A stretch of DNA of 64,000 bases. Origin: Hyaloraphidium curvatum. Lineage: Eukaryota; Monoblepharomycota; Hyaloraphidiomycetes; Hyaloraphidiales; Hyaloraphidiaceae. The stretch's first letter is position 1. Each line of letters begins with the position of its first letter. The notes below the pieces were generated by a model. The model ran no database searches and was not told the origin of the DNA. It was given only the letters and a program-made list of their open reading frames with translations. Where the stretch lies: positions 186,001-250,000 of the forward strand of contig JAIVFI010000043.1 of the NCBI GenBank assembly GCA_025558095.1. The letters are read 5' to 3'. Positions 1 to 64,000 of the stretch are shown piece by piece. The position numbers and the translations under genes are program-made.

Positions 1-691
1 CGCTGTCGAGCTGCAACGACCTGTGCCTGCTGGACGACGGCGGGTTCGTACGCCCGCCTCCACACCTACTCCCGAACCAACCTTGATCTCACCCTTCCAA
101 CCCGCAGGCACCTCGTCGCCTCGGGCCACCTCGACAACAACATCCGGATCTGGGACATGGCCACCGGCAAGCTCATCCGCGAGCTCACGGGCCTGCACTC
201 GGAGCAGATCACCTCGGTCGAGGTGTCCGAAGGCAAGCCGCCCCCGACCGCCCTCCCTCCCCTTCCCAACCTTCCCTCCCGCCCCGGCAGACCGCACCCA
301 GATCCTCACCACCTCCCGCGACAACACCCTCCGCCTCGTCGACGCGCGCACCTTCCTCCCCCTGGCGCAGATGTCCGCCCCCGCCTTCCGCGTCGCCGCC
401 AACCACGCCAAGTCGGCGCTGTCCGCCGACGCGCGCTACGCGTGCTCGGGGTCGGCGGACGGGGGGGTGTACTTCTGGAACTGCGCGAGCGGGAACCCCG
501 AGCCGACGCTGAGGGGGCATTCGTGGGTTGTGCTGCCGGTGCCGCGAGGGTGGTGGGGCTGACGCGAGGCGGTTTGCAGGGCGCCGGTGTGCTCCGTGTC
601 GTGGTCGCCGCTGGGCGGCGCGAGGGTGTTCAGCATGGATACCAAGAAGGGGATCGTGATCTGGGGCGGGCAGGGGGACGCGTACGGCTGA
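1..691 (+). CDS. ATG16: ATG16-like protein, C-terminal WD40 repeats (5' partial)
   Basis: The 3' end of an autophagy ATG16-type WD40 protein; the 5' part lies outside the window. Proposed exons are 1-43, 108-232, 291-522 and 580-691 (TGA). The joined protein reads through the last WD40 blades: SSCNDLCLL, ASGHLDNNIRIWD, a TSRDNTLRLVD strand, SGSADGGVYFWN, then a final blade ending in VIWGG. The order and spacing follow the C-terminus of animal ATG16L1, whose propeller recruits the ATG5-ATG12 conjugate machinery. Intron 2 (233-290) starts GC, not GT (AAG|GCAAGC), and only this boundary restores the repeat frame. Yeast Atg16 lacks a WD40 domain. Another WD40 protein cannot be excluded because the N-terminal coiled coil is not visible. 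Confidence 0.72.
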
Positions 692-1052
692 GGGCGGATA
701 GAAGGGCCGGACAGAAAGGCAAACGTGCCGAGGGCACGCTGCACGGAGCCATTGCTTCGCTGCTTGGGCGCGACGACGGCGTCGGCTCTTCGCCTCGCCT
801 GAGGCGAGGCCGATTTGCGGCGCCAAAGGCAGACTAGCTGTCACGCCTCGGACGCCGACTGATCCGATCCAGTCACCCTGCGTTGTGCGGGATCGCAAGG
901 ACGAGTTCCTTGCCGGATCAACTCGGAGCGAGATGGTTCGATCACTGCGATTCGAATCATTCACGTACACTGCGAACTCTCCGCCTCTAATATATCTTGA
1001 CCTTTGACCTGGGATCAGCACCTGCACCTTTTCTGTCCGATCGTCCGTCCGC
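692..1052. other. Intergenic region between convergent genes
   Basis: 361 bp between the stop of the WD40 gene and the stop of the minus-strand universal stress protein gene. Open frames here are short, and I recognise no motif, repeat or RNA gene. It presumably holds both 3' UTRs. Confidence 0.5.
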
Positions 1053-1776
1053 TCAGAGCGCAATGGCTGCGGTGCCGGCGTGGTCCGCGACCACGATGGT
1101 CGGGATCGACGAGTGCTTCAGGACGTGCTCGGCGTTGGAGGGGTGCGAGAACATGCTGTCCAGGGCATCAGAACGCCATTCCCCGGCGGCTTGATCGCAA
1201 CCTACCCGTGCTTCTCATCGTAGCCGACGATCAGCGCCTCGACGCCAAGACCGGGAGCGGCCTCGGCGATGAACTCGCCGGGGTTGCCGTGGCTCGTCGT
1301 CTTGACCGTGATGTCGATCTTCTTCGGCGACTTCTCCTGCGCCGACTTGACCGTCTTTTTCAGCTTGCGGAGGGCGGCAGTCTGCATCTTGGTGTCCTCT
1401 TCCTCGACCGAGAACCCCACAAAGCCCTCAGCGGCGCCCTCGACCTCGGTGGGGTCGTTGGTGCAGATGAGGACAAAGAGAGAGTCTCCGTCGGCGAGGA
1501 TGAACTTCCAAGCGTTCAGGAGGCCGGCGTGCGCCGCCTTGCTGCCGTCGAAGCCGTAGCAGTCTGCGGAACAGGGAGTGTTAGCAAGGCATACATTGCT
1601 GGTGCTGGCTCGGCCAGCAGAGCTCTTTCTCGGTGGTCCCAGCGGGGCTCCGCCGTTGGCAAATGCTCGCGGCGCTGGCATGACTCGCCGGCACGGCCGC
1701 TGTCCGGACCGGCGCCGCCGGAGGCGACGGCGTCCGGGCGCCCCGCTAGGCGGGGAGGATACGCACACTTGACCAT
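1053..1776 (-). CDS. Universal stress protein (UspA) family protein
   Basis: Single-domain USP of 156 aa. Minus-strand exons are 1767-1776 (first exon, only 10 nt: ATGGTCAAG plus one base), 1206-1563 and 1053-1155. Joined length is 471 nt. The N-terminus MVKYCYGFDGSKAAHAGL is the typical USP first strand with its DGS motif. Further on come a GNPGEFI segment and LIVGYDEKHG, which becomes GMFSHPSNAEHVLKHSSIPTIVV across the last intron; this is the usual ATP-binding tail followed by the final strand. USPs bind nucleotides and respond to stress in bacteria, plants and fungi. The first exon is inferred from a good GTGCGT donor and correct phase; the intron of 203 nt is long for this window, so the start is the weakest point. 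Confidence 0.8.
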
Positions 1777-2314
1777 TCTGGCGTGCGGAGTAGTGAGGCG
1801 GCGGGAGGAAAGGCTCTTCAGACGAGGAAATGAAGTGGCGTCGGGCGATCCGTGACGTAAGGGACGCTCTTGTTGACCCAACCCCCAATCCCCTGATGCC
1901 GCCGCCGAACGCGGAAATAACATTTCGGCGCTCGCAAGCTCCTTCATAACAGAAACCCGAAATCGCTACGTCTGCCTTGCACTGCTGATCAATTCGTTTT
2001 GCGATCAGCCCAAGTTGCCTCCCAGGCAGCAACCCGTGCCAGGGAGGAGCGAAGGAGAGGCGTCGGTCGGTTCATCCGGCCGGTGGGCGTCGCCGCAACA
2101 CTCCCAATGGCTAGAATATCATTCCTACTTTCGTTTTCCGGTGAAGCCTCAGGGCCCCGTCGAGTTCAGGGAGGCGGCGGTAGCACGTGTCAAAGGGTCT
2201 GCCGATCAAACAAACCTAAACAACGCCCGCGGCCGCGAAATTGCCGGCCGCGGCGGGCCCTCGCGCCGCGTGCCGGACGCGCGGCGGCGCTTCCGTGGCA
2301 TCTAGGGCCAGATT
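1777..2314. promoter_or_regulatory. Divergent intergenic region, USP / amidohydrolase genes
   Basis: 538 bp between two divergent starts. It should contain both promoters. I see GC-rich runs near 2220-2290 but no TATA box or repeat that I can defend. Confidence 0.35.
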
Positions 2315-3747
2315 TTGGGCGCGATGGTCGGCGGCGGTGCTTCGCTCGCGTTGTACCTCCTCCTCGCTCTTTTCCTTCCGTGCACCGCCCTGCCCGACAT
2401 CAGGGACCATCCCCGGGCCGACCGGACCCTTGCTGGAAACAAAAGCACACACCCGGCCGTGCCTGAACTGCCGCGTTTTTCCTCAGCATCCCCGACAAAC
2501 AGAATGGTCAACGCCGAAGACCGCTTCTTCCGCGACGCGTTCGCCAAGCTGCTCACCAAGGATGTCCCGGCCCCGCACAGCAACGGCGCGCCCACGGACA
2601 TCTTTGCGAGCCGCGACGCAGAGCTCATCACGATTGTGCGCGGCAACGTCCCGATTGTGATCACAGCGGGCCACGGCGGTGAATTGCCCATCCCCGTCAA
2701 CTACGCCTTTGCCAAGGGGCAGGAGATTCCGACGAGGCCGGGGCCGGTGGATGCCGCGGAGCCCGAGTCGGAAGAGGCCGCGGAAAAGCTGTTCGTGCCC
2801 AGCCGGAGCAAGAAGCATCTCCCGGGCTTCGAGACGGTCGAGGATTACCTCACGGACCGGATCGCCGAGCTCGTGTTCCTGAGGCTTGTCACACTGCTGA
2901 ACCCGGGAGCCGACGCCGCCACGGCGCCCTTGATCGCTGCCCTCGAGAAATCCGGTCTCGCGGTGCCCCACCTTGTCGTTGCTAGGTTCTCCAGAGAGTT
3001 CTGCGACGTCAACCGCGCGGCACCTCTTGGGGCCGAGCACCCTGCTTCGCTGGCGGCCCACGAGGCTTACCATGCTGCCATCCGCCGCGCTGTTGACAGC
3101 GCCGTTCCCGGCGACGGCCTGCTTCTCGACATTCACGGCCAGTCCGTGGTGCCCGAAGTCGCCCTGCGCGGTACCATGGATGGCGTGACGGTCGCCAATA
3201 TGCTGGCAAAATACGGGCGCGAAGCATTTGACGAGACGGCAAGCTCGCTTTTTGGCAAGATGGAAGAGTGCGGCCTGCCGATCGGTCCTTCCGGACTTGC
3301 CTGGGCCAAGGACGGGGACGCCGCCAAGCGGGTCGTCCTCGATGATCGCCTGGCCGTGAAGGGCCTGCAGAAGGGCAGGCCCGGCGGCGAGTACCGTGAC
3401 CCTCCCAAGGGCTCCGTGGCGGAAGACCCGGACTTCATCGGCGGATGGACGGTGCAGCAGTGAGTGATGGTCTGTGACGGGACGAGGCCTGCCTTTTGAC
3501 TGATGGGTTGCTTCTGCGCAGCTACGGCTCCCACACCGACATTGCGCTCGGCGACATCTTCTCGTACGACCCCGACACGGGCAAGAAGCTTGCCTTCGTC
3601 GCGGCGAAACCGCCGGGGATCGATGCCGTCCAGCTGGAGGTCGGTCGCGATTATCGCCAGGAGGGAGCCGAGCTTGGCAAGACCGCCGATGCCATGGCCG
3701 AAGGCATCGCCGTCTACTACGACCATTACCTGCCCAAGAGGGGTTGA
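2315..3747 (+). CDS. N-formylglutamate amidohydrolase-like protein, probably secreted
   Basis: Two exons, 2315-3459 and 3522-3747, join to 456 aa. The family is recognised from TAGHGGE (about residue 120), RFSREFCDVNR, LLLDIHGQ and the C-terminal YGSH and LQLEVGRDYR; these supply metal and substrate ligands in the N-formylglutamate amidohydrolase / DUF-type amidohydrolase fold. The first 28 residues (LALYLLLALFLP core, then A-L-P) look like a signal peptide, so the product may be secreted or vacuolar. The splice joins Q-H-Y at phase 2. In bacteria the enzyme finishes one histidine-degradation route; the fungal substrate is unknown. A second possible start lies at codon 4. Family confidence is good, exact activity is not. 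Confidence 0.78.
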
Positions 3748-3911
3748 TCTTTGCCTGCACAAGAGGATTGAGTTTGCGCTTGTGGCTTGGAGACATTGGA
3801 CGAAAAAGGCCCGGTGGCCAGGGGATTGGGCTGGGGACTTGGATCGCAAGGTGGCATGGAGATCAGGGAATGGTATACCACAACGGGGCACGAGAGTATT
3901 GCAGCGGCGCA

Positions 3912-6401
3912 CTAGAGTCGCGCCGCTGCAATCTCTCCCCACGGGATATCCTCTACATAGCTTGTTGGATAGAAGCCACGACGCCGCTTGACTTTGACGC
4001 CCCCATCTTCGTCCGGAATCTTCTCGTCAATCTCACCCAGGCTCCAGAAGTCACCGAACTTCCGAAGCACGCGGACGATCTGCCCCTTCGAAGTGAGGGG
4101 CAGCTCGTCAGCCTGGAGAGGCATGTGCAGCTGGATGACCGTTGCTGCAAGGAAGGGTTAGATCCGAGAAACACGAACCGTCGCACGCCGATGCTACCTA
4201 AGCAGATGGGGTCCATGATCTCCGACGTGTCGTACGGGTCAAAGTCGGCTTCGTTCCGGACAGCCTGCGAGTCCACGCTCTCCTCGGTGTACCCTCGCTT
4301 CAGCTGCCTGCGGACCCCGGGTCCCTCGAGCCGATTTGCGTAAAAGGCGGCCACCTCTTCCTGGGTCAGTCCCGCCAGCTCGCCGCGAAGCTTCTGCTCC
4401 GCCCGCAGCTCAATCTCGTCCATTGCAGCAAACTCGTCCGCTGTGTCGGCAACGTCCTCCGATAACGGTGCTCCGGCGAGCACCGCCGGCACGGCATCCG
4501 CGGAGTCCATTTTGCACTCCTTGACAAAGAACTGCACCATCTCCGGATGCGGTGGGTTCAGCTGCTGCGCGAAGTTGAGGGCGTTGAAGCCCTTCCGATC
4601 GCGGTAGCGTGGGTCTGCCCCCAGCTCCACCAGTTTCCGCACCGACGGCAAGTTGCCTGCACGCGCAGCCCAAAGGAGCGGGGTGCTGGCAGCTTCCCCG
4701 GCCTTGGCCTCCAAATCCGCTCCCTTGGAACCTAAGTATTCCACGCAGCGCACGTGCCCGTTGACGGCTGCCAGATGCAGCGCAGTCGCGCCGTTGCTGC
4801 CGGGCTGAGTGTCGTCCACGGCGTAGAATTGGTTGTCGAGCAGGTAGACCATGCGCTCTAGGATCCCAAAGTGCGCGGCCTGGAAGAGATCGCCCATCAC
4901 TGCGACCATGTACGCCACGCAACCCGGCCGGCCCGAAGACAGTGCGAGCTGCAGGCAATCGAAACCCTGCCCATCCTTGATCGTCGGATCACCGCCTGCT
5001 TTGTACAGCAGGTGCACGATTTCCACGTGACCCGACTTGCAGCCCCAATGCAACGGCGTCGCGTCGAGCTTTCCCGCCTTGAGGTTGGGATCCGCTCCTT
5101 TCCCTGCAACGAGAAGCATTAGAATCCGTACCAAAGGGCCAGCTTCAGTGCGCGCACCAACCTAGGAGGTAACGTGCAACCTCGACGTGGTTCTGCGCAG
5201 ATGCCAAATGCAGCGGCGTCACATTATCGTTCGCCGAATCCCACTCGTTCGGGCCCGCGGCCCGGCTCTCGATCAGCTGCTGGACCCGGGCGAGGTTGCC
5301 GTTGTACGCCGCGGCCCAGATGGACATGGCCCGGCCAGACTCCCGGAGGACGCGCTCGTTCTCCAATCTCTCTTGTTCGCGCCTCCTGTCCTCCTCAAGC
5401 CGTGACTGCCGGTTGGCAGAGACGTCCCAGCGATAGTCGGCTTCGAGCTCCTTCAGCACCGAAACCTTGCGCTTCGTGCCCCGCGGTTCCGACTGCTTGG
5501 CATCCTTGCCGCCTGCGAGGAACGGGGCCGTGCTCGTCTTTCCAAAGTCGTCGGCCGTGCGCAGGTGGCTCGACGCGCCAAGCCCTTCCACAGCCTCCCC
5601 TTCCTCCGGCAACGCTGCGGGCGCAGGCTTCGTTCCCTCTCCGTCCGAGCCGAAAACGTTCTCCATCTTTGTCTCCTGATAAGCAGGTCCCTCGGAATCG
5701 CCATCCGGTGCGGTAGAGGGCGGCGGCCGGATGGGAAAGATGGGAGCAACGAGAGGAACGTCGTCCGGCGGCCCGCTTGGTGCGGGGTCCGCAAGAGCGG
5801 CCGCGATAGCGTCTTCCGGGCCGCCTTCGGCTGCCTCCACAGCTTCCATCTTCTCCCCCACGGGCATGCCATCGATCGCAGGTTCCGGGAGCCCCGGTGT
5901 GGGAGCCCGCTTCCTGGTCCGCTCCCAAGCTTCGTCCAGAGCGATCAGGTCGATATCCGGCTCCATGCCCAGCGTCTTCAGCGCCTCCGGCGTCGGCCCC
6001 GCGTCCTCCATCATGAGCTTCGTCAGGGTCGAGGAACCTGCCACCATGACGGGCGCGCTGACGGGGCCCGAGATCATGTCCTTGCTGACTTTGGGGCCGC
6101 CTTTGCGGTGGCGGCGCGAATCCTTCCGCTCAGGGAGCGGAGACGTCGCGGTAGGCGTTGAGATGCCACTGCGGCGCACGTCCTCACGTTCCAGCGGGAG
6201 CGAAATGGCATCCTTGTCCACCTTGACCCTCTTCCGCGGGCTGGACCCGAACCCGCCCCCGTCCTTCGACGCGAGTTTGGCCAGCAAATCGTTCATGCTC
6301 GTCGCGCCGAGCCAGTTGCTCGACGCCGCGGTGTCCTTCCGGGCCAGGGCGTCCCGCGAGGCCGGCATGGGCGCCGAGATTTTGGACTTGTCGATGCCCA
6401 T
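3912..6401 (-). CDS. Ankyrin-repeat protein with C-terminal SH3 domain
   Basis: Three exons (5162-6401, 4198-5103, 3912-4144) join to 792 aa. Residues 1 to about 330 are Pro/Ala/acidic and look disordered. A charged coiled-coil-like stretch (RRREQERLENERVL) precedes ankyrin repeats from about residue 355 to 620, with TPLHLASAQNHVEVARYLL, TPLHWGCKSGHVEIVHLL, TALHLAAVNGHVRCVEYL and TPLLWAARAGNLPSVRKL. The repeats resemble those of Akr1/HIP14 palmitoyltransferases (TPLHW, then GADP). No DHHC domain or membrane segments follow. Instead the last 75 residues form an SH3 fold: ADELPLTSKGQIVRVL, FWSLGE, RRGFYPTSYVEDI. It is probably an adaptor protein; its partner is unknown. Confidence 0.78.
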
Positions 6402-6604
6402 CGCGCCCCGCGTCCTCTAGGCAACGACGATATGAGGACGACCGACGCGCGAGGCGCCGAACGAGACGCGTCTGGAGCGTTTGCTGGGCAACGGCGCGAG
6501 ATGGAACTTCGCGGTCGTGGTCAGCGGTCAGGGTCGATCAGTCACGCATCCAGGAGACACGTCGCACGCCAATCTATTCTGCGGACAATCGCCGCCCGAA
6601 AGCT

Positions 6605-8073
<1,469 letters not shown>

Positions 8074-9012
8074 ATGGCGGAAGCGGGCGCGTCTGCGCCG
8101 CCGGCGGGGCACGTCGAGTACCCGCTGCTGTCGGCGGACAGCGACAGCTCCGACAACGACGACTTCGGTGGGGCGGGCGCGCCTTCCCGGTCCCCTCCCT
8201 CACCCTCGTCGCAGGCAGCAAGTCGTACCGGCCAAACAACCGCGGCAACAAGCTGAAGCGGCGCGCGCTGGAGCCCGACCACGCGCTGCCGCACGCGCGC
8301 CCCGTGCTGTGGGCGAACCGCGTCGACGAGAACATGCAGGTCGGCCGCCCGCGCCCCCCGTTGGACGCGCCGTGACGGCCCCCGCAGTACTTTGCCCTGG
8401 ACAAGAAGCGGCGCGCAATCATCAGCAAGCGCTCGCGGTATACGGACGACTACAAGCCGTCGCCGGACGACCCGTACGCGGGGATAAACGTCGAAGGTCG
8501 GGGCAGGCGGCGCCCGCTGGAATCCCCGCGTGACGCCGTCCGCCGCAGAGATTTGGGCCCTGCCGGACCGGCCGGAGGACGTGAAGCGGCACGCGCCGAC
8601 CGTGCGGACGCTGCGGAGCAGGCAGCTCCGCATCATCTGCGACGACGCCATGACCATGATCGAGTCGGAGAAGGAGCTTGCAAAGCAGCTGACGCGGTTG
8701 ACGGACGTGCTGCAGCAGGACGACCCGTCGTACCAGGACGTGGACTTTGAGCGGGACGGGATCCAGCCGGAGCTGGTGAAGGATGCCCTCGATTCGGCGC
8801 AGGTGGGCCGCCCGCGGCGTCGTTTCCCCTCCGGCGCCAAACATCCGCTCCCGCAGGAGTACCTGAACTGCGTCAACGAGTACATCAACCAGATCGAGAC
8901 GGTACGGCAGGGGCTGATAACCACCTACAACAAGAAGCGGGAGCTGGCGAAGGAGCTGGTCCCCTTCAATCCGCCGGCCAACGCGGGCGGCCAAAGAAAG
9001 AATGTACAATAG
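8074..9012 (+). CDS. RXT2: RXT2-like subunit of the Rpd3L histone deacetylase complex
   Basis: Five short exons (8074-8167, 8215-8339, 8388-8496, 8549-8802, 8857-9012) give 245 aa. The N-terminal region holds the RXT2 signature: an acidic SADSDSSDNDDFG stretch followed by NNRGNKLKRRALEP. Next come a YTDDYKPS segment and a helical region, APTVRTLRSRQLRII with AMTMIESEKELAKQL and QQDDPSYQD, as in RXT2_N family proteins. The C-terminus is helical and ends in a basic tail. In yeast Rxt2 is a non-catalytic part of the large Rpd3 deacetylase corepressor. All four introns are 47-54 nt with clean phase. The family is largely fungal. Confidence 0.75.
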
Positions 9013-9157
9013 GTTGCTCATGATTGGATACCATTTGCTTTGTCGAAGGAATGCTTGGCAGCTGCGATGCCGAAGGATTCGGGGGGTGACCGGGCGTCGC
9101 GTCGAACAACACGAGCGACATGTTCCCGGGCCTGTAGGGCCAGACCGCGGCGAGGAC

Positions 9158-12086
9158 ATGGCCGCGGCTGGCGAGGACATTGCGGCGCTCAAAGCGCTGA
9201 CCGATGCCGAGGAGATTAAGAACCACCTGCGGCTGCTCAATGCGGACGAGTCGCGCGTCGACGCGGAGCTGGACGCCGCCCTGCGCGGGCAGGGGGACCT
9301 GGAACGGAGCCTGGAGATGCTGGACGTGCTGCGGTACGCTCCCTCGCGAGGAGGCGGCGTTCAATGGGCTCACGATCGCGGTGGAAGACCGCAGCTGGGG
9401 ATCCTGAAGAACGACGCGGGCCAGCTCCTGGAGGTCGTCAGCAGGACGGCTGCGCTGGCGGAGAAGATCAGCGAGAAAGTCCGCCGGCTCGACCTGGAAC
9501 AGGTGGGCCCTGGACCGCCTCCGCGGGAGCAGGGAGCGTTCTGACACCACGGACGTCGAACCAGTCGCGCGTTCGGTCAACCATGAAGCTGGTGGAGGAT
9601 ATCCAGGAGCTCAAGGTGGCCACGCCGGACTTGCTGGGTGTTTGGGCCCGAAGCTGACGTGCCGCGCGTGCCCAGACGCTCGTGACGGGGGTCGACGTGG
9701 CCATGTCCGGCAACGATTTCGAGTCCGCGGCCAAGCACATTCAGCGCTACCTCGCCTTCGATCCTAAGGTCATCGAGAGCCTTTTCGCGGACGCGTCGGT
9801 GGACAAGCAGTACCTGTCGGAGAATGGGGCCGCCTTCATCACCCCGGGCTCGCTGAGCGAACTTGCGGCCGGGGAGTCGCCGGTGGAGAAGATGAAGAAG
9901 GCGCGGGGCGAGCTCGTGGACACGCTGTCGCAGCGTTTCGACAAGGCGGTCGAGGCGGGGAGCGACGAGGGCATCCTGCGGTTCTTCAAGCTCTTCCCGC
10001 TCATCGGGTACCCGGAGCTCGGGCTGGACAAGTACGCCACTTTCGTCTGCAGCACCGTGGCGAGAAAGTCCCAGGAGCACATGAGGAGCAGCTCCGCAAG
10101 TGGGTACACCGCAGGTGCGGTAGCTGGACGTGACGCCCACCCGCATTCAAGGCCCCACCTTCTACGCGGACTTGTTGACGAAGCTGTTCGAGTCGGTGGC
10201 TACCGTCGTCGACAAGCAATCGCCGCTAGTGGAGAGCACTTACGGTCCCGGCCGGATGTTGCGGATCATGCAGAGGCTGCAGAAGGAGACGGACATCCAG
10301 GCGAACGTGATCCTGGACACTTTCATGGAAAAGCGCGGAATTCGGCGAAAGGTGTCCTCGGTTGTTGGTGCAATTCCTCATGTCGCTGAACGTTTTCTCA
10401 TCAGCTTCTGGAAGTGAGCTCCTGGGAACCCTCCCAGCAGACCGCGGCCGCAAAAGCGGGATCCAAAGCCGTGGAATCGGACATCCGGGAGCTGGACCTC
10501 ATTCTGGCCGAGGTCACGCTTATCAGCCAGCGGACGCAGCTGTTCGACCGCTTCCTGCACGCGCGGGCGGCGGCGGAGATCGAGAAGGTCAAGGACTCGG
10601 ACTATGGCAACGCACTCAGCCGCACGCTCGACGTGCTGCACAAGGACGGCCTGGCAAAGACCAGCAGGTTGGACCAGCGTGTGCAGGAGCTAATGGGACA
10701 CTATGTCGTTTTGGAGGAGTTCTTCATCCGGCGTTCGATCGACAAGGTGCGTGGATCGGATCACGCCGCGTCCTTCGCGTCCGCTGACAGTTTGCTGCAG
10801 GCGATGAAGATCGACGAGTACGAGCGCGGAAACGCCACATCGTCGTGCGTGGACGATGTCTTCTACATCCTCAAGAAGTCGTCCGCCCGCATCATCTCGA
10901 CGGCCGATCCCGACAGTCTCTGCGCGATGATCAACGTTTTCGGCCAGGTTCTGGAGGCCGACTACATCAACGCGTTCCAGAAGCAGCTCTCCACCGCGTT
11001 TCCAAGCTTGGAGACTTCGGACTCGAAGATTGGGTTCATGGTACGTGCCTTTTCCAGATGATGCGTGGGTTAGGAAGCTCATGCGACTGGCAATCAGGTC
11101 ATTTTGAACAATGTGGACGTCAGCTGCGACTACCTCGCCAAGCTGGGGCAGGAGCTGGACAGGGACATTGCCCGAGCCCTTGGAAGTACCTTTGTCGCCA
11201 ATCAGCAGAAGATCGAGTCCTGCATATCCAACCTGGAGGATTCGGGCACCGGCTTCCGCCAGACCCTCAAGGTGAATCTCCCGTTTGTGCAAGCTATGAG
11301 CGCTCACGCCTCTCCGAAGTCCTGGCTCGAGAACTTCTTCAATCAGGCGCTGAATCCTCGGATAAAGACGCTTCTGCAAGAATCGTATAAGTTTGCGAAG
11401 TACGTGCTGACCGAGGAGGAGTACGCCGAAGAAGATCGCCTCGACGCCTTCGCGAAGCGAGTCACTTCGGGCCTGGACAAGATCATGGACATCACCAGGG
11501 TATGCTCCCATGTGCAGCCTGGCCGGTTGGGCACTTCTTATTCGCTGAACGCTGCCAGCAAACCTTCACCGACGCCAACAACCTCCACGTCATGAACCTA
11601 TCCGTGGAGTATGTCGCTAAGGAATGGGAGCGGCATATCTTCCATTCTGCCAAGTTCAATCCCGTGGGTGCTTGCCTCAGCGTCCGGAAACGAGCGCCTT
11701 TGACGCAATGCTTACGCGTCTAGCTCGGTGCAATCCGTTTCGACAAGGATCTGAGGTCCATAACCGCCTACTTCACTTCTCGCTCACAAGTCTTGGTTCG
11801 TGACAAGTTCGCACGACTGAGCCAGATGTCAACGCTCCTGAATTTGGAGAAGGTGGCCGCATGTTTGATTTCCCTCTCGGGCCCTGTCTAACATCCCCTT
11901 CACACGCGCCAGCTGACGGAAATCTACGACATCTGGGGCACTGTAACGTGGCGATTAACCGTGTCCGAAGGTGAGGGAGCGGGCCGTCTTCGCAAATACG
12001 TTACTGACTCGGCACTTTTAGTTCGGAAGGTGTTGGCGTTGAGGGTGGATGCTTCTGTCGACGCTATTGCGCGGATCAAGTTGTAA
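9158..12086 (+). CDS. COG4: Conserved oligomeric Golgi complex subunit 4
   Basis: Twelve exons (9158-9333, 9388-9502, 9565-9615, 9676-10099, 10152-10351, 10405-10746, 10801-11040, 11098-11499, 11559-11663, 11724-11852, 11913-11970, 12022-12086) give 768 aa, close to human COG4. COG4 belongs to lobe A of the COG tether for retrograde vesicles at the Golgi. Diagnostic stretches: TAALAEKISEKVRRLDLEQ, the AKHIQRYL segment, FYADLLTKLFES, VILNNVDVSCDY, and the tail GAIRFDKDLRSITAYFTSR then RDKFARLSQMSTLLNLEK, with EIYDIWG and VRKVLALRVD. An in-frame 48-nt stretch (about 11272-11319) inside exon 8 could be a further intron. Confidence 0.92.
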
Positions 12087-12125
12087 TCTGGATACCACTA
12101 TTGCATTTATTCCCCTTGATGAGTA

Positions 12126-13907
12126 TCACTCCCCCATCTCTCCGGCGTCGTCGCTGCGGTCCTCAAGCTGGAGATCGTCCAGAAGCTCCTCCAATGTAAT
12201 CTGCGGGAAGTCGCCGTCCTCTTCCCCTCCTTCCGAATCGGTGTCCATGCCGCCCTCGTCAACATCTTTCGCCTTCTTCCCCTGAGCCGCAACGTTCCCA
12301 GTCTTGTAAAGATTGATCATGCCGCGCAGCTCCTTGTCCTCCTCGAGATCGCGCAGGAAAGCCTCAAACTCCTGGTCGCGCTTCTCCGCGTCCTTGTCCT
12401 TCTCCACGAGTTCGCCCTGGTCCACGTCGAGCGTCCTCAGCTTCCAGTCTCGTGTCCGCTTTCCGTTCGCCTTGCGCATCTGCGGGTACGACTTCTTGAC
12501 GACCACAAGGTCCGGCATGACGAACCCATGCTTCCCTCCAGACTTGCCCTCCAGAAGAGCGGCCAAGGTGTCGTCGTTTAAGTTTGCGTTCCCCAGATCG
12601 TACGCCATGACGTGGTCACCGGGGTGAAGAATGTTGCCCAGGTGGGTCCGTGCGAGGAATGTGGTGGAAAAGTCGGTCGACTTCGCAAGTTCAAGGGTGG
12701 CTGGTTGGAATTTTGGGCTCCCGCCCGAGACCCGATCCTCGTACTGAACGTCAATGACGTAGTACTCGACCAAGTCCGTGGCACCGCAAAGGGCGGACAC
12801 GGGGCTGTCCCAGAACTGGTTGGCCCGGAGTTCAGCGGTCTTGCACGTCGCCGGGTCGATCAAGTGAATGACGTTGGAGACCCGCGTGCAGAGGACCAGC
12901 GGCCCGATCATGCCCAGGGCCCGCACGAGCTTCGGAGGCAGACACAGCAGATCGTCCTTGCAGACGGGCACAATCTCCACCGAGTACGTGTACTTGAAGA
13001 CCGCCGTCGACGAATGGACATCAGACGACAGAATCTTCTCCGAGGTCTTGACACGAACGGGCACGACCGTCTGAAGGAAATCCGCCATCCTGATGGCGTG
13101 AGTCCGTTGCCCGTAGAAGAAATCCAGTCCGTCCTTGGTCTCCTTGATGTTGATCGTGTCACGGTGGGCGTTGTGCTTCAGGATGAGCTGCTCCAGGAAG
13201 AGGAAGGTCCGCTTGTGGTTGACCTTCTGGCGGACCTGAACGACCGCGCGCCAGGTGTTCTTGGCAGCTATGCGGACGCAGTCCTCGCACTGCTGGTTCG
13301 CGACGACAAACTCGATGACAAAGATCTGCTGCAGGATCGTCGAGGCGAACACCTGCGACGAAAAACACCGTCAGTCGCCATCTCCTCCAACCACCATAGA
13401 ACTACCCGCCTCCTTCTGGATCGTGAGCTTGACCTTTACTCGCTTGGAGTGTGGTTCCGTCCAGATGAAGCCCGCGTCAACGAGCCGAACCTTGGAGAGG
13501 CCCCGGCCAAGCTTCCGCAAGCAGACCGTCATCAGCTCCCGGCTCTCCAAATCCGCCTTGACCCATCCCGAAGGCGGCTGAAGGTACCGCTCGCAGTCCC
13601 GGCAGAAGTGGAGCGTGCTGCTCTTCGGGATGCCTTCGGTGATGTCGACCTTGTTCCGGATGCAGTCGATACAGGTGTTTGCCGGGTTGGCGGCGATGGG
13701 AACGCCGCATTCACAGCAGAGGCTGTGTAAGGGGGAGAATGGGGCCGTTTGCCGACGGAGCAAGATCCCGCCGGCCAGCGGAGAAAGATCAGTGAGCGCC
13801 CCAAAAGCAAAGCAGCAGGTCGGGCGGTGAGCAGAATCTCAAAGCCGACAGAGATAGAGGACGTACATCGTGGCCGCCGTTTGGCGAGGAGGTGCGATGG
13901 CCTGCAT
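12126..13907 (-). CDS. NMD3: 60S ribosomal export protein NMD3
   Basis: Three exons (13867-13907, 13410-13722, 12126-13352) give 526 aa. NMD3 is the nuclear-export adaptor of the pre-60S subunit, linking it to CRM1. The N-terminus has the zinc cysteines: LCCECG, CIDC, HFCRDCERYLQPP and later QQCEDCVR. The very conserved block RQKVNHKRTFLFLEQLILKH is present, then DGLDFFYGQRTHAIRMADF, SVEIVPVCKDDLLCLP, and an acidic C-terminus where export signals usually lie. Intron 2 (13353-13409) begins GC, not GT; only that gives KEVFASTILQQ in frame. The first exon is supported by a perfect GTACGT donor. It diverges from INO80C over 145 bp. Confidence 0.93.
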
Positions 13908-14052
13908 CGTAGCCCCGTTTGGTGTTTTGGGGCGCGGGCCGCGGGCTTATATGTCCTCTTTCTGAGACGCAAATTCGGTGCATGCGTGCACGCTGGCATT
14001 ATAGCGGCAGCCCTCATCCTGGAGCAAAGGATTCTGGTGGCAGACGACCGAA

Positions 14053-14650
14053 ATGAGCAGGCTGGGGCCCCGTGGTCGGAGGCCCGTGGCGGACGCGGCT
14101 TCGCGGTCCAGCACCCCGGACAACTCGGCGTCCATCGACGATGCCATGTCTTTCGACGACTCGATCGAAATCGACGAGCTGGACCAAACGACGGGCCTTT
14201 TTGAGGAACCGATAAACCTAAACGCGGCACATTCGTTCAAGAATCCGGCGTACAAGCCGCCGAAGAAGCCCCGAGGGTTGAAGCAGATCGTCACGGCGGA
14301 GAAGGGGACGCCGCACCCGGTCAACGCTGTCAGATGTTCGTGCGGATGGATGCCGCCGCAGTATTCACAGCTGACCCGTTCCTTCCGGCTCCAGACTGGA
14401 CCATTGATGCCACGCCTTCGCTAATGCCCCAGAAGAAATACTGCGATCTCACCGGACTCGAGGTCGGTGCTCGCCGCGTCGTCTAGCGCGTCTGGATTGC
14501 TCACTTCCAGCGGTCTAGGCGAAGTATACGGATCCCAAGACGGGGCTTCGCTACCACTCTGCGGACTGCTACCTGTACGTGCGCAAGCTTACCCCGGCTC
14601 AGGTGCAACAGCACCTGGCGCTGCGCAATGCCTCGACGCAGATTCGATGA
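14053..14650 (+). CDS. IES6: INO80 complex subunit C (Ies6), YL1 C-terminal domain
   Basis: Exons 14053-14335, 14371-14462 and 14519-14650 give about 168 aa. The N-terminal third is acidic and disordered. Then come FKNPAYKPPKKPRGLKQI (compare KNPNY and GLKQI of human INO80C) and the YL1-C domain: MPQKKYCDLTGL joined across an intron to EAKYTDPKTGLRYHS, then VQQHLALRNAS. The protein is part of the INO80 chromatin remodeller, where Ies6 pairs with Arp5. The first intron is only 35 nt (or 26 nt with the alternative AG at 14361); it is needed because the frame shifts there. The short intron makes residues near 95 uncertain; the remainder is secure. Confidence 0.85.
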
Positions 14651-14856
14651 ATGGTGCTGATTCATGTTGCTTATACCACCTCATGCAATGTACATTCCAT
14701 GTTCGATGCCGATTTTGTCCTAGTAGCCTGGATGATGGTTCAACGACGTGCGAACTTCACCGTCCTAAACCTCCCCGTCCGGCATGAAACGCTCGTCAAG
14801 AGCTTTTCCGACCCGATAACACCAATTGATAACGGCCAATCGTGCGCCGAGCCGCG

Positions 14857-15364
14857 ATGGTCCGCTTTAAGAACCGTTACCTCGTCATCGAGGTCGTGTT
14901 CCCCGACGGGCCCCACACCCTGCTGGACGTGCACGCCGGCACCGTGGCCAACGTCATTCGCGACAGTCTGGAGATGAATTTCGGAGAGTGGGGAGCTGCC
15001 ACGGCCGCGATGTCCCTTTCTGGTCGGTTCATGAGCCACGTTCCCTCGCGAGCCCCTGTTGACGACGCCGGGACTTCCAGTGAAGTACTACTCCGCCCAC
15101 ACCAACATCGGGATCGTTCGGGTCGCACGGGATCATTTCCGGCTTATTTGGGGCGCCCTCACGTTCATTACGAAGCTCAAGAACCGGGACTGCATCGTCC
15201 GGGTCATCCACGTCTCGGGGACGATCAAGAAAGCGCAACTGGCCACCATACGCTACGACAAACGGAAGATCGATGAAGCAAAGGCCATATTGGAAGCCCA
15301 GGGGGTCAACACTACAGAGGCAGCCGCCCGAGACGAGAGGGACATTCTTGCTACTGAGGTGTAG
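14857..15364 (+). CDS. POP5: Ribonuclease P/MRP protein subunit POP5
   Basis: Two exons, 14857-15022 and 15081-15364, give 149 aa. POP5 is a small protein of RNase P and RNase MRP, processing tRNA 5' ends and pre-rRNA. The start MVRFKNRYLVIEVVF is nearly the same as the animal N-terminus MVRFK-RYLL. Further matches are IRDSLEMNFGEWGAA, VKYYSAHTNIGIVRVARDHF, WGALTFITKLKNRDCIVRV and HVSGTIKKAQLATIRYD. The splice restores S-V-K-Y exactly where the family continues. The length is close to that of human POP5. It lies downstream of IES6 on the same strand. Confidence 0.92.
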
Positions 15365-15434
15365 CATCTACCGGCCATGTCCCACTCGGAACATGCTACG
15401 GCGAATCGCCACCGCCGCCAACGGAAGCGAGCAT

Positions 15435-16234
15435 TCATAGGATGCTGCACCCGTTCTTCTTCTTGGTGCCGCTCTTGCCCTTCTGGTTCCCTCCTGCCAT
15501 CCTCTCTTTCCTGAGGATGGTGTTGGCAGGGGCACAGATTGGAGGGCAAAACCGAGCTCACCTATCCCGTATCATTCGCATGAGGGTCTGGTATGCCTCC
15601 TCGACGTTCTCCTTGGTCTTTGCTGACGTCTCGATGTACGTACAGTTCCATTCCCGGGCCTGGGGAGCGTTCGCAGACGTCAGCCACGCGCCATCGATGT
15701 AGACCGCAATCAATACTGGCCTTGGCTTCGCCTTCCCGGGCCGAAACTCTCCTCAAGTGGGCCAGGTCCGCCTTGTTGCCAACAAGAATGAACGGAATCG
15801 TCTCGTCGTCCAGCACCCGCGTTATCTGATCCCGGAATTCCTGTGTGTCGGACCGTGTCAAGTCAGACCCTTGGAGTTTCCCGGCAGACCAGTCTTCCCA
15901 CCTGCGTGTGGGCAAAGCTCTCGCCCTCGGTTATGCTGAACACACAGAAGAACCCCTCGCCCGATCGGTAGTAGTTGTCCCGAATGGCCGCGTACTCCTC
16001 TTGCCCGGCGGTGTCGAGAATGTCGATGAAGCACTCCTGGCCGTCCAAGACGACCTTCTTCCGGTACGAGTCCGCCTTTGTCGGGTCGTACTCCTCGATA
16101 AAGTCCCCGTACATGAACTGCAGAGTCAGCGCCGACTTTCCGACGCCGCCGGAGCCGACCATAATGATCTTATGCAGCGGAAGGGAGGAGGGTGGGGGCC
16201 GGCGGCCCCCGCCCCTGGAGCCCCCGGAGGCCAT
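15435..16234 (-). CDS. Ral-like small GTPase
   Basis: Four exons (15902-16234, 15721-15840, 15562-15659, 15435-15510) give 208 aa, the length of human RalA. The P-loop is GSGGVGKS. The effector region [17 protein letters not shown] is the Ral signature (Ras has PTIEDSY). [18 protein letters not shown] follows, then VGNKADL and ETSAK. After a Lys-rich stretch the protein ends in the CaaX box CSIL; a terminal Leu favours geranylgeranylation, so it should be membrane-anchored. Intron 2 (15660-15720) starts GC (AAG|GCCAGT); this is the only boundary giving [11 protein letters not shown] in frame. Ral regulates exocytosis and the exocyst in animals. The role here is inferred. Confidence 0.88.
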
Positions 16235-16558
16235 GGCGGCGCGCGCGGTCGCGGGGCCGAGGCAGCAGGCGCGCCGTCACGTCCCAGTTACGGGCGTCGG
16301 CTGCCCGCAGGAAAGCGCGGAATGAACACGCGCAGTCAGGGTTTGGAGCCGGGTGACGACGCGTTGCGGAGTGCAGACGCGGCGTGATCGAGCCTGCGCT
16401 GCCGCAGGTGATCGGAAGGACCGCGAACAGTCGGCCTCCGCCCCCCGGCATTGCCTGGTTCGTTCTCTAAACCTTAGTGCATTCTTCTCGAGAGGAAGAA
16501 AAGAACCGGACGCGTTCGACGGAGCCAGCTCAGGTTCTCGGAACTGTCACTCCTCATC

Positions 16559-17398
16559 ATGGACCTGTCGGAGGAAGCTCTCGAGGAGGTTCAAGCGATT
16601 CGGTCGATCTATCCCGAATGGGTGGACGAAGAAACGGATCTTGGAACACTCGTGCTTCGACTGCCCGTCGCGGAGGCAGAAGAAGGTCCCCACGGATCCT
16701 TGCATCTCGAGATGCGGGTCTGCCTCCCACCTGAGTATCCTGCCTCGACCTGCCCGCTCTTTGAGCTAAGTGGATCAGCTCTGGACTTTTTGAGCCGAAC
16801 GCAAGTCGATGCGTTGGAGAACGATTTGCTGGCGTGCTACGCGGGATCCGTTTGTTGCTTTGAGATGATTGAGCTGGCCCGATCAGCGCTCAAAGACGTC
16901 TTTGCCGCTGGTGTGCAGCCGGCAGCTAAAGTGGCGGCCAGTGTACCGGCCGCCAGGGCTCCGAGCTCAGGGGATGCAGCTCCCCTCGCGGAAGCCACCC
17001 GGCACAAACTCTCCCTTCCCTGGGCGATCACCGAGCCGGTCAACGTTCAGAAGAGCACGTTCGTCGGCTACGCAACCAGTGTGCGGTCGGAAGGGGACGT
17101 TGAGAGAGCCATGGAGGATCTCATGGGGGACAAAGCCGTCGCCAGGGCGACGCACCGGATTCTGGCGTACCGCATTGTGTCCGACGGCCGCGTGCGCGAG
17201 GACCGGGATGACGACGGGGAGGTCGGTGCTGCCCGATTTCTTGCCTTCCTGCTAAGTCAGTCCCGTTGCGAGAACGTGCTGGTGGTTGTAGTTCGTTGGT
17301 ACGGCGGCGTGCACCTCGGACCGTTGCGCTTCCGGCTCATTCAGACTTGCGGAAGAGATGCGCTGGAGCGCCACGGTGCCATTCCGAAGAAGCAGTAG
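16559..17398 (+). CDS. YIH1: IMPACT/YIH1-like protein (RWD plus UPF0029 domain)
   Basis: Intronless, 279 aa. Residues 1-110 are an RWD domain (LEEVQAIRSIYPEW near the start, PPEYP later). After a linker of about 30 residues, the IMPACT domain begins: VQKSTFVGYATSV, ATHRILAYRI, REDRDDDGEVGAARFLAFL, and NVLVVVVRWYGGVHLGPLRF, with the conserved DDDGE and RWYGG motifs. YIH1/IMPACT binds GCN1 and so restrains GCN2 kinase in the amino-acid starvation response. It is the only clearly intron-free multi-domain gene in the housekeeping block. The 324-bp gap to the divergent Ral gene should contain both promoters. Confidence 0.9.
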   Translation: MDLSEEALEEVQAIRSIYPEWVDEETDLGTLVLRLPVAEAEEGPHGSLHLEMRVCLPPEYPASTCPLFELSGSALDFLSRTQVDALENDLLACYAGSVCCFEMIELARSALKDVFAAGVQPAAKVAASVPAARAPSSGDAAPLAEATRHKLSLPWAITEPVNVQKSTFVGYATSVRSEGDVERAMEDLMGDKAVARATHRILAYRIVSDGRVREDRDDDGEVGAARFLAFLLSQSRCENVLVVVVRWYGGVHLGPLRFRLIQTCGRDALERHGAIPKKQ

Positions 17399-17437
17399 CT
17401 ATGTACATCATCACTGGTGTCTGAATCCACGAACTGC

Positions 17438-20087
17438 TCAAGCAAAACGCGTCAGGAATTCCCTGAACAGCTTGGTCTCCTCCTCCTTCGACACCAATCG
17501 GATCCGGCAGCCCTTCTCCAAGAAGAACTGGGGCGCGCGAGTCAGATAAGCAAAGAAACACAGAAAGGTACGCACCAAGCGTCCAAAAGCCCGCACGCGA
17601 AGGATCTCCTTGGGCTGCCGCGGGAGGAGCCGGTCCTGGATGTTCGTCCGGAGGAAGATGGTCACCAAGAAGCCTAACACTATTATGGGGGTTATCCAGA
17701 TGAAGTTGATGCGGTATATGTCCGGGTCATTTTTGCCGTACTCGGCGACCTGGAAAGTGGAAGGAGAGCTCAGGGGAAGCCATCGGCGCAAAAGTGGCCA
17801 GCTCACCGCCCGGTTCACGATGCTGTTGTAAACGATTGCGCCGACGACACCGCCGAGGGACCAGGTCGTAAGAATGATGCCGTGTGTCGCTCCCACGTTC
17901 TGGGCTCCGAACATGTCGGCACTGCGTGGCAGGGTGAGTTCGGAGTCCACCGTCACTCAACGGCCAGCGACCCACAGAAAAGCCGGAATGACGCCAAACC
18001 CAGTGCCATAGCAGAGAGAGATGGCGCAGATTGAAAGCACAAAGGCCCAGTAGACCTGGTTGTGGAAGATGGCGGGAAGGAAGCCGCAAAAGATCGCCTG
18101 CACAGCCAATGTGAAGAGAAAGATGGTTTTCCGACCCGTCGTATCAGAGGCAAGCGCAAGTACGATGCGACCGCTGAGGTTGAAGATGGACGCGATCGAG
18201 TTGATGATGACGGCCTCCTGTTGCGACTTGCTAAACTGGTTCTTGACCATATCTGGAGACGAGGGAAGGCGAAGTTAGACCAGCTGTCACAAGCCCACAT
18301 CCCTGTCACCTTGGAGTTTCGATATCGTCGTAAGACCCAGAATAGCGTTTGCGAACAGCCTGCGAGGTTCGTACCCAGGTGAGTCGGAAGGACCGATGCC
18401 AACCGGTCTCAAGTCAACTCACATGTAGTACATGATCCGGAACTCGGTGGAAGTGACGGCGTCGATCAATGTGTAGCCACGCAAGATGTCCTGCAGCTGC
18501 TTCCGTGCCAGCAAGTCCTCCTCGGTGTCCATTCGCTCCAGAATGGCCTTCTCCTCTTTCAAGGCACGCCGGGCAGTCTGCTCTGCGGTTAACCCCCTGG
18601 ATAGCGTCTCCGAAGAAGCATTGGCCACATCAGCTGAAGCCATGGCAGGCTGGATCGTAGCTGCCGCAGGGTCCAGCTTCGTGTCCGCCGAGGCCTGCGA
18701 GTCGCTGTCCGAATGGGTGCCTTGTGAGGCTGGATCGCCTAATGTCGCGAGTGCCAGTGCGGAGTTGTGGCCAGCAGCCGGAATCAGAGGGGTGACTGGC
18801 GTGTCCGCCGCCTCGGCCAAAGTCTTCCCGATTATCTTCTGGTTCTCCCATCTTGCTTCCCGGATCTGGCTCAGTGCCTCGGCCACGGTGTCCGTTCCGC
18901 GAATGGCTTTCTGGTAGATCTTGACGCCGCCGACCGTGAACCCCGGCGGCGGCACCCGCAGTAGCATGGCCATCGACATCATGATGACAAAGTAGGCACA
19001 CCCGAGGACGACGAAACAGAGCACGATCCCCACAGATCGGATCAGAGCGGCTTGATAGTACGGCGCGACGATTGCACCGGCGCCGAAACCGCATACGGCG
19101 ACGCCCGACGCGAGACCGCGGCGATCGGGAAACCACTTCTGAATCGGGCTGACGGGAGCGATGTAGGAGATGCCCAGGCCGCAGCCCCCAATGACGCCGT
19201 AGCCGACGTAAAGGAGGCCAATTTGCTTGAGCCAGATGGCCAGCGCCGCGAGGAGTTGGGCAGCAAAGTACATCCACGAGCCAAAGATGGCCGCAGTCCG
19301 CGGACCGGAGCGTTCCAGCCAGGGGCCGAGAATGGCCGCGGAGGGTCCAAAGGTGGCCACTGCAACGTAGAATGTGATGGGGGCGCGGCCGACGGTATCG
19401 TCCCCGAATATGTACTCGTCGACTGAAAGGGCGGGGTCAGCAGGTGACACAAATCAGGATGGGAGCGAAGGCGACTTACTGGCGGCATTGTAGCCGGACC
19501 AAGCGTCTACAGGTCGACGCAAAAGCGCAACTAAGCGTCAGGAGGGCACGGGAAAGACAGGAAAGGGACCCACAGAGAGAACCAACGCACAACTGCATGA
19601 CGAGCGCGGCGGGGAGCAACATCCACCTGCTGAACTTCACTTGGTAGACCTGATGGCCGTACCACGTGATTCCCCATCGGGGGATGATGAAGGACGGAGG
19701 GAAGCCGACCCAGCGGTCGGCCTCGATCTCCTCCATGGTGGGGTGCGAGTCCGGGATGGTGTAGTGCTCAATGATCTTCTCCTTGGTCTTTTGAGTCACG
19801 GCTTCAAAGCACCCTTTGGTTTCCGAGGCGAAAGAGTGGGAGGGCTGCAGTTCATCTGCGTCTGCGTCGACACCGTCTCCCGAACCCGCGCCGCCGTCTC
19901 CGTCCGGTTGCGGCGGGGATGGCAGCGATGGGGAGCTGGACGAGCTCGGGAGCATCGTCCACGGTCGTACGACGACCACAGTGTCTTTCGGCGCCTCCGC
20001 GGCCCAGTACGTCGACACGCTCTGGCGCCCGCCAGTGTTGCGCGCGGCCCGGGCCGCCGCGTCCGACGGCGACCCGGACGACGGCAT
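17438..20087 (-). CDS. MFS transporter, oxalate/formate antiporter type
   Basis: Eight exons (19583-20087, 19480-19506, 18423-19422, 18310-18359, 17976-18252, 17807-17921, 17577-17749, 17438-17528) give 745 aa. A long N-terminal cytoplasmic region precedes the first membrane segment (MLLPAALVMQLCV), which continues across a 27-nt exon to WSGYNAAIDEY. Typical OFA motifs follow: GGCGLGISYIAPVSPIQKWF and PDRRGLASGVAVCGFGAGA in the first half, then GLTTIS and PAFLADMFGAQNVGATHG in the second. The central loop is unusually long, about 150 residues rich in Ala, Ser and Glu. OFA-family proteins carry monocarboxylates or dicarboxylates; the substrate cannot be read from sequence. Confidence 0.82.
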
Positions 20088-20876
20088 GGCAGCGGCGCAA
20101 AGGGCCGGCCGGCAACGCCTCCCAAGTGCCGGCTTGCAGCTTGTGGGCGCCTTGGGAGATGGGGAGTGGCGCGAGTGAACCAGCGGGCGGGGTCATGCAC
20201 GTCCCAAGTCCGTCCTCGTAGGCACGTCCGCTCAAAGTGTAAGGCGAGGTCAATCGCAGATTACATGGTCTTCGTCTCTGGAGCACACTACCACAGCATT
20301 GCTTTCGCTCGGCAAGGACGGTTGCTCGATGCTTCCATGTACTGCCCGTGATCTGCATCTTCCGCCTAAGCTCGATCGGACGAATGGAGACCGCCCGCAG
20401 GGTACATCGGACAATCGAAACGACTCTAGAGAAGTCTCCTTGCTCATAGGATCATGTCAGCTTCGGTGCACAGGACTTCGGGGGTCGCGATCCGATCGCT
20501 GACTGCATCCGGCTTTTCCCACCCGAAGACTCCTGGTTCTGGAACTTTCCAAGTCGTTCTCTTCGCCAAATGCATCGTACGAGATGTGCGACCTCGGGGA
20601 GACGATGGCGTTGGCGTCAGCACGCCTTCCAATCCCTCCCCCCGCCAGCGCTCCGCGATCCGATTTCTGGTTGCATGCTTGCAGCCGGCGGTCTGCTCGC
20701 CAAGCCGGCAAATTGTTCCAGAACTCTTGCCCCTCTTGGACTTTCAGCACTAGCTGGTCCCCGCGCTCCGGTCACGCTCCGCCGGTGCGTCCTCCTGCTT
20801 TTGAAACCTCCCGGCCGAGCTGACGCGGGCTGTCTACCCGGACGACAGCCTACCTGTGCAACTAGGGCACTGCGCC
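20088..20876. other. Intergenic region upstream of selenoprotein W
   Basis: 789 bp between the start of the MFS gene and that of selenoprotein W. Small open frames on both strands near 20454-20753 resemble no family I know and show no convincing splice structure. Both promoters probably lie here; a minor unrecognised gene cannot be ruled out. Confidence 0.4.
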
Positions 20877-21220
20877 ATGTCTTCCTCATCGAAAGTCACG
20901 GTCCACACCGTATATTGCGGCGCGTGAGGTAGAACTCCGCGCCTTCGCTGTCGCTGGTCCCGCGGACCCTGATCGTCGCTCCGCTAGGTTACGGGCGCCG
21001 ATACTCGGCCTTCGAGCGCGAGCTCAAGGCCGAGTTCGGCAGCAAGATCTCTATCACGTCGTTCTCGACCCCCACGGCGACCTCCAAGTTTGAAGTGACC
21101 GTCGGCGGCGTGCTGGTCCACTCGAAGATCGGCGGCGCAGGATTCGTCGACAACGAGAGCAAGCTTCAGCGCATCTTTGCTGCGATCGAAGCGGAGCTCG
21201 CCAAGGACAACAGCTCTTGA
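20877..21220 (+). CDS. SELENOW: Selenoprotein W with in-frame TGA (selenocysteine)
   Basis: Exons 20877-20928 and 20988-21220 give 94 aa if the TGA at 20925-20927 is read as selenocysteine (U, residue 17). The protein starts with a beta-strand and the redox motif VYCGAUGYGRRY, which is the CxxU signature of SelW/Rdx proteins. Then come FERELKAEF, TATSKFEVTVGGVLVHSK and GFVDNESKLQRIFAAIEAEL, matching the rest of SelW through to its end. The TGA sits exactly where animal and algal SelW has Sec. The intron splits the next codon and has GTAGAA/CTAG ends. A SECIS-like hairpin follows the true stop. An ordinary annotation would truncate this gene to 16 codons or miss it. Function: thioredoxin-fold redox protein. 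Confidence 0.85.
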
Positions 21221-21270
21221 AGCGATACTGTTGACCTCGGAGAGCTAGACTGAATCGGTGCCCGCTGCGA

Positions 21271-21336
21271 GATCTTCATGAAGGCTGTTCACGAAAGCGC
21301 GAGGCGCGGTGAGCTTGCCTGAACGCAAGGGAGATC
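21271..21336 (+). promoter_or_regulatory. Predicted type II SECIS element in the SELENOW 3' UTR
   Basis: The hairpin lies 58 nt after the stop codon. Core pieces: 5' ATGA at 21278-21281 and 3' TGA at 21320-21322 (the non-Watson-Crick quartet), and unpaired AA(A) at 21294-21296. The spacing from ATGA to AA is 12 nt, as in known SECIS elements. Stem II pairs 21283-21292 with 21309-21319 (GGC/GCC, then TTCAC/GTGAG, with a mismatch, G-U pairs and one bulge). After the AA, a perfect mini-hairpin GCGC-GAG-GCGC (21297-21307) makes it type II. A lower stem pairs GATCT (21271-21275) with AGATC (21332-21336). It would recruit SBP2 and the Sec elongation factor. Folding was done by hand. Confidence 0.75.
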
Positions 21337-21439
21337 GTGGAAAGGCTCCGATTCAGTCGTGTCAATCAATCCATCATTAGAAGTTTGGAGTACACTAGAG
21401 GATCTCCTCGACCATTCCAATACCTGGAGTCGGAGTCGG

Positions 21440-23231
21440 TTACTTCAAAGCAGCCAAAAGCGCACGCCTGTTCTCACCTTCGCTCTCGACGCCCTTCAGC
21501 AGAGGCTCATAGAATTCCGGCAGCATGGGGGCAAGAACGCCCTTGGCGTTGATGACACCTGCAAACAACCAGTCAGCCTGGCCCCGAACCCCACCCAACT
21601 GAATCTCCTCACCGTCGAGAATGAGCTGGGTAGCGATTCCACACGGCACACCGACAGTCTTGGCCATGGCCGTAACGCCGTTGGGCTCCCCGTACCAAAG
21701 ACCCGTGGAAGTCCGGGTCTGCCTGGCGCCGTCCTTGGTTTCGCACTCGAAACGATGTTGCAGGAACACCATGTCCCTCTCGCCGGGGCCGTACTGCATT
21801 TTGGCCTCCAAAGTGGCGCAGAGAGTGTCCAGCGGCGTGCCACGCGGGGTCGCGGGGTTGGCGGAGAAGAGGCCAAGCCACCGCAGCCCCGAAATGATCC
21901 GCTCCTTCTCGTAGCCCTCGAGCCCGGCCTTCTCAATGACTGCCTTCTCCAAATCCGCCTCCGAGTTTGTTGCGGTCCCAAGCACTTTCTGCATCACGTC
22001 GTTCTGGGCGGGCGGGTTGGAAGGCGTCCAGAAAGCACCGGCATCGAAGACCCTACCCAGGCGATCGACGATCCCTCCTTGAGGTAAGGCTCCTGCTTGT
22101 CGCTCAGCAGTCCCACGAGCACGAGGGCCTTGACAAACTTGGGGAATCCCTGGTGTTCGCGTCGTCAGCGATGTGGCTCAGGACCGCCACAAATCCACCC
22201 ACAGCGTACCGCAAGGTCCCGCGGATGATGGTCTGGGCCTCCTCGATGTTGTAGCGTTTGTCGTAGGGCGTCGAATCCCGGTTGGGGTAGCCCTCAAACG
22301 CGAAACCGGGGTACCCGGTGAAGATCGGCTTGGCCTCGTCCATCAGATCCTCGGACGAAATCTCCACAACCTTCCCGTCCTTCTTGTACTTGGCCGAATT
22401 CCGGAGGGCCAACAGCACGCCGCGGCTGGACCAGGAGAACTTGTACCCCAGGGGGTTGGCGCTGTCCTCCGGCGCGGGCAGGCCCCCGCAGTACGACGTG
22501 AAGTCCACGATCTTCCCGCCTTCGGCGTGGACCTCGGCAATAGTCTTCAGTGCGTAGAGGTGATCAATACCTGGGAAGCGGTTGAAGTTTATCAGATACT
22601 CGGATACCGCGCCCGAGTGCCGCGTACCGGGATCGACGCCGATCTCGTTGAAGACAGTGATCCCGGCCTCCTTGGCACTGGAAGACTTCCGATGAGCTGC
22701 AGTACACGTCGACAAGAGAGGAATGCCCACGCAGCGTCGAGTTCCATCATGGCGGGAGACACGTAGGAGGTGGTGACGACGTGCTTCTTGTGCTTGATCG
22801 CCGCCTTGATCACGGCCGCATGATGCGTGTAGGGAATCAAGCTGAGGCACGCAAATCGAATCCAGAGCCATCCAAAGACAATCCATTCGGTCCAACCTGA
22901 TGACGAGATCGTGCTTCCCGATTTCCTCGGCAATCGCATCGTCGTTGGTGACGTCCAGCGCAATGGCGGTTGCCCTGGGGTGTCCACCGGCGAGCTTCTG
23001 TCCATTCTCGATCCTCCGACTGGCTGTGGTTGTCTTTTGAGCTCTCGCTCGGCTAGTGGGAGCCGCTCGAGCTCACCGATTGTCAAGTGGTTCTCCGGCC
23101 TCCGCAGGAGATACTCGGCACACGGCCCTGCCACGAATCCCGATCCAAGAAGAAGAATCTTTCTAGATTTTAATGGACACGTCAATGCCAACGCTGTAGC
23201 GATGGCGTGCCGGCACGCACTTCTGCGCCAT
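21440..23231 (-). CDS. LYS9: Saccharopine dehydrogenase (NADP+, glutamate-forming)
   Basis: Nine exons (23221-23231, 23077-23162, 22897-23023, 22731-22841, 22628-22677, 22203-22570, 22057-22149, 21613-22003, 21440-21558) give 451 aa, close to yeast Lys9. It catalyses the penultimate step of the alpha-aminoadipate lysine pathway, condensing aminoadipate semialdehyde with glutamate. Landmarks: MAQKKILLLGSGFVAGP (Rossmann Gly motif), HDLVISLIPYTHH, HVVTTSYVSPAMMEL, VFNEIGVDPGIDHLYALK, FTSYCGGLPAPE, PLGYKFSWSSRGVLLALRN, and late VGVPCGIATQLILDG. The first coding exon is 11 nt. It converges on SELENOW, whose 3' UTR lies in the 219-bp gap. With LYS12 it shows that this organism makes lysine the fungal way. 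Confidence 0.93.
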
Positions 23232-23431
23232 TGTTTTGTTTTCCGCGCGTTCGATCGAGTAGTGTTGCCCCAGGCCTCGGCTATCGACAGGCACTTTCCC
23301 ACAAATCTCAAACCCCCCGGACACCGGCAGTATCATGAGGAAATCGTCGTGGAGTGTATGAACAGCCGAAGAACTGATTGTACAGTATGCAGGGGTGTCC
23401 TGGTATCCGTTTGCGCGTGCCGCGCAACGCC

Positions 23432-26400
23432 TCAATCATCGTCCGAATCGCTGGCATCGAAGCTATCCTCGCTCTCGCTGTCGCCGGTCTCCATCGCAGC
23501 GTCGCTGTTCTTGTCAGCAACGCCCTCCGAGTCGTCGTCCTGTACCTTGTAGCTGATAACCTTGCGCGCCCTCGCCGGCCGGGCGGCAGGAGCGCCGGCC
23601 CCCGCTTCGTCCTCCTCTTCCTCGTCGTCGTCACTCTCAACCTTGCGCTTGGCCGGCGCTTTCGGCTTTCCGGCTCCCGCGCCCTGCTTCCCGGCCCCCG
23701 CCGCCGGCTTGACAGCCGCCGCCGCCGTCTTCTTGGGCGGAGCCGGCGCCTTGCCCGCCTTGGCAACGACCTTCTTGACCGGTTTCTCGTCCTCGTCCGA
23801 CGAAATCTCAAAAGCGTACGACGCCGGGGCCGCAGCTTTCTCGACCTTGGGCTTCGCAACCGGCACAGAGGGGGCGGCGAAAGGCGCCGGCGCGCTGCTG
23901 CCCTGCGCGCCCATGAGCCGCGTGATCTTGGAAGCGAAGGATTCCTTCTCGCTCTCGTCCTCGCTCTCGCTGGTCTCGATCGACTGTGACGGTAGGAGCA
24001 CCGTGGTCAAGACCAAAAGGCATCGGTGAAGCAGCGACTACCCACCTTGCGCTTCGCCGTGACGGCTGTTTGGGCGGGGACGGTGGTCAGTGCGAGCACG
24101 ACACCTCAAGATACGACCTACGTTTCGCGACGGGTTCCTCAATCGCGGGCACGGCTGCCGACTTGCCCTTCACAGGGTCCTTCGCCGCGACAGGCGGCTT
24201 CGCTGCCGGGGCAGCGAGCGCGGCCGGCTTCTTGGCCGCCGGGGGCCGCTGGACCGGCTTCTTCGCCACCTCGAACTCGTCGTCATCGTCGTCGTCGTCC
24301 TCAATGTCTTCGCTCATCTCATCGCTGTCCGACAGGCGCGACGTTTTCTTGGGCTTGCTGGGCTTCCCTAGCTTCTTGATCCCCTTGTTGTGCGGCATCT
24401 TCTTGGCCGAGGCAAGCGATGCTTCGGCGAGCTCCCGCTCCAGAGCCTGCAAAACTGCAATCAGCGCCCGTCAGGTGGCTCACAACGACAACCAACCTCG
24501 AACCGCTCGAGGAACACATCAAGATCGGTATTCCAGAGATCCTGCGGCGTCTTCCGCAGCAGAGCGTCGAGCTCCGCACGCTTCTCGTCGCGCTCCTTCG
24601 TGAGCTTCTGGACGTACTCGAGCGTCAGGTTCCAGATCGGCATGGACAGCAGGTAGTCGTAGCCGCGGGTGACCGACGCCTTGGCAGCGACGTTGCCTTC
24701 CGCGCCGTCCTCGTCCGAATCCTCGCCAGGCTCGGCCGGAGAAGCGGGGGCATCGGAGGCGCTCTGCTGGCCCTTGGCAAAGGGCACGTAGTCCCGTTTC
24801 TTGAGCTCCGCCAGGATGTCGACCTTCTTGCGATTCTGCACGACGAGCTTCCCCTGGATTATTTCCAGAACGAAGCGAAGCTGCGGGCGACGAGGTGAGC
24901 TGCCGAATTTAGCCACCTTCGATCCAGGTGCGCACCTTGTTGTCTAGCTTCGTCCAATCCTGGTTCAGGACGTCAAGGAGGTGATCCTGAATTACGGAAG
25001 GTTACGGCCAACGAAAGGCAAACGCCCCGGGTCAGGCCCTACCTTGCGCTTTTGGTAGTACGACAAGCGCAGGTGGTAAAAGTCCTCCAGGATCTCCTCC
25101 GGGGTGGCGTACTTGTGGATCCGGCCTTCCTTGTCGAAGCACACCATGTTGGACAACGACAAGGTGCTCGACAGCTTGAAGCGCTTCTCCAGCCCCTCTT
25201 CCTCGGCCTTGGCCATTTCCTCGGCGGAGAGGGTGATGATGAAGTGTACGTTCGTGTCTGGAACGGCAATCTGTCAGCAGACACCAGCGCGCTGGCTGGC
25301 GTTTTGCCCACCGGTGTGGTACTCCTTGTAGTCCTTGATCCAGGCCGGCGACTTTTCCGTGCCAGCCATCCACGTCTCCAGCTGCTCCTTGTACGACTGC
25401 GTCCAGACCTTTATCGGAAGTTCGGTGATCTCCACGGTCGTATCGTTGAGCTTGCGGATGATGCCGGTGACACGGTAGCGCTCCGCAGTCTCCATCTCGA
25501 TGGTGCCCTTGAAGCCGCGGTACCAGGGGTCCATGCGCTGCATGGGCTCATCGGCCATCAGATGGCGCAGGTTGCTGACGATTTCCCTCGGATCGTAGTT
25601 GGGAACGAAGGAGCTCCACCCGGTCCCGATGCCTTCCGACCCGTTCACCAGCACCATGGGAATCACCGGGACGTACCTGCAGGCGCGAACTCGGTTCAGC
25701 ACGCGAGAGGATGTCCAAAAGTGTGAAACCCCTACCATTCAGGCTCGATGCGCTGGCCATCGTCATCTAGGTATGCGAGCAAGGCGTCATCCGCCGAATG
25801 GAAGATCGAACGCGCAATCGCAGTCAGGTTGGTGAAGATGTAACGGGCGCTTGCGGCATCTTTCCCGCCCTGCGTTTCGCTTTAGGTTCGGTCTCGGCGA
25901 GGGAGCATGTTCCGGAGCTCACCTGCAATCTGGTGCCAAACTGACCGATCGGCTCCAGCAGGTTAATGTTGTTGCTACCGACAAAGTTCTGCGCGAGGCC
26001 GACAATCGTCGAGCCCAGACTGGCTTCGCCGTGGTGGTACGCGGAGTGCTCCGCCACGTAGCTGGCAAAGCAAAATGAGAAACAGAGCGCACAATGAAGC
26101 CCGCCACGCCACAACGAACCCGGCAAGCTGAGCGACCTTGATCTCCAACCGGAGGTTGCGCTTGAAGCATGCGAAGACGATCTTGCGGTGGCCCGGTTTC
26201 AAGCCATCCACGACCGAAGGAATGGAGCGGACGTTGTCCGCAACAGAGAACAGCACCAGCTCCTTGTTGATGAAGTCAGAGATCGGAATCTCCGGCGCGT
26301 CGTGGTCCATGTGAGTCCCGGGCTGAAACGAAGCCATTAGCAACGATCGCAACGAACGACGTGGCCGGAGCCCACTTTGAAACGCCGGAGCCAGTCTTTC

Positions 26401-29123
26401 CGATCGTCGGCCTTCTTCTTGCTGAACGCCATGTCGATGAGTCCGCGGTCGTCGTCCGTGATCTTCTGGAAAGACTTTCGGTGCTTCTGCATGTTTGCAA
26501 AGTACTTCTTGGCGTCTTCGGACGTGCTGGTGCCAAGACCCTGTGACACGAGGCCGCGTCAATGGCACTCAGCGCATGCGCCCGGGCACTGACTTTGTAG
26601 TACTTGATCGTCCAGCCGCGACCGTTGTCGTTCGCCTCCCGCCACTTCTGGTATTCCGGAAGGGTGAAGAAGGAGATCTCCTTCTTGTCTTTGCCCTTGC
26701 CCTTCGTCGCCTTGGAAGACGGTCAGCCGATCTCACGAAGCGTACGACGGGAAACGGCCCGCACCTTGACGATCGGCGTGATGAACTCCTGGAGGAAGCC
26801 TTTGATGTTCAGCAGACTAGGCCAGAAGTGATCCAGGAAGTTGAGAATCAGGCCCTTGATGTGCGAACCGTCATGGTCCTATGCGAGGCGAGGGGTAAGC
26901 ACAGTTCGAGTGGCAGATGCCGTGTCAACGGTACCTGATCCGTCATGATCATGAGGTGCCCGTAGCGAAGACTGGACACGTCCTCGTACTTCTTGCCCTG
27001 CTGCAGCCCGAGGATCTGCTTGATGTGCTGGATCTCCTGGTTCTCCAGCAGCTGCTTCGAGTTGGCCTCCCTGACGTTGAGAAGCTTTCCGCGGAGCGGA
27101 AACACGCCGTAATCGTCCCTGCCCACGACAGAGAGCCCGCTGACAGCCAGAGCTTTGGCGGAATCACCTTCCGTCAGGATGAGGGTGCAACGGCCGGCGT
27201 TCTTCGTGCCGGCGTTGTTGGCGTCGTCGAGCTTGGCGATGCCGGAGATGCGGGACTTCTTGCTACCGTCCGTCTTCTTCATCTGCTGTTCCTGCTTGTA
27301 CTTTGCAAGGCTCAGCACGCTGTCGATGATGCCGGACTTGAGCACTGCGGCGGACGGGGTAAACGCATGGCCATGCTGGAATGGTCGCACGCTTGCCTTT
27401 CTTGACGAAATCCTCGCTCAGCGGGCACTTGGACCCGAAGGCACTGGCCCGCAGCGTCATGTTTTCCTTGGTCTGCGAGTCAAAGGTTGGGTTCTCCACC
27501 AGGCAGTTCACGAAAAGCCACATGTGGCTCTTGATCTGGAACGGCTTGAGCGGAGCTCCGTTCTTGTTCTTCTTGGACGCCGCCTCCTGGATCTTGGTGA
27601 CCAGCTGATCCGCGACGTAGGTGGTGTGCGTCCCGCCTTTGGACGTGAAGATGGAGTTGACGAAGCTGACCTGCTGGAACTGTCCCTCGCTGACCGCGAA
27701 CCCTACTTCCCAGCGGTCGTTCACCCGCTCGTAGATGAGAGGAGGCTTCGGGGACACCGTCTCGAGGTAGAGGTCGATGTACTGCTTGAAGTCCTTGACG
27801 CGCAAGCGCTCCCCGTTCAGCCACACCTGCGTGGACGCTGTAGCAAAGGACATCGCAGGCGAAGGCAGCAGCTCACCTTGACGTCCTTGATAGAGCCGCA
27901 CATGTCGTAAACCCTCCTCTTCAGCAGCGCCTCCAGATCCTCGTCCATGTGCGTCATGCCGAACTTTGACAGATCCGGCTTGAACGTGACCTTTGTCCAC
28001 TCGTCACCCTTGGCGTTGCTCGTGATGACCGGGTTATTGGTCTTCGACATATTGTTTTGGAAGACCTGCGCGCCTGTGTCACAAGGGGAGGCACCGACCC
28101 GTAGAGGCCAACCACCCACCTGCTTGTACTTCTTCATCGTGCTCTTGTCAGCAGTCTCGATGATGAACTCGTTGGAGAAGATGTTGCAGAGCTTGGCACC
28201 GTATCCGTTCCTCCCTCCGACGACCTTCTTCTCGGCGTCATCGTAGTTCGAGGACGTGAGGAGGTGGCCGAAGATGAGCTCGGGCACGTAGACGCCTTCC
28301 TTGGCATGCATCTCGATAGGGATACCACGGCCGTTGTTGTAGATGCTGATCACGTTGTTCTCCCGGTCGATGTCGACCTTCAGGGTGTCCATGTTGGGAT
28401 CCCGGATCTGGCAAAGCGTCAGCATCGCTCGACCTCGTCTCTACCAGAGAACGGACCTTGTTGTCGGCGGCGTCTGGGAACGGATGACGCGCGCACGAGG
28501 AAAGCGAGGTCCGGTAAGTGTTCCGGACTCCGGGAGCGGCCTGCTGCAGACTCACTGACGAGGATCTCGTCGAAGATCTTGTACAGCCCCGGAACGAAGC
28601 TCACGGGGCGGTGAACCATCTTGTTATCCGCGTCCAACACCCACATGGCCGTGGTCTGGCGTTCCACGGAGCCAATGTAGGTGTCTGGGCGGAGCAGGAT
28701 GTGTTCGAGCTGCGTCTTCTTCTGGTAGATGTCCTCGACGTTCTGCCCAGCAATTCATGGTGAGCAGCTTTACGGCGACAAGCAGAACTAGCCACCTTCT
28801 TTCCCTGAGCTCCCTCGGCCTTGGGCTCGGCCCGCGGGGGGGACGACTCCTGGGTGTGCATCGGGACCAGCGGCTCCTTGTGCGGTTTCGCCTCTGCTGG
28901 CTTCTTCTTTGCCGCCGGAGCCTTCTTTGGAGCAGCTTCCTTCGCCGCCTTGGGCGCCGCGGCCTTCTTCTTGGCAGCCTGGCGGCGGGGAGCGCGGGGT
29001 GAGGACGAACCGTCGCCGGGCCCCGCGGCGCCCACGCACGGGAACGAAGCCCTCCGAGCCGTCCGAGTCCGACGCAGCGAACGCGTCGCTCATGTCGTCC
29101 GAGTCATCGCTGTAGCGCGGCAT
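23432..29123 (-). CDS. TOP2: DNA topoisomerase II
   Basis: Twenty-one exons join to 1523 aa (4572 nt). Order: acidic N-terminus; Ala/Lys-rich linker; GHKL ATPase domain beginning [20 protein letters not shown], with [20 protein letters not shown] and [18 protein letters not shown]; transducer; TOPRIM with TEGDSAK (about residue 514) and MTDQDHDGSH (about 597); winged-helix domain with [20 protein letters not shown], whose Tyr near residue 852 is the catalytic nucleophile; coiled coil; acidic, Lys-rich C-terminal tail. Key exons: 28457-28473 (17 nt) and 24046-24065 (20 nt) are micro-exons. The intron 27345-27396 is GC-AG. It relaxes and decatenates DNA by passing a duplex through a double-strand break. 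Confidence 0.94.
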
Positions 29124-29532
29124 CCCGGCCGGCCACGGGACCCGGGCTGCTTCGAAGTGCGCGGAGCGAGGTGACAACCGTCCCCGCGACGATTCACGAA
29201 TCAACTGTCCCTCTCCCCCGCCCGGATGCCCATCCACCGTCGGATTTAGACTGATCGACACGGCGAAGGCATTCGCAAATGATGCCGAAATCCTATCCAC
29301 CCATTGTTGCACGTCGATCGTCCCGGGTAGCAGCTCATCGATCAAGGGCGAAGAGCGAGCAGCATCCGTGGGCCCAGCTCACACTAGAGAAGAGTAGAGA
29401 AGTGTGGTACCTGCACGTCGGTGTTGTTCCAGGAAAAGAGGCACTGCCTGTGGATGACTCAATCTGCAGCTGGCGCCTGCTCCCACCGCCCACGGTCACT
29501 CCCTTGGCACCGGCTCGACGCTTCCCCCAAGG
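29124..29532. promoter_or_regulatory. Divergent intergenic region, TOP2 / COX6A
   Basis: 409 bp between divergent start codons, expected to hold both promoters. No TATA-like box or repeat was recognised. Confidence 0.4.
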
Positions 29533-30306
29533 ATGGCTGCCTTCGTCCGCCCGGCCGCCCTTCAGGCGCGGCGCTTTGCCTCTGCCGTCATCAAGGAGCC
29601 CGCCGCGAAGATGACCGCGGAGGAGGTCAACCACCTGCACCACGCCGTCTGTGAGTAGCGCCACCCGTGCCCGGGCGCCGCCCGCGCGGCAATCGCGCTG
29701 CGCCGCGGATGGCGTAGCAAGCGCCACATCGGAACTTGTCGCGCCCACCGGGATTGCGGCGGCGGCGCCGGATTGGAGCGTGCAGGCGGTGGTCCGTCGC
29801 CGGGGCCCGGAGCTCGCACGGGGTTTTCCTCCGGGCGTGCGTGCTGGACGGTGGCGGTCGACACGGAACGTGCCAAATAGGCGGCAATCTCTCTTCGTGC
29901 CGGGATTTGGGCGGTGCAGGCGAGCGAGAGGCTGACCCCTCCCCGCAGCCGGCGAGAAGCTCTGGAAGAACATCTCCACCTTCGTGGTGTTCCCCAGCCT
30001 TCTGGCCCTCGCCATCTTCGTGTACCGCAGGGAGACGGAGCACCTCAAGCACACCTTCGAGCACCCGCCCGAGTACAAGGCCTGGCCCCACCTGGGCATC
30101 CGCAAGTCGGTGCGTATCGGACCGCTGGTTTCGCGGTTTGCAGGCTCACTTCAACTTCCCTGCTTTCCTATGCACTGCTCGGCTGCAGGAGTTCCCCTGG
30201 CGCGACGGTGACAAGAGGTTGGTGTGGCCAGTTTTGCTTCCTCGTTCCATGTTAACAGGACCTGCATCGCAGCCTGTTCCACAACGACGTCACCAACCCT
30301 CGGTAA
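29533..30306 (+). CDS. COX6A: Cytochrome c oxidase subunit 6A, mitochondrial
   Basis: Four exons (29533-29650, 29949-30109, 30189-30221, 30259-30306) give 119 aa. COX6A (yeast Cox13) is a single-span accessory subunit of complex IV in the inner mitochondrial membrane. The N-terminus MAAFVRPAALQARRFASAV looks like a mitochondrial presequence. The conserved part begins GEKLWKNISTFVVFPSLLALA (membrane span), then EYKAWPHLGIRKSEFPWRDGDK and LFHNDVTNP, as in other COX6A proteins. The first intron is 298 nt, far longer than its neighbours. The third intron boundary (30222-30258) is chosen for phase; it adds residues R-L before D-L-H-R. Confidence 0.88.
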
Positions 30307-30610
30307 GCATTGGCATCAATGTGCGCTCGCGTTCGGTGCTAAACCCTAGGCGGAGTAGCCCCCCCAAGTAGACCGGATAGCAGGGTGTATCAGGGAGCAC
30401 ACATGCCGTAAATTGACTGCCATTCAACGCTCCTCTTTAATATGCGACCACAGTCGGAGTCCTATGAATTGATCTGCGGTCCTCGAAGAAGTCGAATGTG
30501 GATGGATTGGCTGCGTCCTGCCGCTGGCCGGGGTGACGCGACCCAAAACCGCGCCCGAGATGGTGCCGACCTAAAGACACAAAGAGGAGGAATGGACTAG
30601 GTTCGCGGCG
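30307..30610. other. Intergenic region between COX6A and ING genes
   Basis: 304 bp on the path between two same-strand genes, holding the COX6A 3' UTR and ING promoter. The lower-GC stretch near 30410-30470 contains TTTAATATG but no motif I can defend. Confidence 0.4.
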
Positions 30611-31834
30611 ATGGCTTTGGAGTTCTTGGAGGATTTTCTTGCCAGTACTGTCCGCCTGGCACCGCTCGCCTCGGATGCGTCAGCTCAGCGGCGTCCCGTC
30701 CCCCACGCGCTTGGCGGGGAACAGCTGTGGACAACCTTCCCTCGGAGATTCGGCACCACTTTTCGGAACTTAAGGAGAAGGACGTCATGTTTCAAGGTAG
30801 AAGGAGCCCCGGCACGTTGTTTCGGGGACGTTTGCTCGAGCTCCGGTGGTCCGAAACAGACCTGAAGAAGCAGATATTGAAGGAAGCGCAGGGGCTGCAG
30901 AAGACTCCGGTGAACGATTCGACCCTGCAGAGGGAAGAGGATCTTGCCAGCGTCATTCGCAAGGACTTTCTGCAAGCCAAGGTTCTCGTGGACGAGAAGA
31001 TTGATATCGCGGACCGGACTCTGGCCTTGGTACGGTCGGCGGCCTTTCCGGACTGGGCAACAAGCTGACGACGGCATGAATTGTCGTGCCCACTTTACGC
31101 CGGCACTGCAGCTGGAATCTCATATCCGGCGCCTCGATGGGGAGCTGCAGCGGTTTCAATTTGACTTCGACGCACCTCTGGTTCTGCAGGAGGATCGGGA
31201 CCAACCGACGTACGAGATGGACGAGCTGATGAGCATGTTCACTAGTGGTGCGGAACGTTTGGGTTCGATTTCGCGAGGAACGACTTCGATTGATTCGACG
31301 ATAGCACAACCGTCGGCCGTCGCGTACGACTCTTTGGCATTCACGCTGGGAGCTTCGCCAAACCCGAGCAACAAGAGTTGGTGGATCCTTGGGCTCGCGG
31401 AACGGGGCGTTTACTTGGTTTATTTCCGCAGAGCGGAAAGCGGCGCCGCCAGCCGCGGCCGTGAAGGGGCCATCCAACAAGAAGCGGCGAAGAGAGGATG
31501 AGTACGATGACGGATACCTGGATGGCTTTCTCAAGGTGGAGGACGATGATTTGGAGGAGGAGCCGGTATACTGCATCTGCCAGAGGGTGTCTTTCGGCGA
31601 CATGGTTGGCTGCGACAACGCGGGGGTGAGCGCCGTCGGAACCTCTTGCGCCTTGTTGGCCCTAACTTGGCGCTCCAGCAGTGCCCTTACGGAGAGTGGT
31701 TCCATTACGAATGTGTCGGGTTGCGAGAACCTCCTAAAGGGGCGTGGTTCTGCCCGCAGTGTCGATCCGCGGCACTCTATACGAACGCCGGCAGCTATGC
31801 CGGTGCGGACAACAAGAAGAAGAGAAGGCACTGA
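30611..31834 (+). CDS. ING-family PHD-finger protein
   Basis: Six exons (30611-30644, 30725-30796, 30860-31029, 31112-31376, 31432-31625, 31679-31834) give 296 aa. The N-terminal ING helical domain is clear: [56 protein letters not shown] disordered middle with KKRRRED follows. The C-terminal PHD finger has [17 protein letters not shown], then [10 protein letters not shown] and WFCPQCR, the C4HC3 zinc pattern. ING proteins read H3K4me3 and tether histone acetyltransferase or deacetylase complexes (Yng/Pho23 in yeast). The tail is basic (KKKRRH). Which yeast paralogue it matches is not decided. Confidence 0.92.
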
Positions 31835-31885
31835 AGGCCGTGGATCCCTAATGCTGATTGATTGATCATCTCGTGTACATACTGA

Positions 31886-32562
31886 TTATCTCCTGTCTAA
31901 CATGGTGCAGTTTGCTGGTGGTTTCGGTACGCAAGCGCCGGGAGCCGCGACACTCTTGTCCAGCAAGAAACCGCCGTCGCATTTGAGGAAGCATTCGGCC
32001 GATGCCGTATCGTAGAGTCCCAAAGCTCCATGGAGATCGGGGTTCGGGGGCCCGCCGCAGCCGGCGACGCCAGACGGATATGCCGGTGCCCACACGTACG
32101 CTGTCATTAAGAACGTTACTGGGGTCCGCTGAAAAGCTCTAGAGGCCGTACCGTTGGCGATCCCAGCCAGCATGATCAGAGACGCCCCCAAGCCCAGGAT
32201 AAGCCTTCGAAAGACGCCAAATCAGGGGACGAGCAATGGGAGGCGCAAAAGAATCCCACCATTTGAACTTTGGATCTAGATCGCCCAGCCGATACCACCG
32301 CACCTGGTCGCCACGAGCGGAATCAGGGCCGCGGCAAGGAAGCTGCAGCCAGAGCTTGACCCACGAGCTGAACTTCACACGAGGCCAAAAGAGCCAAGAC
32401 AATCCCCAAGAAAAAGTGGGCAGCTGCCTTTCCGGTGTTCACAATGCAGAAAAGAACGGTGATCCCGACAAAGGCGATGGTGACTCCCGAGACGACGTTC
32501 TCCAAGAGCTTGTCGCGCCGCGATGCCCCCTGGAACCCGCCAAAGAGCGGTTCTTCCGCCAT
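31886..32562 (-). CDS. TMEM243-family membrane protein with Cys-rich tail
   Basis: Three exons (32374-32562, 32269-32303, 31886-32204) give 180 aa. The N-terminal 95 residues match TMEM243: EPLFGG followed by a DKLLENVV segment, membrane spans VTIAFVGITVLFCIVN and FFLGIVLALLASCEV, the diagnostic RWYRLGDLDPK (human has YWYRQGDLEPK), then a third span LILGLGASLIMLAGI. Beyond the family's usual end there are about 85 more residues with six cysteines and Gly/Pro-rich loops, and an N-glycosylation-type NCT. Function in any organism is obscure. It diverges from the SANT-like gene over 179 bp. Confidence 0.75.
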
Positions 32563-32741
32563 ATTCGCAAACGCACGCCAGTAAACGCGTTTCCGCGGTT
32601 GTTATCGTCGCCTCCGAGGTCACTCTCAGAAGCCGACGAGATTGCTCCGACTCGCGCGAGTTGCATTCAGAAGTCTCTGGGGTCGTTTGGACAGGAAACC
32701 TAGCGGAAACCACTGATTTGGGGACATGGGCCGGATTGGCG

Positions 32742-33624
32742 ATGGACTCCGGCAGCGATGATCCTCCGCAAGACCCCGTGGATACCAACGCGCCGTTCCA
32801 AACCGTGGAAGACAAACGGAGATGGATCGTGGCCATGCGCCTGAAGGTCTTGATGGAAGTCATCGCCAGGTTGCCGGTTTATTGAACCTCGGACGTCAGT
32901 TCTGCCGGACAGACCACATCGGAAACGCCGACCCGACCAACCCCCTGGTTCTGGAGGACGGGAGCATCAATCAGGAGTTGGTTCGGTCCTCACCATATTA
33001 AATTGCCTCCTCACTGCTCCCGAAGCTATTTTCGGTCTCTGGCGGAGCCTGTAGAGTCTGCTTCACGCGTATGGAGAGCCGAGGAACGCGGGCTTCTCAT
33101 CCGCGGCATCGCCAAGCACGGCATCGGACACTTTCGCGAGATTGCCGAAGACGAAGAACTGCGGCCTTTGTCGTATTGGGTACAATGCGGCTTCTTGGCT
33201 CTTTGTTCGCCTCGAACTAAGCATCGCGCGCCTGGCCGCAGTCTCCAAACGATCTTCGAATCAAGGCCATGCGGCTGATTGGAAGGCAGAACCTTGCACG
33301 ATACCGGGATTGGAAGGGTGAGGAGGGGGCTATCACGGCGGAATGGAATCGCAATCGGTTGGTTGGTCGATGGATTTCCCGTTCACCTCGGCTGAGCCGT
33401 TTCATCAAGACGAATAGGGACAGCACTCGGCGCATGGTTGTTGAATATCGCGTGTGCCGCATCACGGTCATCTGACTTGCAGGTCTCTTTCCAGGAAGGG
33501 GAGCACGCTGGTGAGTGACGAGAAAGGGCTGGTCGAGCAGGTGATCGTGAGGACGGACGCCGGCGAGGATCTGGAGTTCGTTCTAGCGGATGTAATGGGA
33601 ATGCCGGCTGCAACGAAGGTGTAG
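32742..33624 (+). CDS. SANT/Myb-like domain protein
   Basis: Five exons (32742-32828, 32870-32976, 33026-33179, 33242-33357, 33483-33624) give 201 aa. A short acidic start leads to RRWIVAGLLNLGRQF and HIGNADPTNPLVLEDG. Next is a Myb/SANT-like helix set: VWRAEERGLLIRGIAKHGIG then HFREIAED. A segment RIKAMRLIGRQNLARYRDWK and a 45-residue Glu/Val-rich tail follow. I know this arrangement from uncharacterised proteins only and cannot name the family. The first intron is only 41 nt; a 65-nt alternative (donor at 32805) ends at the same acceptor and is also in phase, removing eight residues. Probably a chromatin or transcription protein (inference). Confidence 0.65.
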
Positions 33625-33730
33625 ATTCATCGGAAACCCGAGTAGCTTTGACGTCGGCGGTGACGGGTGCGGCGGGACCCACAGCTCCAGCGATCCGCAA
33701 AAGAACTCCTCCCCGGTCGCGACCGCCGAA

Positions 33731-34712
33731 ATGCGAGGCCGGAAGAAGAACTACCGAGGAAGCGGGCACAAGTTTTCGAAGAACTTGGCGCCGTTGCAGT
33801 TCGATGCCGATGGGAACCTGATAGAGGACGAGAAGGACAAGGAGGAACCGAAGAAGCGGCGCGGAGCGCGTCCAGCCGGCCAGGGCGGGGATGAGGACGA
33901 CGAGAGCGGCAGCGACAGCGACGAAGACTCGGAAGAGTCCTCGGATGAGGAGGGAAGCTCTGAGGAGGACAGTTCCGGGGAAAAGCCGGACGGGGCCGGC
34001 AAGCAGCCGAAAGCTGCACCGGGCGGGAGTGCCGCGCTCATCGAGATCAGCAATCCGAACCGGGCCAAGAAGAGCGCGAAGCTTTCGGATCTTGGTAAAC
34101 CGGCGGGCGATGGAGACACACATGCCGACGAAGCCGGCTTTCGCAAGGATGGTCAGATGAGCAGGCGCGAGAGGTTCGGTCTCCGCGTCGAGCTGATGCC
34201 CAGGTCGGATCTCATGACCGGACCGCGACAGGGAGGCAGCAGAGAAGGAGCGCGCCAAGGAAGCCTACTGGAAGGCACACTTGGCAGGTGAATCGAGTGC
34301 GAATAGCACCTTTTCTCTTGACCTCACGGTTGCCACGGCTTGCAGGACAAACCGAGCAAGCGAGGGCTGACATGGCGAGGTTAGCGCTGATCCGCAAGCA
34401 GAGGGAGGAAGCCGCCCAGAGGAGAGAAGCCGAGCAACAGGGTAAGATCGCCGCGCCCCGGCGCTGTGTTGTGTCACTTACGGGGGCCGACCAGCCAAAA
34501 CCGCCTCGAAAACGGCTTCGCGAAACACGTCATTGGCCTCCAACAAGGCGATTGTGACGGCTCGAGTCGGGAACCTCGGCAAGGACCAGCCTGCCGCGGA
34601 AGAACCTGCGGCAGCCCCCGCGGCCCCCGCAGCGTCGGCTCGGGGCGGTTCCACGGCCGGTGCCGCCAACAGGGGTGGCAAGGCGTCGACCGGGACCCGA
34701 ACAAAGACGTGA
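33731..34712 (+). CDS. PDAP1: PDAP1-like 28 kDa heat- and acid-stable phosphoprotein
   Basis: Four exons (33731-34173, 34232-34287, 34346-34441, 34495-34712) give 270 aa. The N-terminus is basic (MRGRKKNYRGSGHKF), then a long acidic Ser/Glu/Asp stretch, then the family core ALIEISNPNRAKKSAKLSDL, QMSRREREAAEKERAKEAYW, HLAGQTEQARADMARLALIR and KQREEAAQRREAE. Human PDAP1 has the same core ([39 protein letters not shown]). The C-terminal extension is Ala/Gly/Thr-rich and not conserved. PDAP1 is an RNA-binding translation regulator in animals. A 39-nt in-frame stretch (34095-34133) has GT-AG ends but I left it as coding. Confidence 0.87.
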
Positions 34713-34983
34713 ATAGACAGCTGGCTCTCATTGACATCGTGAGACCGTGATCAAGGCCCCTGCGACTGGGCACTGGGCTGGGTTACCGGCAGGCGATGTA
34801 CATTGCCATTGCTGGGTGCGCTGGGTTGCCGGCTGGCGGCGTCCATCACCATTACGGGGGCCCCGACAACGTCCTCGGTGTTGAACGTGGAGCCGCATCG
34901 CGCAGAAAGGCCGGAGTCGGGGTGCTTGGATGCTTTCACAATGCCACCATATAGCCCAACCCTCCCTTTAAACCGGTATTTTA
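34713..34983. other. Intergenic region before the tRNA gene
   Basis: 271 bp with no gene recognised. It marks the left edge of the transposon island. Confidence 0.4.
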
Positions 34984-35076
34984 GCCCTTGTAGCTCAGTG
35001 GATTGAGAGCGCCTGGCTTCTAGCGTCTGCTACGCACGATACCAGGCGGTCGAAGGTTCGAACCCTTCCTGGGGCG
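34984..35076 (+). tRNA. tRNA-Arg (anticodon TCT) with 18-nt intron
   Basis: All four arms fold by eye. The acceptor stem pairs GCCCTTG (34984-34990) with CTGGGGC (35069-35075), with one T-T mismatch; the discriminator is G35076. D stem GCTC/GAGC (34993-34996, 35007-35010). Anticodon stem CCTGG/CCAGG (35012-35016, 35042-35046); loop CTTCTA...A with anticodon TCT at 35019-35021. An 18-nt intron (35023-35040) sits between positions 37 and 38, the canonical nuclear intron site. T stem GAAGG/CCTTC with loop TTCGAAC. The B box GGTTCGAACCC is intact, so the gene should be transcribed by RNA polymerase III. Confidence 0.93.
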
Positions 35077-35111
35077 ACGCAGCAGCACTCCCAGATGGCG
35101 GAGGTTGACTG

Positions 35112-35115
35112 TTTT
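35112..35115 (+). terminator. Possible RNA polymerase III terminator (TTTT)
   Basis: The first run of four T residues after the tRNA-Arg gene, 36 nt downstream of its 3' end. Short T runs end Pol III transcripts; four T is the minimum, so read-through into flanking repeat sequence is possible. Confidence 0.45.
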
Positions 35116-35285
35116 GCCCATCCTCTGCCATGACCTGACACCTGCCATGGCACCGTCCTGTGCGCGGCATTTTGCGGATCACCATCTGTAAGCCATCCCT
35201 CTGCTGGGCACCTCATCCCCTGCAGGAACCTTGGAGAGGAAGCTCAGGACCAGGATGTTCCCCTAGAATAGAATAGTGGAATAGC

Positions 35286-36050
35286 ATTGGTGACCCGGAC
35301 CTGCCCCGGGCTTGGCCGCTGTTACACCATCAGTTTGCTGCTAATTTGAAGTCTGTTGTTTTGCATCTTTTTCATTTTCCCAGTTTTCTGTCCTTCATGG
35401 ACTTTGAAATGAAGCTGGCAATGGAGTTGAGGGCCTTCTCCTTTCGCCGCCTCACTTTGATCGTGGGCTCGGACTCCTTGATGCTACATCCTCCAAAAGT
35501 GCAGTTTGTCGTTGTCCTTGAGCCTCTGGGCATTGATCTCCCTGAACTTGCCCTTCACAAGATTCTCCACAGTCTCCTTGGGCCATGAGAAAGTGTCCTT
35601 CTCCCACATCTCCCTCCCATCTTCGCCGCCATAGTATACAAGTAGTTCCCTCAGGAAGGCAGCCCAGTTCCAGGACCCCTTCAGTGCCTCGATCTTGAGC
35701 TCTTTGTAAAGTAGGTACAGCGCAGGATCCGCTGTTTTGATGCGCATGAGGAACTTGAGTGCCGACTCGTGGTCATGAACTGCAAGGGGGCGGGTACTGG
35801 CCAGTGATTGCATACAGACAGGCCAGGGAGGTAGACTTGGGCAGATGAGTGACGGCACGAAGAGCCATGCATGTCACTTTGTCCCTGGTGCTTTCCCCGG
35901 CAAGGTACTCCTCCTTCGGCATCTCAACAATTACTATTCTATTCTATTCTATTCTATTCTATTCTAGCCTGGGATGAGTCCTGACCTCCAGCTCAAGCTC
36001 TACAACACAAAGGTCAAGGCAGTGGGCCAATATGGGAACCCGTTCATTGT
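35286..36050 (-). mobile_element. LINE fragment A, 5'-inverted and internally deleted
   Basis: The minus strand carries the 3' end of a LINE whose 3' terminus (GGTCACCAATGC) abuts pentanucleotide AATAG repeats at about 35264-35285. Compared with copy B, bases between GATGCTA and CATCCTCC (near 35487) are deleted. The sense part stops at about 35931 in CTCAACAAT. Then follow (ATTCT)n repeats (35933-35966) and a segment 35968-36050 that is the same LINE in the opposite orientation. The inverted segment's outer end (CATTGTT) repeats the sequence at the sense-part break. No intact ORF survives; a 124-aa frame (35484-35858) matches the LINE C-terminal region. Confidence 0.85.
35933..35966. repeat. 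(ATTCT)n pentanucleotide microsatellite
   Basis: About seven tandem ATTCT units at the junction between the sense and inverted parts of LINE fragment A. The same unit, in the complementary form AATAG, marks the 3' end of the other LINE copies. Confidence 0.9.
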
Positions 36051-36066
36051 TTTTTTGGAGGCATAG

Positions 36067-37960
36067 TATAGTATTGGTGACCCGGACCTGCCCCTGGCTT
36101 GGCCGCTGTTACACCATGAGTTTGCTGCTAATTGCAAAGTTCATCGTCGTCGTGTGTCTTTTTCATTTTCCCAGTTTTCCTGTCCTTCATGGACTTTGAG
36201 ATGAAGCTGGCAATGGAGTTGAGGGCCTTCTCCTTCTGCCGCCTCGCTTTGATCGTGGGCTCGAACTCCTTGATGCTAAGAGCCCAGAGCCAGGTCTCCA
36301 TGTTCCACTCGCGGCCTAGTGCTTCCAATCTAGTCTGCAGCTTCTGGCGCCGCTCCGCATTTGCTGAACAGTGAAACAGAAAGTGTTGTTCGTCTCCAAT
36401 GTGCTCAGGGTCATGCTTGCACGTTCTCTGCTGCACCTCAAGTCCTTGGTGCCTGCCTGTCTCCACCTCCAGGTCGTGGGTAGAGCACAGCAACTTTTGG
36501 ACATCCCTCCGGTGCTTCTCCACCCGGATCAGGGATGGTCCGATGTGGCCAAAGGTCATGTCACACATCCTCCAAAAGTGCAGTTTGTCGTTGTCCTTGA
36601 GCCTCTGGGCATTGATCTCCCTGAACTTGCCCTTCACAAGATTCTCCACAGTCTCCTTGGGCCATGAGAAAGTGTCCTTCTCCCACATCTCCCTCCCATC
36701 TTCGCCGCCATAGTATACAAGTAGTTCCCTCAGGAAGGCAGCCCAGTTCCAGGACCCCTTCAGTGCCTCGATCTTGAGCTCTTTGTAAAGTAGGTACAGC
36801 GCAGGATCCGCTGTTTTGATGCGCATGAGGAACTTGAGTGCCGACTCGTGGTCATGAACTGCAAGGGGGCGGGTACTGGCCAGTGATCGCATACAGACAG
36901 GCCAGGGAGGTAGACTTGGGCAGATGAGTGACGGCACGAAGAGCTATGCAAGTCACTTTGTCCCTGGTGCTTTCCCCGGCAACGTACTCCTCCTTCGGCA
37001 TCTCAACAATGAAGGGGTTCCCATATTGGCCCAATGCCTTGACCTTCGTGTTGTAGAGCTTGAGTTGGAGGTCAGGACTCATCCCAGGCTGCTCCCTGAT
37101 GTCGCGGAACCAGAGCCCATAAGCAGCATTCATCTTAGCCTCCCTGCCATGCACATGGTCCTTGTTCCGCCCTTTTGAGGTGAGCTGGTACCCCAGAAGC
37201 TTGAAGCTGTCGAACCTCTTCAGCTCCTGGCCCCTGTACAGGAGCTTCACACGGTGGGGTGCCCTCCTGGCCATCCACTCTGTTTTGCTGATGTTGTCTC
37301 CAGCCCATTGGCACTGGCATAGCAGACAAAAGATCCAGCTGCATCTTGGCATCCTTCAGCGTCTTCGACATCAAAGTGGTGTCGTCTGCAAAGAACAAAG
37401 CCAGCAAGCTGACCATCCTCTCCTGATCCTCCTCCTCCTCAAACACCATGCCCAGATCCATCCCTTTTGCACCATTGGCCTCTACTCTATGAAAGCAGTG
37501 ATGTCGTTGATGAACGAGATGAAGAACAGCGATGAGAGTGGGTCCCCCTGCTTCACTCCAGTTAGGAACTTGATGAAGTCCGACTTGGTGCCGTCCTCAT
37601 CCCGGATCCTTCCCCACACCTGCCCAAACGCCATCTCGAACATATCAACAACCTGTTTGGGTACACCCATCTCCTCCAGCTTCCTCCACAACCTCGGGCC
37701 CTCCACCGTGTCAAAGGCCTTTGTGAATCCACAAACACCACGATCAGCTTCTCCTTGCGTGCCTTGGCCAAGGAAGAGAGTGCCTCAGCGAGGAGTACTG
37801 CATGAAGGGTCGACCTCCATGCACGGAATCCAAACTGCGAGTCTCCCAGCAGCTTGTTGCACTAAGCCCAGGGAGCTAGCCAAAGCGTTCCAGTGTCTGG
37901 CCCTAGTCTTCCATGTTGATGCCGTTGAGCACGTTGTGGAGGAGGTTGACAGAACCCGCA
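36067..37960 (-). mobile_element. LINE copy B (non-LTR retrotransposon, 5' truncated)
   Basis: The minus strand encodes, in broken frames, a reverse transcriptase and C-terminal region. The frame 36128-36937 (269 aa) is the same as in copy E apart from one residue. It includes a Cys/His cluster (CKHDPEHIG then FLFHC) like the zf-RVT region after the RT of many LINEs. Upstream frames hold FADDTTLM (RT motif C, 37135-37461) and GVKQGDPLS (motif B'). Motif A is shifted by small deletions near 37730, and a segment of roughly 130 bp present in E is missing near 37905. No endonuclease domain is visible. The element is dead but closely similar to copy E, so it is recent. Confidence 0.88.
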
Positions 37961-38050
37961 TGAAAATCGTCCCTGTGACCTGGTAATGGTGCTTGGGACC
38001 GGAGCCGCCATTTTCGCTTGTAGAACTGAGCTGCTGGCTGCAAGGGGCAG

Positions 38051-38280
38051 CCAGGCGGTCTGAAGGTTCGAACCCTTCCTGGGGCGCAGCAGCAGCACTC
38101 CCAGCTGGCGGAGGCCGACTGTTTTGCCCATCCTCTGCCATGATGACCTGACACCTGCCATGGCACCGTCCTGTGCGCGGCATTTTGCGGATCACCATCT
38201 GTAAGCCATCCCTCTGCTGGGCACCTCATCCCCACAGGAACCTTGGAGAGGAAGCTCAGGACCAGGATGAAATTCCCCTA
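38051..38280 (+). repeat. Duplicate of tRNA-Arg 3' half plus its downstream flank
   Basis: 38051-38086 repeats the tRNA-Arg 3' part (CCAGGCGGTC, T arm, acceptor 3' strand) with one inserted T. The 5' half, anticodon and intron are missing, so it is not a functional tRNA. 38087-38280 then repeats the 35077-35268 flank almost base for base, running into the same AATAG repeat and LINE 3' end. The whole tract, including fragment C, therefore looks like a copy of 35042-35487. Confidence 0.8.
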
Positions 38281-38602
38281 GAATAGAATAGTGGAATAGC
38301 ATTGGTGACCCGGACCTGCCCCGGGCTTGGCCGCTGTTACACCATCAGTTTGCTGCCAATTTGAAGTCTGTTGTTGTGCATCTTTTTCATTTTCCCAGTT
38401 TTCTGTCCTTCGTGGACTTTGAAATGAAGCTGGCAATGGAGTTGAGGGCCTTCTCCTTTCGCCGCCTCACTTTGATCGTGGGCTCGGACTCCTTGATGCT
38501 AAGAGCCCAGAGCCAGGTCTCCATGTTCCACTCGCGGCCCAGTGCTTCCAGTCTGGTCTGCAGCTTCTGGCGCCGCTCTGCATTTGCTGAACAGTGGAAC
38601 AT
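38281..38602 (-). mobile_element. LINE fragment C
   Basis: About 320 bp from the LINE 3' end, minus-strand sense, with an AATAG repeat at 38280-38299. It keeps the segment that fragment A has lost and stops at the AACAGTGGAACA point, where fragment D begins. It is the LINE part of the duplicated tract. Confidence 0.85.
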
Positions 38603-38848
38603 AGAATAGAATAGTATTGGTGACCCGGACCTGCTCCTGGCTTGGCCGCTGCTACACCATGAGTTTGCTGCTATTTGCACAAAAGTTCATTGTCGTCGTG
38701 TGTCTTTTTCATTTTCCCAGTTTTCCTGTCCTTCATGGACTTTGAGATGAAGCTGGCAATGGAGTTGAGGGCCTTCTCCTTCTGCCACCTTGCTTTGATC
38801 GTGGGCTCGAACTCCTTGATGCTAAGAGCCCAGAGCCAGGTCTCCATG
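38603..38848 (-). mobile_element. LINE fragment D
   Basis: A further 3' end of the same LINE, minus-strand sense, starting with AATAG repeats (38602-38617) and truncated within the segment CCAGGTCTCCATG at 38848. It is joined directly to fragment C, so one copy probably inserted at the pentanucleotide repeat of the other. Confidence 0.85.
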
Positions 38849-39286
38849 TGCCTTTTGACTATAGATTTTGGTACAAAATCGAGTCAAAAGGTTGGGGAAA
38901 AAGTGTGTGGCAAGTGGGGAGGGGGGCAAAACGAATGTCACTCAGCAAGGGATTATCACCGTGGCGGGGCCAACACCGAACCAGAGGTGCGGACGACCGG
39001 CGTGTGCCTCTCTGCTCAGGCAGCATCGGCGTCTGCACGGGGGCGCTTTCCGTGTCGCTCGCTGCGCCCCGTTGTGTGCCGGCGGGTGCGGCAGTTCAAT
39101 GCGGACCAGGGTCTCCGCCTGCGGTCGCTTGGTGGCCTTCTGCGCCGCGGTCGCCGTTCTGCACCTAGCATTCACGAGGGCGACTTCTTTTGGCGGTTCT
39201 GGTGCAGTGGTTTATGGGGTAAGGCGGTACGAAGCTTACACCGACCGCGTTGACCCCTCCCGGCCGTAGTCGCGGACAACGGCGCG
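38849..39286. other. Unassigned sequence between LINE fragments and disrupted gene
   Basis: 438 bp. It begins with a lower-GC piece (38855-38900) that contains a near-palindrome around CCTTTTGACT and AGTCAAAAGG. The rest is GC-rich with open frames but no recognised family. It may contain the promoter and 5' UTR of the disrupted gene at 39287. Confidence 0.4.
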
Positions 39287-39550
39287 ATGAGCGCGCCGTC
39301 GGGTCAGCTCCCTGGCTCGTTGTTGCCTGTTCTCCCGACCGTTGGCACGCCGCCAGAAACCGCGATTCCGAAACAGAGCCCCGCGGCCGCGGCCAAGGCC
39401 GCAGTGGCGGACGCGGTACGACGCACTCCATCCCTTTCCGCAGCTCAACGAAGGACGATCTACAACCGCGTGCTCCAAAGCGTCAAAGTAGCGTCTATGT
39501 CGGAAGAGGAACGCGCCGAACTTCGGGCACGGAATGCCGTTGCAAAGAAC
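39287..39550 (+). pseudogene. Host gene of unknown function, 5' part, cut by the Copia insertion
   Basis: An open frame from ATG 39287 runs 88 codons to the Copia 5-bp target site AGAAC (39546-39550). The protein is Pro/Ala-rich at first, then has a charged helix with RRTIYNRVLQSVKVASMSEE and AELRARNAVAKN. On the far side of the element the sequence from 46203 stays open in the same frame (KSRRCARS) to a good splice donor. I do not recognise the family. As it stands the frame would run into the LTR, so the allele is probably non-functional. Confidence 0.6.
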
Positions 39551-39765
39551 CTTTGTTCCCCTGGTCGCAGGCGCCCAGAGACAGGTGCAGATGAGGCGGG
39601 TGGCGTTCCTGGTGTTTGTTGTGTTATTCCCCTCTCCCTAGAGCCGCCCTCCTAGGTTATTGTCTAGCCAAGATCCACCCATCCATCCAAGTCCAACATC
39701 CAACTCCAGGACCAACTCCAACTCGATTCGACGGCTCCAAACACATCCATCCATCCCCAGCAACA
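39551..39765 (-). repeat. Copia element LTR (3' LTR in element sense)
   Basis: 215 bp, nearly identical to 45983-46197; I see two substitutions (GATTCGAC against GATCTGAC). It is flanked outside by AGAAC (39546-39550), repeated after the other LTR at 46198-46202. In minus-strand sense the LTR begins TGTTGCTGGGG. A purine-rich tract (AAATGGGGGAG) lies directly inside it at 39766-39776, as expected for a polypurine tract. Confidence 0.92.
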
Positions 39766-40097
39766 CTCCCCCATTTGGAGGCGAGTGGATCGAGTGGAGT
39801 CCCCCACCGCGTGCTCCTCCACGCCCCGGGATTGAGTTCCTCGGGCTGCCTAGGCCAGGCTCCCTGATGTCACATCGCACGTCACACCTCCCCCCAAGCC
39901 CGGGCGATCCAATCGCCGTACAAGAGTCCCCCAGAGACCATACATGCAAAGAAAGTACAATACACAATACAATCCAGAGTTACACGTAGAGAAACTCCCC
40001 CAGAAACCAAGGAACGGCTGCCCACTAGCCTCAGGCTCATCACGGGCAGAGATTCCCGGCAGGGGCCGGCTCGCAGAGAATGCTGGCCTCAGGCCCA

Positions 40098-43000
40098 TCA
40101 CGTACTGGAAGCCGAACCCGAAGGAAGATCCACCACACCAATGCGCGCACGGAAAAGTTCAAAAGGGGCCGGAGCTAAAGGCTTGGTAAAGCCGTCCTCA
40201 AGGTTGTCGTCTGACACCACCCGCGCAGTCTCAATGGTTCCATTTTGCACAGTGTCGCGAACCAGGTGGTACTTGATATCGATGTGCTTCGTTCGCTCGT
40301 GGAACTTAGGATCACGAGCGAGCTGTTCAGCAGACTTGTTGTCCTCGAAAAGTCGCGTAGGTGTCGTCCGCGCAAAGCCAAGTTCCTGCAGGATGGAGCG
40401 CAGCCAGAGAATGTTGCGAACTGCATGCGCCATAGCAACGTACTCGGCTTCCGTAGTAGACTGTGCAACGATGGATTGCCGCTTGGTCAGCCAGGCAATG
40501 CTGGAAGCACCCATGAGGATGACGAGACCCGTGGTCGACTTGCGGGTCATCACACAGCCAGCAAAATCGGCATCCGCATATGCACAGAGATCCAAGCGAT
40601 CACCAGACGCAGGACGACGACCAAGAACGAGTCCATAGGTACGGGTGCGGTGCAGGTAGCGCAAAACATCTCGAAGCGCCTTGATGTGAAGAGGCCCAAA
40701 GCTGTTGGCAAAGTGAGAAAGAAAGATAACTGCAAAGGCAATGTCTGGCCGTGTTGTGATGGCAATCCAAAGTAGAGATCCAATCAGGCCTTTGTAGTTG
40801 AAGCTGTTGACGTCGTCTTGGATCTTCGTTGGCAGGCTGTCAAATACCGTGGGGTCGAATGGGCGCAGCATCTGGAGTGCATCTGGGCGCATCGGCGTGA
40901 GAGCAGACTTTGTCTCCTTGCTGGGAACAGCACGCGTGAATGCGAAGTCGCGGAGGACGCGGTCGATGTATGCCGTCTGCGACAATGAGATTGTACCAGT
41001 GCCGGTGTCGCGACGGATGTGCACGCCCAAGCAGTAAGTGACAGGACCCAGCGAGTTGATGTTGAAATGCTGCTTGAGACTGGCAAACAATTCATCGATC
41101 TCCAGCTGTGAGGTGGCGGCAACCAGCAAGTCGTCCACGTAGACAAAGACGATCATAATGCGGCCGGCCGCGAAGCGCATGTAGAGACAGCTCTCGGAGG
41201 CCAGCTTCACGAATCCAGCCTGGCGAAGGAAATGATCAAGTATTGCAAGGAACAAGCGCATCGCTTGCCGTAATCCATAGAGACTGTACTCTTCAGCAGC
41301 CGAAGCACTGTGCGCGAGGAAGACTCCTTGAGGAACCGCCATCCCGGAGGCGGCCTGATGTAGACAATGTAGTCCAGCGGAGCATGCAGAAACGCCGTCT
41401 TGATGTCCCAGTGATCACAGAGGAGTCCCAGCGTGGCAACAAGAAGAAGGAAGAGGCGGAAAACGACTTGGTTAGGAACGGCAGCGAACGTATCGTAGTA
41501 TGTTTGCTCGGATTGGCGGTTTCCATCCGCCACCAAGCGTGCCTTGAAGCGCGTAACGTTGTTGTTCTGGTCCTTCTTGACGTCGTAGACGTAGTGCGAG
41601 GGCACCACCTTGTCCTCGTCACCAGTGGGGAGTTCCGTCTCCTCGACCACACCCATCTCAAGAATCGACTTGTTCTCCTCCTGCCGCGCTTCCTCCCACT
41701 GAGCCGCATGCGGTGACCTCTGCGATTCGTTGTATGTGCGCGGAACGGTGACATCGTGCACCGACAGCAGGGTCACCGGGCTCGTGTCTGGGTGAGGGGC
41801 ATTGGTACCTGGTATGCGGCACATCTCGAAGGCTGGGAAGCGGAAAGGAGGGGAGAATGTCAACGGGGTGACAGTCGAAGACATGGCAAGGGGGTCCTGG
41901 AGACCGTCATCTGGCCAAGGGTGCTCGGCATGCCATCGCACCCCATCGCCCGGCTCATCGCCATCGCCAGCATCCACTTCCTCCCGCTCCGCTTCCGGTG
42001 GGTACTCAATCTCTTCTTCAAGGAGCTCCCACTCGTACGCTTCGTTCGCCTCATGTCGCTGTGCAGATTCCTGGGGGCCCGTTCCCGTATCCTTGTGCTG
42101 TGTCCGCTGATCATCGTCGCTGTCTTCATCCATCGCTGGATCCACCGGCTTGGAGAGCTGAGGGGGAAGTCGGGGATGCACAAGAGCAAAAGGTCGTTGC
42201 TTCCCCAGCTCGTCAATCTCGCGGAAGGAGCCGGGCGAGCGTTTAGAATAGCGCTCGTTGAAGACAACCGATCGAGCATGAACTATCTTGCCTGTGGTCA
42301 GATCCAGAACCGTGTACGCCTTCAGATGCTTCGGGAAACCGAGGAAGATTGCACGGTGTGCACGGTCGTCCAGAGCCTTGCGCTGGCTGGGGAGGATGCC
42401 ATACCAGCACTCCGACCCGAACGTGCGGAGACGTGACAGGTCGGGTTTAGTCCCTGTCCACAGCTCATGCGGCGTGGTAACCGTTCCCTTTGCGCCCCGT
42501 TGCATCGTCTTCACTGTTGGGAGCATGTTGCGGACTTCAGTCTTGTATGCGAGGGCGTAGTTCCAGAAACGCTTCTCGACATCAGTCTGAATGCAGAGCG
42601 CAAGTACCCCTTCGACCTGGGAACGATGCTCGCGTTCGGGTACCGCGTTCTGTTGAGGCGTATCGGCTATGGAGACCCGGAAGTGAGTGCCTCGTTCACG
42701 TAACCAGGTCTGGAACCAGCCCAGCTCCCTTGCGTTCCAACGCCCGAGCTCGGTACCCTGGTCAGACTGGAGGTGCTTGAGGCGTTTCCCGGTCTGCATC
42801 TCGGCCCACACTATGAGCTGCTGAAGGAGAGGTGCCGCTTCGTCCTTGGTCTTCAGGGGGATCGACCAAAGCTTCTGCGACCACTCGTCCTTGACGTCCA
42901 TCCAGTAGCGGTCGCCGTGCACGGAGGTGATATCGACCGGGCCCTTGAGGTCAACGTGCCAGAGATCCATAACATCCTTGACGTGCTCACGCATTGAGGG

Positions 43001-43738
43001 GCGGAACGGCGCGGTCGTCAGCTTCGCGCACAGGCAGACGTCGCACTCGATAACCTCCGACTCGGGGCCCAGATCGACGTTCTCAAGGCCAAGCACCGCG
43101 CCCGACCTCTGCGCTATCCGGATGCGCTCAATGTGAGCGTGCGCACACCGGGCATGCCACAGGTGACGGTCGTAGAGACGTGACATGCGTACCCCGCGCA
43201 GTCGGATCAAATCCGCGTTGGTGAGTCCCCACATGGCCTGCGACGTTGACCCCGGTTTGACGACCTCGATCGACATCGGGAAGACGCCGTTCTGCTGGGG
43301 AAGAATGCATAACTCCGTGCCGTCCACAAGGTATAGCAGTTTCTGCATCTCCTTGTCCGTCAGGTAGCGGTTCTTGGATCGAATGCCAGCGGCGGCCAAT
43401 GCCGTTTCCGAGAATAGGCGGCACGGTGTGCTCGGCATGAAGAGAACGTTGTCAAGCCGAACAACGGGTCCGCTGGTGCGGAAACGCACGTACATGGTGC
43501 CAGCCTGTGACACCTCCACGGGCCCCGTAAGTCCATGCACAACGAACTTGGGTATCGAGTAGACTTTGGTCAGGTCGCTTAGGGTATTGGTGGAGTTGCG
43601 ACTCGCGCCAGAATCGAAGAAGGAATCGCAGTTGTTCGCTCGGACATGGTTAATGTACGCGCGAGCGTGTTGAGCTTGTACCATGCCGCCGTCGATGTCC
43701 TCCCCCGAAACGGCGTTGGCCGTCACGGTCGGCATCAC
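40098..43738 (-). pseudogene. pol: Copia pol: protease, integrase, reverse transcriptase, RNase H (one frameshift)
   Basis: Two overlapping frames, 41207-43738 and 40098-41342, together encode a Copia polyprotein. In order: aspartic protease with FFDSGAS; integrase zinc-binding region (HLWHARCAHAH, then CDVCLCAK) and catalytic core with DLKGP, SDQGTE; reverse transcriptase with KTAFLHAPLD and FVYVDDLLVA (the catalytic YVDD); RNase H with YADADFAG, TEAEYVAMA and DNKSAEQLA. The frames must be joined by a one-base shift near 41275, just after GWRFLKES and before YGLRQAMR. All catalytic motifs are otherwise intact. The protease frame begins after a TAA, so expression presumably needed readthrough, reinitiation or splicing. 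Confidence 0.9.
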
Positions 43739-44149
43739 AGCGGCCTCCCCGCCGCCACGTAGTTAGTAGTCGAAGCCGTCGCCGTAGGGCGCTCCCTCGC
43801 CGGGCTCGTGGTCGTAGCCGACATAGCTGAGATCGGCTCCCTCACTGTCACCATCCATCGAGCCATAGCCCAGGAAGCCGAAGGCTGTCAGGCAAGGCTG
43901 CAATGAAGATCGATCTGGGTGCGGGGCGGGTGAGTTACCTTCGGCAGCGGCGTCGCCTTACCGAGATGAACAGAGAGGATACGAATCGGATCAAAATGAG
44001 ATAGCGGGATAAGGAACGGAAAATCAAGTCAGTATCAGGCGCGGATGTTGTGGGATCGGAGGGGATGGTTGTTGGTTGGGGGAGGTTTTCGGGTTGTGGC
44101 GCGGTCAACCGGAAAACATCGCGACTCCCGTCCCAAACTCCGTCACGCG

Positions 44150-44650
44150 GCACACAGTCACGCGCCGGGCCCGCGGCCCCTCCTGGCGCGAGGCAACCGC
44201 CGACGTCGAGCACCACGGCCCCTTCGCGACGCCGGGCCCACGGCCCATACTCTAGCGCCGGGCCCACGGCCCCTTCGCGGCGCCGGGCCCGCGGCCCACA
44301 TTCCACGCGCCGGGCCCGCGGCCCCTTCACGGCGCTGGGCACCGCGGCCCTCTTCTTTAAGCGTCTGGCACCTCGGCCCCTCGCGACGCGGGGCACCGCG
44401 GCCCTTCCCCTAGGCGCCGGGCACCGCGCCCCTTCTCGTCAAGCGTCTGGCACCTCGGCCCTTCGCGACGCGTGGCCCGCGGCCCTCCTCTCAAGCGTCT
44501 GGCACCTCGGCCCTTCGCGACGCGGGGCCCGTGGCCCTCCTCTCAAGCGTCTGGCCCGCGGCCCTTCGCGACGCGGGGCCCGCGGCCCTCCTCTTCAACC
44601 AAGCGCCGAGCACCGCGGCCCCTTCGCGGCGCGGGCACCTCGGCCCTGAC
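44150..44650. repeat. GC-rich minisatellite (52-bp period) inside the Copia element
   Basis: Tandem, variant units built from GCGCCGGGCCCGCGGCCC and AAGCGTCTGGCACCTCGGCC. Unit starts at 44441, 44493 and 44545 are exactly 52 bp apart; those at 44359 and 44601 are irregular. It lies between the gag zinc knuckles and pol, where related elements have none. It is open in several frames on both strands, which explains the long spurious ORFs here. Confidence 0.85.
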
Positions 44651-45920
44651 ATCACCACCCGATGCTCACCCTCGCTGTGTTCCATCTGGGCATCTGCCAG
44701 CATGGCGTACGGCTGCTGGGGCGGTGATGGGCACTCGCGCTGTACGTGCCCCTTGCCGTTGCAATTGTGGCACTTCTTGTCGGGGCACGCCGATGCCACG
44801 TGCCCCAGCTTGCCACATTCGCGGCAGGTGATCTCACTGGTCACCGGAGCCGGCCTCCAAACGGCAGCACCAGCGGGGCGGTAGCTTGGGCCGCCCATCG
44901 GCCTCAGTGTCTGCGCGGGGTAGTAGCCGCGGCCTCCGCGCATGCCACCACGTGCCAACCCGCGGCCGTGCATCCGAGTATCATGGCCCTGGCCTTGGAT
45001 AGGAGCCATGCCGCTCGGCCTGTAGCTGGGGTACGGAGCGTAGCGACCGTGCTCGTACCAGGGGCGCTGCGGAGGCCGACTGAGGATGCCACCACTATGG
45101 AGGGCTTGTTGGGGCGGCTGATAGGCAGTGAAGCCGGGTCCGAATCCAGCAGGGGGCGGGAGCGTCGGGAGTGTCGCCGGAGCTGTCATCTTGACAGGTG
45201 CATGCGGCATCTTGTTTCCTTGGGCTGTGTTAGCCGCATCCCGCATGCCATTGAACGAGAATGTTATACTCTCGCTCTTGCCGTCTTCGTCGAAGTGCCC
45301 GTCCTCGTCAATGACTCGGCCCCAGAATCCTTGGAGTTCCGTGAACGGGAAGCCTTCGGTGAACGTCACCATCAGAGCCACGTCGTAGTCTGAGAGTGGT
45401 TTCTTGTGCGCAAGTCTCTCTGACTTGATACTCAGCAGCTCGTTGAAGTTTTGGTCCACAGTCTTTGAAGCGTCCCACTGCCACTTGTTTACGCGGACTT
45501 GGGACGTACCAAGCGCGCCTTTCCAACTTTGAACTTCTTGTGAATCGCGATCCAGAGGTCGTAGGCCGTCTTGGGCTCGTCGAACGCTTCCTGGAGGACG
45601 TCGTCGAGCATCAACATGAGCTCGCCGTAGGCCTTTTCGGCCGTCGTCCTGAACTTGTGTTCCGTGAGGATCGAGTGCGCGGCCTTCTCTTCCTCGGCAA
45701 GGATGGTCTGCCTCTGCCCGTCTGTGGTCTCTGGAGCGGCGCTGCGCTCAGCAGCCCTCTTGCGGGCCTGCTCGAGCTGCCAGTCGATGCTGAGGACGTT
45801 GTTGACGACGTACTCGTACACCCCAAGCTTGTTGAGGTAGATGGGGGCCTTGCGGTCCCACTGGACCATGTTGTCACCGGTGTTGAGCAGGATAGGCTTG
45901 TTGGCATCGTTGGCTGTCAT
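44491..45920 (-). pseudogene. gag: Copia gag with two CCHC zinc knuckles (frameshifted)
   Basis: The frame 45489-45920 starts MTANDANKPILLNTGDNMVQW and has the helical Copia gag core (AYDLWIAIHKKFKVGKARL). A one-base shift near 45490 moves it into the frame ending at 44491, which continues VNKWQWDASKTVDQNF. That frame contains a Gly/Pro/Tyr-rich region and two CX2CX4HX4C knuckles (CRECGKLGHVASAC and CHNCNGKGHVQREC, about 44735-44825). Its C-terminus then reads into the 52-bp minisatellite, giving a repeated Arg/Ala/Gly/Pro peptide. Confidence 0.85.
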
Positions 45921-45982
45921 CCTGTTGCGGACGGGCTTCCAGGGGTAGCAGGCACGTGTCAGAGCAATTGAGACTCTTAATC

Positions 45983-46197
45983 CTTTGTTCCCCTGGTCGC
46001 AGGCGCCCAGAGACAGGTGCAGATGAGGCGGGTGGCGTTCCTGGTGTTTGTTGTGTTATTCCCCTCTCCCTAGAGCCGCCCTCCTAGGTTATTGTCTAGC
46101 CAAGATCCACCCATCCATCCAAGTCCAACATCCAACTCCAGGACCAACTCCAACTCGATCTGACGGCTCCAAACACATCCATCCATCCCCAGCAACA
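45983..46197 (-). repeat. Copia element LTR (5' LTR in element sense)
   Basis: 215 bp, partner of 39551-39765. The target duplication AGAAC follows at 46198-46202. On the minus strand the internal sequence just after it reads GATTAAGAGTCTC, the expected place for the primer-binding site; I could not match this to a specific tRNA. Confidence 0.92.
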
Positions 46198-46202
46198 AGA
46201 AC

Positions 46203-47058
46203 AAGTCTCGGCGTTGTGCACGGTCAGGTGCGTTGAGCGCGGCGTCACAGCACCCGTTGCCGCCACTCACACGGTCGTTATCTACGCGCACGAAGAGGAC
46301 GTTTCTTTTGCCGTTGCAGAGTCGTGGCATGACGACGGATGTGTTAGTTCTGAATGTGGGGAAGGTTGGACACGGTCGTGCGCAGCCCCGCCGGGTGTTT
46401 TGATTGCGAATCGCGTGCAGCGCGTTCCGAAACCTTCGAGGTGGAAAAGACCAATCTCGGATCCGAGGCCTGCTCCCGGCACTGTGGGCAGACGCCGATT
46501 TGGGCGCAACGCGTTGCACCTTTTGACCCTCCCTTCCAGCGTCACCCACCAAACGCCGGGCCACGCAACCCACGGATGCGCCGATTGCGGGCACTACGTT
46601 GGGTGGGTTTGAGAGGCGCTTGATGTGCAAGGGCAGATCGTGATTGCTGTGCCTTGCAGGATCCCCCAAGAAGCGTGTTCGGGTAGCGGGAGCGGCAAGT
46701 CCGGTGACCGTTGACCCGATCCTGGGTGCATTGTCTGTTTGCGCGTGCCTTCCGGCCTCATTTTGCTTTCCGTCCCGCAGATCGCAATTGTTGCGGAAAC
46801 GAAAGCGTGAGGGCCGGGGGCACACGCGGTGTGGATCCTATGGACATTGACATCCCAATTGCAGGTTTGCCTCCGCACGTTCGGTCCCGCTTCGACCGTT
46901 GGTTTTATTTCTCTTCTTAGGTTCATCTGGCACAAATCTCGAGCGCGACACGGCCGGCCGGACGGAGCCCGTCCCTTTTGCGCCCGGCCGCGGCACTTCC
47001 GCATGGGCAGGTGGCACCGGTTCGTGCCAGGCAGCTTAACTTCGTGGCAGTGATCTAA
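46203..47058 (+). pseudogene. Host gene of unknown function, 3' part, separated by the Copia insertion
   Basis: Several exons can be read. The end is the clearest: a segment SPKKRVRVAGAASPVTVDPI, an exon with RNCCGNESVRAGG and DPMDIDIPIAG, and a last exon SSGTNLERDTAGRTEPVPFA ending at TAA 47056-47058, joined by GT-AG introns in correct phase. Upstream, a donor near 46227 and an acceptor near 46322 fit the interrupted 5' frame, and a Cys-rich stretch (CFDCES, then CSRHCG) lies at about 46395-46490. The exons between are unresolved. The family is not recognised; the basic and acidic C-terminus suggests a nuclear protein (inference). Confidence 0.5.
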
Positions 47059-47185
47059 CTGGCCGCGCTCCGCAGATTCGGCAGCCTCCTCAATGGACCC
47101 CCTTGTCGATCCCGCCTACTCAACTACTCATGGGTTTGCTCGCGCTCGATTCGTCAAGACCGTACGGGACCTGTGCGACATTATA

Positions 47186-49345
47186 GAATAGTATTGGTGA
47201 CCCGGACCTGCCCCTGGCTTGGCCGCTGTTACACCATGAGTTTGCTGCTAATTGCAAAGTTCATCGTCGTCGTGTGTCTTTCTCATTTTCCCAGTTTTCC
47301 TGTCCTTCATGGACTTTGAGATGAAGCTGGCAATGGAGTTGAGGGCCTTCTCCTTCTGCCGCCTCGCTTTGATCGTGGGCTCGAACTCCTTGATGCTAAG
47401 AGCCCAGAGCCAGGTCTCCATGTTCCACTCGCGGCCTAGTGCTTCCAATCTAGTCTGCAGCTTCTGGCGCCGCTCCGCATTTGCTGAACAGTGAAACAGA
47501 AAGTGTTGTTCGTCTCCAATGTGCTCAGGGTCATGCTTGCACGTTCTCTGCTGCACCTCAAGTCCTTGGTGCCTGCCTGTCTCCACCTCCAGGTCGTGGG
47601 TAGAGCACAGCAACTTTTGGACATCCCTCCGGTGCTTCTCCACCCGGATCAGGGATGGTCCGATGTGGCCAAAGGTCATGTCACACATCCTCCAAAAGTG
47701 CAGTTTGTCGTTGTCCTTGAGCCTCTGGGCATTGATCTCCCTGAACTTGCCCTTCACAAGATTCTCCACAGTCTCCTTGGGCCATGAGAAAGTGTCCTTC
47801 TCCCACATCTCCCTCCCATCTTCGCCGCCATAGTATACAAGTAGTTCCCTCAGGAAGGCAGCCCAGTTCCAGGACCCCTTCAGTGCCTCGATCTTGAGCT
47901 CTTTGTAAAGTAGGTACAGCGCAGGATCCGCTGTTTTGATGCGCATGAGGAACTTGAGTGCCGACTCGTGGTCATGAACTGCAAGGGGGCGGGTACTGGC
48001 CAGTGATCGCATACAGACAGGCCAGGGAGGTAGACTTGGGCAGATGAGTGACGGCACGAAGAGCTATGCAAGTCACTTTGTCCCTGGTGCTTTCCCCGGC
48101 AACGTACTCCTCCTTCGGCATCTCAACAATGAAGGGGTTCCCATATTGGCCCAATGCCTTGACCTTCGTGTTGTAGAGCTTGAGTTGGAGGTCAGGACTC
48201 ATCCCAGGCTGCTCCCTGATGTCGCGGAACCAGAGCCCATAAGCAGCATTCATCTTAGCCTCCCTGCCATGCACATGGTCCTTGTTCCGCCCTTTTGAGG
48301 TGAGCTGGTACCCCAGAAGCTTGAAGCTGTCGAACCTCTTCAGCTCCTGGCCCCTGTACAGGAGCTTCACACGGTGGGGTGCCCTCCTGGCCATCCACTC
48401 TGTTTTGCTGATGTTGTCTCCAGCCCATTGGCACTGGCATAGCAGACAAAAGATCCAGCTGCATCTTGGCATCCTTCAGCGTCTTCGACATCAAAGTGGT
48501 GTCGTCTGCAAAGAACAAAGCCAGCAAGCTGACCATCCTCTCCTGATCCTCCTCCTCCTCAAACACCATGCCCAGATCCATCCCTTTTGCACCATTGGCC
48601 TCTACTCTATGAAAGCAGTGATGTCGTTGATGAACGAGATGAAGAACAGCGATGAGAGTGGGTCCCCCTGCTTCACTCCAGTTAGGAACTTGATGAAGTC
48701 CGACTTGGTGCCGTCCTCATCCCGGATCCTTCCCCACACCTGCCCAAACGCCATCTCGAACATATCAACAACCTGTTTGGGTACACCCATCTCCTCCAGC
48801 TTCCTCCACAACCTCGGGCGCTCCACCGTGTCAAAAGCCTTTGTGAAATCTACAAACACCATGATCAGGTTCTCCTTGCGTGCCTTGGCCAAGGAGAAGA
48901 GCGCCTCAGCGAGGAATACTGCATGAAGGGTGGACCTCCGTGCCCGGAATCCAAACTGAGAGCCTTCCAGCAGCTTGTTGCACTCAGCCCAGGGAGCTAG
49001 CCGAGCGTTCCAGACCTGGGAAAAGACCTTCTCCAGTGTCCTCTCTATGCTGATGCCCCCGTAGTTGCCAGCCACGTTCTGGGGGCCCTTCTTGTGCAGC
49101 ATCACCAGCAGTGTCTGGCCCCAGTCTTGCATGTCAACCCCATTGAGCACGTCGTTGAGCAGATCGACAACAGCTTGCTTCAGCACAGTGGTCCCATATT
49201 TGACGAACTCGAGCCCGATCCCATCCTCATCTGCTGGCCTGCCGTTAGGAGCCTTCTTCAGGACATTCTCCTGCTCCCTGTGCCTGCCGGAGATGCAAGT
49301 GATGGGATCTTCCAAGTGGCACTGCTCACGCAGGAACACTCTGCT
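47186..49345 (-). mobile_element. LINE copy E, longest copy in the window (5' truncated, frameshifted)
   Basis: About 2.16 kb, minus-strand sense. The first frame (48602-49339, 245 aa) holds most of the RT palm: LLVMLHKKGP, SQFGFRARRSTLHAVFL, VFVDFTKAFDTVE (motif A) and GVKQGDPLSSLFF (motif B'). A frame break then leads to FADDTTLM (motif C; 48255-48581), and another to the C-terminal 269-aa frame (47248-48057) with the CKH...FHC cluster. No endonuclease or ORF1 precedes it, so the copy is 5' truncated near 49345. The 3' end carries a short AATAG tail (47183-47192). It is almost identical to copy B. Confidence 0.88.
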
Positions 49346-49416
49346 CTAGGATTCTAGCTCATACAAATAGTGAAAGAGACCACCATGCTCCAGCAAGTCA
49401 GGCCCACATGGCCTAA

Positions 49417-51138
49417 CTATTGATCTTTACAATCCTTTCCCCTGGACACCCTCATGCTCTCCCCTTCGAGAACCTTGCCCAAGAGCTTCACCTGATCTGC
49501 AACATCCCTGAGGGCACCAAGCACAAATTTGTTCCCCTCCACGAAGTGGAAAGCAGTGTACTTCAGCCCATTCTCCTCGGCAAACTGTTCCACCAAAGGA
49601 ACGAGTTTCCTGAGGTTGTGGCGCGGTACCCTAGGAAACAGATGGTGGACAACCTGGAACTGGAGGCCACCTGAGAAGTGACGAGCAACCTTAGCACCAA
49701 CTATAGCAACAACATGTGCATGCAGATCCCTCACCATGGAACCAGTCCAGCCACCGCGGGCAAACCACGTCCATGCTAGTCCTCAGAGCCTTTGTTGCGA
49801 AATCCTCACCCGCCACGTCACTACTGTCCATGCCAAAGTGTGAAAGAGTGATTTGCACGTGCAGAAGTCCCGTCAGGCAGTGCGATACGAGGACATAAAC
49901 GGCCACCAGGAGCCAACTGTCTACACGGGAAAGCAGGAGCCCGAACCAAACCCAAAAGCCGCAGAGTCCAGCAATCTCCCACGAGCGGTACGGAACGGAA
50001 GGGTACGTGGTCGCAAAAATCCACGACAAAGCGTAGAGATTGAACCGCCCGAAGGAAAGGATGACGTAGAAAAGATGGTGCTGCCAGGGTATCAGCATCT
50101 TTGCTGCTTCGTCAAACTCCAGGGTCCGCTTGTAGAACGACGAGTACAGCGATTTGAAAAACCGCGTGGAAACCGCAAAAAAGGGCAGATGCTGAATATC
50201 GGGGTCGTGTTCCGGATCGTTGGTGACGAGGTGGTGGACTGTCCGCCAGCGGAGCGCCGTTATTTTAGGCCTGCACCATGCGAAGCTCCGACCCACTGTT
50301 GTGGTTGTGTTTCCACCAGCCGATCGACAGTCCCCCCGTAAAGTTGGCAAGGGCAATACCCATCGCAGTGTCCAGCTTCTGGTTGTGAGAGACGGCATTG
50401 TGCCCGAGGTCATGAGCCACGAAAGCCATCTGCCACCAGAGGACCGCAGCACAGAAGGCGCTAGCGAGCACCGGAAAGAAAGAGCCCCCGAAAACGAGGA
50501 TGGCGCCAATCATCCCCGTGAGCAGCACGACTGCCTTGACAATCTCTCGGTAGTAGAAGGAACTGCCACGCGGATAAGCCGTCAAGCACGAAGCAGAACA
50601 CCTGGGCGCACAACGCACTAGTCCGTTTCAAACAGTCCCATCTCTTTGACGCGCTTCTCGAGAGCCAGGTACGCCGCGGCAACAGAACGGAACTTGGATT
50701 CGCTTCTGTCGACGTCCGCACCCTGGGCAGGCGAATTGGCACTGGCCGAAACTCAGACCGAAAGCCTACACACCATGGAAAGCTCTGAATCTTGAAAGCG
50801 TGCGTACGCAAAGCGGGGGAGCCTCAGTCTGAACACGCTTTCCGGGTGGAACGCCGTCATGGCATCGGTCGCGTCCCTGCCTGGCGTCCGCAGATCCAGT
50901 CGTCAGGCCAGCAAGACGGCTGGGCGGCGACTTTTTCACCAATGAAATGCCGAATGGCTAGCTCTCCACCGGGGTGTTCATGGATCCACTGGGTGAGGTC
51001 GTACACGAGTGCCTCCTTGCCCGGCGCCCGCACGACAATGAGCGCTTTGCCGGCTCGGACTTCGGCAGCCAAGCTCTCGGCGGTGAGCTGGCGCTCCATT
51101 TTCCGCGACGCCGGAAGCGATTCGTCTGCCACCGCCAT
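49417..51138 (-). CDS. Cytochrome b5-fused front-end fatty-acid/sphingolipid desaturase
   Basis: Six exons (50940-51138, 50774-50880, 50619-50722, 50297-50562, 49735-50238, 49417-49670) give 477 aa. The N-terminus is a cytochrome b5 domain with the haem motif HEHPGG. The desaturase part has three histidine boxes: HDLGH, HNHNIHH (restored across the 50239-50296 intron) and QVVHH with Gln replacing the first His, the mark of front-end desaturases. [16 protein letters not shown] and HVQITLSHF are typical of delta-6 and delta-8 enzymes. It is an ER membrane di-iron enzyme; whether it acts on acyl lipids or sphingolipid long-chain bases is undecided. Its stop lies about 70 bp from LINE copy E. Confidence 0.88.
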
Positions 51139-51238
51139 TTTCGCTGTGGCGGGTCTCGATGCTAAACGGCGCGCGCGCGGCTGGCAACTGGTGTCAATAT
51201 TCCCACACCAGGCGAGACGCGGAGTCTTCCTCGCCAAG
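51139..51238. promoter_or_regulatory. Compact bidirectional promoter, desaturase / PPIE
   Basis: 100 bp separate the two divergent start codons. No recognisable promoter box was seen. Confidence 0.45.
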
Positions 51239-52380
51239 ATGATGCCCGCCAATGCAAATCCGAAGACGACAATCTACGTCTCCGGCCTGGACGAGCTCGT
51301 GACGGAGCAGACTGTCCACGCGGCCTTCCTCACTTTCGGGGACATCATCTCCATCGAGCTGCCCCCCGACCACCGGACTGGAGCCCACCGGGGATTCGCT
51401 TTCGTGGAGTTTGAGACCGCGGAGGATGCTGCGGCCGCCATTGAGAACATGCATTTGAGCGAGATGTACGGCAAAGTGATCAAGGTCACTCTGGCGAAAC
51501 CCGGCCGCGGAGGGCCGTCGTTCTTCTCGCTCAAACCCATCTGGTCCGAAGAGGCGTGGCTGGCGAAGCATGCCGCGGATATACCTGAGAATGGGACGCT
51601 GGACTTGGACACGGACATGGCGGTAGACGCTCCTGCGGGTGGCCCCTCGAAGGCGCCAGCGGGAACTTCGGATCAACCTTTGCCGGTGGCAGCAAACACT
51701 GCAACGGGGACAGGGGAGCGTAGTTGGAAGGTTTTCATGGACATTGCGATAGGCGGCCAACCCGCAGGACGGTTGGTTTTCCAGCTGCGGCCGGATGTTG
51801 TCCCCAAGACGAGCGAGAACTTCCGCGGCCTTTGCTCACACGAAAAGGGTTTCGGGTATCGAAAGTCGGCTTTCCATCGCGTGGGTGGCTTCGTTACGTT
51901 CATGCGTCATGGTTTCGGAATGGTTGGCCGTGACAGATCATACCCGACTTCATGGCGCAGGGCGGCGACTTCGAGAAAGGAAATGGCACGGGCGGAAGGA
52001 GCATTTGGGGCAACAAATTTGCAGACGAGAACTTTCGCCTGTGGGTGGCGGACGGAGAGTCCGTGTGTCTTTCTGAGCGCGCCTCGGCCCGCAGGAAGCA
52101 CGACGCACCAGGATGCCTCGCAATGGCGAATTCTGGTCCCAACACAAACGGCAGCCAGTTTTACATCACCCTGCGTCCGACTCGTTGGTTTCCCGCACGC
52201 ATCATCTTGATCGGTCTGCTCACGTCACTACTAGCTCACCTCGATGGCAAGCACGTCGTGTTTGGGCGGTTGGTCCAGGGGATGGACCTGTTGCGCAGAA
52301 TGGAGCAGGCCGGCAGCGACAGCGGCAAGACGTCGAGCAAGGTGTCGATCGTAGATTGCGGCGAGATTGTGGACGAGTGA
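51239..52380 (+). CDS. PPIE: RRM-cyclophilin E (peptidyl-prolyl isomerase)
   Basis: Four exons (51239-51880, 51937-52040, 52095-52183, 52235-52380) give 326 aa. The RRM comes first: [20 protein letters not shown] (RNP2) and [19 protein letters not shown] (RNP1). After a 75-residue linker, the cyclophilin domain runs [19 protein letters not shown], then [43 protein letters not shown] and NGSQFYIT, to [13 protein letters not shown]. The catalytic Arg (FHRIIPDFM) and the QGGDF motif are intact, so it should be active. PPIE is a nuclear isomerase of the spliceosome. The linker contains a short Trp-rich insert (IWSEEAW). Two adjacent Met codons could start the protein. Confidence 0.93.
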
Positions 52381-52491
52381 CGACTGAACCGAATGATGAT
52401 CGCATCACGATCGAAAGGGTGTCGCTGGGCAAGGAAACACCCATTCGGGACCTCTCGAAGATCCGTGTGGTCTGAGGCGTAACATGTCGCG

Positions 52492-53893
52492 ATGACGGAG
52501 TCGATTCCTGGAGCGGCCGAGCCGACGGGAGGGCCAGCAGCCAATGGAGGGACTCCGGCCCCCGAAAGGCAGGATCTCGGCGACGTCCGTTCCGACGCCA
52601 GACTCACGCGAGGATCCGGACGGGCGACCTCTTTGCGGAACAGTTCCTTGCCCCCATTGGACCGGCCCGTCGCGAAGCTGCCGGACTTTCCACCGTTCAC
52701 GCCGGAGAACGTTCCCCCGGGCATCGCGTATGACCTGCTCAAGGAGATATGCGAGGACTACAGGCTGCATTGCCAGGTTTTGCTCGACTGCGTGCAGCGT
52801 CTCCGTTTCTCGGAGGTGCGGCCACGTGGACGCGCTGCGGAAGCTAGTCGGGGCGATTGACGCACGGACCAGATGGAACAGCAGCTCAGACATTTCTGGC
52901 AGAACATGAGCCCTGCCCATCGGGAGGTCGTCGAGCACGTCGAGGTCGCGGATTGGATTTGGAAGTTCGATGCCGTGCTTTACGACGTGAGCGTGCACCG
53001 CGGCTTTCCGGGACGCTCGCGAGACCTTTTCGGCAGACCATACTCGCGCTGCTTCTGCCCAACGTCGTGCAAGTTCTCCCGGTCCAAGTGTGCCAGACGG
53101 TGCGCCAGTACACGCGCCATGCCGAAGGGTGGTTGCTCCAGGCCCTGGACGGGTTTTCGCCGTACTTGAAGTCGCGCAAGATCGAAGGTGGGCACTGACA
53201 TGGACCAAGGAACCCACAAAGCACCCTAATGTGAAAGACAGTCGGAAAGGTGTACATCCAGCAGCTCCGGCGGAACACCTCCCTCAATCAGCTCGCTCAG
53301 GCGGCGTCACAGGTCTTTGACGCCACGGACCAGGTGCACCAGATGCTGCTGGACTGGAACAGGACGGACTTCGAAGGAATCAGGGAGCAGGTGGCCTGGG
53401 TCACCGATTGTCGCCGAGTGGACGTCGGGCAGATAAGTGGGTGAAACGTGGCTTTCGTGATGTGCGTCTGACGTCCAAGACAGTGGAGATCGACATCAGG
53501 CAAATGCTGCAGCCCGGCGTCAAGCTGGAGCATTGGACTATCTGGCTTGAAGAAGTTGTGAACCGTTTCCTGGATCAGGTCGGTTGTTCCTCCTGTGTCG
53601 CGAGTCTCCTCCGCTAACCCGCGTGGCAGAAAACCGCCGATCACCAGCGCTACGTGTATGCCGCGCGGCAGTTTCTCATGCGATGGAACTACTATGGCAC
53701 GTTAGTACTGCGCGACCTCACCATGAGGAGCGCTCCCAGCTTCGGTGGGGTTGGGTGTGAGCGGTTGACGCGCGTTTGATCTGACGTTCGGTCAGGCGCT
53801 GTCCACCTCGTCTACCTATTCTTGAACGAGTATGTCTTCTATCTTGTCGAGCAACGGGTGGCGAACCTCAAGTCGCTCGAGCTGCTCAAATGA
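52492..53893 (+). CDS. RFX-family protein lacking the winged-helix DNA-binding domain
   Basis: Seven exons (52492-52815, 52873-52986, 53037-53187, 53242-53436, 53484-53578, 53630-53744, 53796-53893) give 363 aa. After a 60-residue disordered start, the whole length follows the conserved region downstream of the DNA-binding domain in RFX transcription factors: YRLHCQVLLDCVQRLRF, LRHFWQNM, LLPNVVQVLPVQV, NTSLNQLAQAASQVFDATD, QMLLDWNRTDFE, WTIWLEEVVNRFLDQ, QFLMRWNYYGTLVLRDLTMR and SAPSFGAVHLVYLF. RFX1 has the same order, including SAPSFG. No winged-helix domain is encoded, and PPIE ends just 111 bp upstream, so none fits. It may dimerise with full RFX proteins (inference). Confidence 0.8.
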
Positions 53894-53991
53894 CGTCACT
53901 TCTTGGGGCGGACGTACAAGATATCCTCATACCCCGCTTGTAGTGATCCACCACGAAATACAGCGATCTACGTCGTCATCCACCGACCATG

Positions 53992-56900
53992 CTAACCACT
54001 CAACATTGCCTGGAGTTCCAACGGTATAAGGCCCACGACATTGTTGTCGAGGGACACCAGAGTCTGGAGAGAGTGCACACAGCGTGCCTTGATTTCTGGG
54101 AGCAGGATTTCGTGGCCGCGAGAGAGGGTGGCGCAGAGGATGGCCACTAGTCGGCTGATGTTCGCATTGTTCTCGCCCATGATCGACGGATGTCGGCTGC
54201 GGAATGGCGGTCAGGAAAACCAGCAGCGCATGCCAAGGCCGCGGGGAGCCTACCTGTCAATGAGATCGCACAGGAACACGTACGTGTGCCCGTTCATTTC
54301 CTCCTCATCCTCCACAATAGGCAGCGCCTCCAGCCACGCCGACAGAACCTGAGCAGAGCGTTAGGCAATCCTCGTAGGACAGACAGGAGCAACCCACAGG
54401 ATTGACGTCGAATTGCGACGAGTTGAAATGGCAAATCTTGCCAACCGCGGATACGGCGTTCTCCGTCGCGAGAACGTTGTCCTCGCTGCGGGCATCCGGC
54501 TGATTGATCATTGCGAAAAGGAGCGACGCCGCCTGCGCGCACGCCCCGGCAAACTGATCCCCCCCCAAAGCGCCGGCGAGGCCAACACCGTAGGCAGCGG
54601 CTTGTCGCACGTCCGGGGACGGGTCAGCCAAGCCGCGGAGCATCTTTTCGAGGAAGCGTTCGTGATAGAGCCACGCGGTGGGACCACAGTACTCGATCAA
54701 ATCATCGTAAACGCACATGCCGAACTGCCTGGCGCTGGGATGGCTGGACGCCTGGAGCAGACGGTAAGAAAATGGCACAGCTGAGGAGCTACCGGGCGCA
54801 CCATGAAGGAGTCTACATCGTTGACCATGTGCTCAAAAGCAGGAAGGAAGGCAGTCGTGTGAGTCTTGAAAATCTCGTGTACGGCCTTGGACAGCTGCCG
54901 GCCAATCGTAAGCATAACGGCGAAGCACGCCCCGCGGTCGATCTTGCCTCGCTAATGAAGGTCTCCTCATCGTCCTCAACCTCCGCAAGGGCCTCCTCCT
55001 CTTCCGCGTCAAAGTCGGCGTCCTTCCGAGCCGCTAGAACGGGGCGCGAGGAAGTAAGCGTAGGAACAAGCGCACCGAAGACCCGTTCGCCAAGCAAACT
55101 GTCTCAGTTCAAGTGTAGATTTAGTCTCCACGTGACTGGATTACCAGCCATCGGCATTGCAGAATTATCCTTCCTCATGTGACGGTTGCCCGTCTGGGTC
55201 CCCTGCTCACCTTCTCGTTCGGCAAGGCGCACAAGATAGTCCTTCATTTGCGCCGACGTATGCTTCGTGAAGTCCTGCATCAACGCTTCCGGCATGCACT
55301 GCGAGCTCATGACCTCGAGCGACTCGGTCAGAGAAGCGTAGAGCTGCCCCAAGAACTGAAGGTCAGGCTCGCCCGCGATGGTTTCGACAATCTTTGCTGA
55401 GCACTGCGTCCACATGTTCAGAAGATACGGGTAGCCTGGGCGGAGCAAGTGAGATACGGCCCCACACGACGGTGCGGAACGCTCACCGCATTCGGCATCC
55501 TTGGCGCACTTCAACAGCAACGGCAGAAGGCTGGCGGCCGCATGGCGGACGCCTTCGTGGAAGTAGAACTTCAGAAGCGGGAGAGCGATGCTGGTGACGG
55601 TTTCGACGTAGTCCTTGAAGCCGGCGCCAAGTTCCCTGGCAAACACTCCAAGCATTTCCACCGCGGTGCATTTCTCCTCCAGGACGGTCGTCCTTATCCC
55701 GATGTTCTGTGTCGCTTCTTAGCAAAAATCATAGTTGCTATCCGGGAAGCGAGGCGCACCTGTCCCTCAAACTGAACAAACTCCCATCCGTCGTCCTCCG
55801 AGTACTGAGCAGATCCGTCCTCGTCTTTGTCCAAGACGGCGACATCGGGTTTCAGCTGGGCGCTCCTGAGGAGTGCGGGCATCACGGCCGGCAAATAGGG
55901 GACAAAATCCGCGCCCATGACTTTGCAGACCCTCGCCCAGGCTGCGGAGAGGTACGACGCCTGAGGATCATCAGGGTCGTTCACCTCCGCTGCAGAAGCG
56001 AATGAGACAATGAAAACGTTGGTGGGCGCTGTTGGACGCACCTTGGATGGCCAAGAGAGTGTTGCAGAACTGGTGCGCGTCCGCGCCGAAGACATCGCGG
56101 CCCACCGCGAGCGCGACAAGGCTCGCGCATTCCATCGTTTTGCCTCGCAGCATCTTGAACTCTTTCGCCGTGGCTTCGCTGAGGATGTTGAAGAGCAGGG
56201 GCATGACGGACGTGTAGTGCTGCGGCGGCCTTGGTGAGGTCAAAAGACACTCCGCCGCGCAGCGGCACTCACCTTGGAAAAGAGGTCGGAGCAACTGTCG
56301 GCCACGGTTGCCAGGGTCGTTATTGCCTGCTCTTGCACGAAAGTCTTGCCGGTGCCGAGCAGGGTCATCAAACGGTTGAACAAGGTGTCGAGATACGGGG
56401 CCAAATCGCGCTTCTGCGCGTCTTCCGCGAAGTTGACCACGGCTGCGGCAGCGTGTGCCTGTACTCGGGGATGCTGGGCGTCATCCATCGCCTGGATCAG
56501 GGCAGGAACGATGACTTTGTGGAACTGCGACTGGATCTTTGGCTGAAGGCGCTGTCAGCCGCGCATACGCGGCAGGGGAATACGCGGCACCCACGGCAAA
56601 GTCCGTCGACATCTGTCCAAGGGCATGGCACGCAGCGTATCGGACCCTGGGATGCGGGTCACGGACGTAGGGAACCACAAGCTTGAGAATGTTGTCAAGC
56701 TCCGCCTGCATGATCTTGTGGCATCCTTCGCCGATGGCGCTGATGGTCATCAGCGCAGCGTGACGCTTCTGCCACTCGGCGGAGCTTAGCATCGTCGGGA
56801 TCAAGCTAAAGGCCGTCGGCAGGACCGTCTTGCCGCCTGAAAGGATGGCAGTTGGACGTCGGTTTGCTCAAGTGCTTCGGCCTGCTTACCAATGTACCTC

Positions 56901-58477
56901 GCGATCCGGTCCAAACCTTGCTCCGCGACGACTGCGTTGCTTTCGTTATCATCGTCGTCCGCCTTTTTAGAAACCGGCAAATCAGCAACAGGACTGACAA
57001 GCCCGACACTACCAACGTCATCCGAAGTCTCCCAAGATGGGTCGTCCTCAATCTGTGCCAGCCAGCCCATTGCCAAAGGCAAGATGGTCGAAACAAAGCT
57101 CCCTTGCTTTCGCATCATGGCCGACGCAGACTCCGACAAGGTGAGCACAAGCTCAAACGCCATTTGTCGCGCGTCTTTCCGAGGTAGACGTTTTAGCCGC
57201 AGTTGGTCGGTGACCGGCGAAGCAAACCTACTGTCGCCCAAGTTCTCGTCAGCCATAAGGACCGCAACAAACTGGATGATCTGCGCGATTATCGGGCGAA
57301 AAAGCTTCGGCGCGAGCTCAGCAAGCTCGACAAGGAAACCCAATGCCTCGGCCAAGCTGTCCTCATGCTCAGATGTCGCAAGCGGGGGTAAGAACTGTTC
57401 GGGTGAGCTCGCGAATTATTCGCCGGAGCACGTAGCTCACGTTGACCATCAGAGGGACCAGGTCCGAGGCTTGGTTCCTCACGTCTTGATCAACCTCCGC
57501 CAGGTACTGAACCGCGGCATTGAGCGCGGTGAGTTTCACCTGCCCGAGAGAACAGTCAGCTTGAGCGCGGAAAACCGCCCCGGTGTCATCACCTGCACAT
57601 CGCTGTCGTTCAGCGCGGCCGCCAAGGCAACCTTGACCTGCCCGGGATCCTGGCCGGCGATGACGTCCGGAACTGCCGCGATGATTCGGTACGTTGCTTC
57701 CCGCAATCCGGGCACGGGAGACTGAGAGCACTGGAATATGGTCGAAAGCAGAGAGGGCCAAGCTGGCGACAAGGAAACGTCGTCAGAAACAGCAACCAGG
57801 CGAATATGTCGGACCACAAATAGTGCTTGTTCCCCATGGTCTGAGGAGCTCGCGTGGAGAGGGTCCCGTTCCGTTTCGCTAACGGTCTTCAAAGCACAGG
57901 GCAATGGGTTCGCCCGCGACTGCGGGCTCTGCCCCGGCGGAAAAGCGACCCGCAGCTTCTGGATTTGTCGCAGATTCTCACGTTTCTGCGGCATCAGAGC
58001 CCGCGCCAACTCGGACACCGTGTCGCATATCTTGCGCCGTGCTGCGCCGTCTTCCTCGGCCAGAAGAGCCCCCAAGAGTTCCGACTGACAGAACTGGAGA
58101 GCTTCCGCCGGAATGGAGACCCAGTAGGTGATATCCTCGTCTGTAGGAGCTCCGGGAGGTGCTCGAGAGCCGAAACGCCGAAGAATGATGGCGGCGGTGG
58201 AGCGAAGCTGCGCTCAGCGAGCAGATTCGGGAGGAATACATGACGGTGCGGATCGGGGGAAGAAGACACGTCGGCGCCGCATTCGGCCAGGCAAGACAAA
58301 AGCTCCCACGTCGGTTTCCGTGCCAGCCCGAACGAGGTGTGCCAGCGCGCCCAGGAGCTCAGCAGGTTGCTTCTCGAGCCACTCGTCCAGTTCCGTCTCC
58401 GCGGCCTGCCGCACGTCGTTCTGCGTGGACGACAGCGCCGAGAGCAGGCCTACGAGACGGGCTCCGAGATCGGCCAT
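53992..58477 (-). CDS. IPO5: Importin-5 / karyopherin beta-3 (Kap121)
   Basis: Seventeen exons on the minus strand, first 58310-58477 and last ending at 53992, make a HEAT-repeat importin of roughly 1050 aa. Matches to IPO5 run end to end: [150 protein letters not shown] and [20 protein letters not shown]. It imports ribosomal proteins and histones. The intron at 54895-54947 is GC-AG. The second intron (57763-57981, 219 nt) is less certain because an open frame crosses it. It converges on the RFX-like gene with a 98-bp gap. Confidence 0.9.
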
Positions 58478-58727
58478 CGCTGGCGAGGGCACGAACTGTT
58501 TTGCCCTGGCGAGCCACGGACGCTGATCAGTAGCTTGACGATCCCTTGCCATAGTAAAGCGAAGCAATTTGGGACGCGAGGCCCGCAGAGTCGGAGCGAA
58601 CTCGTTCTTTCCGCCGGGACCGATGCGCGGGGGAGAGCTTTAGCGCGGCTCCGTTGTCATCGTCGCCCTCCCGGCGTTTCCGTCGAGCGCGGGGCCCGGC
58701 TCCGGTGCGCCCCAAACCGGGTTCGCG
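58478..58727. promoter_or_regulatory. Divergent intergenic region, IPO5 / SCC2
   Basis: 250 bp between two start codons, expected to carry both promoters. No specific element identified. Confidence 0.4.
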
Positions 58728-61700
58728 ATGGTCACCGACCCCCCTGCGAACGGCCTGCAGGGCCCATCGATGGCCAACGGATCCCACGGAGGCAGGTCTC
58801 GGCAGCTTAGCATGCCGGGAAGCGTCTACGAAGGGCTGCAGAGGTACCCGCTGCCCAGCATCGCACCCTTCGCAGCCAGTGCGTGTTCCTGTGACTGGAT
58901 GGATTAACGGGCCGTAGCTCACCGGCCTTGCTTCCGCTGAACAGCGGCGCTTCTTCTTCCGATGCCCCCTCCGGCGCGGTTTCCGGTCGGCCCGGCTTTT
59001 GCCAACCATCTCGGGCTGCCGGCCCCGCTGAACGAATCCGCCATGTTTCCCCCGACAATGTCGCAGCTTCAAGCATCGGCACCTCTCCAGAAAGCGCTGC
59101 AAAACGTCGACATAAGTTACCTGTGGGTGCCAATCCCGGCTCGGTGACGAGCTGCGCCTGACAGGTCGATCCCAGGCAGTTCAAATCTTCGCCCGTCGAA
59201 GCGGCCCCTCTGTGGCCCTTTTTCGGCCCGCCAACCCCAGAAGTCGGCGGTCCGCCGCGTGGAATCACTCCCACCTTTGGAAACGTCGACTTCCGTGCTG
59301 CTTTCGATGTCTACCACAAATCGGGCCCTTTGCAGCGGTTTCGGAACGAGTTCGGGTTCGCCCACGATGGCCATTCTGCCCCGCTTCCATCAAGGCCCCC
59401 GGTCGTGAACGTGAACGGACATGCTGTTGCTGGCGGGGCGCTGGCGCATGGAGAGGATGTCACAGGCCCAGGAGTGCCGACCGGCGGAGCAAGGGAAGCT
59501 GCGGGACAGAAGCGCCCGCGTTCTTCTGAACCCGGGCCAGAGCCAGCAAAAGCATCCTTGTACGTTCCGGCCGCCACCGGATCTGCCTCTCCCGATGAGG
59601 TGTTTGCGACGCCGGATGCTGGGCATAGTGCGGAGGACGAGTCTTTGGAGGAAGAGATCGAGCCCGTCCCGGATTACCATCCGCCCAAAAGGCGGAAAAC
59701 CGGCACCGAATCGCATCTTCTGCCTGAAGCAGCCAAGGATTGGGCCGGTTCGTGCGCTGAATGGTGTGCCGGCGCCCTCGACTGACTGATCCTCCAACTA
59801 GCTGCTATCGAAAGAGCCAAACGTTACATCGACAGCTTGTCCGCCGAATGGGATGAACTGGACAGCTTCACCGCCGACGACGATGATCTTCCGGCGCCCG
59901 TCATGGTCGACGCCGATCGCGGTCACGGAAGAGACAGGAACGGCGCCAGCTCTGGTTTCAAGCACTTTTTCGTCGTCGCAGGGGCTTCATCAAAGGTGCC
60001 CCTCATGACCGGCGACACCCTGAGGACCTTCATCGATCACATCGATCGGATAAACGAGGGCCAGAAGATGAAGGAGCTGGGGCAAGCTGTTGAAGGAGGC
60101 AACCAGACTTTGCTCAAGATCATGCAATGGGTGGACAACTGGGCGCAGCTTCCTGAAGCCAAGCTTTCTTTGGACTCTGGCACTGCAGGCAACGACGGCG
60201 ACGCCAACGGGGATGGGGGCCCAGCCGATGGCGCGGACGATGGCATGGTGTCGGCAGCGGACTTCGACGCCGCCGCAATGGATTTGCGTCTACAGTGTGC
60301 AAAGCTGTCTGCGGATGCCGCTTACGTCGCTTTGGCGATCATGGTGGGAGGCGCGGGAAAGATCGATCGCAAGGTCGGTTGCATTCTGCGGTGGCCGCTC
60401 GGGGCGGTTGGTTGATCTTCGCCTGTCAGATCTACTCCGAGGATCTCATCATGTCGATGCTCGAGCTACTGAAGCATCACTTGCAGCACACCATATACCC
60501 GTACTTGGGTTCTGGGAAAGCCGACGATAGCAGCGCATCCGTCAAGTGGATTGCCCGCCACCGTGCTTTGTTCGAAGAGCTGGCCGAACGGATCGGGTTC
60601 TGCCTCACGAAGCTGGGCGATCTCTTCAGCTCCCGCGAGGGGATGGACGAAACAGTTGTCATCTCGGCCACTTTCGCAGGAGTTGCTCCTTTCTTTGCGC
60701 AGACAAACGGAGATGGTTCGCGCGACAGCTCCAAAGGGCGCATATTGAAGCGGCTGCAACTGGCATCCATGGATCTCATCAGGGCCGTGAGGTTTTGTTC
60801 CGGTTCCCATAATGCCCGCGCGCTCACGTGGTCATCCCACTCCTCTTTCGCAGGTGTTTGCGCATTACCCGGGCCGGCGCTTGGACATCTTTGCCGACAT
60901 CCTCTCATCACTTGGCTCTCTGGCGACGCACGGCAACCGTCAAGGCCAGGGGCAGCGGTACCTGCTGCCGGATGGGAGAAGCATTTCCATGTGGAGTGCG
61001 CTGATCCTCGAGTGTCTCCAGAGCACATGCGAGATGACGGAATCGCGTGCCAACTCGTTGGTTGCTGCACTAGAGGAAGACTTGAAGCAGGAGCAAAGCC
61101 GTGCGGCCGAGAGTGCCCAGGCAGAAGTCCAAAAGACGCCATCCAAGCGGAAGAAGGGCAAACAGAAGGCCGATGCGGCACCGGAAGTGGCAGAGCTTCC
61201 CCAGCAGGCCTCGGACGCCAAGGAACCTCACTTTGGGCGGTTGCAGGAGCTTTTGAGGACCTGCCTGGATGCTGCCGCCACCTCCGCTTCATTCTTTATG
61301 CACTACCTTACGTCGCGCGCTCTTCCTGTCAAGGAGAAAGAGACCGGTGACTCCCCGGTCAAGCCCAAGGGTAAGCCCAAGGGCCGGAAGGAGGACGTGA
61401 ACAATGAGCTGGAGTACCGTTCCCTTCTGGAAAGCTGGATAGCCGACTTGTGCATCGTGCTGGACGTTCCGGAGTTCCCGGTTGCGAGCATCGCTTTCCT
61501 AGTGACGTGCAAGATGGTCGGACAGGTCCTCGAAGACTCAACCCCGGGAAGGACAGCCGCATCTCGCCAGACCGCAATGGACCTTTTGGGCACCCTTGTA
61601 GCCCGTCTGCGGCAGCGCGAGACATCGGTCACCGCTTGCGAAGCCGTAGCGGACCTTGTGACCAGATTTCCGCAAAGCGACGTCAAGGACATTGATCAGG

Positions 61701-64000
61701 AGCAGCATTTTGCGGCCCTCGATGAAGTTCAGCGGCGCATCCTGTGCTTCTTGGTGGCGGAGAACAGGAAGTCCGGTTCCACTCGGTCAGCCGAGGTCTA
61801 CTTCTTGACCGACTGGATAGCTCGGCTGCTCGCCAATGCATCGTCGGAAGCCGACAGTCCAAGTCGCGTCACATCGGGACAGGTGGTGCGCAACATGTTT
61901 ACGGCCCTGCTCCAGAGGCTTTGCGAGCACGCGCGGTAAGCTGTGCCTTGCGCGACGCCGGTAGAGTTTGATTCGACCCTTGCACACTCAGGTCGACGGA
62001 AAAGATAATCCAAATGCGATCGAGCCGCGAAGTTGACAGGGAGCATGCCAGTGCGCTGATCGCTCTCTTCTCGCTGCATTCTTCCCGTTCGGTTTTCGAC
62101 ACCTATCTGATGAAGATCCTTCAAGCCCTTGATCAGACGTCGAACCAGCTGCGCGGAAAGGCTCTCCGAGCGCTGGGTGACATAGTAACCGTCGATCCCA
62201 GCGTGCTATCTCTCGCCTACGTCATCTCTGCCGTCGAGGAGCGCATTCTCGACCCTGGTCCCACGGTGCGCGATGCTTCCATTGAGCTGGTTCACAAGTA
62301 CGCATTTAAGTCCAAGGACTTGGGCCTCATCCGGCAGTACTTCAACGTCGTGGCCGAGCGGGCGGTCGACATGTCCACGATGGTACGCAAGAGGGCCCTG
62401 AGATTCCTGAAGGATGCGTACTTGGAGCTGCGGAAAGCTCAACCGGAGCTGGCCAGGGATGGCGAGAAATTGGAGCTTACGTGCACCATCTTCGTCTCGC
62501 GCGCCCTTTCGGACGAGGAAGGCACGGTCAAGGAGCTCGCTCTTGGCTCGGTCCAAGATTGCTGGCTGTGCCCGTTCTCGGATCCGAGTCTCGCGGCCAT
62601 TGTGCGGCAGGGCGAAGGGATGGCCTCCGGCTTTTCCTTGCAGGCAATACCTCCCGTTGGGCGCAAAGAACTCCTGGACCGGCTCAAGATCATCGTTGGC
62701 ACCACCCAGCGTCTGCAAGATAGGGATCTTGTCGGTGACGCCTTCACCCGCATGCTTGCAAAGGACAGGGCGCCGAAGATTCAGATGTGCCGTCTGTTGG
62801 TCAATGGCCTCGTTGAGGAAGCCTTGGCGGGATCTCAGGTTTGGGAGGAGCGCATCGGGCGGTGCAGCTTCACTGATTCCATTTGCGCAGGAGGCGCGCG
62901 CCGGCGTTCTTTCGACATTGCATCAGCTTGCCCGCGCGGAGCCCTCGCTCGCGGCACCGTTTCTGCCGGCACTTCAACCGTTCATCAAGCTGGACGCAAA
63001 GGTGAGGTTGCAAGCATGCTCAATGACAGATTCTCATTCCGCCACAACAGTTTACCGCGTCAGACGAGCAAGTAATGACTTTGGTTCTCGAGCTTTACCG
63101 GATCTCCATCGCATTCACCACCGACCGCGATCCACGCTTCGCGGAAAGTCTCGAGAAGGATCTCCAAACCTTGATGTCACAGGGCAACACCAATGTCGTC
63201 GGTGCTGCCGTGCCATCGTTCTGTGCGCTGCATACTTCGGTCACACGGGATTACACGAAGATTTCGCGGACCCTCGAGAAGGCTTACGGTATGGGTCTGC
63301 GCGAAGCCGTCCCGGACAGCTGTTGACTGTGGATGCTCAAGAAATTCTGTGGAAAGCCATGGAGCATCATCAGAAACACGGGAGCCTTCCACCGAACCCC
63401 AAAGCGCAAGCGGGGATATATCGGACGCTCTTGATCTCGGGTCTACTCATCAAGGAAGTTGACTTCGACCAGCTGCGGAAGGAGGATCCTAGTACGTGGT
63501 GCCGTCGCCGCGTTGCCTCAAAACTAATCTTTCTCAAGAACTGTCGGAGGCCTTGCCCAGTTTCGCCACGGTACGGCCGCGTCGCTCGCGCAAAGATATT
63601 GTGTGGTAACAGATTCCGGCCAGGGTTCCGTCAAAGACGCAATGTTCGAACGGTTCTTCTTCTTCTGCAACCTTTCGGACGATCAGTACGACAGCATTCG
63701 CGCCCGCGCCATTGAATCCATGGGACATCTCTTCAACGCTAGCCCGCAATTCATGTTACGGGACGATTCTCGAGCGCTGATGGACACTGTGTTTGGCACA
63801 GATGCACCCAAGCTGCAGCAGCAGCTGCTTGGGGTCTTCCGAGACCTTCTCGATTCGGAAGCGCGCAAGGCGCCGGCCACAGCTGGGGAGACTGCTGGCG
63901 GTTGTGAGTGCCCTGCTCGCCCTTCCCCCCGCTGGCTGACGCGCCCTTTCAGCTGCACCAAACGTCAACCGCGCTGTGCTGACGGGGAATGCCGAGGAAC
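58728..64000 (+). CDS. SCC2: Cohesin loader SCC2/NIPBL (3' partial)
   Basis: Thirteen exons are visible: 58728-58878, 58945-59126, 59165-59747, 59802-60373, 60430-60786, 60854-61935, 61992-62838, 62891-63001, 63051-63288, 63342-63491, 63539-63570, 63624-63900 and 63953 to the window edge. All phases agree. The N-terminal 300 residues are disordered, as usual. Conserved blocks include LIMSMLELLKHHLQHTIYPY, then FDTYLMKILQALDQTSNQLR, GKALRALGDIVTVDPSVL, RILDPGPTVRDASIELVHKY and VDMSTMVRKRALRFLKDAYL, the HEAT segments NIPBL shares across eukaryotes. SCC2 with SCC4 loads cohesin and activates its ATPase. An acidic/Lys-rich insert occurs at about 61080-61390. The remaining C-terminus lies outside the window. 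Confidence 0.92.

Follow-up and report, generated by a model that had tools for sequence, protein, structure and literature searches.

The use of selenocysteine (Sec) has been reported in fungi since 2019, and what is new in the locus described here is an additional, at least independent, example of it. According to the accessible part of one paper, Mariotti et al. (2019) found nine Sec-using fungal species, seven of which are Harpellales (PMC10386755), and the Sec-using fungi named in the accessible part of another include Bifiguratus adelaidae and Gonapodya prolifera (PMC7988114). SelenoH is described as common to the Harpellales, with expression in Zancudomyces, in the available section of a third (PMC12611240). 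These three sources, as far as their accessible text goes, agree with an earlier sequence-only reading of this DNA, which had placed Sec use in a few early-branching fungi. Two papers of 2021, in the text available from them, give no Sec in the annotated proteomes of 689 fungal species (PMC7988114, PMC8559351). No further Sec-using fungus appeared in the titles and abstract beginnings that were found, a weak negative, as most subscription journals lie outside this coverage. To our knowledge, a Sec-containing selenoprotein W (SelW) is not known in fungi, and most of the fungal selenoproteins of the 2019 survey reportedly lack a canonical SECIS.

The gene studied here lies in a window of 64,000 nucleotides, by which we mean the whole stretch of DNA analysed (C43:186001-250000), and the assembly searched comprises 31,925,308 bases (31.9 Mb) in 55 contigs. 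The features of the locus are collected in Table 1.

Table 1. The SelW gene, its 3'UTR hairpin and the neighbouring gene, in window positions.
Feature	Position	Strand	Remarks
SelW exon 1	20877-20928	+	codons 1-17 plus base 1 of codon 18
SelW in-frame TGA (U17 of CxxU)	20925-20927	+	aligned to the Sec position of mouse SelW
SelW intron	20929-20987	+	59 nt, GT...AG, phase 1, codon split G/GT
SelW exon 2	20988-21220	+	own TGA stop codon at 21218-21220
Basal helix (helix I) under SelW SECIS core	21248-21358	+	folded pairs
SelW SECIS core	21278-21322	+	ATGA 21278-21281, helix II, AAA 21294-21296, apical mini-stem 21297-21307, TGA 21320-21322
Saccharopine reductase (LYS9-like)	21440-22900	-	converges on SelW, about 220 bp apart; piece 22104-22895 searched

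When the in-frame TGA is read as U, the predicted product has 94 aa, with the motif C14-G-A-U17 near its N-terminus (context VYCGAUGYGRRY) and 77 residues after U17. The sequence-only reading had proposed a two-exon SelW whose CxxU is written C-G-A-TGA-G-Y and whose frame is kept across the intron, and the exons, the TGA at the U position and the phase-1 junction bear this out; of its claim of about 78 residues of homology past the TGA, the continuation stands, but the length is corrected to 77 by the count. The product matches the Pfam Rdx profile PF10262 (50.6 bits, cut-off 22.6) and the NCBIfam model TIGR02174 of the SelT/SelW/SelH CXXU family (62.9 bits, cut-off 34.2). Its sole PDB match at E <= 0.001 is a selenoprotein W, 2npb (68.6 bits, E 3.9e-18), which we take to be that of mouse, in a gap-free alignment over residues 8-90; the solved chain has Cys at the position aligned with U17, presumably a Sec-to-Cys mutant. 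The mouse protein shares the CxxU and a length of about 90 residues, and differs from the present one in that the latter has a fungal host and 94 aa. Having both the Rdx profile and a UGA-coded CxxU, the predicted protein is placed in the SelW/SelTWH family. The GC content at codon positions 1, 2 and 3 is 0.53, 0.46 and 0.86 over the 76 SelW codons 3' of the TGA, and the downstream frame is therefore coding. Splices that skip the TGA and stay in frame without a stop number 52 (24 GT-AG, 12 GC-AG, 12 AT-AC and 4 AT-AG), and none of them keeps C-G-A-x-G-Y; the least damaging are a GC-AG splice at 20919/20987, which loses three residues to give VYCGYGRRY, and a GT-AG splice at 20923/21042, which loses the stretch past VYCGA. 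A chance origin of the SelW reading is excluded. Six peptide patterns, an insensitive probe, detected no close relative of SelW in prokaryotic genomes.

The type II eukaryotic SECIS is usually described as an ATGA/AA/TGA layout with an apical mini-stem. Such a type II element, on which the sequence-only reading is silent, lies 57 nt 3' of the SelW stop codon, with an arm of 12 nt from ATGA to AAA and a mini-stem GCGC/GCGC, so that SelW carries in its 3'UTR the SECIS of a eukaryotic selenoprotein gene. The hairpin folds at -51.6 kcal/mol (z -4.39), and none of 200 shuffles is as stable, over 112 nt whose ends were fitted to the helix. A descriptor, written only after this hairpin had been seen, demands ATGA, 10-13 nt, an unpaired AA, a helix II with 7 pairs or more spanning both quartets, and TGA, and gives the SelW element -15.2 kcal/mol. 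In 2000 dinucleotide shuffles of the 180-nt SelW UTR it is satisfied 13 times at any energy, 7 times at <= -10 kcal/mol and once at <= -15. In 330,048 bases, counting both strands of the window and of 24 other loci, it yields three hits at -10, of which the two besides SelW lie at window position 10081 (-20.0 kcal/mol, a lower energy than that of SelW) and at position 1863 of locus L071 (-10.2); neither adjoins a known Sec gene. The descriptor is thus not unique to SelW, and therefore it is the adjacency to a Sec-type gene, and not the hairpin alone, that bears the argument. An earlier, looser scan of the window had given six rows at five places. Rfam, scanned over the SelW region up to E <= 1, gives no match to the hairpin. 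When the SelW hairpin is taken as the single sequence of a covariance model, SelW itself scores 77.4 bits and no other match in eight sources exceeds 12.8 bits; the SPS2 hairpin described below matches this single-sequence model at its ends only, with no structural match, and MAFFT alignments of the two hairpins are structurally wrong. As an observation apart, the SECIS-like hairpin on the forward strand at 10081, with no known Sec gene beside it, is probably a chance one.

Genes for the whole Sec-decoding set (tRNA-Sec, PSTK, SepSecS, SPS2, EFSec and SBP2) are present in the same genome. The tRNA-Sec gene (C14:445030-445115) scores 78.2 bits (cut-off 47), carries the anticodon TCA and aligns with a 9-pair acceptor, one pair of which is non-standard, and a 4-pair T stem. 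This family gives loose-level matches in all 14 control genomes and matches above the cut-off in five of them; the cut-off therefore matters, and the C14 locus passes it. SepSecS (C8:364654-366000) has three stretches above cut-off, the best at 198.9 bits, and there is a further, weaker match on C6. EFSec is matched by PF21208 at C1:404566-404920 (54.5 and 28.8 bits, cut-off 27), with the GTPase motifs GHVDSGKTSL, RGITLDLGFSAF and VTLVDCPGH in adjacent frames, and its hand-joined pieces score higher with eEFSec (118.1 bits) than with archaeal SelB (79.9) or the best EF-Tu (53.2). The model TIGR00475 was set aside as an EFSec finder: it gives 17 matches, and the eight that were placed are all read by eye as other GTPases, namely mtIF2, mitochondrial EF-Tu, eEF1A (two), an eRF3/HBS1-like protein, a GTPBP-like protein, eIF5B and eIF2-gamma. 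PSTK (C2:720164-720465) appears as weak exon matches of 22.7 and 15.2 bits in frames that read GLPGAGKS, DDNMYYSSMR and TPLETCLERN; the joined piece reaches 33.8 and 31.8 bits with PSTK structures and 73.9 bits with the equivalog model TIGR03575, below the curated cut-off of 382, so that the assignment draws on the motifs as well as on this score. A KTI12 match on C22 was excluded as a PSTK, being read as a true Kti12. Among 11 L7Ae exon matches, ten are by eye eL8, SNU13, eL30, NHP2 and eS12, and SBP2 is found at C31:198350, which reads RRIVLGLREVLRHCMRGKLKSVIVATN with CVGILSYDGAEELF in an adjacent frame; the only PDB match of its joined pieces at E <= 0.1 is SBP2 (E 2e-10).

SPS2 (C2:990953-991939) is a second selenoprotein gene. 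It scores 169.8 bits in a frame with one TGA and 174.4 bits as joined pieces (cut-off 125), and the TGA stands in the context VEWAELKG-TGA-GCKVQQ, which we take to be the SPS2 Sec site. Its 3'UTR has a SECIS-like hairpin 54 nt past the TAG stop, with ATGA, 12 nt, AAA, a mini-stem CATC-UUCG-GATG and TGA, whose canonical core fold lies at -16.5 kcal/mol, 1.4 above the free minimum of -17.9; the automatic descriptor missed this element, which is a reading by eye. All six of the genes that the sequence-only reading had singled out to be looked for were thus found, SPS2 being itself Sec-containing, and its proposal that the organism has kept Sec insertion gains genomic support from these genes together with the TGAs at the Sec sites of SelW and SPS2.

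Two selD-like open reading frames on C31 proved to be thiamine-phosphate kinases (292.8 and 284.1 bits with TIGR01379, cut-off 184). These ThiL frames, at L035 1453-2445 and L036 1506-2498, are near-identical, intronless and about 12.5 kb apart, and a piece resembling a THI5/NMT1 protein precedes the L035 copy. The genes are presumably of a bacterial kind, and a horizontal transfer from bacteria followed by duplication is possible.

If the TGA of SelW were a true stop, the gene would be in decay, a remnant coding for a peptide of 16 residues. By eye, the adjoining LYS9-like gene seems to shift its reading frame by one base at each of two closely spaced points, through assembly indels or as a damaged copy, so that indels, real or of the assembly, do occur here, and the machinery that the SelW UGA requires could stand unused. 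Decay of SelW is nevertheless very improbable, as frame and homology persist through the 77 codons that follow the TGA, with a GC3 of 0.86, the SECIS hairpin is intact, and the machinery genes sought are present, with an SPS2 that retains its own Sec codon. Another explanation is that UGA is reassigned genome-wide, or decoded as Cys or Trp instead of Sec, for which an in-frame coding UGA would suffice. A tRNA-Sec with the anticodon TCA does exist, however, and both in-frame TGAs, in SelW and in SPS2, fall on known Sec sites, while SelW, mtIF2, eL8 and NHP2 end at TGA, which closes 6 of the 13 open reading frame ends that were read (SelW included, and two of the six being the ThiL copies). TGA is also a normal stop codon in this genome, and reassignment, which these ends rule against, is exceedingly improbable.

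The contig could also derive from algal, animal or other contamination, the host being a fungus that does not use Sec; an algal or animal origin is what the sequence-only reading had named as fatal to its claim. Such an origin would fit the absence of the trait from most fungi, the lack of a Fungal_trans match on C14 (tRNA-Sec) and C43 (the window), and the presence on C31 of thiamine-phosphate kinases of a presumably bacterial kind. Against it stand several marks of the host. The Fungal_trans domain (PF04082), which we take as a fungal mark, gives 74 matches at E <= 0.001, 73 of them above cut-off, on 33 of the 55 contigs, and none in the 14 control genomes, which are all prokaryotes with no eukaryote among them. 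The contigs with such matches include C1, C2, C8 and C31, which bear EFSec, SPS2 and PSTK, SepSecS, and SBP2, respectively. The eEF1A of the assembly carries the insert PWFKGWKKEGKAGEVTGKTLL, presumably an opisthokont mark. The saccharopine reductase gene that neighbours SelW, whose stop codon is 21440-21442, scores 201 and 197 bits with the saccharopine reductases 1e5l and 2axq, and 125 and 123 bits with AASS; we take 1e5l to be from Magnaporthe, 2axq from yeast and the AASS chains to be human. The GC content of the window, 0.60, falls inside the range of 0.57-0.67 measured for seven loci (machinery and eEF1A). By Fungal_trans, the eEF1A insert and the LYS9 type, the host is a fungus, and contamination of the contig is highly unlikely.

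The best explanation, and a very probable one, is therefore a genuine SelW gene in a fungal host where UGA is still decoded as Sec. The gene with its frame and Sec-site motif, the fold of the SECIS and the occurrence of the named components are established directly, and we infer from them that SelW is transcribed, spliced and given its Sec. In eukaryotes, Sec synthesis is established to proceed from seryl- through phosphoseryl- to Sec-tRNA, with recruitment by SBP2 and EFSec. In this fungus, tRNA-Sec(UCA) would be charged with serine and then phosphorylated by PSTK, and SepSecS would make Sec-tRNA from the phosphoseryl-tRNA using selenophosphate, which SPS2, itself Sec-dependent, would supply. 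SBP2 would sit on the type II SECIS in the SelW 3'UTR, at its GA quartet, which is described as the SBP2 site in the accessible text of PMC11227280, and EFSec with Sec-tRNA would in this way reach the ribosome at the UGA. The predicted product, 94 residues long, belongs to the thioredoxin-like Rdx family of redox proteins and has CxxU as its active site.

The Sec-using early-branching fungi (Harpellales, Gonapodya, Bifiguratus), as described in the accessible parts of the papers cited above, likewise have Sec machinery and a few selenoproteins. The Harpellales are there said to share SelenoH, whereas here PF10262, taken as covering SelH, finds SelW and a Cys-type gene only in the assembly (introns could hide a match), and Sec is encoded in SelW and SPS2. 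A clean SelW gene with a canonical SECIS is the trait that sets this case apart, while most selenoproteins of the fungi in the 2019 survey are reportedly without a canonical one. It is possible, although we would lean slightly against it, that the lineage lies outside the nine published Sec users and has kept whole an ancestral animal-like system, comprising SBP2, SECIS elements of the canonical type II and a SelW that contains Sec. Were both so, this would be the best fungal reference for Sec decoding before its loss in most fungi. Direct genomic evidence against the conclusion that fungi have no Sec comes from this machinery together with no fewer than two selenoprotein genes; the result from 689 proteomes is one that any annotation halting at TGA would yield. 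The case adds one point to the map of fungal Sec losses and, if the organism can be cultured, would offer a simple system for Sec insertion and for the effects of selenium on a fungus.

Other redox families of the assembly were also read. The Cys-type Rdx paralogue (C20:442984-443287, locus L032), a gene separate from the SelW of the window, has the motif CPKC, scores 47.2 bits as joined pieces and contains no Sec codon. The nine GPx exon matches have no internal TGA, and Cys occupies both of the GPx active sites that were located by motif. Among ten AhpC-TSA exon matches, one has a TGA and covers profile positions 81-122, presumably beyond the usual active-site region.

Some further features were noticed in the window and the assembly. 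ARAGORN calls a tRNA-Pyl (CTA) at 34984-35076 on the forward strand (53.2 bits with the Rfam tRNA model); the call was rejected, since in the anticodon loop C-T-TCT-A is succeeded by extra bases, which makes a tRNA-Arg(UCU) with an intron the most likely identity. Two pairs of Fungal_trans matches of equal score and length (C10:42653-43207 with C51:10831-11385, and C25:4796-5410 with C25:28295-28909) suggest recent duplications or redundant contig ends. A near-identical open reading frame of 269 aa occurs twice in the window, at 36128-36937 and 47248-48057 (-), and between the two copies lies, by eye, a copia-like retroelement (40098-45459, reverse strand) with gag-like, integrase and reverse-transcriptase frames.
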